Of a DNA stretch of 50,364 nucleotides, positions 1 through 50,364 are shown piece by piece (the stretch's first letter is position 1; every line of letters begins with the position of its first letter). The stretch covers positions 1-50,364 of the forward strand of contig MNCZ01000117.1 of assembly GCA_001914695.1 (NCBI GenBank). The letters are read 5' to 3'. The translations under genes and the position numbers were made by a program. The stretch comes from Gammaproteobacteria bacterium 13_2_20CM_66_19. GTDB lineage: Bacteria > Pseudomonadota > Gammaproteobacteria > Steroidobacterales > Steroidobacteraceae. The notes below the pieces were generated by a model. That model did no database searches, was not told where the DNA came from, and saw nothing but the letters and a program-made list of their open reading frames with translations.

Positions 1-120
1 CTCTTCAACGTGCGCATCAGTGCCAGCGACAATGTGTACGTGACGCTCGCTCGTGGACTGGAGGGGAGTTCTCCAGCGGTTCAATTTCGGGACTGGATTC
101 TCGGCAAACCGGCGGGGTAG
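1..120 (+). CDS. LysR-family transcriptional regulator, C-terminal end (partial)
   Basis: Frame 1 is open from the left edge to a TAG at 118-120 and gives 39 residues ending ...SSPAVQFRDWILGKPAG. The pattern of aliphatic residues followed by PAV-x-FRDWIL close to the stop is how the effector domain of GcvA-type LysR regulators ends. The N-terminal DNA-binding part lies outside the window, so it cannot be said whether the gene is intact. It sits at the left of a lower-GC island segment next to another regulator remnant. The assignment rests on a short tail only. Confidence 0.5.
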   Translation, partial: LFNVRISASDNVYVTLARGLEGSSPAVQFRDWILGKPAG

Positions 121-217
121 ATACAGGAGAGGCTCCTTTGGGTATCGGTCTATGGGGGTCACCAGGCCGGCTGAGCGGGCATGTTGGCGTGGCCTCGGTT
201 CAAGTAGACTTCCCTGC

Positions 218-655
218 ATGAACAGTTCGACACCCGTCGCGCCTGGCGGAGCGCGAGCGCCGAAGCTCTCCCACGCCCTCGTGGAGCCCTTTCGCGCGCG
301 GATTGCCTCCGGTGAGCTGAAGCCCGGAGATACGCTGCCGCCGGAATCGGAGCTCCTGCAGCAACTGCGCGTGTCACGACCCACGCTCCGACAGGCGTTG
401 CGCGTGCTGGAATCCGAGTCCCTGATCCAGCTTGGCAAGGGTGCGCGCACCGGCGCGACGGTGTTGCAGCCCAGCGGGGTGCAGCCAATCGCACGGCACA
501 GTGGTCGCCCCGCTGTTGGCCCAGCAGATGGGGGAGGAAATCGGCGTTCGTCGTGCCAAGAACGAGCGGCCCGGGACCGGCGTGCGCTATTTGCCTTGGT
601 TACTGCATGGTCGCGCGGAGCCGTAAAACTGCAACGACCACGCCGGTTATGCTAA
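218..655 (+). pseudogene. GntR (FadR-type) regulator, N-terminal winged helix only
   Basis: From the ATG at 218 the translation contains a clear GntR winged helix: a helix around SHALVEPFRARIASGELKPG, then TLPPESELLQQLRVSRPTLRQAL and LESESLIQL (about residues 15-70). After the wing, near VLQPSG, the frame carries about 60 residues that do not resemble the FadR or UxuR ligand-binding domain, then stops at 655. A GntR regulator is normally about 230-250 residues, so this is a truncated and probably frameshifted remnant. Its 3' end overlaps the end of the convergent PepSY gene, which supports decay. It is not expected to regulate normally. Confidence 0.6.
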
Positions 656-2069
656 AAGCCAGCCCGAGCGCAAGGGGGCCGAGGAGTGCGACGAGTCGCA
701 GGTTCGGATTAGCAGCCAGGCCGGGAAACTTGAACGTGTGCAAGGCGTAATAGAGCCACGCGTAGGTTTTGCGGCGCGCGTCCATGACGGCGACAAATCG
801 CCCAGACACTTGATCGACGTATACATCCATGGGCCGCCGCCCGGCCACATGGATGAGTCGCGTACCCGCGGTTACTCCCTCGGACAAGGGGTAAAGACTG
901 TCCTGACGAACTTCGCCACGATCTTCGATTCGTTGTCCCGGCCACGCGGCGCGTACGCCGCCAATTAGCCATGGCACCGGTATCTGGCTTAAGGATTCAC
1001 CGTCCGTTGCGTCAAGCCACGAGACGCGGGCCGCCAGGCCCGCCCCCCGTGCGACCAAGAAGGGTCTGCTGTTGATAGCACGGAATAGGATTTCGGTTGC
1101 GTCCCCACATGCTCGAATTCTTGACAGAGGCACTTCTTGAACAATGGATTCGAGAGATCTGCCTTGACCGCGAGACTCTTGTTCGCCGCTCGGCTTACCG
1201 CGGGGAAACAAACGTCCGTGGTCCATTGATAGCCAGCCACTGACAATCCAGGTGACAACGAAGGTCCCTGCGAACAAGCCGAGGCGGTGATGCCAACCGA
1301 GCCAGTTTCGGAACGGCGTTAGTCCCCGGCGGCGCGCACGACGCGCATCCGCAAAGCGGATCCAGCCCAGGAGTACTCCCGCTGCTGTTGAAAGGACTGC
1401 GGTCAATGAAACCCACCAGACGACTCGATCCCAAATGCTCCAGTGGATGCGAAGAGGACCAAAGTAAATCCAGTGAATGTTGGCGCCTAGCCAGTTCCAG
1501 ATACGCTGCGAGGCTGTCGTAAGCTGCAGCACTTCCCCCGTCCGAGCCGAAACGTATACCTGCGTGCCGGCGGTATCCGCAAACGTCACGCGGTAGAAAG
1601 GTCGGTATGGATCGTACTCTTGCGCGACCGTCCACTGGTCGTACGTCAACGGTCCTTCGATGCGTATCGGGATCGCCCTCTGGAACGTTAACGCAACCTG
1701 TCGCGCTTCGCCGCTCGACAATGTCAGTGGCAGACCGGTCTCCGCACTCGCCGCCACCGCGTCACTGTCTCCCGACTCGAGAACATAAGCGGGACGTCCC
1801 GCCATGTCCACCAAACGCATCTGTTTCGCCGTGGGATCAAGCGCGAGAACGGCTAGCGGAGTGACACGAACTCTCGAGACATCAATCTTGGCGCTGCGCT
1901 CGAGGCGTTCGACACTGGACAACTCGGGATATGGTACAAAATGAAGCACGACCCCGCTGGCGAACCACAAAGCGATCAATAGACAGAGCCCAACGCCAGC
2001 CCATCGGTGGAACAGCGCGCACCATCGCAGAGCGATGTGTGCAGTGCGCCGGAAGCTAGAACTTTCCAA
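600..2069 (-). CDS. PepSY-associated inner-membrane protein (PiuB-like)
   Basis: This 489-residue protein has the layout of PepSY-associated transmembrane proteins found beside siderophore receptors. An N-terminal helix starts at HRWAGVGLCLLIALWF and is followed by a periplasmic PepSY region with YVSARTGEVLQ. A second helix is near residue 215, a third at HHRLGLFAGTFVVTWIVSG, and the last at the C terminus after YYALHTFKFPGL. Members are proposed to reduce or process imported iron or other metal chelates at the inner membrane; that function is family knowledge, not proven here. The start is a TTG lying 14 bases inside the upstream receptor gene, with no strong ribosome site, so translation is probably coupled to the receptor. 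No in-frame ATG is available nearby. Confidence 0.8.
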   Translation of the reverse strand: MESSSFRRTAHIALRWCALFHRWAGVGLCLLIALWFASGVVLHFVPYPELSSVERLERSAKIDVSRVRVTPLAVLALDPTAKQMRLVDMAGRPAYVLESGDSDAVAASAETGLPLTLSSGEARQVALTFQRAIPIRIEGPLTYDQWTVAQEYDPYRPFYRVTFADTAGTQVYVSARTGEVLQLTTASQRIWNWLGANIHWIYFGPLRIHWSIWDRVVWWVSLTAVLSTAAGVLLGWIRFADARRARRRGLTPFRNWLGWHHRLGLFAGTFVVTWIVSGWLSMDHGRLFPRGKPSGEQESRGQGRSLESIVQEVPLSRIRACGDATEILFRAINSRPFLVARGAGLAARVSWLDATDGESLSQIPVPWLIGGVRAAWPGQRIEDRGEVRQDSLYPLSEGVTAGTRLIHVAGRRPMDVYVDQVSGRFVAVMDARRKTYAWLYYALHTFKFPGLAANPNLRLVALLGPLALGLAFSITGVVVAVLRLRATMQ

Positions 2070-4248
2070 CGAGGCTGACCGCGAAATTCCGCGGCTCTCC
2101 GAGCATTACTTCCGAGGGGTAGTAGACGTCTGCCCATTGGGCGTATGCCTTGTCTAATGCATTGTTGAGTCGTGCGGTCAGCAGCAGATTCGCCGTCAGC
2201 TTGTAGGATGCGTAAACGTCTACCAGCGCGTAGTCCAAGAGGACGATTGAATTTTGTGTATTCGCGTAACGCCGCCCGACGTAGCGAGCGCCACCACCTA
2301 CCTCAAGCGGCAGTCCTGCCACGTCGTGATAGCTCGTCCAGAGATTCCCCGTCCAACGCGGAATGTCTGCCGGCTGATGACCAGTGGCATCCAAGCCGGT
2401 ATTTGTGTCAATGAAATATCCATAGTATGAGTCCGTGTACGCAGCATTGGCACTCACCGTCCAATTTCGAGCGAGCTTAATATCGCCTGACAGTTCCACC
2501 CCACGCGACTTCTGATCCCCAATGTTGCTCACAGTGTTGATTGCCGTTTGCGTAAGAATATTTTTGCGGTCGATTGAATAGAGCGCGATCGTTCCATCTG
2601 CACTTTTGTCCGGAGTCTGCGCCTTGACCCCGACCTCGATCTGACTCGAGTGCGCCATCGAGAAGTTTTCATCGGAGTTAACCAGGATGATATCGGTCCC
2701 CACTGGATCCGCACCAGTGGTCCATGAAACGTACGGCGTCACGCTCTCATTCAGCTTGTAAACCGCCCCGACGCGGTAGTTTCCAGATTTGAACGTCTTT
2801 GTGAAACTGCTTGTCGGATCAAATATCCCATTCACATCGTAATTACGCCGATCCAGCGCCAGCTGATCATAGCGACCACCCGTAACTAGCTTAAGTTTGG
2901 GCGTTAGATCGAGGGCATCCTCAAAAAACACGGCGTAGTCATTCCAGCGAGTCGGACTTTGGCGAGGCTGAATCGGCCCGAATTGGCCAGGCGATGGGTT
3001 GAACGGGTCAACGCTGTCGCCGTTGGGAAATCCACGACTGCGAACGAAGTTAAGATGGCTATAGTCCGCGCCCAACACAACAGTGTTCGGCAACCCGAGG
3101 AGCTTACCGCGCACTGTCCCATCGACCTGATCCCCGTAAAGGTTCTGACGGTGGAACACAAAAAATCGATCGCGATCGATCAGTTGCGTTACGGGATCGA
3201 ACGTATAGGTTTCCGCATCGATCCAGTGCCGGTGGGCGTGAAAGTAGTAGGTGAAGTTTTGGATCGTCAGATTTTCTGTCGGGCGCCATTTCAACAGCAG
3301 TTGTGGCCAATACTGCGACGAGTCAATGCTAGAGTCGGCCACGTTGTAATTCACAAAGCGCATCCGCTCATCAATGGCAAGACCGGATGCCCGATCGATC
3401 ACACCGCTTAGCGGGTGGGTCGCGAACGACAACGGCACAAACGGGGTACCAAAGTAGCGCGACGGGTTGTCTTCGAGGTAGTCCAATGTGATTTGCACAT
3501 CAAGCGTCGCGGACACGCGCCATAGTGCCGTTGCAGTGACATTGGTTGAATTGGCCGATGCTCCTGCGACGTAGCCGTCAGTAGAGGTACGGCTCACATC
3601 GGCGCGAATCGCCACAGCGTCACTGAAGTGGGTCGTGCCACCGATGCCCAGGTTCCTATTGCCAAATGATCCTGCTGAGGTCAAGAAATCGAGGCGCGAC
3701 GCATCAAAGCGCGGTCCCTTGCTGACGACATTTACGGCGCCCGCCACGGCGCCCTGTCCGTACAAAACGGAGGCGGGCCCCTTGAGAATCTCGACGCTCG
3801 CCAAATTGAACGTATTTTGGGGCCGGTTGGTAATGTTCGCGGGCCCAATGTAAAGGCCGTTATAGAGACTCACTATCTGGTCGCCAGTGAACCCGCGCAT
3901 GGAAAACTGTTCAAGGTCGCCGGGTGAACCGCCCGACGTCACGCCGGGTAAGCTGTCCGCCGCCTCCTCCACGCTGGAGAACCCTCTTCCGAGCATTTCG
4001 TCAGAATCAATAACGTCAAGAGATCCTGGTGTTTCGAGCGCGCTTAGGCCCAAACGACTCCCTGTTGGCGTAAATTGCTCGAGCGATCGCACCTTTGACG
4101 CCGTGACTGTCACCTCCTCCAATTGAGTTTGCGTATCAGTGGAGGCAGCGCTCTTTACTTCTGGGGATGAAGTAACTACCGTTTGCGCCCCGAGCGGGAG
4201 CGACGCGCCACAAGCTGCGAGTACCAAGCAAAGGCCGATTAGCTTCAC
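2056..4248 (-). CDS. TonB-dependent siderophore-type outer-membrane receptor
   Basis: The protein is about 730 residues. It has an N-terminal export signal, a TonB-box-like EEVTVTAS, then a plug domain with DSLPGV, the SMRGF motif and VEILKGPASVLYGQGAVAGAVN. A long beta-barrel follows and ends in ...SLVGKF, a C-terminal Phe typical of BAM substrates. It should import a metal chelate or siderophore using TonB energy; the ligand cannot be read from sequence. I chose a GTG start at 4248 because GGGGAG lies at the right distance and the signal peptide then starts directly with KLIGLCLVLAAC. An ATG 14 codons upstream has no such support. The signal peptide contains a lipobox-like LAAC, although cleavage after PLGA is also possible. 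It lies 65 bases downstream of the ATPase and overlaps the PepSY gene. Confidence 0.88.
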   Translation of the reverse strand: MKLIGLCLVLAACGASLPLGAQTVVTSSPEVKSAASTDTQTQLEEVTVTASKVRSLEQFTPTGSRLGLSALETPGSLDVIDSDEMLGRGFSSVEEAADSLPGVTSGGSPGDLEQFSMRGFTGDQIVSLYNGLYIGPANITNRPQNTFNLASVEILKGPASVLYGQGAVAGAVNVVSKGPRFDASRLDFLTSAGSFGNRNLGIGGTTHFSDAVAIRADVSRTSTDGYVAGASANSTNVTATALWRVSATLDVQITLDYLEDNPSRYFGTPFVPLSFATHPLSGVIDRASGLAIDERMRFVNYNVADSSIDSSQYWPQLLLKWRPTENLTIQNFTYYFHAHRHWIDAETYTFDPVTQLIDRDRFFVFHRQNLYGDQVDGTVRGKLLGLPNTVVLGADYSHLNFVRSRGFPNGDSVDPFNPSPGQFGPIQPRQSPTRWNDYAVFFEDALDLTPKLKLVTGGRYDQLALDRRNYDVNGIFDPTSSFTKTFKSGNYRVGAVYKLNESVTPYVSWTTGADPVGTDIILVNSDENFSMAHSSQIEVGVKAQTPDKSADGTIALYSIDRKNILTQTAINTVSNIGDQKSRGVELSGDIKLARNWTVSANAAYTDSYYGYFIDTNTGLDATGHQPADIPRWTGNLWTSYHDVAGLPLEVGGGARYVGRRYANTQNSIVLLDYALVDVYASYKLTANLLLTARLNNALDKAYAQWADVYYPSEVMLGEPRNFAVSLVGKF

Positions 4249-4313
4249 GATGACTCCCCTTGTCCACGTAAGAATTGATTCCCCGGTCAAACACCGCGCT
4301 AGCCATCCTTCTA

Positions 4314-6341
4314 TTAGGATGGCGCCTGTACCACGGCCGGGTCGGGGGGCGAGTGCCTTACCGGCATCGGCCCCTCCTCGCTTGATTGAGACGGAAGCAG
4401 TCGCGCGGAATTCAGAATAAACGCGAGCTCGGATGCCACGTGAATGAAGGCCGCGAACAACGGGTTGAGGAGACCGAACGCTGCAAGGCCGATGCCGACC
4501 GCGTCCACTCCAATCGTGCCAACAAAATTAGCCCTGATGATTCTGCGCGTGCGGTGCGCGATGCTCAGTGTCTCGGCAAATTTCACCAAATCGTTCCCGA
4601 GTAGCACGACATCTGCGCTCTCGCGCGCGACATCGGTACCCGAGCCCATTGCCACGCCTACCTGGGCTTCGATCAACGCCGGCGCGTCATTGATCCCATC
4701 CCCGACCATCGCCACAGTGCGTCCTTCAGCGACCAGCTCCCTGATGCGCATTCGCTTGTCTTCGGGCAGCAAATCGGCTGCGACCTCGGAAATGCCGAGG
4801 TCCCGGGCAATTACGCTGGCAACGGCTTGCGCGTCACCGGTCAGGAGAATCGTCTTAATTCCCATCGAGTGGATCGCTTTGATCGCGGAAGCCGCCTCCG
4901 CGCGAACCGTGTCGGCGATTGCGATCGCGCCGAGCAACTTGCCGCCCCGTGCCACGAAGACCTCCGAGGCCTCGGGGTGACGGCCAAGCACATTGCCGGG
5001 CACTGCGATATCGTGGTCGTGCATGAGCGCTTGGTTACCGACCAGAACGAGCTCACCACCTAGCACAGCATCGATGCCGTGTCCGGGCGTGTAGCCGAAT
5101 CGCTCTGGCTCCTTGAGAATGCTTTCGAGGGCTCTGGCCTGCGCGACGATCGTCTTGCCCAGCGGATGCTCTGAGCGAAGCTCCGCCGATGCAGCGGTAG
5201 CCAGGAGCCCGGCGGCGTCGACTCCCCCCATGGGAATGAGGGCACGGATCTCCGGCTTGCCGTATGTGAGCGTGCCGGTCTTGTCCAGCACGACCGTGTT
5301 CACCTGGCCAAGTTGCTCCAGAAACAGGCCACCTTTTATGATCGCGCCGGCGCGCGCCGCACGACCGATAGCGCCGAGAATCGCGAGCGGCGTGCCGGCC
5401 GCGATACCGCACGCACCCGCCACGATGACCACCGAGATCGTCGAGCGGATGTCGCGCGTCAGCAGATAGGTCAATGCCGCGGCCCCGAGCGCGAAATAAA
5501 CGAGATACCCCGCTAGGCGATCCGCAAGGCGTTGAACCGGAGCGCGCGAACGCTCGGCTTGCTCCACCGCCTCGATGATCTTGCCGTAACTCGTATCCCG
5601 GCCAATCCGCTCGGCGCGGATTTCAAGCGCGCCGGACTGATTGATGGAGCCGGCGAACACGGGCGAGCCAGCTGTCTTCTCGAGCGGCATCGATTCGCCG
5701 GTAATGCGGGCTTGATCGACGAATGAGTGACCGGCGATTACCGTGCCATCCACCGGGATTCGTCCGCCGGGGTTCACCAGAACGGCATCGCCGACGGCAA
5801 GTGCGTCGGTATCCACCTCCGCAACGGCTCCCCCGCGGCGGACGGACACCGCGCGGGGCAAAAAGTCCAGCAGATCACGGATCGCGCGCCGCCCCCGAGA
5901 CACGGTCATGCCCTCCAGCACCTCCGCGATCAACACGAACAGGGTGATTACGAGCGCGGTGAAGAATTCCGAAATGGCGGCGGCCGCGATGATGGCGATC
6001 GACATGGACAGTTCCATGGTCATTCGCTTTGCGACGAGGTTCTCCACCGCCTCCTTGAAGATGGGCCAGCCGCCTATGGCCAAGCCCAGCATGCCGATGA
6101 GGCTGATAGCCGGGAATGGCTCCCATAGGCGCCACCAAACAGCCGCCGCCGCTACGGCCACAAGACCTATGCGCAGCGTCTCAGCCCATTCCCATGCGTG
6201 GTCGTGACCTTCGTTATGCTCGTGACTTTCCCCATGACCTTGATCAAGGGCGTTCGCATCGTGTCCGTGGGCGGCCGGAACGGTCGTGCGTTGGAGCGCT
6301 TGCTCCGCCAAGTCGGAAAACACGTCGTCCCGCGTGCTCAT
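4314..6341 (-). CDS. P1B-like heavy-metal P-type ATPase with GAC motif and His-rich N terminus
   Basis: This 675-residue protein should pump a transition-metal ion across the inner membrane using ATP. Visible motifs are TGES (214-217), the phosphorylation site DKTGT (D353), the P1B-specific HP pair (392-393) and GDGIND (547-552). The N terminus has no HMA domain but carries seven His between residues 25 and 48. The membrane metal site is unusual: where CPC or SPC is expected the protein reads GAC (309-311), followed by GTPLAI. The last helix reads HVASE (634-638), at the place where P1B-4 pumps have HEGGT-like residues. The start at 6341 is supported by GGGAGC seven bases upstream; a longer in-frame reading only shadows the sensor gene. 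It follows the sensor by 32 bases. The substrate is not settled; the sensor suggests nickel or cobalt. Confidence 0.88.
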   Translation of the reverse strand: MSTRDDVFSDLAEQALQRTTVPAAHGHDANALDQGHGESHEHNEGHDHAWEWAETLRIGLVAVAAAAVWWRLWEPFPAISLIGMLGLAIGGWPIFKEAVENLVAKRMTMELSMSIAIIAAAAISEFFTALVITLFVLIAEVLEGMTVSRGRRAIRDLLDFLPRAVSVRRGGAVAEVDTDALAVGDAVLVNPGGRIPVDGTVIAGHSFVDQARITGESMPLEKTAGSPVFAGSINQSGALEIRAERIGRDTSYGKIIEAVEQAERSRAPVQRLADRLAGYLVYFALGAAALTYLLTRDIRSTISVVIVAGACGIAAGTPLAILGAIGRAARAGAIIKGGLFLEQLGQVNTVVLDKTGTLTYGKPEIRALIPMGGVDAAGLLATAASAELRSEHPLGKTIVAQARALESILKEPERFGYTPGHGIDAVLGGELVLVGNQALMHDHDIAVPGNVLGRHPEASEVFVARGGKLLGAIAIADTVRAEAASAIKAIHSMGIKTILLTGDAQAVASVIARDLGISEVAADLLPEDKRMRIRELVAEGRTVAMVGDGINDAPALIEAQVGVAMGSGTDVARESADVVLLGNDLVKFAETLSIAHRTRRIIRANFVGTIGVDAVGIGLAAFGLLNPLFAAFIHVASELAFILNSARLLPSQSSEEGPMPVRHSPPDPAVVQAPS

Positions 6342-6373
6342 AAATAGCTCCCGGTCCAAGTCAATCAACGTTA

Positions 6374-6652
6374 TTACCGCAGGTAGGCCCGAACGATCTC
6401 GACAAGCTCGTCGGCGCCTTTGGTGCGACTGGCGTTGCTGGTGATGGACGGACTTGCGACATGGGTGCGCAGATGCTCCTCGATCACCTCCGTCATAAGT
6501 CCGTTCGCCGCTCCGCGGAACGCCGCGATCTGCTGCATGATCTCCGCGCAACCCTTCTCGGCCTCCAGCGCGCGCTCCAGCGCCTCCACTTGCCCGCGGA
6601 TACGCCGCACACGGGCAAGTAAGCTCGCCTTATTCCTGATCGTATGGCTCAT
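6374..6652 (-). CDS. RcnR/CsoR-family metal-sensing repressor
   Basis: This 92-residue all-helical DUF156 protein resembles RcnR and FrmR over its full length (RVRRIRGQVEALERAL, QQIAAFRGAANGLM). Members bind operator DNA until metal, or formaldehyde for FrmR, binds. The metal fingerprint residues are His3, Cys35, His60 and His64, with an N terminus reading MSHTIR. That is the RcnR set for Ni(II)/Co(II); FrmR has Glu at position 64 and CsoR lacks His3. The C-terminal end looks more FrmR-like, so the metal is a prediction. It is first in a run with the ATPase, receptor and PepSY genes, and a matching inverted repeat lies 18 bases upstream of its start. Confidence 0.88.
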   Translation of the reverse strand: MSHTIRNKASLLARVRRIRGQVEALERALEAEKGCAEIMQQIAAFRGAANGLMTEVIEEHLRTHVASPSITSNASRTKGADELVEIVRAYLR

Positions 6653-6669
6653 GTCCGAAAAGCCCTTAT

Positions 6670-6687
6670 ACTGTACCGGGGTATAGT
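6670..6687. promoter_or_regulatory. Candidate RcnR/CsoR operator
   Basis: The sequence ACTGTACC-GG-GGTATAGT is an 8-2-8 inverted repeat with one mismatch and a G/C core flanked by A/T arms, the general form of CsoR/RcnR-family operators. It lies 18 bases upstream of the repressor start. On the minus strand it overlaps a possible -10 element TATAAG at 6665-6670, so binding there would block transcription of the sensor operon. Autoregulation is inferred from form and position only. Confidence 0.55.
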
Positions 6688-6788
6688 AACCGCATCGGCT
6701 TCCCGGGTGAACCCCCCTTCTTGCGCACCGGAGTCTTGCAGCCTGCCTTTACTTGGGCGAGACCCAGTTCCACCGTTCGTCCCGTCAC

Positions 6789-6802
6789 GCGCTTATAAGC
6801 GC
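6789..6802. repeat. 14-bp perfect palindrome, copy 1 (upstream of recombinase)
   Basis: GCGCTTATAAGCGC is a perfect palindrome located 47 bases upstream of the recombinase ATG. The same palindrome recurs at the end of the recombinase gene. There is no loop, so it is more likely a protein-binding site than a terminator. It may be an arm site for the recombinase or a directionality factor, or an operator for the gene. Confidence 0.6.
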
Positions 6803-6849
6803 AGGTCGTCACGGCGGGGCTTTCCGCTGCCCATTCGAGGAGTCTCATC

Positions 6850-8200
6850 ATGCAAGCCTTCATCGGTGCGCCGCTGCTCTCGAGCAAAGAAACCCGGCCT
6901 CAAAGCAAACCGTTTGAGATATACGATTGCCGCCTCCCCGGCTTCACGTTGAGGGTGCAGCCCAGCGGCGTCCGATCCTATTACGCACGGTTCGGTCGAA
7001 ATCGGCGCGTTGCATTAGGCCATGCGGGGTCGATCGAACCCGATGAGGCGCGGGAGAGGTGTCAGGTCGTCCTCGGTAATATGGCGCATGGCCGCCATCC
7101 GTTGCACGGTCTCGGCGGAACAGACGGCATCACGCTTGGAATGTTCATCGCCGACACATACACGACGTGGGTCCACGCCAGCCGTCCGCGCACAGCCGCT
7201 GACACGCTCGAGAAACTGCATCGGCACTTCAGAACGTGGTACCCAGAACCGCTCACTGCCATTACGGTTGAACGCGTTGAGGCGTGGAAGGTGCGGCGCC
7301 TGAATGAAGGCCGCAACCCCCGTGACTGTCGTGCGCGATCTCTACACGCTCTCCAGCGTGCTCAGACGCGCAGTGAAAGCCGGTGAACTGAGGGAAAATC
7401 CTGTGCGGCGCGTCGACAAGCCGCGCGTTGATCGCAGAGGCAAGGTGCGCTTTCTTGATCAGGCCGAGGAAACGCGACTGCGGCAGGCACTGAAGGCGCG
7501 CGATGAGGAAATGCGCAATCGGCGCACATTCGCCAACAACCGTCGGGAAACACGGCACGAGTGGACACGCCCTCCGCTGACTCACTTTGGCGATCACCTG
7601 ACGCCCGCCGTGCTGCTATCTATGAACACGGGACTGCGGCGCGGCGAGGCCGTCAAGCTGCGTTGGAGTTCCGTGGACTTCAACCGTCAGCTTCTCACCG
7701 TCGAGGGCCGGAACGCCAAAAATCGCCAGACTCGACGTGTGCCGCTCAACGAGGAAGCCCTGAGCGTGCTGCGGAGCTGGCGTGAACAGTCCGGAACTGG
7801 AATGCGCGTCTTTGGTGTCACGATCGGATTTCAGACGGCATGGGAAAAGGTGCTTAGGCGAGCCAGGATCAGCAAATTCCGCTGGCACGATCTGCGACAT
7901 CACTTCGCCTCGCGCCTCGTCCAGCAGGGCGTTCCGCTGAATACAGTGCGTGATCTACTAGGCCACGGCTCCGTCGGCATGTCGCTGCGCTATGCGCACC
8001 TTGCGCCCGATCAGCGGCGCGAAGCCGTCGCGAAACTCAATGAAAGGCCGCTTCTTACTCTCACTATGCGCCTTCAGTGGGAAGGCCTTCCGGTAGCAAG
8101 CGGCTACCGCGTTGATTCGATCGTGGTTAGGGAGGGACAGGAACTAGCCAGCCAAATTCCGCTTTCTGGGAATCTGCCGGTCTTGGAGTTGCGCTTATAA
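6850..8200 (+). pseudogene. Tyrosine recombinase (phage/island integrase), frameshifted
   Basis: Two overlapping frames together make one integrase of about 450 residues. The first (from the ATG at 6850, with GAGGAG eight bases upstream) gives an arm-binding domain containing RLPGFTLRVQPSGVRSYY, then a core-binding region ending VEAWKVRRLNEGRN. The second continues with VTVVRDLYTLSSVLRRAVKAG and the catalytic domain: TGLRRGE (Arg), a Lys near NAKNRQTRR, HDLRHHFAS (His and Arg), LGHGS (His) and YAHLAPDQ (Tyr). All catalytic residues are present. Removing one C from the C5 run at 7317-7321 restores a single frame reading ...LNEGRNPVTVVRDL. It is therefore a recent frameshift or a sequencing error. 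Confidence 0.85.
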
Positions 8201-8205
8201 GCGCA
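8190..8205. repeat. 16-bp perfect palindrome, copy 2 (end of recombinase)
   Basis: TGCGCTTATAAGCGCA is a perfect 16-base palindrome containing the same 14-base core as the copy at 6789-6802. Its TAA is the stop codon of the recombinase. The two copies therefore bracket the recombinase gene almost exactly. Confidence 0.65.
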
Positions 8206-8254
8206 TTCGAAAATGCCTGGATTTCCAGGTTAAAAGCGAAAACGGGGCGATTCT

Positions 8255-8273
8255 TGCGCTTACCCTGCGCTTA
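8255..8273 (+). repeat. Two direct half-copies of the palindrome next to the tRNA boundary
   Basis: TGCGCTTA occurs at 8255-8262 and again at 8266-8273, 11 bases apart (one helical turn) and in the same orientation. Each equals one half of the recombinase-flanking palindrome. Their position between the recombinase and the tRNA 3' end suits arm-type binding sites of an attachment region. Function is inferred from spacing and position. Confidence 0.5.
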
Positions 8274-8320
8274 CGGCGGTCAGGCAATCTCGGCGCCCAT
8301 CGCTATCACTCTGATCTGAT

Positions 8321-8397
8321 TGGTGGAAAGGGAGGGACTCGAACCCTCGACCCCGGCATTATGAGTGCCGTGCTCTAACCAGCTGAGCTACCTTTCC
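8321..8397 (-). tRNA. tRNA-Met (CAT anticodon)
   Basis: The reverse complement folds as a complete 77-nt tRNA: acceptor GGAAAGG paired with CCTTTCC, discriminator A and encoded CCA, D arm GCTCAGCTGGTTAGAGC, anticodon arm with CTCATAA, and T arm GAGGGTTCGAGTCCCTC. The CAT anticodon, with ACTCATAATG and GGGGTC in the variable region, resembles elongator tRNA-Met more than lysidine tRNA-Ile2, but the latter cannot be fully excluded. Its 3' end faces the recombinase and probably forms the island attachment site. Confidence 0.93.
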
Positions 8398-8641
8398 ACG
8401 AGGGCGCGCATTGTCCTCACCCGCGCCCCGGGGTGTCAAACGGCCGAGCCTGACGGAGGCCGCGTGAGCGGTCGGCTCCCCCGCCGGCACCAGCGCACCC
8501 CTCGCCCGCCCGTCCGGTCGACGCGACAGGCTGAGTACTGTCCGGTCGAGCGACTTCGTCCTAGGAATGTCGAATCCAGCGGGGCTCACACGTCGTGTGG
8601 TTGAAGCGAGGGGTTCTGACCCCCGTGACGTGGAGCGAATC
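8398..8641. other. Intergenic stretch without a supported gene
   Basis: This 244-base GC-rich stretch follows the tRNA 5' end. It holds a repeated GTCCGGTCGA (near 8513 and 8539) and small inverted repeats such as CACACGTCGTGTG. It presumably carries the tRNA promoter on the minus strand and the promoter of the plus-strand cluster. I see no convincing gene in it. Confidence 0.4.
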
Positions 8642-8832
8642 ATGAATCTCGTCGACATCCTGCGGCCCGCGGTGCTGGCGCTCCGAAGGCTCGGACCCTA
8701 TGCGCTGCTGGAGCTCCTCGTGCCGGGCGGTACAATCCTCGCACTCTTCCTGTATCTGTACCGGCGGCGTGCGAACGCGAGCGCCAATCCGCTCAGCCGC
8801 CGGTCGATTTGCTCACCGCCTGTTCGTCGTGA
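8642..8832 (+). CDS. Small hypothetical membrane protein, 3' end uncertain
   Basis: The ATG at 8642 opens a reading frame starting MNLVDILRPAVLALRRLG with one strongly hydrophobic segment and a YRRR positive stop-transfer end, the form of a single-pass membrane protein of about 40-60 residues. The frame has no stop of its own before 9235 and would run far into the next gene, which is well supported in another frame. A shift into the neighbouring frame would end at a TGA at 8830-8832, just before the ribosome site of the next gene; that end is used here. Function is unknown. A frameshift or a sequence error is possible. Confidence 0.35.
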
Positions 8833-8849
8833 AGAAGGAGAGCCGCGTG

Positions 8850-9344
8850 ATGATGATTTCCAGGATCGCTCCGTGTCTCTGGTTCAACGGCGAAGCCGAG
8901 GACGCTGCGAAGTTCTACGTCTCAATTTTCCCGGACTCGAGGATCGACTCGGCGTCCCGCTACGACGGTGGCACACGCCTTCCCGTAGCCTTCCCGAAGG
9001 GGACGGCGCTGATGGTCGAGTTCACGCTCGCGGGCCAGCGCTTCCAGGCATTGAATGGCGGTCCGCAGTTCAAGCACTCCGAAGCCATTTCGCTCTCGGT
9101 CTCGTGCCGCGATGCGAAGGATGTCGATCACTACTGGAGTGCGCTCACCGCCAAGGGCGGCGCCGAGGGCCCGTGCGGCTGGTGCAAGGATCGCTTCGGC
9201 GTGTCATGGCAGGTCGTGCCGGAGGGCCTGGGTGAGCTGCTGTCGGACCCCGACCCGGGCCGCGCGGGTCGCGCCATGGAAGCGATGCTCAAGATGAAAA
9301 AGCTCGATCTTGCCGCCATGCGCCAGGCTGCCGAGGGCCGGTGA
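8850..9344 (+). CDS. VOC-superfamily (PhnB/DUF899-like glyoxalase fold) protein
   Basis: This protein of about 164 residues starts MISRIAPCLWFNGEAEDAAKFYVSIF, the signature start of the PhnB / 3-demethylubiquinone-9 3-methyltransferase-like group of the vicinal oxygen chelate superfamily. It continues with FTLAGQRFQALNGG and ends its fold with DRFGVSWQVVPEGL. The annotated methyltransferase name for this family is misleading; most members have unknown substrates. AAGGAG lies just upstream and fits either a GTG at 8847 or the ATG at 8850. It is 22 bases upstream of the AraC regulator and probably co-transcribed with it. Confidence 0.82.
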   Translation: MMISRIAPCLWFNGEAEDAAKFYVSIFPDSRIDSASRYDGGTRLPVAFPKGTALMVEFTLAGQRFQALNGGPQFKHSEAISLSVSCRDAKDVDHYWSALTAKGGAEGPCGWCKDRFGVSWQVVPEGLGELLSDPDPGRAGRAMEAMLKMKKLDLAAMRQAAEGR

Positions 9345-9366
9345 TCGAAGCACGCCTGGACGATGC

Positions 9367-10218
9367 ATGCCTGAATTTACCGTTCAGTCGCTTCTGACGA
9401 CTCCCTGCGTCGCGGTCCAGGACGTGGGCTGCTCGGGCGGTCATCGACACCCCGATGCGGAAGAGCACGCGAGCGCGACGCACCTCGTTTTCTCCTATCG
9501 CGGTGCCTTCGTGCGACATCTCGGGCGCGATGAGGCGGTGGCCGAGGCGAATCAGGTGCTCTTCTTCAACGCCTTCGAAGGCTACCGCGTCAGCCATCCG
9601 GTGCCCGGCGGCGATGCGAGCCTCGACCTGGTGGTTGACGAAGCGACGCTCCGTGAGCTCGCGCCGTCCGCCCTGCTCAAGGACGGTGCGGATCTTGAGT
9701 TTCGCGTGCAGCGGCTACGGATCGATCCGCGCGCGCAGGCACTGGTTGCACTCCTCAGGCACGGCCTGCACGCGGGTACCGCCGAGCCTCTCGAAGCGGA
9801 GAGCGTCGCGCTGACGCTCGTGGGGCGGGGGCTCGGCCCGCGCAGCGCCCGGGCCGCGAGAGGGAGCTTCGCACGCCGGCGTCTCGTCGACCGCGCGAAG
9901 CTCGTGCTCGCAGCCGACCTCTCGAGGCGCTGGACGCTCGCCGAGGTGGCCGCCGAGGTCGGCGGCTCGCCCGTCTATCTGACGCAGGCATTCCAGCAGG
10001 TGGAGGGTCTCCCGCTCTATCGCTACCAGCTGCATCTCCGGCTGGCGCGCGCACTGGACCTGCTCGGAACATACGAGGACTTGAGCGCACTCAGCCTCGA
10101 TCTTGGCTTCTCCAGCCACAGCCATTTCAGCGCCGCATTCCAGCGCATCTACGGCCGCACGCCCTCCGAGTTCCGCCGCTCGCTGCAGCGCTGCACGCCG
10201 GCAGCACCCGATCGCTAA
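9367..10218 (+). CDS. AraC-family transcriptional regulator
   Basis: The 283-residue protein has an N-terminal sensor region (about 1-170) with HRHPDAEEHASATH, resembling a small cupin sensor, and a C-terminal AraC double helix-turn-helix domain. The latter shows WTLAEVAAEVGGSPVYLTQAF for the first motif and LDLGFSSHSHFSAAFQRIYG for the second, followed by TPSEFRR. It should be a ligand-responsive activator. The chosen ATG at 9367 gives the usual family length; a longer reading only overlaps the previous gene. Its target may be the adjacent VOC gene or the downstream cluster, which is inference. Confidence 0.87.
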   Translation: MPEFTVQSLLTTPCVAVQDVGCSGGHRHPDAEEHASATHLVFSYRGAFVRHLGRDEAVAEANQVLFFNAFEGYRVSHPVPGGDASLDLVVDEATLRELAPSALLKDGADLEFRVQRLRIDPRAQALVALLRHGLHAGTAEPLEAESVALTLVGRGLGPRSARAARGSFARRRLVDRAKLVLAADLSRRWTLAEVAAEVGGSPVYLTQAFQQVEGLPLYRYQLHLRLARALDLLGTYEDLSALSLDLGFSSHSHFSAAFQRIYGRTPSEFRRSLQRCTPAAPDR

Positions 10219-10299
10219 AGATTCTGACAGCGCTCCCCAGCGCAGCGTGGCTTACTCATCGCTCCCGGAATGCGGGGGATCCATTCGGAGAGCGGTGTC

Positions 10300-10455
10300 A
10301 TGACAGAGAAGACCTGTGCGGCTTGCGACTGCAAGCTGGATGCAAACTCCATCAAGTTGAAGATCGGCGGCAAGACGGTTGAGGTGTGCTGCGAGGACTG
10401 CGCGCGCAAGCTCAAGGAGACGCAGAGCTTCACGCCGGCGCCGCGGGGGGAGTGA
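10300..10455 (+). CDS. Small Cys-rich TRASH/YHS-like metal-binding protein
   Basis: This 51-residue protein reads CAACDCKLD, then KIGGKTVEVCCEDCARKL. The two Cys clusters separated by a short beta hairpin, and the ending CxxC-ARKL, match the metal-binding YHS/TRASH type of treble-clef-like knuckle. A ribosome site GGAG lies about nine bases upstream of the ATG. It ends three bases before the next gene, so the two are likely co-translated. Likely roles are metal binding or delivery; there is no experimental anchor. Confidence 0.7.
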   Translation: MTEKTCAACDCKLDANSIKLKIGGKTVEVCCEDCARKLKETQSFTPAPRGE

Positions 10456-10458
10456 GCC

Positions 10459-11319
10459 ATGCACGGCAACGGAGCATCGGCGGCCCGGCACAGCGTTGAG
10501 ACGGCCTCGGGATGCATCAGCTACACCGAACAGGGCGCGGGGCCGGTCGCGCTCTTCGTCCATGGGGTGCTGTTGAACGGCCATCTCTGGCGCCAGCAGC
10601 TCTCGCAGTTGTCCGACACGCGCCGCTGCATCGCGGTGGATCTCCTGGCGCATGGTGAGACCGAGATCGCGCCGGGCCAGGACGTGTCGGTGACGGCGAA
10701 TGCGCTGATGCTCGAGTCATTCCTCGACGCGCTGAGCATCGACCAGGTGGATCTCGTTGGCAACGACAGCGGCGGGGGCATCGCCCAGATCTTCGCGGCG
10801 CGGCACCCGGAGCGGCTGCGGAGTCTCACCCTCACCAACTGCGATGCGCACGACAACTGGCCGCCGGCAGCGTTCAAGCCATTCCTCGCCATGGCGGCCG
10901 CGGGAGGCCTCCGCGGCGCGCTCGAGGCGATGCTGGCGGACAAGAGTCTCTATCGCTCGCCGCAGGCGCTCGGGCCGGCGTATGAGCACCCGGAACGGCT
11001 GACCGACGAGAGCATCGAGACTTACCTCCGTCCCCTGGTTCGGACCGAGCAGCGCTTACGCGACTTCCAGCGCTTTCTCGCCGCGTTCGACAACGTCCAG
11101 ACGGTGAGGCTCGAGAGTCGTTTGAGGTCGCTACAGGTACCGACCCTGATAGTCTGGGGAACCGACGATATCTATTTCCCCGTCAAGTGGTCGCGGTGGC
11201 TGGCCGACACGATCCCGGGCACGCGCCGGCGGGTCGAGCTCGAGGGCGCCCGCATCTTCTTTCCCGAAGAGCGCTCGGCGGAGTTCAACCGGGAACTGCG
11301 CGCGCATTGGAGTGTCTGA
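10459..11319 (+). CDS. Alpha/beta-fold hydrolase
   Basis: The 286-residue protein shows the alpha/beta hydrolase core. ALFVHGVLLNGHLW provides the oxyanion-loop HG, and DLVGNDSGGGIAQIFAARHPERL holds the nucleophile elbow with Asp (G-N-D-S-G), as in haloalkane dehalogenase and epoxide hydrolase relatives. TLIVWGTDDIYFP supplies the acid. Where the catalytic His is normally found (G-A-x-H) this protein reads GARIFFPEER, so the His is not at the expected place. The substrate cannot be told. A ribosome site GGGAG precedes the ATG, and it follows the Cys-rich gene directly. Confidence 0.83.
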   Translation: MHGNGASAARHSVETASGCISYTEQGAGPVALFVHGVLLNGHLWRQQLSQLSDTRRCIAVDLLAHGETEIAPGQDVSVTANALMLESFLDALSIDQVDLVGNDSGGGIAQIFAARHPERLRSLTLTNCDAHDNWPPAAFKPFLAMAAAGGLRGALEAMLADKSLYRSPQALGPAYEHPERLTDESIETYLRPLVRTEQRLRDFQRFLAAFDNVQTVRLESRLRSLQVPTLIVWGTDDIYFPVKWSRWLADTIPGTRRRVELEGARIFFPEERSAEFNRELRAHWSV

Positions 11320-11390
11320 GTGTTCCCGGTCCTCGGCTGGACAGCCCGCGAGGGGTGTATTCCGTGCATTCACCGGAAGTGGATTGCGAG

Positions 11391-11594
11391 ATGTCTCGGC
11401 GGAATGGCAGCTCTCCGGGCCTGCTTTTCACCCTCGGCGCCATATTGGCAGTCACCGCCCTGAGCGTTCTCTTACCCGCCTGCGCGAACAAGGCAGCCGA
11501 GACCGCACTCAGCGCGCGGTCTCTCGAGGCGAATTGCGATCGGATGGAACCGGAGCCGTATCGGGCTCACCGCACGCGGTTGCTGCGGCTGTGA
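11391..11594 (+). CDS. Small hypothetical membrane-anchored or lipoprotein-like protein
   Basis: A 67-residue frame starts MSRRNGSSPG, followed by one hydrophobic segment (about residues 11-31) ending LLPACANKAA, which looks like a signal sequence or anchor with a near-lipobox Cys. The rest is short and charged, and no family is recognised. The ribosome site is weak and the gene lies between two convergent units, so it may not be expressed. Confidence 0.3.
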   Translation: MSRRNGSSPGLLFTLGAILAVTALSVLLPACANKAAETALSARSLEANCDRMEPEPYRAHRTRLLRL

Positions 11595-11634
11595 AGAGTC
11601 GCCCTTCGGTCGGCGGCGCGGGCGGAGCGAACGC

Positions 11635-12726
11635 TCAGACGTTGAACCTGAAGTGCATGACATCGCCCTCCTGGACGATGTAGTCCTTGCCTTCGAGGCG
11701 GAGCTTCCCGGCATCGCGGGCACCCGCCTCGCCCTTCCCCGCGAGGTAGTCGGCGAAGGCGATGACCTCGGCGCGGATGAAGCCGCGCTCGAAGTCGGTG
11801 TGGATCACGCCCGCCGCCTGCGGGGCGGTCGCCCCGGTCCGCACCGTCCAAGCGCGCACTTCCTTCGGTCCCGCGGTGAAAAACGTCTGCAGGCCGAGCA
11901 GCCGATAGGCGGCGCGGATCACCCGGCTCAAGCCCGGCTCCGTGAGCCCGAGCTCGGCGAGAAACTCGCTCCGCTCGGCCTCATCGAGCTGCGCGATCTC
12001 CGCCTCGATCGCCGCGCACACCGGCACCACTTGGGCGCCCTCGGCGGGGGCGTGCTGCTCGAGCGCGGCGAGCAGCGGATTCCCGGTGAAGCCGTTCTCG
12101 TCGACGTTCGCGACGTACATCACCGGCTTCGCCGTGAGCAGCTGCAGCTCGCGCAGATCGCGTCGCTCCTCCTCGCTCAAGCTGAGCGCGCGCACCGGCT
12201 TCGCCGCATCGAGCTGCACCCGGACACCCTCGAAGAGGGTGCGCTTGCGGATCGCATCCTTGTCGCCCCCCTTGGCCGCGCGAGTGGCCCGCTCGAGCCC
12301 CTTATCGAGCGTCGCGAGATCCGCGAGCGCGAGCTCGGTATCGACGGTCGCCACGTCCGACAGCGGATCGACCCGGCCGGCGACGTGGATGACGTCGGCG
12401 CTCTCGAAGCAGCGCACCACGTGCGCGATCGCATCCACTTCGCGGATGTGCGACAGAAACTGATTTCCGAGTCCCTCGCCCTGCGAGGCTCCGGCGACCA
12501 AGCCCGCGATATCGACGAACTCCACCGTGGTCGGGACGATCTTCTCCGGCTTCGCGATCGCGGCGAGCTGCGCGAGGCGCGGATCGGGCACCGGCACGAC
12601 GCCGACGTTCGGATCGATGGTGCAGAACGGGTAGTTCTCGGCGGCGATCTGGGCGCGCGTCAACGCGTTGAAGAGCGTCGACTTGCCGACATTGGGCAGA
12701 CCCACGATGCCGCAGCGGATGGGCAT
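11635..12726 (-). CDS. ychF: Redox-regulated ATPase YchF
   Basis: The 363-residue protein is a full-length Obg-family P-loop ATPase. It has the G1 loop GLPNVGKST at its start, [19 protein letters not shown] for switch II, and NVDE in place of NKxD; the altered G4 is why YchF prefers ATP. A coiled-coil region follows and then a C-terminal TGS domain ([20 protein letters not shown]). It associates with ribosomes and tunes stress responses and translation start. It begins one base after the pth stop, the classic pth-ychF pair, and is last in the minus-strand operon. Confidence 0.97.
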
Positions 12727-12727
12727 G

Positions 12728-13342
12728 TCAGGAGTTGGTCGCGGGCGGCTCGCCCGGCGAGGGCCCGCGGCTGTGCAGGCGATTCATGGCGCTCTGCGCC
12801 CCTTCCGTGAGGAGCACCGGCACGGCGTCGGCCGCGACGAGCAGCGCCTCGCGGATGAGCTCCGCGTCGGCGGCGTTCGGGCGTCCGAGCACGTAGTCGA
12901 GCACGGCCGAACGATCGCCCGGGTGCCCGATACCGATGCGCAGCCGCCAGAACGCATCGCCCATGTGCGCGATCACATCGCGCATGCCGTTGTGGCCGGC
13001 GGCGCCTCCACCCTGTTTGAGCCGTACCACGCCCGCGGGGAAGTCGAGCTCGTCGTACGCCACCAGCACCGACTCGACCGGGACCTTGTAGTAATCCGCG
13101 ACGCTGCGCACCGGGTCGCCGCTGCGGTTCATGTAGCTCATGGGCTTGAGCAACCATAGATCCTCGCCGCCGATGCGCGCACGCGCGAGCTCCGCCTGGT
13201 GGCGCGGCTCGCTGCGGAAGGTCGCCTGGTGGCGGCGGGCGAGCTCGTCGACGACCTGGAAGCCGGCGTTGTGACGGGTGCGCGCGTACTCGATGCCCGG
13301 ATTGCCGAGCCCGACGATCAGCTTGAGCGGCTCACCTGCCAT
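12728..13342 (-). CDS. pth: Peptidyl-tRNA hydrolase
   Basis: The 204-residue protein begins with [21 protein letters not shown], which carries the conserved Asn and catalytic His of Pth. It continues with [10 protein letters not shown] and the [12 protein letters not shown] substrate loop. It releases tRNA from prematurely dropped peptidyl-tRNA in the cytoplasm. Length is normal. It lies between rplY and ychF, the usual bacterial arrangement, and all three serve translation. A strong hairpin lies between rplY and this gene. Confidence 0.97.
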
Positions 13343-13366
13343 GTCGTTGACTCACGCCCTAAACGC

Positions 13367-13409
13367 CGCCGGCCGCCTGGGGAGCCTTCCCTCCCGCGGG
13401 CGGCCGGCG
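13367..13409 (-). terminator. Intercistronic hairpin between rplY and pth
   Basis: Eleven-base arms CGCCGGCCGCC (13367-13377) and GGCGGCCGGCG (13399-13409) pair perfectly around a 21-base loop. Read on the minus strand the stem is followed by GCGTTTAG, a very short T run. It may be a partial terminator or an RNA-processing and stability element that lowers pth-ychF expression relative to rplY. A full intrinsic terminator is not proven. Confidence 0.4.
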
Positions 13410-13434
13410 TCCGGTGTCGTGCCCGGTGCGGCGG

Positions 13435-14229
13435 CTACTTCTTGCCGCCCTCCTTCTTCCCGGCAGCGGCCTCTTTCTTCGGCGCTGCCGCGTCCTTCTT
13501 CTCCTCGCCCTTCTTCGCCTCGCCGGCGGCGGCTGGAGCGCCCGGAGCCGCAGCGGGTGCGGCACCCGGAGCGCCGGGCGCGCCCGCGGCGAGCGGGGCT
13601 GCGCCCTCGGCGGGCACGGCGGCAGCGGCCTCGGCGGCAACCGGCTCGGGCTCCTCGGCGCGCGGCGCATGGATCGAAACGACCGGCGCGTTGCGACGCG
13701 TGAGCTCCGGAATCGCAACCCCCGGAGGCAGCGGGATGTCCGCGAGGAACTTGGTATCGTTGAGGCTCATGCCCGAGAGGTCGAGCTCGAGGAACTCCGG
13801 CAGGTCCTTCGGCAGGCAGCTCACCTCGACGTCGGCGCGCATGTGCGAGACCACCCCACCCTGGCTCTTGACGCCCGGCGACACGCTCTCGCCCCTGAAG
13901 TGGATCGGAAGGCGAATGCGGATCCTCTCGTTCTCGACCACGCGCTGCAGATCGACGTGCACGACGAGGTTTCTCGCCGGGTGCATCTGCACGTCCTTGA
14001 TGATCGCATCTTCGGTGCGCTCGCCGATGTTGAGCCGCACGATCGAGGAATAGAAGCGCTCATCGGCGATCATGGTGAGCAGGTTCTGCTGGTCGAGGAC
14101 CAGCGCCTGGGCGTCCTGGTGAGCGCCGTACAGGATGGCGGGCACCTTGCCGCTGTGACGCAGGCGGCGGCTCGCACCCTTGCCTTGCGTCTCGCGCAGA
14201 TCCGCGCCGAAGGTGAATGAAATACGCAT
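13435..14229 (-). CDS. rplY: Ribosomal protein bL25 (Ctc form) with low-complexity tail
   Basis: The 264-residue protein has the bL25 domain at its start (TFGADLRETQGKGASRRLRHSGKVPAILYG) that binds 5S rRNA. A second TL5/Ctc-type beta domain follows (LPKDLPEFLELDLSGMSLND). The last 70 or so residues are almost only Ala, Pro, Gly, Lys and Glu, ending KKEGGKK. Ordinary Ctc proteins are about 200-220 residues, so this tail is long. The ATG at 14229 has GGGAG seven bases upstream; the TTG one codon before it is less likely. It lies between prs and pth. Confidence 0.95.
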   Translation of the reverse strand: MRISFTFGADLRETQGKGASRRLRHSGKVPAILYGAHQDAQALVLDQQNLLTMIADERFYSSIVRLNIGERTEDAIIKDVQMHPARNLVVHVDLQRVVENERIRIRLPIHFRGESVSPGVKSQGGVVSHMRADVEVSCLPKDLPEFLELDLSGMSLNDTKFLADIPLPPGVAIPELTRRNAPVVSIHAPRAEEPEPVAAEAAAAVPAEGAAPLAAGAPGAPGAAPAAAPGAPAAAGEAKKGEEKKDAAAPKKEAAAGKKEGGKK

Positions 14230-14293
14230 CAACGTTCTCCCGTAGTGTCAGCAACGATACCGGCGCGCGACCAGACCGGCACACCTCAAAAAA

Positions 14294-15265
14294 TCAGTCG
14301 ACATAGAGCGAGCTCACCGACTCCTCATCCAGAATGCGGCGGATGGTCTCGGCGAGCAGCTCCGCCACCGACAGCTGGCGGATGCGGGCGGCGCCCCGGG
14401 CCTCGGGGCCGAGCGGAATCGTGTCCGTGACGACGAGCTCATCGAGCGCGGACTTCATGACCTTCTCCACCGCGCCTCCCGAGAGCACCGGGTGCGTGAT
14501 GTAGGCCACCACCTTCACGGCGCCCTCCTCCTTCAGTGCCTGCGCCGCCTGGCAGAGCGTGCCTGCGGTGTCGACCAGATCGTCGATCAGGATGCAGATC
14601 TTTCCCTCGACCTCGCCGATGATGTTCATCACCTTGGATTCGTTCGGCCGCGGGCGGCGCTTGTCGATGATCGCCAGCTCCGCATCGTCGAGCCGCTTGG
14701 CGAAGGCCCGCGCGCGCGCCACGCCGCCGACGTCCGGCGACACGATGATGACGTTCCGGTACGCACGCTTCCACGCATCGCCGAGCAGCACCGGGGAGGC
14801 ATACACGTTGTCCACCGGGATGTCGAAGAAGCCCTGGATCTGCTCCGAGTGCAGGTCGATCGTCAGCAGCCGGTTGACGCCCGCGCTCGAGAGCATGTTG
14901 GCGACCAGCTTCGCCGTGATCGCCGCGCGCGTGCCCTTGATGCGCCGGTCCTGGCGCGAGTAGCCGAAGTACGGCACCACCGCGGTGATGCGCGCGGCCG
15001 AGGCGCGCCGGCAGGCATCCACCATCACGAGCAGCTCCATGAGACTTTCGTTCGCCGGCGGGCAGGTCGACTGCACGATGAATACGTCGCGTCCGCGCAC
15101 GTTCTCCATGAGCTCGATGTTGATCTCGCCGTCGCTGAAGCGCCCGACGTAGATGCGCCCGAGCGGGGCCTGGAGGCCCTTTGCGATGTCCTGCGCCAGC
15201 GCCGGGTTCGCATTGCCTGCGAACAGCGCGAGCGTGTCGCTGGTACGTTTGTCGGTCGTGCTCAT
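14294..15265 (-). CDS. prs: Ribose-phosphate pyrophosphokinase
   Basis: The 323-residue cytosolic enzyme makes PRPP from ribose 5-phosphate and ATP for nucleotide, His, Trp and NAD synthesis. Visible motifs are [37 protein letters not shown] for ATP binding, [11 protein letters not shown], the flexible loop DKRRPRPN, and the PRPP loop [11 protein letters not shown]. The start at MSTTDKRT gives the usual length; a longer in-frame reading would run through the tRNA-Gln gene and is rejected. It sits between tRNA-Gln and rplY. Confidence 0.97.
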
Positions 15266-15341
15266 AACTGCTGTGCTGCGCGCGCGGTCCACCGGCCCTG
15301 CATGCGGCCGCGTGCCATCAGGCGCGCCAGGTCTCAAAAAC

Positions 15342-15416
15342 TGGCTGGGGTGGAAGGATTCGAACCTCCGAATGGCGGGATCAAAACCCGCTGCCTTACC
15401 ACTTGGCGACACCCCA
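15342..15416 (-). tRNA. tRNA-Gln (TTG anticodon)
   Basis: The reverse complement is a 75-nt tRNA with encoded CCA. The acceptor TGGGGTG pairs with CACCCCA, the D arm is GCCAAGTGGTAAGGC, the anticodon loop is TTTTGAT with TTG, and the T arm is GGAGGTTCGAATCCTTCC. U1-A72 is characteristic of tRNA-Gln. It lies between ispE and prs, a position conserved in many gammaproteobacteria, and is probably cut from the operon transcript. Confidence 0.96.
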
Positions 15417-15480
15417 GCACCCGTCGCTCTTACCATCCGCACCCATGCGGATGGGAGGCGGGCGCGCATCTTACGCCGCC

Positions 15481-16341
15481 TCACCCACCCCGCGTGTGCC
15501 GGAGAAGCTCGTGGAGCGGGGAGCGGTCGAGGCCCCGCGCCACGAAGCTCCCCCAGCGATCGGGCACCCGCCCCGCGAGCCGCTCCGCCTCGGCGGCGCT
15601 CTCGAAGGCCGTGAAGACACACGAGCCGGTGCCCGTCAGGTGCGCGGGAGCGACGCGCGAGAGCCACTCGAGCGCCTCGGCCACCTCGGGTGAGCGCGAG
15701 CGCACTACCGCCTCGCAATCGTTGCGCCCGCCCGACTCAAAAAAGGCGCGTAGGGTGATGAGGGGGGAATTTCGTGTCAATTCAGGGCTCTGGAACACCT
15801 CCCGGGTGCTCACCGCCACCCTCGGATGGATAATGACGTACCACCTCGAGGGGAGCGTGACGGGGGTCAGCCGCTCGCCTACCCCCTCCGCCCAGGCCGA
15901 AGAACCCTGAACGAAAACAGGTACATCCGCCCCGAGCGTTGCCCCGAGGGCCACGAGCTCCCCGAGCGCAAGCCGGCAGTCCCAGAGCTCGTTCAGCACC
16001 AGGAGCGCCGTGGCCGCATCCGAGCTCCCGCCGCCGAGGCCCGATCCCAGGGGGATGCGCTTGCGAACTCCAAGGCTGGCACCGAGCCGCGTGCCGGAGG
16101 CGTCCTTCAAAGCGCGGGCGGCCCGCACCGTGAGATCGGCCTCGGGTGCGAGGTCCTTCGGGCCCTCCGGCCGCTCGATCCGCCCGTCGTCCCGCACGCT
16201 GATCTCGAGCGTGTCGGTGAGATCGATGAGCTGAAAGAGGGTCTGCAGCTCGTGATAGCCGTCGGCGCGCCGGCCCGTCACATGGAGAAAGAGATTCAGC
16301 TTGGCGGGCGCGGGCCAGCGCGTGTCGCCGCCGGCCTTCAC
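15481..16341 (-). CDS. ispE: 4-diphosphocytidyl-2-C-methyl-D-erythritol kinase
   Basis: The 286-residue GHMP kinase phosphorylates CDP-methylerythritol in the MEP isoprenoid pathway. The N-terminal [12 protein letters not shown] holds the catalytic Lys, the ATP loop is [24 protein letters not shown] carries the catalytic Asp, and LTGTGSCVF is the third GHMP motif. Length and motifs are normal. It overlaps lolB by four bases (ATGA), so the two are translationally coupled, as in many gammaproteobacteria. Confidence 0.97.
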
Positions 16342-16937
16342 GGCTGCCAGTCGTCTACGAGGAGTCGCACCCGCACCCCATCGCGCTTGAGCGTCAACCG
16401 CGCCGGCAGCATCTCGGCGCCGACCGCCACGTAGAGGGGGTAGTCGATGTGCCAGCCGGCCTGGGTCAGGCCCAACAGGTGCTGTTGCGGCTCATCGAGC
16501 TCCTCCAGCGCCGGCCGCTCAGGATCCGGGACCCCGAGGATCCAGTAACGAAGGCTCGGCAGCGGCGGATCGAAGCCTAAGCGCGCGGCGAGCTCGGCGT
16601 GCGCCGCCGCGTTGTCGAGCCGCTCACCGCGCGAGGTCACGATCTCGAGCTCGTGGTCCGCCGCGCTCACCTGCACGGCCCCGGCCCCCAGCGGGCCCTC
16701 GAGCGTGAGCTGCGAGCGCGGGCCTGTTTGCGCCCAGCGGAGACTCGCGTTGAAGCCCTCGCGCCCCGTGGCGACCGCGACGCGGCCCTTGAGGTCGAAG
16801 TGCTCGCGCGCCTGAAGCTGCGGCTTTCGCACTTCCCAGGGCGGGGGCACGAGAAAGGAAGGCGGCGCCGTGCGGCAGGCGGTGAGGGCGCACGCGAGCG
16901 CCCATGCGCCCGCGCACCGCCACCGCCTACTTCGCAT
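16338..16937 (-). CDS. lolB: Outer-membrane lipoprotein receptor LolB
   Basis: The 199-residue precursor has a signal peptide ending in the lipobox LTAC with Cys21. Next comes the LolB fold: FDLKGRVAVATGREGFNASLRWAQTG, then LTLEGPLGAG, and RYWILGVPDPE near residue 135. It receives lipoproteins from LolA in the periplasm and inserts them in the outer membrane. It overlaps the upstream TPR lipoprotein gene by 11 bases and ispE downstream by four bases. Confidence 0.93.
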   Translation of the reverse strand: MRSRRWRCAGAWALACALTACRTAPPSFLVPPPWEVRKPQLQAREHFDLKGRVAVATGREGFNASLRWAQTGPRSQLTLEGPLGAGAVQVSAADHELEIVTSRGERLDNAAAHAELAARLGFDPPLPSLRYWILGVPDPERPALEELDEPQQHLLGLTQAGWHIDYPLYVAVGAEMLPARLTLKRDGVRVRLLVDDWQP

Positions 16938-18762
16938 CGGGCAGGAACCGTTTGAGCGTCGCCTTCAGCGGTTTGGAATCGGGATCGCGGGCGAGGGCCG
17001 CCGCCCACACGCGGCGCGCTTCGGCCCGCTGGCCGCTCGCCCAGAGCGCCTCGCCCCAGTGAGCGGCGATCTCGGCGTCGTGGCCCAAGGTGTAGGCATG
17101 CTGGAGCATGGCCACCGCGGACTTGCTATCGCCGGCGCGGAAGCGCACCCACCCGAGGCTGTCGAGCGCCGCCGGGTTGTCGGGCATCACGGCGAGCGCG
17201 CGGCGGATGAGCCCTTCGGCGTGCGGGAGCTCGAGCGTGTGATCCGCGAGCGTGTAGCCGAGCGCATTGAGGAGCGTCGGGTCGTCGGGCCGCTCGCTCA
17301 GCATCTGCTCGAGGGCCTGGACCGACTCGTGCACGTGCCCCGCCTGCTCGAGAATCACCGCCCGATCGTACTCGATCGAGGGATGCTGCGGGTGGCGCTC
17401 GAGCGCGGACGCAAGGAGCGCGAGCCCGGTGTCCGCCTCGCCGTGATCGGCCAAGAGGCGCGCCTTGGCGAGAGTCAGCTCGAGCTCGTCCTCCGGATGA
17501 TCCGCGGCGTAGTCGTCGAGGAGCGCCAGCGCCTCGGAGCGCGCGTTGCGATCGAGGAGGAGCGATGCCGCCCGCGAGCGCGCCGACAGTGCCACGGACG
17601 AGTCGTAGAGGCGTCGGTAGGCGGCGATCGCGCCCTCCGGGTCACCGTCGCGCGCCGCGATGTCGGCGAGATAGAGCTGGGTCGTGTCGGTGGCCTGCCC
17701 GCTCGAGAGCAGCTCCATGAAGCGCTGCCGCGCCTCCTTGAGGTCGCCTGAGGCGAAGGCGAGCAGCGCGAGACGGCGGTCGACCTCCGCGGCCGGTGCG
17801 CCGGCCGTGCGCAGATGCTCGAGCTCGTGGTGCGCCTCCTCGATGCGATCGAGCGAGGCGAGGACCTCGGCGAGCTCGAAGCCGCCGCGCGTCGAATCGT
17901 CGGCCTTCGCCTTGCGCGCGGTGGCGAGCGCCTGCGAGGCATCGCCGTGCACCACGTAGGCGCGCGCCAGCACCCGAAGCGCCGCAGCGTCCTTGGGATC
18001 GTGCTGCAGCGCCTGCTCGGCGTATTCCTGCGCGCGCTGCGCGTCGTAGGCGGCGAGCGCGAGCTCGCCCAGGAGCGTCAGCGTCTCGGGCGTGTGGGCC
18101 GAGGGCTCGAGCGCCCCGCTCATGGCCATGAGCACCGCCGGGGCATCCGACTCCTCGAGGAGCAGCGCCATCAGCTCGCCCATGCCCCTCGCCGCGCGCT
18201 GCGCGGGGCGCGCCGCGGCGGAGGCGCCGCCGGGTACGGAGGGCGAGGCGTTCCCGGTGGCCGGATCCTGCCCGGTGGCCGGTTCGGGCCCGCGAGCCTT
18301 GCCGGCGGGCGGGGTCGCGACGCTCGCTCGCTCCTCGCTGCGCCAGAACTCGCGGATCGCGGTACGCGCGTCGGCCGTGCGATAGAGCTTCAAGGCCACC
18401 GCCGCGTAGAGCGCGTTCCCCTCGCGGTCTTGAGGCGCCAGCGCGTGCCAGCGGGTCGCCGCAGCCCAGGCCGCGGGCAGATGCTCGCAGGCCATCGCCA
18501 CCTGGGTGGCGCGGCGGACGAGCGGCACATCGGCGCTCGAGGCGGCCGCTTTCGCATAGCTCTCGGACGCCGCCCGGCAGTCCCCACGCTTGAGCGCCAC
18601 TTCCGCCATCACGGTCTGGGCGCTGGCATCGCTCATCGGCGAGCCGGCGGGTGGTGAGCTGGGCCTCGCGGGCCGCACCGCGGCGCATCCCGCGAGGAGC
18701 GAAGCTCCGGCCATCGCCACGGCACCGAGGATCAGGGTTAAGTTACGCGCGCGGTTGAACAT
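16927..18762 (-). CDS. TPR-repeat lipoprotein
   Basis: From the ATG at 18762 the protein has 611 residues, with a lipoprotein signal peptide MFNRARNLTLILGAVAMAG and lipobox LAGC (Cys26). A Pro/Gly/Ala-rich stretch near residue 190 is followed by many helix pairs with TPR spacing. Examples are AYDAQRAQEYAEQALQHDPKDAAAL, GLALLASALERHPQHPSIEYD and LIRRALAVMPDNPAALDSLGWV. It is probably periplasmic-facing and scaffolds an envelope complex; the partner is unknown. Upstream in-frame ATGs exist (18780), so the start is not certain. It heads the lolB-ispE-prs operon and is divergent from prfA. Confidence 0.85.
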   Translation of the reverse strand: MFNRARNLTLILGAVAMAGASLLAGCAAVRPARPSSPPAGSPMSDASAQTVMAEVALKRGDCRAASESYAKAAASSADVPLVRRATQVAMACEHLPAAWAAATRWHALAPQDREGNALYAAVALKLYRTADARTAIREFWRSEERASVATPPAGKARGPEPATGQDPATGNASPSVPGGASAAARPAQRAARGMGELMALLLEESDAPAVLMAMSGALEPSAHTPETLTLLGELALAAYDAQRAQEYAEQALQHDPKDAAALRVLARAYVVHGDASQALATARKAKADDSTRGGFELAEVLASLDRIEEAHHELEHLRTAGAPAAEVDRRLALLAFASGDLKEARQRFMELLSSGQATDTTQLYLADIAARDGDPEGAIAAYRRLYDSSVALSARSRAASLLLDRNARSEALALLDDYAADHPEDELELTLAKARLLADHGEADTGLALLASALERHPQHPSIEYDRAVILEQAGHVHESVQALEQMLSERPDDPTLLNALGYTLADHTLELPHAEGLIRRALAVMPDNPAALDSLGWVRFRAGDSKSAVAMLQHAYTLGHDAEIAAHWGEALWASGQRAEARRVWAAALARDPDSKPLKATLKRFLPDAK

Positions 18763-18878
18763 ACGGACTGCAGGCACCATAGGGTCTCGGACTATAGAGC
18801 CTCTGCAGGCATGACGCATTGAGCAACTTGTCACAAACCGCAGACATCCCGGAGAATGCCGCGCCCGAAGCCGCCGCC

Positions 18879-19958
18879 ATGAAGGACTCCATCCGCCAGC
18901 GCCTGCAAAAGCTCGCCGAGCGCTTCGAGGAGGTCGGACGGCTCCTGGCCACCGACGAGGTGGCGGGCGGGTCGTCGCAGTTCCGGGAGCTGTCCGTAGA
19001 GTACGCGCGGCTGCAGCCGCTCGCCGAGAGCTTCGACCGCTACCGCGACCTCGAGCGCGATCTGGCCGCGGCGCATGACCTCGAGGACGATCCCGACGCC
19101 GGCATGCGCACGCTCGGCGAGGAGGAGCTCGGGCGCGTCAAGCGCGAGCTCGAGGTGACGGAGCAGGAGCTGCGCCGCCTGCTGCTGCCGAAGGATCCGC
19201 GCGACGACAAGAATATCTTCCTCGAGGTGCGCGCCGCCACCGGGGGGGACGAGGCGGCGATCTTCGCCGGCGAGCTGCACCGCATGTACGCGCGCTACGC
19301 CGAGTCGAAGGGTCTCCTCACCGAGGTGCTGAGCGAGAGCCCGGGCGAGCACGGCGGCTACCGCGAGATCATCAGCCGCATCGCCGGCCGCGGCGCCTTC
19401 TCGCGGCTCAAGTTCGAGTCCGGCACGCACCGCGTGCAGCGCGTCCCCGCGACCGAGGCGCAGGGACGCATCCACACCTCGACCTGCACGGTGGCGATCC
19501 TGCCGGAGCTGGACGAGGTCGGTGATATCGAGATCAACCCGGCGGATCTTCGCGTCGACACTTACCGTTCCTCGGGCGCCGGCGGCCAGCACGTCAACAA
19601 GACCGATTCCGCGGTGCGCATCACGCATCTGCCGAGCGGCATCGTGGTGGAGTGTCAGGACGAGCGCTCCCAGCACAAGAACCGCTCGCGCGCCATGGCG
19701 CTGCTGCGGGCGCGGCTGCTCGCCGCCGAGCAGGCGAAGCAGCAGAGCGCCGTTGCCGCATCGCGCCGCCTGCAGGTCGGTAGCGGCGATCGCTCCGAGA
19801 GAATCCGCACTTACAACTTCCCGCAGGGGCGGGTCACCGATCACCGCATCAATCTCACGCTCTACAAGCTCCCGCAGATCCTCGACGGGCAGCTCGATGA
19901 GCTCATCGAGCCGCTGCAGCAGGAGCACCAGGCGGAGCTGCTCGCGGAAGAGGTATGA
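18879..19958 (+). CDS. prfA: Peptide chain release factor 1
   Basis: The 359-residue RF1 releases finished peptides at UAA and UAG. It shows the domain 1 helices ([19 protein letters not shown]), the stop-codon reading PxT motif ([11 protein letters not shown]), and the catalytic GGQ loop [17 protein letters not shown]. The domain 3/4 end is [14 protein letters not shown]. The ATG at 18879 gives the normal length. A TTG at 18819 would add 20 residues not typical of the family, although it has GCAGG upstream. hemA, the usual upstream partner, is absent. The stop overlaps the next start as ATGA. Confidence 0.97.
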
Positions 19959-20692
19959 GCGGACCCGTGCGCGACCTCACTGTCGACAGTGTCACGGGGA
20001 TCGACGTGTCGCTGCCGGTGGCGGGTCCCGGGGCGCGCGCCTACGCTTTCCTCCTGGACTGGCATATCCGTCTCATCGTGGCGCTCGCCTGGTTCGTTGT
20101 CGGCGCACTCCTTTATAACGGACGCCCGAGTCTCGCGCCGCCGCTCAGCAACGACGCCCGCTGGTTCGGAACCGTCGTCGCCCCCGCCCTCGCGATCTAT
20201 TTCCTCTATCACTGCGTCCTCGAGCTCGCGATGCGCGGCAGCACGCCGGGCAAGCGCATGGCGGGCGTCCGGCTCGTCGCCCGCGACGGCGGCAGCCCGA
20301 GCGCAGGCGCGCTCCTCACCCGCAACGTCTTCCGTCTCGTCGACAGCCTGCCGCTGTGCTACGGGGTGGGGCTGATCAGCGTCGTGCTGACGCGCGATCA
20401 CCTGCGGATCGGCGACATGGCCGCGGGCACGTTGCTCGTGTTCGAGCGCGCGGAGGCGCGGCTTCCCGGCTCCGCGGCCGCTGCCGCACGCGGGGCTGGA
20501 CACCTCGATGCCGCGGGCGCGGAGATTGTCGCGGAGCTCCTCGAGCGCTGGTCGACGCTCACCCCGGAGGCGCGGCAGCGCCTGGCGCGGCAGGTGCTCG
20601 AGCGCTATGGCGGCGGTGAGCCCGCCGCGTCGGGCGGCGATCCCGACGCCGCGTGGCGCGCTGAGCTCGAGCGTCTGGCGAGTTCCCGATAA
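19955..20692 (+). CDS. RDD-family membrane protein
   Basis: The 245-residue protein has three membrane segments in the RDD domain: [20 protein letters not shown] holds the R-x-x-D pattern, a second segment lies near residue 75, and a third follows [18 protein letters not shown]. The last 70 residues are soluble and charged. RDD proteins have been linked to transport, but the role is not settled. It overlaps prfA by four bases and lies 12 bases before the SpoIIM-like gene. RDD and SpoIIM-like genes commonly accompany MoxR/DUF58 modules, so it is probably part of that system rather than of translation. Confidence 0.85.
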
Positions 20693-20704
20693 GGAGCGTC
20701 AAGG

Positions 20705-21640
20705 ATGGACGGCCCGGCCCGGCAGCGTGCGCTTAGCGCGAGTCTCCTCCGGAGCGATGATGCCGCGGACGCCACGCACCTCGCCGATGATTATCGGCTC
20801 CTCGCGCATGATCTCGCGCGTGCCCGCACGCTGCTGCCGGACTCGCGCACCCGCGAGTATCTCGAGGCGGCCTATGCGCGGGCGCACGCGACGCTCCATC
20901 GCGGCGCCTGGCACATCGGGAGCGAGCTCCTGACGCTCTTCCGCGACGAGATCCCGGCCGTGGTGCGCTCGCTCAGGCCGTACATCATCTGGTCGACGAC
21001 GATATTCGCCCTCGCCGCACTCGCCGGTTACGCCCTGGTGCACCGGTATCCCGAGCTCATCGCGCTCTTCGCTTCGCCCGATCTCATCGCCACGGTGGAG
21101 CGCGGCAAGCTCTGGACCGAAGGCCTGCTCAACATCGTGCCCTCGTCGGTGCTCTCGGTGCAGATCCTCTCGAGGAACATCTCGGTGAGCCTGTTCGCTT
21201 ACTGCGCCGGGTTCCTCTTCGGTCTCGGCACTCTTTATATTCTCGGGCTGAACGGTCTCATGCTGGGCGCGGTGTTCGCGTTCGTGAGCCGGCACGGGCT
21301 CGGCGGCCCGCTGGCTTCCTTCATCGTGGCGCACGGGTGCGTCGAGCTCTCGGTGCTGTGCCTCTCGGGGGCCGCCGGGGCCGCGGTGGGCGAAGCGCTC
21401 GTGCGCCCCACGCACGCCGGGCGCATCGAGTCGTTCCGGATCGCGGCGCTGCGCTCGGGGAAGCTCCTGATCGCGTGCGTGGCGCTCCTCGTCGGCTGCG
21501 GCCTGATCGAGGGTTACGTCTCGCCCAATCCGGGCGTGGCGCTCTGGGCGCGCCTGGGCGTCGGAGTCGGCTACTGGCTCTTCATGCTGGCGCTGCTCTC
21601 CGGACGGCTGTTCGGCCGGCGCGCCGCGCACCCTCGGTGA
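20705..21640 (+). CDS. Stage II sporulation protein M-like (SpoIIM family) membrane protein
   Basis: The 311-residue protein has a soluble start with a helix-rich segment ending LHRGAWHIGSELLTLFRDEIPAVVR, then about five membrane segments. The characteristic middle reads NNIS-like ILSRNISVSLFAYCAGFLFG, then LGLNGLMLGAVFAF, and HGCVELSVLCLSGAAG. Despite the name, the family is widespread in non-sporulating bacteria, usually beside RDD, MoxR, DUF58 and DUF4129 genes as here. The exact role is unknown. Confidence 0.88.
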   Translation: MDGPARQRALSASLLRSDDAADATHLADDYRLLAHDLARARTLLPDSRTREYLEAAYARAHATLHRGAWHIGSELLTLFRDEIPAVVRSLRPYIIWSTTIFALAALAGYALVHRYPELIALFASPDLIATVERGKLWTEGLLNIVPSSVLSVQILSRNISVSLFAYCAGFLFGLGTLYILGLNGLMLGAVFAFVSRHGLGGPLASFIVAHGCVELSVLCLSGAAGAAVGEALVRPTHAGRIESFRIAALRSGKLLIACVALLVGCGLIEGYVSPNPGVALWARLGVGVGYWLFMLALLSGRLFGRRAAHPR

Positions 21641-21676
21641 GTCCCTGGACGCTGAACGCGAGAGGAGAAGATTCAC

Positions 21677-22366
21677 ATGTCGACCGTCGGCAGCAAGCCC
21701 GCAGTGGTGGTTTCGAAGAACGGTCCGTATCTGGTCACGGGCGGTGTGCCGCTCTCGAAGCAGAGCATCGTCCCCGACGGCGAAGGCGGATCGCTGGAGT
21801 GGCAGGCGAGCGAGGCCTTCGCGCCTCGGGAGAGCTACGCGCTGTGCCGCTGCGGCCACTCGAACACCAAGCCGTTCTGCGATGGCACGCACAAGAACAT
21901 CGGCTTCGACGGCACCGAGACCGCGAGCCGGCAACCGTACCGGGAGCAGGCGAAGCTCTCGGAGGGTCCCGTCCTGTCGCTCACCGACGCCGAGTCGCTG
22001 TGCGCATCCGCGCGCTTCTGCGATCCGAACGGCACGGTTTGGCGCCAGGTCGAACGCACCGACGATGACGCGGTTCGCGTGACCTTCATCCGTCAGGTCG
22101 GCCATTGCCCATCGGGGCGGCTCGCGGCTCTCGAGCGGGCTACCGGCAAGCTCGTCGAGCCTCCGTTGCCGGTGTCGATCGGGCTCATCGAGGATCCGGC
22201 CGAAGGGGTGAGCGGTCCGGTGTGGGTGCGCGGCGGAGTCCCGGTGACTGCAGCGGACGGCTTCAAGTACGAGGTCCGTAACCGCATCACGCTGTGCCGC
22301 TGCGGGGCATCGAAGAACAAGCCCTTCTGCGACGGCTCGCATGTGACGATCGGATTCCGCGCCTGA
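21677..22366 (+). CDS. CDGSH iron-sulfur protein with two CDGSH motifs
   Basis: The 229-residue cytosolic protein has two CDGSH-type 2Fe-2S sites. The first is CRCGHSNTKPFCDGTH (about residues 56-71) and the second CRCGASKNKPFCDGSH near the C terminus; each provides three Cys and one His. Between them are CASARFCDPNGTVW and GHCPSGRL, which resemble the divergent 4Fe-4S mono-cluster domain often fused to CDGSH. Members are thought to act in electron transfer or redox sensing. GAGGAG lies upstream of the ATG. It ends three bases from the convergent DUF58 gene. Confidence 0.9.
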   Translation: MSTVGSKPAVVVSKNGPYLVTGGVPLSKQSIVPDGEGGSLEWQASEAFAPRESYALCRCGHSNTKPFCDGTHKNIGFDGTETASRQPYREQAKLSEGPVLSLTDAESLCASARFCDPNGTVWRQVERTDDDAVRVTFIRQVGHCPSGRLAALERATGKLVEPPLPVSIGLIEDPAEGVSGPVWVRGGVPVTAADGFKYEVRNRITLCRCGASKNKPFCDGSHVTIGFRA

Positions 22367-22369
22367 GCG

Positions 22370-23665
22370 CTACACGCGCCGCCTTCGGCGCAGCGCCTCG
22401 TAGCGCGCGAACACCGCCTGCTCGAGCTGCTCCGCCGGCGCCGCCACCACCGGGGCGCCGAGCCGCTGCAGCAGGAGGCGCTGGGCCGCGGCCCGGGCCT
22501 CGTGCTCGGCGGCGGCGAGCGCGATCCACGGGTCCTGCCACTCGCGCGCCTCGGCGCGCGCGAGGGCGCCGATCTCGCCGCTGTGCACGCCCGCCACTAA
22601 CACGAGATGCGGCGGGGCGAGGAGTCGGACGGCGCGTTTCAACTGCTCGGCGACGCTCGCGTCGTCGAGATCCGTGAGCAGCACGATGAGCGCGCGATGC
22701 TTGAGCAGTGCCCGGATGCTGACCGCGGCGGCCGTCGGATCCGACTCCGCCGCCTGCACCGAGAGCTGCTCGAGCGCACGGCGCAGGCGCATCACCCCCG
22801 AAAGTCCGCGCGTCGGCGCGCAGCTCGCGAGCACCCGGTCCGCATACACCATGAGCCCGATGCGATCGTCGTGGTGCGTCACCACTTCGGCGAAGCGTGC
22901 GGCGAGATTGGCATAGAGGCCGAAGCGGTCGAGTCGCCCGACGCGCACCCGGCTGAAGCGCCCGGCGTCGATGCCGATCAGGATGTCGAGATGCTGATCC
23001 TCGCTGAACTCGCGCGTGATGAGCGCGCCGGCGCGAGCCGTCGCCTTCCAGTCGATGCGGGCCAGGGGGTCACCGGGCGCATAGGCGCGCAGCTGGTGCA
23101 GCTCGGCGCCGGCGCCGCCCACGCGCCGCGGCCGCGCCCCGCCCGCAAGTCCCCGCGGCCGCACCGGAGAGCGCAGCGCATCCGGAGCCACGACGATGCG
23201 CGAGTGCGGGTCGAGCGGGCGAGTCCACCAGGCGAGCCTGAGCGGGCCCAGCACCCGCGCCGGCAGCGTCGGCCACGGCTGCGGCCCGAGGCGCACGGGT
23301 AGCAGCGTCACGGGATCCCGCACCGTGCCGCGCGCGGCGATGCGCACGCGGCGCACCCGCGCGAGCGTCTCGAAGCCGGCGGGCACCGCAGGCGTGTAGT
23401 GAACGGCGAGCGGACGGGGAGAGGCGTTGGCGAACTGGAACGTGGCCGGCTGGGGCCGCCCGAGAAAGGCTCGTGGCGCGCTCGAGAGCTGCGCCTCGAG
23501 GGGGAGCCGCGCGATGAACCACCCCTCGAGCGCGAGGCCGAGGAGGAGGAGCGCCGCGGGGATGTGCCATAGGTACGCGAGCGCCGGCTCGTCCGACCAG
23601 ATCCCCACGACGCAGAGCACCGCGGTCAGGAGCACCAGGACATAGGCGCGTTGGGCGAGATGCAT
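22370..23665 (-). CDS. DUF58 domain protein
   Basis: The 431-residue protein has two N-terminal membrane helices (residues 5-50), an extracytoplasmic-type beta region, then the DUF58 signature LHQLRAYAPGDPLARIDWKATAR. A von Willebrand A-like fold follows, with a MIDAS-like IGIDAGRFS and LIVLLTDLDD. DUF58 proteins pair with MoxR AAA+ ATPases, which are thought to remodel or activate metal-binding VWA partners. It begins 15 bases after moxR, and the stop faces the CDGSH gene. Confidence 0.88.
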   Translation of the reverse strand: MHLAQRAYVLVLLTAVLCVVGIWSDEPALAYLWHIPAALLLLGLALEGWFIARLPLEAQLSSAPRAFLGRPQPATFQFANASPRPLAVHYTPAVPAGFETLARVRRVRIAARGTVRDPVTLLPVRLGPQPWPTLPARVLGPLRLAWWTRPLDPHSRIVVAPDALRSPVRPRGLAGGARPRRVGGAGAELHQLRAYAPGDPLARIDWKATARAGALITREFSEDQHLDILIGIDAGRFSRVRVGRLDRFGLYANLAARFAEVVTHHDDRIGLMVYADRVLASCAPTRGLSGVMRLRRALEQLSVQAAESDPTAAAVSIRALLKHRALIVLLTDLDDASVAEQLKRAVRLLAPPHLVLVAGVHSGEIGALARAEAREWQDPWIALAAAEHEARAAAQRLLLQRLGAPVVAAPAEQLEQAVFARYEALRRRRRV

Positions 23666-23679
23666 CGGGAGGGGCCCCT

Positions 23680-24630
23680 TCAGCGGGGCACCGGGGTCTC
23701 GGCGAGGACCGCACGCACGACGTCGAGATCCGTGACCCCCTCGAGGGCTGCTTCCGGTGTCAGCACGAGACGGTGTGCCATGACGGGCGCGGCGATGTCC
23801 TTTACGTCGTCCGGGGTGACGAAATCCCCGCCGCGCAGTCCCGCCGCGATGCGCGCGGCCTTGAGGAGGGAGAGCGCGCCGCGGGTCGAGAGGCCGAGGG
23901 TGAGCCGCGTATGCTCGCGCGAGGCGCGCGCGAGATCCAGCACGTAGGCTGCGAGCGCATCCGCGACGTGGATCCGCTCGACCTCGGCACGGGCCTCGCC
24001 GATCAGATCCCGCCCGAGCACGGTGATCTCCCCGAGCAGTGCCTGCGGCACGCTCGTCACGCCGCCGTAGCGGGTGAGGATGGCGGCTTCGGCCTCGCGT
24101 GCCGGGTAGTCCATGTCGATGCGGAGCATGAAGCGATCGAGCTGCGACTCGGGCAGCGGATAGGTTCCCTCGAACTCGCGCGGGTTCTGCGTGGCGATCA
24201 CCAGGAAGTCCGGGGGCAACGGCCAGGCCGATCGCTCGACGCTCACCTGCCGCTCCTCCATCGCCTCGAGCAGCGCCGATTGCGTCTTCGGTCCCGCGCG
24301 GTTGATCTCATCGACCAGCAGGACGTCGGCGAACAGCGGCCCGGGGCGGAACACGAAGGTGCGCTGCGCCTCATCGAGCACGTGCACGCCGATGATGTCG
24401 CTCGGCATCAGGTCCGCGGTGCCCTGGATGCGCTTGAACTCGCCTCCGAGTGCACGCGCCAGCGCCTTGGCCAGCAGCGTCTTGCCGAGACCCGGCACCC
24501 CCTGCACGAGCACGTGACCGCGCGCGACGAGCGCCACGGTGAGCGCACGCACCGGAGTCTCCGCCCCGATGACCACTCGCCCGAGCTCGCGCAGGAGGAG
24601 CTCTTCGAGCCGCCGGATCGATGCGCTCAT
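23680..24630 (-). CDS. MoxR-family AAA+ ATPase
   Basis: The 316-residue cytosolic ATPase has a Walker A loop GVPGLGKTLLAKALA, Walker B LLVDEINR, sensor 1 region FLVIATQNPREFEGTYPLPESQLDRFM, and a C-terminal lid with LGLSTRGALSLLKAARI and VTPDDVKDIA. MoxR ATPases act as chaperones for VWA or DUF58 partners and often affect envelope stress resistance. It lies between DUF58 and DUF4350 genes in a minus-strand operon. A 20-base tandem duplication covers its start codon. Confidence 0.93.
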   Translation of the reverse strand: MSASIRRLEELLLRELGRVVIGAETPVRALTVALVARGHVLVQGVPGLGKTLLAKALARALGGEFKRIQGTADLMPSDIIGVHVLDEAQRTFVFRPGPLFADVLLVDEINRAGPKTQSALLEAMEERQVSVERSAWPLPPDFLVIATQNPREFEGTYPLPESQLDRFMLRIDMDYPAREAEAAILTRYGGVTSVPQALLGEITVLGRDLIGEARAEVERIHVADALAAYVLDLARASREHTRLTLGLSTRGALSLLKAARIAAGLRGGDFVTPDDVKDIAAPVMAHRLVLTPEAALEGVTDLDVVRAVLAETPVPR

Positions 24631-24664
24631 GTGTCGAGTTGCCTGCTCATATGTCGAGTTGCCT
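24625..24664. repeat. 20-bp tandem duplication at the DUF4350/moxR junction
   Basis: Two adjacent 20-base units (24625-24644 and 24645-24664) differ at one base. On the minus strand each unit reads AGGCAACTCGACA-T/C-ATGAGC, so each contains a start-codon context. With one unit, the DUF4350 stop and the moxR start would overlap as ATGA. The duplication separates them and leaves an eight-codon mini-frame between the genes. Confidence 0.85.
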
Positions 24665-25933
24665 CTCGGTGCGAACCATGAGGTTGTGAAGGCGCGCGAG
24701 CGGCACGCGCTCGCCGGAACAGGCGCGTGCGTACCAGTCCTTCAACTGCTGCACTTCCGCGCGATTGAGCCGCGGGTGGTGCTCGAGCCACCCCCAGGGC
24801 GGACCAGCGCCCGGCGAGGCGCGGCGGGAGCCCGCGGCGAGCCGGCGGAAGAAGTGCTCGAACATGCGCCGCGCGGCGGCTGCAGGACGCAGCACCCGGG
24901 CGAGAAATCCGCCGGTGGCGCGAACCAGCTCCGCCTCGCGCGGCGCCGGCACGCGAGTCTCCGGCAGCTTCAGCCGGGTGCCTCCCAGTATCCACACGAG
25001 CCACACCGCCGCCAGCACGCCGATCGTGCGGTAGAGGCGCGGATCGTTGTAGAACTTGGCCGGGTCGTACGCCGCCGCGAGTCCTTGATGCTCGTCATCG
25101 AAGAGCACCGCGCCCCCCGGGCGCACCGCGGAGCCCACGATGTTCGCCAGGAGCCGCGCGTTGTCCGCCTGCCCGAGCGAGCGGTTGCTGAAGAGCGAGC
25201 CGAAGCCGCTGGCGATGAGCGTCCCCTCGCCGAGGAGACGCGTCCACAGTACCCCCTCGCCGGTCTCCGCCTGATGCGCGAGCGACAGCACGAACCCGTC
25301 GCGCGGCAGCCGCACCGACCAGGGCTGCGCAGCGTAATCCGACCACGCGAGGACGCGGCTCACGCCGCGGAGATAGGGGTGCGGCCGGTTGGGAACGAGC
25401 GTCCCGGGCTGCGGCTTCGCGAGCTCGCGCGAGGCCTCGATGAGGCGCGCGGCGGCCGCCTCCGGGCTCTCGGGCTCGTGCGGGCCCCCGCCGGTGTGCG
25501 CGGGCTCGAAGTCGAGCCCCGTGAGCCGCTGTAAATCGTTATGGACGCTGAGTCCGCCCTGACTCCAGTCGGGCCGATCCGAGAGCGCGGCCAGCGCCAG
25601 CAGCGTGTTGCCCGCCCTGATCCACTCATCGAGCGCGCGCGACTCCTGCGCCTGCCAGGGCGTGGCCACGGGGAGCGTCACGATCAGGAGATTCCCGTCG
25701 CGAGCGAGGTCGCGCCGTTTGGCCACCGCATCGAATCGCTCGCGGAGCGAGACGGTCCGAACGCCCTCCGCGGCGAGCCAGGTCCACGCCCCGAGCAGCC
25801 CGTTGCCGCGGTGCTCGATGGTCGTCGGAAGCGCGACGCTCCGCGAGCCCGCCGCCGGATGGCGCACGAAGAGCGCGGCGGCGAGGAGCAGCGCACCGAC
25901 CGCGCACGCGAGCGTGATCAGCCGCTCACGCAT
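24647..25933 (-). CDS. DUF4350 membrane protein
   Basis: The 428-residue protein has one N-terminal membrane helix (MRERLITLACAVGALLLAAALF), a large domain with NGLLGAWTWLAAEGV and RAGNTLLALAAL that resembles a glutamine-amidotransferase-like fold typical of DUF4350, a second helix near residue 305 (TIGVLAAVWLVWILGG), and a soluble tail. It accompanies MoxR and DUF4129 genes in many proteobacteria; the function is unknown. The start overlaps the DUF4129 stop by eight bases (ATGCGTGA). Confidence 0.83.
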   Translation of the reverse strand: MRERLITLACAVGALLLAAALFVRHPAAGSRSVALPTTIEHRGNGLLGAWTWLAAEGVRTVSLRERFDAVAKRRDLARDGNLLIVTLPVATPWQAQESRALDEWIRAGNTLLALAALSDRPDWSQGGLSVHNDLQRLTGLDFEPAHTGGGPHEPESPEAAAARLIEASRELAKPQPGTLVPNRPHPYLRGVSRVLAWSDYAAQPWSVRLPRDGFVLSLAHQAETGEGVLWTRLLGEGTLIASGFGSLFSNRSLGQADNARLLANIVGSAVRPGGAVLFDDEHQGLAAAYDPAKFYNDPRLYRTIGVLAAVWLVWILGGTRLKLPETRVPAPREAELVRATGGFLARVLRPAAAARRMFEHFFRRLAAGSRRASPGAGPPWGWLEHHPRLNRAEVQQLKDWYARACSGERVPLARLHNLMVRTERQLDI

Positions 25934-26882
25934 GCGCACGGCCCGCTTCCTGCCGCTCCCGCGCCGGCGCCTCAAGCGCCGCGAGGAGCTCCCGTCCGCG
26001 CGCGATCGCCGCCGCGAGTGTGCTCGAGCTCTCCTGCTGGTCCCCGAAGCGCACCCGCTCGCAGGTCGTGGCCAGCTCCCGCAAGCGCTCGCGATCCGAC
26101 TCCCCGGGCAGCCGTGCAGCGCGCGTCAGCTCGTGCACCGTGAGCGAGCGCGCCGGCGGCAGCCGCTCCTGCGCGGCGAGCCGCCGGGCGATGAGCTCGA
26201 GCAGGAGCGCGGGCTGCTCGAGGGGGCTCACCCGCTCGAGGTCTTCGAGCGTGAGCGCTCCCGCCCCCGCGGCGGGGGTGCGGGCGCGCCCGTGCGCACG
26301 CTCGCGGGCCTTGAGCACTCCCGCGACGCGCAGCTCGTTGATGACCACGACGACGGCGAGTGCGATGACGAGGAGCATTGCGCCCCAGCCGACCGCCTCG
26401 AGCGCCACGTCCGACAGGCGCGCGTCCCCGATGAGGCGGCGCCACCAGGACTCGCCCGCGCGCTCCGGCCGCGGCGCAAGCACCTCGCGCAGCCACTGCT
26501 TGAGGCGTGTCCACCAGCCTGCGCGCGGCTGGTCGCTCTGGGTGACCTTCGCGAGCACCGCGGCGACGTGCTCGACGCTCGGCGCCGCCCGCGCGGCGGT
26601 CGCCGCCGGCTCGCGTGTCAGGAGCGCCCGCAGCTCCGTGAGGCCGTCGGCGGAGAGGAGATTCCCGGTCTGGTTCCAGTCGCGCGGCAGCCAGGCGGCG
26701 TACTGACTCTGCACGAGTGTCGGGGTGAGATCCGGACAGCGCGCGGCGATCCGCTGATAGCCGACATCGAGGCCGGGGTCGAGCTCGCGCAGGCAGCCAT
26801 CGATCGCGTCGAGCGCATCGTGCGCCCCCGCAGTGGGCCACCCGGCGGCCGCGAGGAGAAGCGCCAGGAGCCAGCGGCTCAT
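25926..26882 (-). CDS. DUF4129-type membrane protein
   Basis: The 318-residue protein has a signal peptide (MSRWLLALLLAAAGWPTAGA), an extracytoplasmic helical region, one membrane helix near residue 175 (MLLVIALAVVVVINEL), and a C-terminal cytosolic DUF4129-like region with LTVHELTRAARLPGESDRERLRELATTCERVRFG. DUF4129 proteins occur in MoxR/DUF58 clusters and in some cell-envelope transglutaminase clusters. It ends inside the DUF4350 start and begins three bases after the upstream membrane protein. Confidence 0.8.
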   Translation of the reverse strand: MSRWLLALLLAAAGWPTAGAHDALDAIDGCLRELDPGLDVGYQRIAARCPDLTPTLVQSQYAAWLPRDWNQTGNLLSADGLTELRALLTREPAATAARAAPSVEHVAAVLAKVTQSDQPRAGWWTRLKQWLREVLAPRPERAGESWWRRLIGDARLSDVALEAVGWGAMLLVIALAVVVVINELRVAGVLKARERAHGRARTPAAGAGALTLEDLERVSPLEQPALLLELIARRLAAQERLPPARSLTVHELTRAARLPGESDRERLRELATTCERVRFGDQQESSSTLAAAIARGRELLAALEAPARERQEAGRAHA

Positions 26883-26885
26883 GAG

Positions 26886-27722
26886 CTATGAGGCGGCGGG
26901 CGACGAGAGGCGCTGCGCGAGATCGGCGCCCTCCTTGCGCACTGACAGATCACCCAGCACCGCGAGCGCCAGCGCCCAGAAGAACGGTGTGCCGACCGCA
27001 CTCAGGATGACTACGAAGACGGTGGTCGCGGCCGTGATCACGGCAATGTCGCCGTGCGCGAGCAGCACCGACACGAGACCCGCGAGCAGGCCCGACACCA
27101 GGTACAGAACCATCAGCAGCACGAAGGCGACGGTGTAGATCGATGTCAGCCGCCAGAAGCTGCCGGAGGTCAGGCGGAAGCTGTGAACCAGGCTTGCGAG
27201 CGGTCCCCTGCCCGTCACGAGCAGCACCGCGCCGCCGCAGGACAGCGCCACCACCAGGTAACACGCCGGAATCGCGAGCACCAGCGCCGTTGCGAGCCGC
27301 GCCGTGCCCTGTAGCGCCAGCGTTGGCAGGAACCAGACCGCGACGGCGCACCCCGTGAGGATCCAGAGCAGCGCCATCGCGGGAACGCGCCGTACCGCGG
27401 TCGAGAGCTCGCTGCTCGTCTCCGCCGGGTGACCCGTCGAGAGCGCGTACTGGCGCAGCAGCACGGCGCTCCACAGGACGATGGCGATCACATAACCGAG
27501 GATGTACAGCGTCACCCACACCGGATCGCGAAAGCCGGCGAGACCCTGCAGCATGTTGCGGCCGCTCACCAGGTAATAGATGTTAGGCAGCTGGCCGGCG
27601 ATCACCGCGGCGATCGCGTACGGCAGGCACTGCACCAGCGTCGCGCGAAAGATCCGGAACGCCGAGTCCAGGATCTCGCCCACGGACTGGGGGCGCGGTG
27701 GGGGGTAGAGCGTGTTTGCCAT
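26886..27722 (-). CDS. Hypothetical six-helix membrane protein of the MoxR cluster
   Basis: The 278-residue protein starts MANTLYPPPRPQSVGEILDSAFRIFR, a start common to polytopic proteins of the glycerophosphodiester phosphodiesterase membrane-domain / DUF975 type. About six membrane segments follow. No catalytic motif is visible. It is first in the minus-strand operon with DUF4129, DUF4350, moxR and DUF58, and is divergent from prmC across 65 bases. Function is unknown. Confidence 0.75.
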   Translation of the reverse strand: MANTLYPPPRPQSVGEILDSAFRIFRATLVQCLPYAIAAVIAGQLPNIYYLVSGRNMLQGLAGFRDPVWVTLYILGYVIAIVLWSAVLLRQYALSTGHPAETSSELSTAVRRVPAMALLWILTGCAVAVWFLPTLALQGTARLATALVLAIPACYLVVALSCGGAVLLVTGRGPLASLVHSFRLTSGSFWRLTSIYTVAFVLLMVLYLVSGLLAGLVSVLLAHGDIAVITAATTVFVVILSAVGTPFFWALALAVLGDLSVRKEGADLAQRLSSPAAS

Positions 27723-27778
27723 ACTTTATCTCGCCCCGTTGTTGCCTAGGGGCGGCATCTTAGCGGGATGAGCCCGAA

Positions 27779-27802
27779 GTTGCGTGTATGGTTGCGTGTA
27801 TG
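27779..27802 (+). repeat. 12-bp tandem repeat carrying two prmC start codons
   Basis: GTTGCGTGTATG occurs twice in perfect tandem (27779-27790 and 27791-27802). Each unit ends in ATG, and the two ATGs are in frame with each other and with prmC. The unit also replaces any clear Shine-Dalgarno sequence. Confidence 0.9.
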
Positions 27803-28663
27803 ACGGCGAATTTGACGGTCGCGGGGCTGCTCGAGGAGGCTGCGGAGCGGCTGCGCGCCTCGATCGCCGCCCGGGAGCCCTCCGCCACCCCGGAGCTGGA
27901 TGCGCAGCTGCTGCTCGCGCACGTTCTCGCGGTGCCGCGCACGCGCCTCAAGTCCCATCCGGAGGAGCGCCCGCATCCCTCGCGGATCGAAGAGTACCGG
28001 CGGCTTCTCGCACGACACGCCGCCGGCGAGCCCGTCGCTTATCTCACCGGCTACCGGCACTTCTGGTCGCTGCGCCTCGCGGTCACCCCGGCGGTGCTGA
28101 TCCCGAGACCGGAGACGGAGCTCCTGGTGGAGCGCGCCCTGGCACTGCATCCGGCGACCGAGGGGCGCGTCGCGGATCTCGGCACCGGTTCGGGCGCCCT
28201 CGCGCTCGCGCTCGCGAGCGAGCGCCCCGGCTGGCGGTTGATCGCGACCGATGTGTCGGAGGAGGCGCTCGCCGTGGCGCGCGCCAACGCCACATCGCTC
28301 GCGCTTGCCGGGGTCGAGTTCCGCCGCGGCGACTGGTATGAGCCGCTCGCGGGCGAGCGCTTCGATCTCATCGTCAGCAACCCGCCCTACGTCGCCGCGG
28401 ACGATCCGGCCATGACGGCGCCAGCTCTGGCCCATGAGCCGCGGGCGGCGCTCACTCCCGGCCTGGAAGCGCTCGCGAGCCTCCGCGAGATCGTGCGCGG
28501 GGCGCCCGCGCACCTCGCGCGCGCGGGGTGGCTGCTCCTCGAGCACGGTGCGACGCAGGGCACGGATGTGAGAGAGGCGCTTGTCCTCGCCGGCTTCCGT
28601 TATGTACGCTCGCACCCCGATCTCGCCGGCCACGAGCGCGTGACGGAAGGACAAGCTTCATGA
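27800..28663 (+). CDS. prmC: Peptide chain release factor N5-glutamine methyltransferase
   Basis: The protein of about 287 residues methylates the GGQ glutamine of release factors. It has the N-terminal helical RF-binding domain, [27 protein letters not shown], the SAM motif [15 protein letters not shown], and the catalytic NPPY ([12 protein letters not shown]). Its substrate gene prfA lies 8 kb away, with the MoxR block in between. The start could be the ATG at 27788 or at 27800, produced by a 12-base tandem repeat; the second is used here. The stop overlaps the next start as ATGA. Confidence 0.95.
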
Positions 28664-29160
28664 TCAGATTCGAGACTTCGCACGGCGCCTTCGTGGTGGA
28701 GCTGTTCCCGAAGGAAGCGCCCATCACGGTCGAGAACTTCCAGCGCTACGTCGACGACGGCCACTTCGACGGCACGATCTTTCATCGCATCGTGCCGGGC
28801 TTCGTCATCCAGGGCGGGGGATTCACCGCAGATTTCGTGAACAAGCGCACGCGCGCGCCGATCAGCAACGAAGCGCAGAACGGGCTGAAGAACCTCCGCG
28901 GCACGCTCTCCATGGCGCGCACCAGCGACATCAACAGCGCCACCTCGCAGTTCTTCGTGAACCTCGCGGACAACGCCTTCCTCGATCACGGCCCGCGCGA
29001 CTTCGGGTACGCGGTCTTTGGCCGCGTCACGGAGGGCATGGAGGTCATCGACAAGATCGCGCGTGTGAGCACCGGACAGCGCAAGGGCTATCAGGATGCG
29101 CCGCTCGAGGACGTCGTGATCGTGTCCGCCCGCCGAGTGTCCCCGGCTACCCAGGGCTAG
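28660..29160 (+). CDS. ppiB: Peptidyl-prolyl cis-trans isomerase, cyclophilin type (PpiB-like)
   Basis: The 166-residue cyclophilin has no signal peptide, so it should be cytoplasmic. It shows the catalytic pattern [15 protein letters not shown] with the key Arg, then [25 protein letters not shown] and [17 protein letters not shown]. It speeds proline isomerisation during folding. It overlaps prmC by four bases and is followed one base later by mtgA. Confidence 0.93.
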
Positions 29161-29161
29161 G

Positions 29162-29908
29162 GTGGCCCCGTTGCCGCAGCGCGGCAGGGTCGCCGTACGG
29201 CTGCTGAAGTGGTTCCTGGTCGTGCTCCTCGCGTGGCTGCTCCTCACCGCCACACCCGTGCTGCTGCTGCGCTGGCTCCGTCCCCTCACCAGCGCCGTCA
29301 TGCTGGAGGCGGCAGCGCAGGCCTGGGCCGCACAGGATCACGGCTATCGCACCGACTTCGAGTGGGTGAGCCTCGAGCAGATCTCGCCGCACGCGGCGAT
29401 TGCGGTGATAGCCTCCGAGGATCAGCTGTTCCCGTTCCACGCCGGCTTCGACTTCGATTCGATCCGCGAGGCGGTGCGCGAGAGCGAGCGCGGCAGGCGG
29501 CTGCGTGGCGCGAGCACCATCTCTCAGCAGGTGGCGAAGAACCTGTTCCTGTGGAGCAGGCACAGCTTGGTGCGCAAGGGCCTGGAGGCCTACTTCACCG
29601 TGCTGATCGAGGCGCTGTGGCCCAAGGAGCGGATTCTCGAGATGTATCTGAACGTTGCGCAGTTCGGCAACGGCGTCTACGGGGTGCAGGCCGCCGCCGA
29701 GCGCTTCTGGCACAAACCCGCTCGTCGCCTCACCTCCGCGGACGCGGCGCTGCTCGCCGCCGTGCTGCCGAACCCGTTACGGCTGCATGCCGACCGGCCG
29801 TCCCGGTACGTGCTCTCGCGCCGCGACTGGATCCTCGATCAGATGCGCATGCTGGGCGGCCCGGAGTACCTCAGGGCGCTGGAGAGCGAGCGGGCGTCGG
29901 CGCGTTGA
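29162..29908 (+). CDS. mtgA: Monofunctional biosynthetic peptidoglycan transglycosylase
   Basis: The 248-residue protein has one N-terminal membrane helix (residues 14-37) and a GT51 domain. The catalytic Glu region is AVIASEDQLFPFHAGFD, followed by GASTISQQVAKNLFLW, KERILEMYLNVAQFGNGVYGVQAAAERFW and ADAALLAAVLPNP. It polymerises lipid II into glycan strands on the periplasmic side and has no transpeptidase domain. The start is a GTG one base after the ppiB stop. Confidence 0.95.
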   Translation: MAPLPQRGRVAVRLLKWFLVVLLAWLLLTATPVLLLRWLRPLTSAVMLEAAAQAWAAQDHGYRTDFEWVSLEQISPHAAIAVIASEDQLFPFHAGFDFDSIREAVRESERGRRLRGASTISQQVAKNLFLWSRHSLVRKGLEAYFTVLIEALWPKERILEMYLNVAQFGNGVYGVQAAAERFWHKPARRLTSADAALLAAVLPNPLRLHADRPSRYVLSRRDWILDQMRMLGGPEYLRALESERASAR

Positions 29909-30015
29909 CGGCGGGGCGCGGGGCGGGGTCGGGATTTGCCCCGGGATGCGCCTTATAGCGTGCGTCCCCTTTCAGGACGATGTCACGCACCATTTTCCTG
30001 CGGTAGCATCGGGGC

Positions 30016-30599
30016 ATGGAGCGCGAACTCACTGTAGCGGACTGGCGCGGCTACGCCCAGGGACAGTTCCCCGAGAGCGCCTGGAGCGTGGACGGCGACG
30101 TGCTGCGCGCCGTGGCGGCGGGCCCCAGGATCGACCTGATCAGCCGCGAGCGCTTTCGCGACTTCGTGCTGTCCTTCGACTGGCGGCTGCCGCGCGGCGG
30201 CAACTCCGGAGTCGCGTACCGCGTGAACGAGGAGACCGGCCCCGCCTTCCAAACGGGCCCCTCGATGCAGCTCCTCGATGACGAGCACCACCAGGACGGC
30301 GCGGACGCGCTCACGTCTTGCGGAGCGCTCGGCGGGCTCATGGCGCCCTGGCACGATCAGCGCCGCAGCGCCAATGCCTACCACGGCTCGCGCATCGTCG
30401 TGAACGGGAGCCTGGTCGAGTACTGGATCGACGATCGCCAGGTACTCGGCTGCGACCTCGCGAGCGACGAGGTGCGCGAGCGCATCGCGCGCAGTCGCTT
30501 CCGCGACTTCCCGCAGTTCGGGCGGCTGCGCGAGGGGCATATCGTCCTCCTGCACCGGGGGACTGAGGCCTGGTTCCGCAGGCTCCGGATCGAGGTGCT

Positions 30600-30612
<13 letters not shown>
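30016..30612 (+). CDS. DUF1080 (3-keto-disaccharide hydrolase-like, LamG fold) protein
   Basis: The 198-residue protein matches the DUF1080 jelly-roll pattern: [35 protein letters not shown], then [26 protein letters not shown]-like [23 protein letters not shown], and [18 protein letters not shown]. Some DUF1080 members cleave 3-keto sugars; others are only binding modules. No signal peptide is visible, which is unusual because many members are exported. Its end overlaps the end of metH by 13 bases on the opposite strand. Confidence 0.85.
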
Positions 30613-36303
<5,691 letters not shown>

Positions 36304-36310
36304 GTTGATG

Positions 36311-36351
36311 ATTGTACAATTCTTTAATTACAACCCAAAGAACGGGTTGTA
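36311..36351. promoter_or_regulatory. Candidate promoter and operator of the arsR-metF-metH operon
   Basis: Upstream of the regulator ATG (36303) lie two symmetric elements in a locally A/T-rich stretch. One is the perfect palindrome ATTGTACAAT (36311-36320), and the other the inverted repeat TACAACCC-N7-GGGTTGTA (36329-36351). On the minus strand TACAAT at 36311-36316 is a good -10, and a TTGGGT lies 16 bases upstream inside the larger repeat. A repressor on either element would block the promoter. The transcript would start only a few bases before the ATG. Confidence 0.55.
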
Positions 36352-36418
36352 GGTTAATCGGAAGGGCCTGGAGAACCAGATTGTCTTACTGGTGACGCAG
36401 CAGCGACTAAATTAGCCC

Positions 36419-37342
36419 CTAGTGAACCGCTTCTGAGCCGCCGGTCGAGGAATCAGGCGCAAACAGCGCTTCTACGTCTACGGCCTCGAAGCGATAGGGC
36501 CGGTGGCAGAACTCGCAGGTCACGGTCACGGCGCCCTGCTCCTCGAGCACCCCGCGCACCTCCTCGGGCCCGAGCGCCCGAAGGAGGCCTGCCACGCGAC
36601 CCTGACTGCAGCGGCACTCGAAACGCACCGGCGAGCCTCGGAACAGTCGCACGTCCTGGTCGGCGAAGCCCTGCCCGAGCAGCTCTTCCACCGGGCACCG
36701 GAGCAGCTGCGCCACGCTGAGGCGCTCGATCCCCCGCTGCGCGCCTTCCCAGGCGGCCGCAACTTCCTCGAAGTCCCCCTCGGCTCCGGCTCCCGGGAGC
36801 TTCTGCACGAGCATTCCGGCACCGCCCGCCTCGTCCGCCGCGAGGAGCACCCGCGTCGGGAGTTGCTCGGAGGAGGCGAAGTACGCCTCGAGTGATTCGG
36901 CGAGCGAGGCCCCGGAGAGGGGCACGACGCCCTGATAGCGCATGCTCCGCTCCTCGGCTTCCACGGTCACCGTGATGCGGCCGTCGCTGCCGACCAGACT
37001 CCGGAAGACCGCGCCACCGGCGACTTCGGTGAACTCACCGCGCACGGCTCCCCGGTCGACGCGCGCCACAGCCCGCACGCGAAAGTCGTGCGTACACTGC
37101 GCGACCAGGAGCTTCAGTGCGCCGTTTCCCTCGAGCTGGAACGTCAGCGTGCCGCGGAACTTCAGCGTCGCGGCGAGCAGCACGGATGCGACGACGGCCT
37201 CGCCCAGGAGTCCGGTCACCTCGGGAGGATAGGTCGAGTGGGCGCGCAGCTCGCGCCAGGCAGACCCAAGGCGCGCCCAGTGCCCGCGCACGGGCCGATT
37301 CTCGAAGATGAAGCGACGTACCCGGTCGCCGTCTGAATTCAT
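36419..37342 (-). CDS. hslO: Redox-regulated chaperone Hsp33
   Basis: The 307-residue cytosolic holdase becomes active under oxidative stress. The N-terminal chaperone domain shows RFIFENRPVRGHWARL and LLGEAVVASVLLAATLKFRG. The C-terminal zinc switch has C-R-C (FECRCSQG) and C-E-F-C (TCEFCHRPYRF), the four conserved Cys. Two ATGs are possible (37354 and 37342); the second gives the usual N terminus, and neither has a clear ribosome site. It lies between gatB and the methionine operon. Confidence 0.95.
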   Translation of the reverse strand: MNSDGDRVRRFIFENRPVRGHWARLGSAWRELRAHSTYPPEVTGLLGEAVVASVLLAATLKFRGTLTFQLEGNGALKLLVAQCTHDFRVRAVARVDRGAVRGEFTEVAGGAVFRSLVGSDGRITVTVEAEERSMRYQGVVPLSGASLAESLEAYFASSEQLPTRVLLAADEAGGAGMLVQKLPGAGAEGDFEEVAAAWEGAQRGIERLSVAQLLRCPVEELLGQGFADQDVRLFRGSPVRFECRCSQGRVAGLLRALGPEEVRGVLEEQGAVTVTCEFCHRPYRFEAVDVEALFAPDSSTGGSEAVH

Positions 37343-37449
37343 TGGCAGAGTCATCCCGTCACAGTGGGGCAGCGGATCGGGCAACTCAACCCCGCCCTGC
37401 CGTCGCGAGCGCGGCCGGCCACGCCTCGAGGGCACGCTCCGGCGGACCC

Positions 37450-38889
37450 TCAGCCGCCGAGCTTCTTCTTCAGCAGTTCGTTCAGCTGGGCCGGATTCGC
37501 TTTGCCGCCGGTCGCCTTCATCACCTGGCCGACGAAGAAGCCGAAGAGCTTGTCCTTCCCCGCGCGGTAGTCGGCGAGCTGAGCGGGATTCTTCCCCATC
37601 ACCTCGTCGATCACGCGCTCGATCGCGGAGCTGTCGGTGATTTGCCTGAGGCCCTGCGCGTCGATGACCTCATCGGCGCTCCGTCCGCCGGACCACATCG
37701 CTTCGAAGACTTCCTTGGCGATCTTGCCGGAGATGGTCTGATCGGCGATGCGCTCGAGGAGTCCGGCCAGGCGCGCCGCCGGCAGCCGCCCGGAGCCGAC
37801 CTCGAGGTTCTCGCGGTTGAGCGCCGCAGCGAGCTCTCCCATGACCCAGTTGGCCGCGAGTTTCGGCTCGCCCTCGAGCTCACGCACTACTTCCTCGTAA
37901 TACGCAGCGAGCTCGCGGCTGGCGGTGAGCACGCCCGCGTCGTAGGGCGACAGCCCGTACCCGGAGGCGAAGCGCGCGGCCTTCTGGTCCGGCAGCTCGG
38001 GCAAGGTGGTGCGCACCTCCTCGATGAACGCGTCCGAGAGCACGAGCGGCAGCAGGTCCGGATCCGGGAAGTAGCGGTAATCGTTCGCCTCCTCCTTCGA
38101 GCGCATCGGGCGTGTCTCGCCCTTGTCCGGATCGTAGAGGCGGGTCTCCTGCACCACCTGCCCGCCGGACTCGAGGATGTCGATCTGACGCGACACCTCG
38201 TAGTTGATGGCGCGCTCGACGAAGCGGAAGGAGTTGAGGTTCTTGATCTCGGCGCGCGTCCCGAGCTTCTGCGCCCCGGCGCGGCGCACCGAGACGTTGG
38301 CGTCGCAGCGGAACGAGCCCTCCTGCATGTTGCCGTCGCAGATCTCCAGGTAGCGCACCAGGGTGTGCACCTTCTTCATGTAGGCGACCGCCTCCTTCGC
38401 CGAGCGCAGGTGCGGCTCGGAGACGATCTCGACCAGCGGCGTGCCGGCGCGGTTCAGGTCGATGCCCGTCACCCCCGGCAGCCCCTCGTGCAGACTCTTG
38501 CCGGCGTCTTCCTCGAGGTGCGCGCGCGTGATGCCGATGCGCTTGAGCGCACCGTCATCGAGAACGATGTCGACCGCCCCTTCGGCGACGATCGGCAGCT
38601 CGTATTGACTGATCTGGTAGCCCTTCGGCAGGTCCGGGTAGAAGTAATTCTTGCGCGCGAACACGGAACTGCGCGCAATGCGCGCGTTGATCGCGAGCCC
38701 GAGCTTCACCGCCATCCGCACCGCCTCGGCGTTCAGCACCGGCAGCACGCCCGGATAGCCGAGGTCGACGAGATTCGCCTGCGCGTTGGGGGGCGCCCCG
38801 TACGCGGTGGCGGAGCCCGAGAAGATCTTCGAGCGCGTCGCCAGCTGCGCGTGGATCTCGAGTCCGATGACCGTTTCCCACGCGCTCAT
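37450..38889 (-). CDS. gatB: Asp-tRNA(Asn)/Glu-tRNA(Gln) amidotransferase subunit B
   Basis: The 479-residue subunit activates misacylated tRNA before amidation. It begins [22 protein letters not shown] and has [29 protein letters not shown], the zinc-less cradle region with FRCDANVSV, and a C-terminal YqeY-like domain that ends [15 protein letters not shown]. The start overlaps the gatA stop as ATGA. With GatA and GatC it forms the GatCAB complex. Confidence 0.97.
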
Positions 38890-40349
38890 GCGTAGCCCTG
38901 CGGCACGCGGGTGTGCCAGTCCGTCTCGAGCTGATACCGATGCGCCACGTTCAGGAGCCTGGCTTCCCCGAAGTGCGGGCCCACGATCTGCAGGCCGACC
39001 GGCAGCCCTGCCACGAACCCGCACGGGACCGACATCGCCGGCACTCCCGCGAGATTCGCGCCGATGGTGTAGATGTCGTTCAAGTACATGGCGATCGGAT
39101 CGTCGGTCTTGGCGCCGATCGCGAACGCGGCGGTCGGCGTCATCGGCCCCATGAGCACGTCCACCTCGGCGAAGGCACGCCTGAAATCGTCCGTGATGAG
39201 CTGGCGCACTTTCTGCGCCCGGAGGTAGTACGCGTCGTAGTATCCGGCCGACAGTACGTAGGTGCCCGTCATGATCCGGCGCTTCACTTCCGCGCCAAAG
39301 CCCTCGCCGCGCGAGCGCTGGTAGAGATCGAGGAGATCCCGCGGCTCCTTGCAGCGGTAGCCGTAGCGCACCCCATCGAATCGGGCGAGGTTCGATGAGG
39401 CTTCGGCGGGCGCGACCACGTAGTAAGTCGGCACCGACAGCGGCAGGTTCGGCAGGCTCACCTCGCGAAGTTGCGCGCCGAGCTTCTCGAAGACCTGGAG
39501 CGCCTCGCGGATGCGGCGCTCGTTCCCCGCCTCGAGCCCCTTGTCGAAGAACTCCTTGAGGAGTCCCACCTTGAGCCCCGCGAGCGGCGCGTCCAGTGCC
39601 GCCACGTAGTCGGGCACGGGAGCCTCGACGCTCGTCGAGTCGTTCGGATCGAAGCCCGCCATCTCGCGCAGCATGAGCGCGGCGTCCGCGGCGCTCACCG
39701 TCAGCACCCCGCCCTGGTCGAGACTCGAGGCGAAGGCGACCATCCCAAAGCGCGACACGCGGCCGTACGTGGGCTTGATGCCGGTGATGCCGCAGAGCGC
39801 GGCGGGCTGCCGGATCGAGCCGCCGGTGTCGGTTCCGGTGGCGCCCGGGACCAGACGCGCCGCCACCGCGGCGGCCGAGCCGCCGGATGAGCCGCCGGGG
39901 ACGAGCTGCACGTTCCAGGGATTGCGCACCGGCCCGTAGTAGCTGTTCTCGTTGGAGGAGCCCATCGCGAACTCGTCCATGTTGGTCTTGCCGAGCGAGA
40001 TCGCGCCCGCGGCCTTGAGGCGCGCCACCACGGTCGCGTCGTAGGGCGAGACGAAGTTATCGAGCATCCGCGAGCCGCAGCTGGTGCGTACCCCGCGGGT
40101 GCAGAAGAGGTCCTTGTGGGCGATCGGCACGCCGGTCAGCGCGCCGCCGCCGCCCGATGCGAGCGCGCGGTCCGCGCCGGCGGCCTCCGCGAGCGCCTGC
40201 CCGGACGTGACCGAGACGAATGCATTGAGCGTCCCCTGGCGCGACTCGATCCGGCCGAGAAAGGCGCGCACCACTTCCACGCTCGAGAACTTCCTCGCGC
40301 GGAGCCCCGCCGCCAGCTCGGTCAGCGTGCGTTTGTGCAGCTCGCTCAC
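38886..40349 (-). CDS. gatA: Asp-tRNA(Asn)/Glu-tRNA(Gln) amidotransferase subunit A
   Basis: The 487-residue amidase-signature subunit releases ammonia from glutamine for GatB. The Ser-cisSer-Lys triad is complete: Lys79 (IAHKD), Ser154 ([11 protein letters not shown]) and Ser178 ([11 protein letters not shown]). Length and numbering match the family. It lies between gatC (seven bases upstream) and gatB. Confidence 0.97.
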
Positions 40350-40356
40350 GCGCGCC

Positions 40357-40647
40357 TCACTCGATGACCTTGGGAACCAGGTAGAGGCCCGCGGCGACCT
40401 GCGGGGCGTTCCGCTGATGCTCCTCGTGGCGGTCCTGCTCGGTCACCACGTCCGGCCGCAGCCGCTGCGAGAGCCCGGGGAGCGGGTGTGACATCGGGGT
40501 GACGCCTTCGGTACGGGCGCGCTGCAGGGCGCCGACGAAATCCAGGATCTTAGACAGACTCTCCTGGTACACCGGGATCTCGGCCGGCGTGAGGTTGAGC
40601 CGCGCGAGGGCGGCAATTCCTGCGATCTGCTCGCGCGTAAGAGCCAT
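40357..40647 (-). CDS. gatC: Asp-tRNA(Asn)/Glu-tRNA(Gln) amidotransferase subunit C
   Basis: The 96-residue subunit stabilises the GatA-GatB complex. It shows [48 protein letters not shown] and a C-terminal [16 protein letters not shown], all typical of GatC. The ATG at 40647 gives the usual length. It is the first gene of gatCAB and is divergent from mreB. Confidence 0.94.
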
Positions 40648-40710
40648 GGCGAGGGTGCGGCGGTGCGCGTGGTGAAGTGAGAAAACCAGCGCAAAATCAT
40701 ACATGTTGCC

Positions 40711-41825
<1,115 letters not shown>

Positions 41826-41849
41826 CGCGAAGGAGCGCGCGAGCCACCG

Positions 41850-43016
41850 GTGGCCGCCTTCGGAACAGCAGCCGGCAGACCGTTGCAGGGGCGCGACGGC
41901 GCGGCCGGATTTCGCTTCACGGTCTACGCGGCGCTCGCCGTCGTCATCATGTACCTCGACCAGCGCCAGCACTACCTCGAGCGGCTGCGCTACGTGCTGC
42001 AGGCGGCCGCGTATCCCGTCCAGCTCGCGGTGAACTCGCCCCCCGCCGCGTGGAGCTCCATCAGGCGGAGCTTCGAGGGCCGCGACCAGCTCCAGGCGGA
42101 GAATGCGAGCCTCAAGGCGCGGCAGCGGGACCTCGAGTTGCGCTCGATGCGCTACGAGGACCTGGCGCGTGAGAATGCGGAGCTGCGCGGGCTGCGCGCG
42201 GCGCTGCCGCCGGTCGCCGACCGTTGGCTGCCGGCCGAGATCGTGAACGTGCAGCTCTCCAGCCTCAGGCAACGGCTGCTGATCGACCGGGGCGCCGTCA
42301 ACGGAGTCTTCAAGGGCCAGGCGGTGCTCGATGACCGCGGGCTCATCGGCCAGACGACAAACGTCGGTCCGTGGAGCGCGGAAGTCATCCTGATCACCGA
42401 TCCCGAGCACGGAACTCCGGTGCGCATCGAGCGCACGGGGCTTCGCACCATCGCGGTGGGCGCAGGCGATGCCACTTCGCTCGCGTTGCCTTACCTCCCG
42501 GCCAATGCCGACATCAAGCAAGGGGATCTCCTCGTCACCTCGGGCCTCGGCGGCGTCTTTCCGCACGGCTACCCCGTGGCGCGCGTGACCGAGGTGCACC
42601 GCGAGGCGGTGCAGCCGCTCGCGCAGGTGCGCGCCGCGCCGCTCGCCCACATCGGGACCGACAGCGAGGTCGTGCTGGTGTGGTTTCGCCCGGATCACCC
42701 CGCGGCGCCCGCGCCGCAGGCCGCCTCGGTGAATGGCGTCAAGGTCGGCAACGCCGCCCTGCAGCCGCAGGCGGCCCCCCCTCGCCCGACCGCCGCGCCG
42801 GCCCCGGCCATGCCGAAGCCCGCGCCCGAGGCGGCCCGGACCCCACCGCGCACAGGTCCGGCGCCCCGGCCGAAGCCCGCGACGGAGCCCGCGCCGGAGG
42901 CAGAGGCGACGTCACCGGCCGAGGGGCCGCCGCCCGCGGTCGAGTCCCCCGAATCCAAGCCCCGGGACCCGGCGGAACCGCAACCGGAGACTCAGCCGCC
43001 CAAGGGGAACCGGTGA
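41850..43016 (+). CDS. mreC: Rod shape-determining protein MreC with long Pro/Ala tail
   Basis: The 388-residue protein has one membrane helix (residues 21-37), a coiled coil (RDQLQAENASLKARQRDLELR), and the periplasmic double beta-barrel domain with LLIDRGAVNGVFKGQAVLDDRGLIGQ and SGLGGVFPHGYPVARV. It links MreB to the wall-synthesis enzymes. The last 100 or so residues are a Pro/Ala/Glu/Lys-rich tail, longer than in E. coli MreC. The start is a GTG at 41850; AAGGAG is present but 14 bases away. The stop overlaps mreD as GTGA. Confidence 0.96.
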   Translation: MAAFGTAAGRPLQGRDGAAGFRFTVYAALAVVIMYLDQRQHYLERLRYVLQAAAYPVQLAVNSPPAAWSSIRRSFEGRDQLQAENASLKARQRDLELRSMRYEDLARENAELRGLRAALPPVADRWLPAEIVNVQLSSLRQRLLIDRGAVNGVFKGQAVLDDRGLIGQTTNVGPWSAEVILITDPEHGTPVRIERTGLRTIAVGAGDATSLALPYLPANADIKQGDLLVTSGLGGVFPHGYPVARVTEVHREAVQPLAQVRAAPLAHIGTDSEVVLVWFRPDHPAAPAPQAASVNGVKVGNAALQPQAAPPRPTAAPAPAMPKPAPEAARTPPRTGPAPRPKPATEPAPEAEATSPAEGPPPAVESPESKPRDPAEPQPETQPPKGNR

Positions 43017-43486
43017 ACGCCTTCGGTCGGGGCCGCATGCTCCTCTCGGTGATCTTCGGCCTGGTGCTCACCGTGTTCCCGCTGCCGGCGTGGCTCGATG
43101 TGCTCCGGCCCGCCTTTGTGGTGCTCGTGGTGCTGTACTGGTCGGTGAACGCCCCGCGCTTGGGCGGGATCGCCCTCGGCTTCTTCTCGGGCTTCGCGCT
43201 CGATGTCTTCCAGGGACCGGTCTTGGGTCAGCACGCCCTGGCGCTTTCGCTGGTAGCCTATATTGCCGTGCGCGAGGCCCAGCGCATCCGGACCAAGCCG
43301 GCGCTGCAGCAGGCGCTGGTCGTGTTCGGGGCGCTCGCGGTCTACGAGTTCGCGGTGTTCGCGATCGACGGCTGGAGCGGCCACCCGGTCACGAGCCCCC
43401 TGCGCTGGGTCCATACCGTGACGGGCGCACTGATCTGGCCCCCGGTCGCCGCCATACTCGGGTACCGATCGCGCGCGCGCATCTGA
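43013..43486 (+). CDS. mreD: Rod shape-determining protein MreD
   Basis: The 157-residue integral membrane protein has about five helices, with LLSVIFGLVLTVFPLPAWLDVLRPAFVVLVVLYW at the start and GFFSGFALDVFQGPVLGQHALALSLVAY in the middle, the MreD core. It is part of the elongasome with MreC. The start is GTG, overlapping the mreC stop, with AAGGGG upstream. Confidence 0.93.
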   Translation: MNAFGRGRMLLSVIFGLVLTVFPLPAWLDVLRPAFVVLVVLYWSVNAPRLGGIALGFFSGFALDVFQGPVLGQHALALSLVAYIAVREAQRIRTKPALQQALVVFGALAVYEFAVFAIDGWSGHPVTSPLRWVHTVTGALIWPPVAAILGYRSRARI

Positions 43487-43529
43487 AGCGGAACTATCCT
43501 CACCCCCGACGTTCTGACCGTTTCCAGCC

Positions 43530-45458
43530 ATGCCGGCAGTGCGCATCAAGGATCAATGGCGGGAGCAGCGCCTGTTCGATCAGCGCTCGCTCGTGTGCGC
43601 CGCGATCATGGGCTTAGGCGTGCTCGGCCTCATCGTGCGGCTGTTCGTGCTGCAGGTCGCCCGGCACGAGTACTACTCCGACCTCTCCCAGGGCAATCGG
43701 GTCCGCAATGAGCCGATCCCCGCGGCGCGCGGGCTGATTCTCGACCGCAACGGCGAGGTGATCGCCGGCAACCAGCCCGCCTATCAGCTCGAGATGGTCC
43801 CCGAGGAAGTGCCGGATCTCGAGGACACACTCGCGCGGCTCGTGCAGCTCGAGCTCGTCCGCTCCGAGGACGTCGGCGAGCTCGAGCGCACCGTCGAGTC
43901 GAGCCGCAGCTTCGACAGCGTGCCGATCCGGCTGCGCATGTCGGACGAGGATGTCGCGCGCTTTGCGGTGCGGCGCTTCGAGTTCCAGGGACTCGACATC
44001 AAGACGCGCCAGACCCGCTGGTACCCGAACGGCGAGCTCGCGGTGCACGCGCTCGGCTACGTCGGCGCGATCAGCGAGCAGGACCTGAAGCACATCGACC
44101 GCGCCGCCTACGCCGGCACCGCGCTCATCGGCAAGCTCGGCGTCGAGAGCGCCTTCGAGCGGGAGCTCCACGGCACCAACGGCTATCGCGAGGTGCTGGT
44201 GAACGCTCTAGGGCGCTCGGTGGAGCGCCAGGGCGCCTTCGTGCCGAACCTGCGCACGCGGTCGCCCGCGGCGGGCGATGATCTGCTGCTCGCCATCGAC
44301 CTCAAGGTGCAGCGCACCGCCGAGGCCGCGCTCGCCGGACATCGCGGCGCGGTGGTGGCGCTCGATCCCAACAACGGCGACGTGCTGGCGCTCGTGAGCC
44401 TGCCGGGCTTCGATCCGACGCTGTTCGGGCGCGGCATCACCGCCACCGAGTTCGGTGCGCTGCAGGCCGACATCGACCGGCCACTCTTCAATCGGGCGCT
44501 CCGCGGCACCTACCCGCCGGGCTCGACCGTGAAGCCGGTGATCGCGCTCGCCGCGCTCACCTACCACGTGGTGGATCCCCAGGCTCACCGCTACTGCGCC
44601 GGCGCCTTCCATCTGCCGCACAGCGCACACGTGTTCCGCGAGTACCACAACGAGCACCACGGGTCCGTCGACCTGGACGACGCCATCGCGCGCTCCTGCG
44701 ACGTCTACTTCTACGGCCTCGCCGATGTCCTCGGCGTGGACCGGATCTCCGCGTTCATGGCGCCGTTCGGCTTCGGCAAGGCGGCCGGCATCGACATCGG
44801 CGGTGAAAAGCCCGGGATCCTACCCTCGCGCGAGTGGAAGGCGAAGATGTTCTCGCGGCCCGCGGATCAGGTGTGGTTCCCGGGCGAGACGGTGAACTTC
44901 GGCATCGGCCAGGGCTATCTCAACGTGACGCCGCTGCAGCTCGCCCACTACGCGAGCATCATCGCCACCCGCGGCAAGATCTGGAAGCCGCGGCTCGTCG
45001 CCGCCTACCGCGATCCACGCACCGGCCAGATTCACCAGGTGCCGCCACAGTCCGACGGCCAAGTGACCGGTGTCGCACCCGAGGACTGGCAGCGCGTGGT
45101 GCACGGCATGATCGGCGTGACGACGCGCGGCACCGCCGCGGCCATCGGCTACCGCGCGCCCTACACGTTTGGCGGCAAGACCGGCACCGCGCAGGTGTTC
45201 ACGGTCGGGCAGAACGAGAAGTACAACGCGAGCAAGATAAGCGAGCGGCTGCGCGATCACTCCTGGTTCATCGCGTTTGCGCCCGCGGACGAGCCGCGCA
45301 TCGCGCTCGCGGTGCTGCAGGAGAATGGCGGCGCGGGCGCGAGCGCCGCAGCTCCGATCGCCCGCAAGGTGCTCGACGCGTACCTCCTGGGCGCGGACGG
45401 CAAGCTAAAGCCCCCGCAGCTGATGAAGCCCCCGCAGCTGATGGAGCCCCGCCGCTGA
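43530..45458 (+). CDS. mrdA: Penicillin-binding protein 2 (peptidoglycan transpeptidase)
   Basis: The 642-residue class B PBP cross-links peptidoglycan during cell elongation. It has one membrane helix (about 21-43), a pedestal domain with RGLILDRNGEVIAGN, and a transpeptidase domain with S332-T-V-K, S389-C-D and K550-T-G. It ends in KPPQLM repeated twice from a DNA duplication. It partners with RodA, whose start overlaps this stop by one base (TGATG). Confidence 0.97.
   Translation: MPAVRIKDQWREQRLFDQRSLVCAAIMGLGVLGLIVRLFVLQVARHEYYSDLSQGNRVRNEPIPAARGLILDRNGEVIAGNQPAYQLEMVPEEVPDLEDTLARLVQLELVRSEDVGELERTVESSRSFDSVPIRLRMSDEDVARFAVRRFEFQGLDIKTRQTRWYPNGELAVHALGYVGAISEQDLKHIDRAAYAGTALIGKLGVESAFERELHGTNGYREVLVNALGRSVERQGAFVPNLRTRSPAAGDDLLLAIDLKVQRTAEAALAGHRGAVVALDPNNGDVLALVSLPGFDPTLFGRGITATEFGALQADIDRPLFNRALRGTYPPGSTVKPVIALAALTYHVVDPQAHRYCAGAFHLPHSAHVFREYHNEHHGSVDLDDAIARSCDVYFYGLADVLGVDRISAFMAPFGFGKAAGIDIGGEKPGILPSREWKAKMFSRPADQVWFPGETVNFGIGQGYLNVTPLQLAHYASIIATRGKIWKPRLVAAYRDPRTGQIHQVPPQSDGQVTGVAPEDWQRVVHGMIGVTTRGTAAAIGYRAPYTFGGKTGTAQVFTVGQNEKYNASKISERLRDHSWFIAFAPADEPRIALAVLQENGGAGASAAAPIARKVLDAYLLGADGKLKPPQLMKPPQLMEPRR
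45408..45443 (+). repeat. 18-bp tandem duplication at the 3' end of mrdA
   Basis: Two identical adjacent 18-base units (45408-45425 and 45426-45443), AAGCCCCCGCAGCTGATG, encode KPPQLM twice just before the PBP2 stop. A third partial copy follows as ATGGAGCCCC. Confidence 0.9.
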
Positions 45459-46594
45459 TGTACGAGGACCTCGCTTCCGGCTCACGCGCACGACGCACGC
45501 TCACGGGCGCGGCGCACTTGCTCTTTGCGCTGCAGCTCGACGGCCCGCTCGTCGCGGGGCTGGCGCTGATCGCCGCGTTCGGGCTCGTCGTGCTCTACAG
45601 CGCCTCGGGGCAGAGCGTCGCCACCGTGGTGCGCACGGCGCTCAGGCTCCTCCTCGGCACCGTCGCCCTGGTGCTGCTCGCGCGCGTCAATCCGAATTTC
45701 CTGCGCCGCGCGACCCCGTGGCTATACGTCGCGGGCTGCGTGCTGCTCCTCATCGTGGCGGCGATCGGCCACGTCGGCATGGGCGCGCAGCGCTGGCTCA
45801 ATCTCGGCCTGTTCCGCTTCCAGCCCTCCGAGCTCATGAAGCTCGCGGTGCCGATGACCTGCGCCTGGTACCTGCACGATCGGCCGCTGCCGCCCTCCTG
45901 GCGCTCGCTCGCGATGTTGACGGTGCTGATCCTGATGCCGGTCGGGCTCGTGGCGATCCAGCCGGACCTCGGCACCGCGGCGCTCATCGCGGTCGCCGGC
46001 ATACTGGTCATCGTGCTCGCGGGATTGCGCGTGCGTGTGATGGTGGCGCTCGTCGTGCTCGGCGCGCTCGCGGCCTGGTTCGGCTGGAGCTTCATGCACG
46101 ACTACCAGAAAAAGCGCGTGCTCACCTTCCTCGACCCGCAGACCGATCCGCTCGGCGCCGGCTACCACATCATCCAGTCGCAGATCGCGATCGGCTCGGG
46201 AGGCGTGTTCGGCAAGGGCTGGATGAACGGCAGCCAGGCCCAGCTGGAGTTCCTTCCCGAGCGCTCGACCGATTTCATCTTCGCCGTGGTGGGCGAGGAG
46301 TTCGGGCTGCTGGGGCTCTTGCTGCTGCTGCTGCTCTATCTCTTCGTCGCCGGCCGCGCGCTCTATCTCGCGACGCAGACTCAGGACACTTTCGCGCGTC
46401 TGCTCGCCGGCAGCCTCGCGCTCACCTTCTTCGTCTACGTGATCATCAACGCCGGCATGGTCACGGGGCTGCTGCCGGTCGTCGGCGTGCCGCTGCCGCT
46501 CGTAAGCTACGGCGGCAGCTCGGTCGTGACGCTGCTCGCGGGCTTCGGTATTCTGATGGCGCTGTATTCGCGGCGCAAACTCATCGGGTCATAG
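45458..46594 (+). CDS. mrdB: Peptidoglycan glycosyltransferase RodA (SEDS family)
   Basis: The 378-residue polytopic protein has about ten helices and polymerises lipid II with PBP2. It shows the SEDS motifs MGAQRWLNLGLFRFQPSELMKL, QPDLGTA, and LPERSTDFIFAVVGEEFG with the conserved Asp, and ends in LPLVSYGGSSVVTLLAGFGILM. Start and stop are clear. It overlaps mrdA by one base and is followed by mltB. Confidence 0.97.
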   Translation: MYEDLASGSRARRTLTGAAHLLFALQLDGPLVAGLALIAAFGLVVLYSASGQSVATVVRTALRLLLGTVALVLLARVNPNFLRRATPWLYVAGCVLLLIVAAIGHVGMGAQRWLNLGLFRFQPSELMKLAVPMTCAWYLHDRPLPPSWRSLAMLTVLILMPVGLVAIQPDLGTAALIAVAGILVIVLAGLRVRVMVALVVLGALAAWFGWSFMHDYQKKRVLTFLDPQTDPLGAGYHIIQSQIAIGSGGVFGKGWMNGSQAQLEFLPERSTDFIFAVVGEEFGLLGLLLLLLLYLFVAGRALYLATQTQDTFARLLAGSLALTFFVYVIINAGMVTGLLPVVGVPLPLVSYGGSSVVTLLAGFGILMALYSRRKLIGS

Positions 46595-46602
46595 TCGAGC
46601 TC

Positions 46603-47625
46603 GTGGCGTTGAACCACTGTCTTCGTGTCCTGCTCGCGGCGCTCGCCTGCTCACCAGCGGGCGCGCAACCCCTCGATGCGGCCCCGAACGGCTTCGACCT
46701 GCAGCGTCCCGAGATCGCGGAGTTCGTCGACCGCGTGGTGAGCCATCACGGACTCAACCGCCAGGACGTGCGCGCAATCCTCAAGGAGGCGCAGCCACAG
46801 CCGAAGATCATCGAGATCATGAACCGTCCCATCGAGAGGGTGGCGCCGTGGTGGGAGTACCGCGAGCACTTCCTGTCCGAGGAGCGCATCAGCGAGGGCG
46901 CCCATTTCTGGCTCGACCACAAGAATTCGCTCGAGCAGGTCTCCGGCCGCTATCAGATCCCCCCCGAATACCTGGTGGCGATTCTCGGCATCGAGACCAA
47001 GTACGGGCGCGTCACCGGGCACTACCGCGTGCTCGATGCGCTCGCGACGCTCGCGTTCGATTACCCGCCGCGCCACAGCTACTTTCGCGAGGAGCTCGAG
47101 CAGTTCCTGCTGCTCATCAAGGAAAGCAAGCTCGACCCGCTCACCACCACCGGCTCCTACGCCGGCGCCATGGGCGTGCCGCAGTTCATGCCGTCCGTGT
47201 ACCGGCGCTACGCGGTCGATGCCAACAGCGACAAGCGGCCGCCGCCCGACCTCTGGAGCGACTGGGACGCGATCCTCGCGAGCGTCGCCAATTACCTGCA
47301 CGAGTACGGCTGGAGGGCCGGCGGTCCGGTGCTGGCGGAGACCAAGCTCGACCCGGATCCGAGCTTCCAGATCGAGCCGCACAATCTCGAGCTCAGCGAG
47401 ACCGTCGAGAGCCTCGGCGCACACGGCGTGAAGGTCGAGCTCGCCGTGCCGCCCGATACGCCCGTGGTGCTGATCTCCGCCGAGCAGCGCGACGGGCCGG
47501 CGTACCGCGTCGGGTTCCACAACTTCTACGTGATCACCCGCTACAACGCCAGCGCGCGCTACGCCATGGCCGTGCACGATCTGGCGCAGGCCGTCGCGAA
47601 GCGCGTGCACGACAGCTCATCGTGA
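46603..47625 (+). CDS. mltB: Membrane-bound or periplasmic lytic transglycosylase B
   Basis: The 340-residue lytic transglycosylase cleaves glycan strands with formation of 1,6-anhydro ends. The catalytic Glu is in VAILGIETKYGRVTGHYRVLDAL, followed by TGSYAGAMGVPQFMPSVYRRYAVD and NFYVITRYNASARYAMAVHDLA. The N terminus is a signal peptide (LRVLLAALACSPAGAQ). The Cys is not in a perfect lipobox, so it may be a soluble periplasmic form. A GTG at 46603 is chosen; TTG at 46609 is an alternative. It begins nine bases after mrdB. Confidence 0.94.
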   Translation: MALNHCLRVLLAALACSPAGAQPLDAAPNGFDLQRPEIAEFVDRVVSHHGLNRQDVRAILKEAQPQPKIIEIMNRPIERVAPWWEYREHFLSEERISEGAHFWLDHKNSLEQVSGRYQIPPEYLVAILGIETKYGRVTGHYRVLDALATLAFDYPPRHSYFREELEQFLLLIKESKLDPLTTTGSYAGAMGVPQFMPSVYRRYAVDANSDKRPPPDLWSDWDAILASVANYLHEYGWRAGGPVLAETKLDPDPSFQIEPHNLELSETVESLGAHGVKVELAVPPDTPVVLISAEQRDGPAYRVGFHNFYVITRYNASARYAMAVHDLAQAVAKRVHDSSS

Positions 47626-48449
47626 GTCGCGCGCACCGCGCCGCGCCCGCGCAGCGGCTCACCCGGACCGCGGCGCTCTGCCTGCTGCTCGCCGCCTGCG
47701 CGACGGTGTCGCGCCGGGGGCCGCCCGTGGCTCCACCCTCGCCCCCGCCGGCGCCGCCGCCGGGCGGCGTCGAATCAGTCCCCGATGCCGTGCCGCGCGC
47801 CGAGCCGCGCAGCGCCCACGGCAACCCGCCCTTCTACGGCGTGCTCGGCAGGCGCTACTTCGTGCTGGCGACCGCCGACGGCTACCTCGAGCGCGGCGTG
47901 GCCTCCTGGTACGGCCCGACGTTCCACGGCGGCAACACCTCCAGCGGCGAGCCCTACGACATGTACGGGATGACTGCCGCCCACAAGACGCTGCCGCTTC
48001 CGAGCTATGCGCGCGTCACCAACCTCCGCAACGGCCGCAGCGTCGTCGTGCGCATCAACGATCGCGGCCCCTTCGTCGCCAACCGCCTCATCGACCTCTC
48101 CTACACCGCGGCCGCGAAGCTCGACATGGTCCGGGACGGCACGACGCTGGTCGAAGTGCGGGCGCTGACTCCCGGCGTGCCGGATCAATTCACGCGCAGC
48201 GCCCAGGCGCCGCCCCCCTCGCTCTACGTGCAGGCGGGCGCCTTCGCCGACGAGCGCAACGCGCAGCGCCTGCTCGAGCGGCTGCACGACGCGGGACTTG
48301 CGAGCGCCTTCGTGCTGTCGCCGCTCGAGGGCAAATCGGGGCTCTACCGCGTGCGCCTCGGGCCCGTCGCGAGCGTCGCCGAATTCGATGCGCTCGCCGC
48401 GCGCTTGAGCGCGCTCGGCATCCCCGGCGTCTTCCTCGCCCTCGACTGA
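47622..48449 (+). CDS. rlpA: Septal ring lytic transglycosylase RlpA-like lipoprotein with SPOR domain
   Basis: The 275-residue lipoprotein has a lipobox LAAC (Cys26) and a Pro-rich linker. The double-psi beta-barrel domain follows (VASWYGPTFHGGNTSSGEPYDMYGMTAAHKTLPLPS, then VVRINDRGPFVANRLIDLSYTAA), and then a C-terminal SPOR domain (SLYVQAGAFADERNAQRLLERL) that binds denuded glycans. The GTG start overlaps the mltB stop (GTGA). Confidence 0.95.
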   Translation: MSRAHRAAPAQRLTRTAALCLLLAACATVSRRGPPVAPPSPPPAPPPGGVESVPDAVPRAEPRSAHGNPPFYGVLGRRYFVLATADGYLERGVASWYGPTFHGGNTSSGEPYDMYGMTAAHKTLPLPSYARVTNLRNGRSVVVRINDRGPFVANRLIDLSYTAAAKLDMVRDGTTLVEVRALTPGVPDQFTRSAQAPPPSLYVQAGAFADERNAQRLLERLHDAGLASAFVLSPLEGKSGLYRVRLGPVASVAEFDALAARLSALGIPGVFLALD

Positions 48450-48481
48450 CGGCCGCCGCGCTTGAGTTAAGATCCGCATCC

Positions 48482-49669
48482 GTGATTCGCCCCGCGCTCA
48501 CTGCTGCGCTCGTGCTCGCCGCGCTCGTGCTCGCCGCCCTCCCGCCCGCGGCTGCCACACCCGCGGCGGCCGCCGCGCCTGCGCAGGCCGCGATCCCGAT
48601 CCCAAGAGCCCCGGCGGTCAGTGCGCGCTCGTACATCCTGCTCGATCACTTCAGCGGCCGGGTGCTGGCGGACTATCACGCCGACGAGCGCGCCGAGCCC
48701 GCGAGCCTCACCAAGCTCATGACGGCCTACGTGGTGTTCACCGCGCTCGCCGAGGGGCGCTTGAAGCTCACCGACATGGCCGCCATCAGCGTGCACGCCT
48801 GGCGCACCGGCGGCTCGCGCAGCTTCGTACAGGTCGACACGCAGATCCCGGTCGACATTCTCGTGAAGGGCATGATCGTACAGAGCGGGAACGACGCCAG
48901 CATCGCGCTCGCCGAGAAGGTGGGCGGCACCGAGAGCGCGTTCGCCGAGATGATGAACGAGTACGCGCGGCGCCTCGGGATGAAATCGAGCCACTTCGAG
49001 AACGCCGACGGCCTGCCGTCACCCAATCACTACACCACCGCACGCGACACGGCGACGCTCGCCAACGCGCTGATCCGAGACTTCCCGCAGTACTACCCCC
49101 TCTTCAGCCTGCGCGAGTTCTTGTGGAACAACATCCGCCAGGAGAACCGCAACGGCCTGCTCGGCAAAGATCCTTCCGTCGACGGGCTGAAAACCGGGCA
49201 CACCGACAGCGCCGGCTTCTGCCTCGCGACCTCCGCCAACCGCAACGGCATGCGGCTGGTGTCGGTGGTCATGGGCGCCCCGAGCGTCAAGGCACGCGAG
49301 GCTGCGAGCGCCGCGCTCCTCAACTACGGCTACACCTTCTTCGAGACCGTGCGCGTGAAGGCGGCGCGCGAAACAGTTCTGAAGCCCCGCGTCTACGGCT
49401 CGGCGGCGGAGTTCACCCCCGTGGGCGTGCCCTACGATGTCTACGCGACGGTGGCTCGCGGACAGGCCGGGATGCTGCGCACCAGCGCGCGCCTCACTCA
49501 CGAGCCCCTCACCGCCCCGCTCGCGGCCGCCACACCGCTCGGCGAGCTCGCCGTCGTGGATGGAAGCGGCGAGGTGGTGGCGCGTGCGCCGCTCACGGCC
49601 TTCGCGCCGGTGCCCGAGGGAGGACTGTGGACGCGCGCCGTGGACCACGTGGCGCTCTGGTTCCACTGA
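48482..49669 (+). CDS. dacC: D-alanyl-D-alanine carboxypeptidase (PBP5/6 type)
   Basis: The 395-residue periplasmic enzyme trims the terminal D-Ala of pentapeptides. A signal peptide rich in Ala is followed by the active-site motifs S75-L-T-K, S135-G-N and K237-T-G. A C-terminal beta domain and an amphipathic end (LWTRAVDHVALWFH) anchor it to the membrane. The start is GTG. The released D-Ala is relevant to the next gene, dat. dacA and dacC cannot be told apart from sequence alone. Confidence 0.95.
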   Translation: MIRPALTAALVLAALVLAALPPAAATPAAAAAPAQAAIPIPRAPAVSARSYILLDHFSGRVLADYHADERAEPASLTKLMTAYVVFTALAEGRLKLTDMAAISVHAWRTGGSRSFVQVDTQIPVDILVKGMIVQSGNDASIALAEKVGGTESAFAEMMNEYARRLGMKSSHFENADGLPSPNHYTTARDTATLANALIRDFPQYYPLFSLREFLWNNIRQENRNGLLGKDPSVDGLKTGHTDSAGFCLATSANRNGMRLVSVVMGAPSVKAREAASAALLNYGYTFFETVRVKAARETVLKPRVYGSAAEFTPVGVPYDVYATVARGQAGMLRTSARLTHEPLTAPLAAATPLGELAVVDGSGEVVARAPLTAFAPVPEGGLWTRAVDHVALWFH

Positions 49670-49705
49670 CGCCGCGGGCGCACGAGCGCTTTAGTCGAGC
49701 GAAGC

Positions 49706-50364
49706 ATGGCCGACCCACTTCCCACCTGTTACCTGAACGGCGACTACCTGCCGCTCACCGAGGCGCGCATCTCACCGCTCGATCGGGGCTTTCTGTATGC
49801 GGACGGGGTCTACGAGCTCATGCCGGTATACGGCGGGCGCGGCTTCCGCTTCCCCGCCCACGCGGAGCGACTCACACGCAGCCTCGCGGGCATCCGCATG
49901 GCCGATCCGCACACGCGCGAGGAATGGCGTGCGATTCTCGCCGGGCTGACCGAGCGCAACGGCGGCGGCGACATGTACGTCTACTGGCAGGTGACGCGCG
50001 GCGCGCAGTACGGCCGCACCCACGCGCCGCTACCCGACATCCCGCGCACCGTGTTCGCCTTCTGCGCGCCGCTGCCGGTGACCCCCGCCGAGGCCCTCGA
50101 GCGCGGGGTCGCCTGCGTCACCGCGAGCGACAGCCGCTGGGCGCGCTGCGACATCAAGTCCACCTCCCTCCTCGCCAACGTGCTGCTGCGGCAGCTCTCG
50201 GTCGATGCCGCCGCCGCCGAGACCATCCTGCTGCGCGACGGGGCGCTCACCGAGGCCTCCGCTTCCGCGGTGCACGTGGTGAGGGGCGGCGAGCTGCGGA
50301 TGCCGCCGCACTCGCAGCGCATTCTCCCCGGCACCACGCGCGGGGTGGTGGAGGAGCTGGCCGA
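49706..50364 (+). CDS. dat: D-amino acid aminotransferase (class IV PLP enzyme), partial at the right edge
   Basis: From the ATG at 49706 the frame stays open to the window end (219 codons). It reads YLNGDYLPLTEARISPLDRGFLYADGVYELM at the start, YVYWQVTRGAQYGRTH in the middle, and RCDIKSTSLLANVLLRQ with the PLP Lys. This is D-alanine transaminase, interconverting D-Ala and D-Glu for peptidoglycan precursors. It follows dacC by 36 bases, an order common in gammaproteobacteria where ybeD and lipB come next. The C terminus is outside the window. Confidence 0.92.
   Translation, partial: MADPLPTCYLNGDYLPLTEARISPLDRGFLYADGVYELMPVYGGRGFRFPAHAERLTRSLAGIRMADPHTREEWRAILAGLTERNGGGDMYVYWQVTRGAQYGRTHAPLPDIPRTVFAFCAPLPVTPAEALERGVACVTASDSRWARCDIKSTSLLANVLLRQLSVDAAAAETILLRDGALTEASASAVHVVRGGELRMPPHSQRILPGTTRGVVEELA

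Follow-up and report, generated by a model that had tools for sequence, protein, structure and literature searches.

A candidate metal-excess operon joins a DmeR-like sensor and a P-type ATPase to a TonB-dependent receptor and a PepSY_TM protein

Four consecutive minus-strand genes in the 50,364-nucleotide stretch of DNA analysed here (the window) encode a DmeR/RcnR-like metal sensor, a heavy-metal-type P-type ATPase, a TonB-dependent receptor and a PepSY_TM protein, with a single operator-like site ahead of them. Excess sensors of the CsoR/RcnR family control export, and uptake receptors answer starvation. The explanation that best accounts for the whole, to which we assign a probability of about 0.4, is that an excess of nickel or cobalt would switch on export of the toxic metal together with the import and reduction of a redox-metal chelate, offsetting starvation. 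The parts are of known kinds; their combination and the branch to which the ATPase belongs are variants.

Organisation of the locus

The window is one entire contig (G000:C46, base 1 being the contig edge) of a 3.1-Mb draft genome that is 82.6% complete. The four open frames fill positions 600–6652 (Table 1), with gaps of 32 bases (6342–6373) between the sensor and ATPase genes and 65 bases (4249–4313) between the ATPase and receptor genes, and an overlap of 14 bases (2056–2069) between the receptor and PepSY_TM genes. Open frames and Pfam matches thus agree with an earlier note on this DNA, which had described the same four genes and spacings. The ATPase additionally matches the Pfam families E1-E2_ATPase (5.6e-45) and Hydrolase (1.6e-32). 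The receptor frame itself opens with TTG at 4290, but GTG at 4248 is the likely start because of a signal peptide and a GGGGAG ahead of it.

Table 1 Features of the operon region and its immediate surroundings.
Feature	Position	Strand	Evidence
PepSY_TM protein, 489 aa, TTG start	600..2069	-	PF03929 (PepSY_TM) 2.8e-12
TonB-dependent receptor	2056..4248	-	Pfam TonB barrel 1.1e-49, Plug 1.1e-21
8-bp hairpin spanning the ATPase stop codon, no T run after it	4302..4323	-	fold
Heavy-metal-type P-type ATPase, 675 aa, ATG start, His-rich N-terminus	4314..6341	-	TIGR01525 8.4e-162
DmeR/RcnR-like metal sensor, 92 aa, ATG start	6374..6652	-	PF02583 (Trns_repr_metal) 2.6e-23
Operator-like site GTTACTATACCCCGGTACAGTATA, 14 bases ahead of the sensor ATG	6667..6690	-	matrix scan
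Tyrosine integrase split over two overlapping frames (6850-7386, 7304-8200)	6850..8200	+	Arm-DNA-bind_3, Phage_integrase
tRNA-Met (cat)	8321..8397	-	ARAGORN

The GC content is 55% in the receptor gene, 60% in the PepSY_TM gene and 63% in the sensor and ATPase genes, and rises to 70% in the contig past 8.4 kb. The split integrase between the operon and the tRNA-Met gene is context and lies outside the unit; the tRNA-Met gene is its likely integration site. A GntR-type gene stands beside both copies of the unit (position 218 in the window and 5307 in L113), and was set aside as a sign of synteny since the alignment contained no long conserved block.

The sensor and its operator-like site

The sensor carries the residues His3, Cys35, His60 and His64 (HCHH), which are present in all 26 sensor rows counted, the window included (the tally leaves out L173, and the sensor tree leaves out L103 and L139). 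E. coli RcnR has the extra ligands Glu34 and Glu63, whereas direct reading of the window sensor gives Gly34 and Thr63. Because a dmeF-linked sensor of Ideonella also has Gly34, together with Ser63, the window protein is better described as DmeR-like than as RcnR itself; the label RcnR-like in the earlier note holds for the CsoR/RcnR fold family and the HCHH residues, but not for the two glutamates. The Ideonella sensor is the closest relative on plasmids (70.7%) and lies directly ahead of dmeF, and in the next closest, from Massilia, dmeF follows after one small gene. No dmeF is annotated near the Microvirga plasmid relative (60.9%), while dmeF is named under five further plasmid matches. In a review, HCHH is given as an RcnR-like fingerprint common to DmeR, which responds to nickel and cobalt and binds AT-rich inverted repeats, and introduction of His64 into FrmR is reported to confer a response to cobalt and zinc. 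It is on the HCHH residues, the dmeF-linked plasmid relatives and this effect of His64 that the name DmeR-like rests, and Ni(II) or Co(II) is quite probably the effector.

A response to formaldehyde, zinc or iron instead is improbable. The FrmR model outscores that of RcnR (104.9 versus 83.0 bits, both under the NCBIfam cut-offs), FrmR is the nearest solved structure, and a branch of ATPases about 60% identical to the window protein has neighbours of iron or redox type (see below). Against these points stand the presence of His64, the very residue reported to give FrmR a cobalt and zinc response, the constancy of HCHH, the position of dmeF after two of the three plasmid relatives opened, and the lack of a matched sensor gene in that ATPase branch.

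The region ahead of the sensor gene contains TACTATACCCCGGTACAGTAT. In a matrix scan of the 50-kb window, the top match is the site at 6667–6690, scoring 29.0 and, on the other strand, 20.2, and the next place scores 8.1. The pattern of this site is the sole match at up to two mismatches in its own 3.1-Mb draft genome (reversed-pattern control, 0). A site of the same type, TACTATACCCCCCTATAGTAT, precedes a sensor–CDF pair in dmeRF arrangement in the related genome G321 (L173), where the reversed-pattern control gave one match. A sensor match was obtained at 26 loci; that of L103 was not anchored at the start, leaving 25 upstream regions, and omission of L139 from the matrix work left 24, of which 23 carry an operator-like site (weak in L119 and inverted in L117) and one, L118, does not. 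These matches arise by construction because the matrix was built from 22 of the same regions, the window included; the scan of the window and its draft genome is the more independent part of the operator evidence.

Between the four genes, the promoter scan returned no promoter-like site, a silence that weighs little because none was found ahead of the sensor either and only two were found in 8.5 kb against 2.6 expected. The best Fur-box match ahead of the receptor was 9/19 in 4249–4448, equalled by 197 of 200 shuffles, and 11 in 4201–4420, reached in 145 of 500 random sequences; matches ahead of the sensor were also at chance level. The earlier note had named a separate promoter or a Fur site in front of the receptor as evidence against its proposal, and neither was found in the window by this weak promoter scan and these chance-level Fur scans. 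A terminator or attenuator between the ATPase and receptor genes was considered and rejected: the hairpin there lacks a T run, the z-score of the region (-1.1) is not unusual and no terminator-like match was obtained. Given the single operator-like site, the short gaps and the silence of the promoter and Fur scans before the receptor, the four genes very probably form one unit under one DmeR-type sensor, as had been proposed for the window.

The P-type ATPase

CopA provides the best-scoring solved chains for the ATPase. Like the P1B-type ATPases (CopA, ZntA and the Cd family), the window protein belongs to the overall family and has the DKTGT, SEHPL, TGES and HP motifs, but in the alignment to CopA the TM4 motif is GAC in place of CPC, no HMA domain was matched and the N-terminus is His-rich. 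Because the CPx motif is absent, the metal and even the direction of transport are presumed only, which counts against the overall reading given above. GAC is present in all 31 ATPase rows (25 from genus loci, that of the window among them, five from plasmids and one from a further genome), and TM6 reads FIHVxSE in 27 of the 28 rows that cover it, with VIHVGSE in L120.

Searches for this ATPase gene gave 23 positive genomes among the 58 of the genus (E up to 1e-150), 12 among the 296 of the order sample, each of them in this genus (1e-150), 2 among the 398 of the phylum sample (1e-180) and, among the 369 of the class sample, its own alone (1e-190); every one of these tallies counts the own genome. 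Among 72,556 plasmid records, 5 carry the gene (1e-100). At least 80 general P-type ATPases, with identities of at most 42% among the matches listed in the search with the ATPase, were not used as relatives. A sensor gene adjoins the ATPase gene in 23 of the 25 genus loci, of which two (L103 and L139) seem to be degenerate, and in 26 of the 31 loci overall. The sensor and the pump are an old pair in the genus.

The neighbours of the ATPase gene (identified by eye in relatives unless a Pfam match is given) include a divergent CDF gene in at least four of the 31 loci (in short form in L100) and, in at least five, an RND gene within 4 kb that was matched by a query of CzcA type, some contigs ending early in both counts. 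Three further apparent CDF loci (seven by clustering) proved to hold an unrelated 73-residue protein. HupE/UreJ genes lie near the ATPase on two plasmids. In the distant branch (60–61% identity; L120, L121 and L144), the neighbours are VIT1, a PepSY_TM–flavodoxin protein with ApbE, a ferric reductase-like protein and cytochrome b561, and no sensor gene was matched.

In the ATPase tree (partial L110 omitted), the window copy groups with a paralogue from its own genome on contig C125 (99/95) and then with the G321 copy (94/89), and each of the three adjoins a receptor. The receptor gene ahead of the C125 paralogue, at a distance of 57 bases, is a different one: it is not matched by the window receptor at 1e-6 and is preceded by a DUF2946-like gene (2.7e-4, under the cut-off). 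Receptors of the C125 type occur in 26 of the 58 genus genomes; under the search thresholds applied, 20 of these lack such an ATPase, in five it lies on a different contig, and the own genome alone has both on the same contig. It is a tentative proposition, made jointly with that of the feed-forward circuit set out below, that the GAC-type heavy-metal P-type ATPases are a hitherto unassigned group working without CPx, with receptors or membrane haem reductases encoded at some of their loci. This branch would serve as a test of the need for CPx in metal transport.

The receptor and the PepSY_TM protein

The nearest solved receptor is 9rvq (5e-78), the next scoring 1.5e-36. According to the published report, both 9RVQ and 9RVX show the B. 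pertussis protein CrtA (BfrG), which is encoded in the operon cruR-crtA-bp2921 and imports, with low selectivity, copper bound to small carboxylate chelators, and in which His358 is essential (PMC12914433). The pairwise match of the window receptor to CrtA has the same value of 5e-78, the threshold of the CrtA similarity cluster being 180. The equivalents of the CrtA pocket residues E337, H358 and R395 are kept, and W265 is replaced by F, Q356 by V and Y130 by P. As the H358 equivalent is invariant in all 17 receptors aligned, including two that lie beside iron ABC genes, it is no marker of copper.

A PepSY_TM gene follows the receptor in the window, as it does in most CrtA-type loci: the same report puts such a gene after the receptor in more than 75% of loci and CruR first in more than 40% (PMC12914433). 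No CruR-like small ORF (CxxC, late Pro-Pro) was found in the window, where 65 bases precede the receptor, or in L113. The PepSY_TM protein has histidines H21, H199, H260 and H444, which are invariant in both alignments made (9/9 and 7/7 rows, the window and L113 in both sets). CrpH, the PepSY_TM protein encoded by the last gene of cruR-crtA-bp2921 (PMC12914433; PMC13038864), is reported to require H200 and H444 (PMC13038864), to which H199 and H444 correspond by residue number alone, unaligned. The four histidines of the window protein may correspond to the four haem ligands of PepSY_TM reductases of the CrpH/FoxB type. By analogy, the window protein would be a reductase that bears haem, and the receptor and PepSY_TM protein together probably serve chelate import plus reduction. 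It speaks against the overall reading given above that the closest characterised relatives of both proteins handle copper rather than iron.

The receptor–PepSY pair in relatives

The receptor was found in at least two of the 58 genus genomes (E up to 1e-40), those of the window and of G321. The receptor–PepSY pair adjoins the sensor–ATPase pair in both, downstream of it in the window and divergent from it, with 217 bases between, in G321. We judge this adjacency in both genus genomes holding the receptor to be more than chance. Identities between the two units are 60% for the receptor, 46% for the PepSY_TM protein, 68% for the sensor and 83% for the ATPase, so they do not represent a recent copy. 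Being divergent, the G321 receptor–PepSY pair has its own promoter. Control of that receptor by the sensor is unsure, since 173 bases separate the operator-like site from the earliest start codon in the receptor frame and the receptor lies outside the sensor transcript.

Larger samples gave the receptor in at least nine of 296 order-sample genomes, the own included (1e-90), and in at least four of 369 class-sample genomes (1e-80); at most 18, 3 and 2 receptor candidates were scored per genome in the genus, order and class, so that absences are incomplete. PepSY_TM genes adjoin the receptor in seven of the other eight order-sample genomes, the eighth (L198) ending at the contig edge, and no sensor or ATPase match was found in the 9 to 16.5 kb read in these eight (L198 shortened by the contig end). 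The three class-sample loci besides the window (G024 again among them) likewise have PepSY_TM and no sensor or ATPase. The recurrence of the four genes, which the earlier note had named as a check, is thus borne out as a neighbourhood, in two of the two genus genomes with the receptor, but not as an order, given the divergence in G321 and the lack of sensor and ATPase in the other eight order-sample genomes. The association was seen in only two genomes, differently arranged, and goes back perhaps to one event, which speaks against the overall reading.

Regulators ahead of the pair vary. In the eight order relatives, they are FecI/FecR in two (45 and 48%), a DUF2946-like ORF without a Pfam match in one (G024) and nothing recognised in five, among them the nearest relative, G205 (55%). 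In more distant relatives, the pair follows a DUF2946 (CruR-like) gene (L147 and Comamonas) or a similar ORF without a Pfam match (L146). The upstream region of the L197 receptor contains a weak Fur-box candidate (14/19; 6 of 200 shuffles scored as high, and eight regions in all were tested), and the near-identical upstream region of L198 carries the same candidate. The premise that receptor–PepSY pairs usually belong to Fur-type uptake therefore fits the two relatives beside iron ABC genes and the weak box of L197 and L198, but not those with FecI/FecR, DUF2946 or no recognised regulator. The two sensor-linked receptors group together in the receptor tree (100/99), with G205 as sister. From this grouping and the varied regulators, we conclude that a portable module, the receptor–PepSY pair, was placed next to a DmeR-type sensor.

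The main rival to a joint function is that a foreign receptor–PepSY pair landed by hitchhiking behind the sensor and ATPase genes in a tRNA-linked island, where it is read through or expresses itself and has no joint task. We consider this somewhat less likely than the favoured reading. The integrase and tRNA-Met gene beside the operon, the lower GC of the receptor and PepSY_TM genes and the seven order-sample loci in which the receptor stands without sensor or ATPase all agree with it; however, the diverged G321 (60% in the receptor, 46% in the PepSY_TM protein) also has a receptor of this subfamily beside the sensor–ATPase pair. Because the orientation there is different, the link between receptor and sensor–ATPase seems to have survived rearrangement.

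It is rather improbable that the pair is a copper importer and reductase of the CrtA–CrpH type, and that the operon restores copper to oxidases under a competing metal. CrtA as the nearest solved receptor, CrpH as the named prototype of PepSY_TM proteins, encoded in a similar operon, the DUF2946 genes and similar ORF ahead of the distant relatives, and the paralogous ATPase behind a DUF2946-like gene and a receptor in the same genome would all suit copper. Three of the six CrtA pocket residues differ, however, two nearer relatives have FecI/FecR (though the nearest, G205, has no recognised regulator), and the His358 equivalents also occur in receptors beside iron ABC genes.

Proposed function

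The reading of the whole that we favour is as follows. A DmeR/RcnR-type repressor would hold the operon down through the single operator-like site and would most likely leave the DNA at an excess of cytoplasmic Ni(II) or Co(II). Its release would yield more repressor and the P-type ATPase, which would pump metal from the cytoplasm. The TonB-dependent transporter would bring a redox-metal chelate, most likely of Fe(III) and possibly of Cu(II), into the periplasm, where the haem-bearing PepSY_TM reductase would free the chelated metal by reduction. The receptor–PepSY pair would thereby counter two effects of nickel or cobalt excess, mis-metalation and starvation for iron (or copper); that compensation for such collateral starvation is the purpose of the arrangement is a possibility to which we lean only tentatively.

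Iron is the first choice because of FecI/FecR at two near relatives, the precedent of cobalt and RirA, and that of an iron receptor acting against copper. Cobalt stress, according to a review, switches on iron-responsive genes, and the iron regulator RirA is required for withstanding nickel and cobalt in Agrobacterium; in Caulobacter crescentus, copper resistance is reported to depend on CciT, an iron receptor (PMC12004943). Copper is the less probable alternative, suggested by the best-studied relatives of the receptor and reductase, which serve copper.

The earlier note had suggested export coupled to retrieval or processing of a chelate, or a receptor for a chelator used under metal excess; in such a cycle, the pair would recover and process the exported metal's own chelate or its chelator. 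The genes' co-location and the reported uptake of small-carboxylate copper chelates with low selectivity by CrtA (PMC12914433) are in line with such a cycle, but uptake during excess would cancel export and the four genes include none for chelator biosynthesis by Pfam. Ni(II), moreover, would have no use for a haem reductase. The proposal draws on co-location alone, and the chelate of another, redox-active metal fits the haem-reductase partner better; we regard re-import as very unlikely.

More doubtful than the favoured explanation itself is its most specific form, a feed-forward cross-metal circuit in which one sensor of nickel or cobalt excess would, through one transcript, drive export of the toxic metal as well as import and haem-driven reduction of another metal's chelate, refilling iron (or copper) before starvation sets in. 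If true, it would be a natural wiring in which too much of one metal triggers the uptake of another directly, and the link between nickel or cobalt toxicity and iron limitation would become a testable genetic circuit.

Comparison with known systems

Among the matches listed in a search of open-licence PMC titles and abstracts, none concerned a DmeR/RcnR operon with a receptor and a PepSY_TM protein and none the GAC-type ATPase branch, which is weak evidence of absence as subscription papers lie mostly outside that collection. CciT–CciO resembles the proposed arrangement in that an iron-importing receptor protects against the excess of another metal, but its partner CciO is an oxygenase rather than a reductase, and neither an efflux pump nor a sensor is mentioned for that operon in the abstract (PMC12004943). 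The cruR-crtA-crpH operon of Bordetella pertussis (PMC12914433; PMC13038864) shares with the window the order of receptor and PepSY_TM protein, the essential receptor histidine and, probably, the four invariant PepSY histidines; the window differs in lacking CruR, in standing under an excess sensor rather than a starvation switch, and in half of the pocket residues. The dmeRF nickel/cobalt efflux operon is alike in having an HCHH sensor first, an AT-rich inverted repeat that includes a C/G tract immediately ahead of it and an exporter next, whereas in the window a P-type ATPase takes the place of the DmeF-type CDF protein and is followed downstream by the receptor and the PepSY_TM protein.

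ATPases of the branch and their neighbourhoods

The ATPase of the unit belongs to a branch of heavy-metal P-type ATPases represented by 31 loci (for example the window, L004 from contig C125 of the same draft genome, and L099–L144), in which the CPx motif is absent and TM4 reads AGACG(I/V)AAGTPLA, with FIHVxSE in TM6 in most members. In L004, 57 bases separate the ATPase paralogue from a preceding TonB receptor that differs from that of the window, and a DUF2946-like small protein, which carries CxxC and a late Pro-Pro, also lies ahead of the ATPase; this small protein and receptor resemble a cruR-receptor cassette. On another contig of this genome (C40), positions 1501–1590 of locus L003 encode a 30-residue stretch, perhaps a remnant, with 83% identity to the ATPase near its C-terminus, and nothing else matched there.

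Features in and beyond the window
Feature	Location	Remark
GntR-family N-terminal domain	window 218–655	domain match
Tyrosine integrase, two overlapping frames	window 6789–8397 region	adjoins tRNA-Met
ATPase paralogue (84%), second TonB receptor, DUF2946-like small protein	L004 2868–7477	own genome, C125
PepSY_TM-flavodoxin-NAD domain fusion, ApbE, then ATPase, VIT1	L144 8665–16192	
Receptor and 'peptidase' (PepSY-like) pair	L181 3902–10040	Sphingobium plasmid

Flanks of the unit and further PepSY associations

The integrase is bracketed by a perfect 15-base repeat, GCGCTTATAAGCGCA (6789–6803 and 8191–8205), and GC content is 54–65% across the first 9 kb of the window versus 66–73% across the following 11 kb. 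The region looks like an island at tRNA-Met whose far end lies beyond the contig. At the left end, the GntR-type frame, in which no further domain was matched, looks broken downstream of its N-terminal domain.

Elsewhere, L144 is a further case of PepSY_TM together with the GAC-type ATPase branch, and in L181 the receptor-'peptidase' pair is convergent with two genes, one for a cation efflux protein and the other for a 'cation transporter'.
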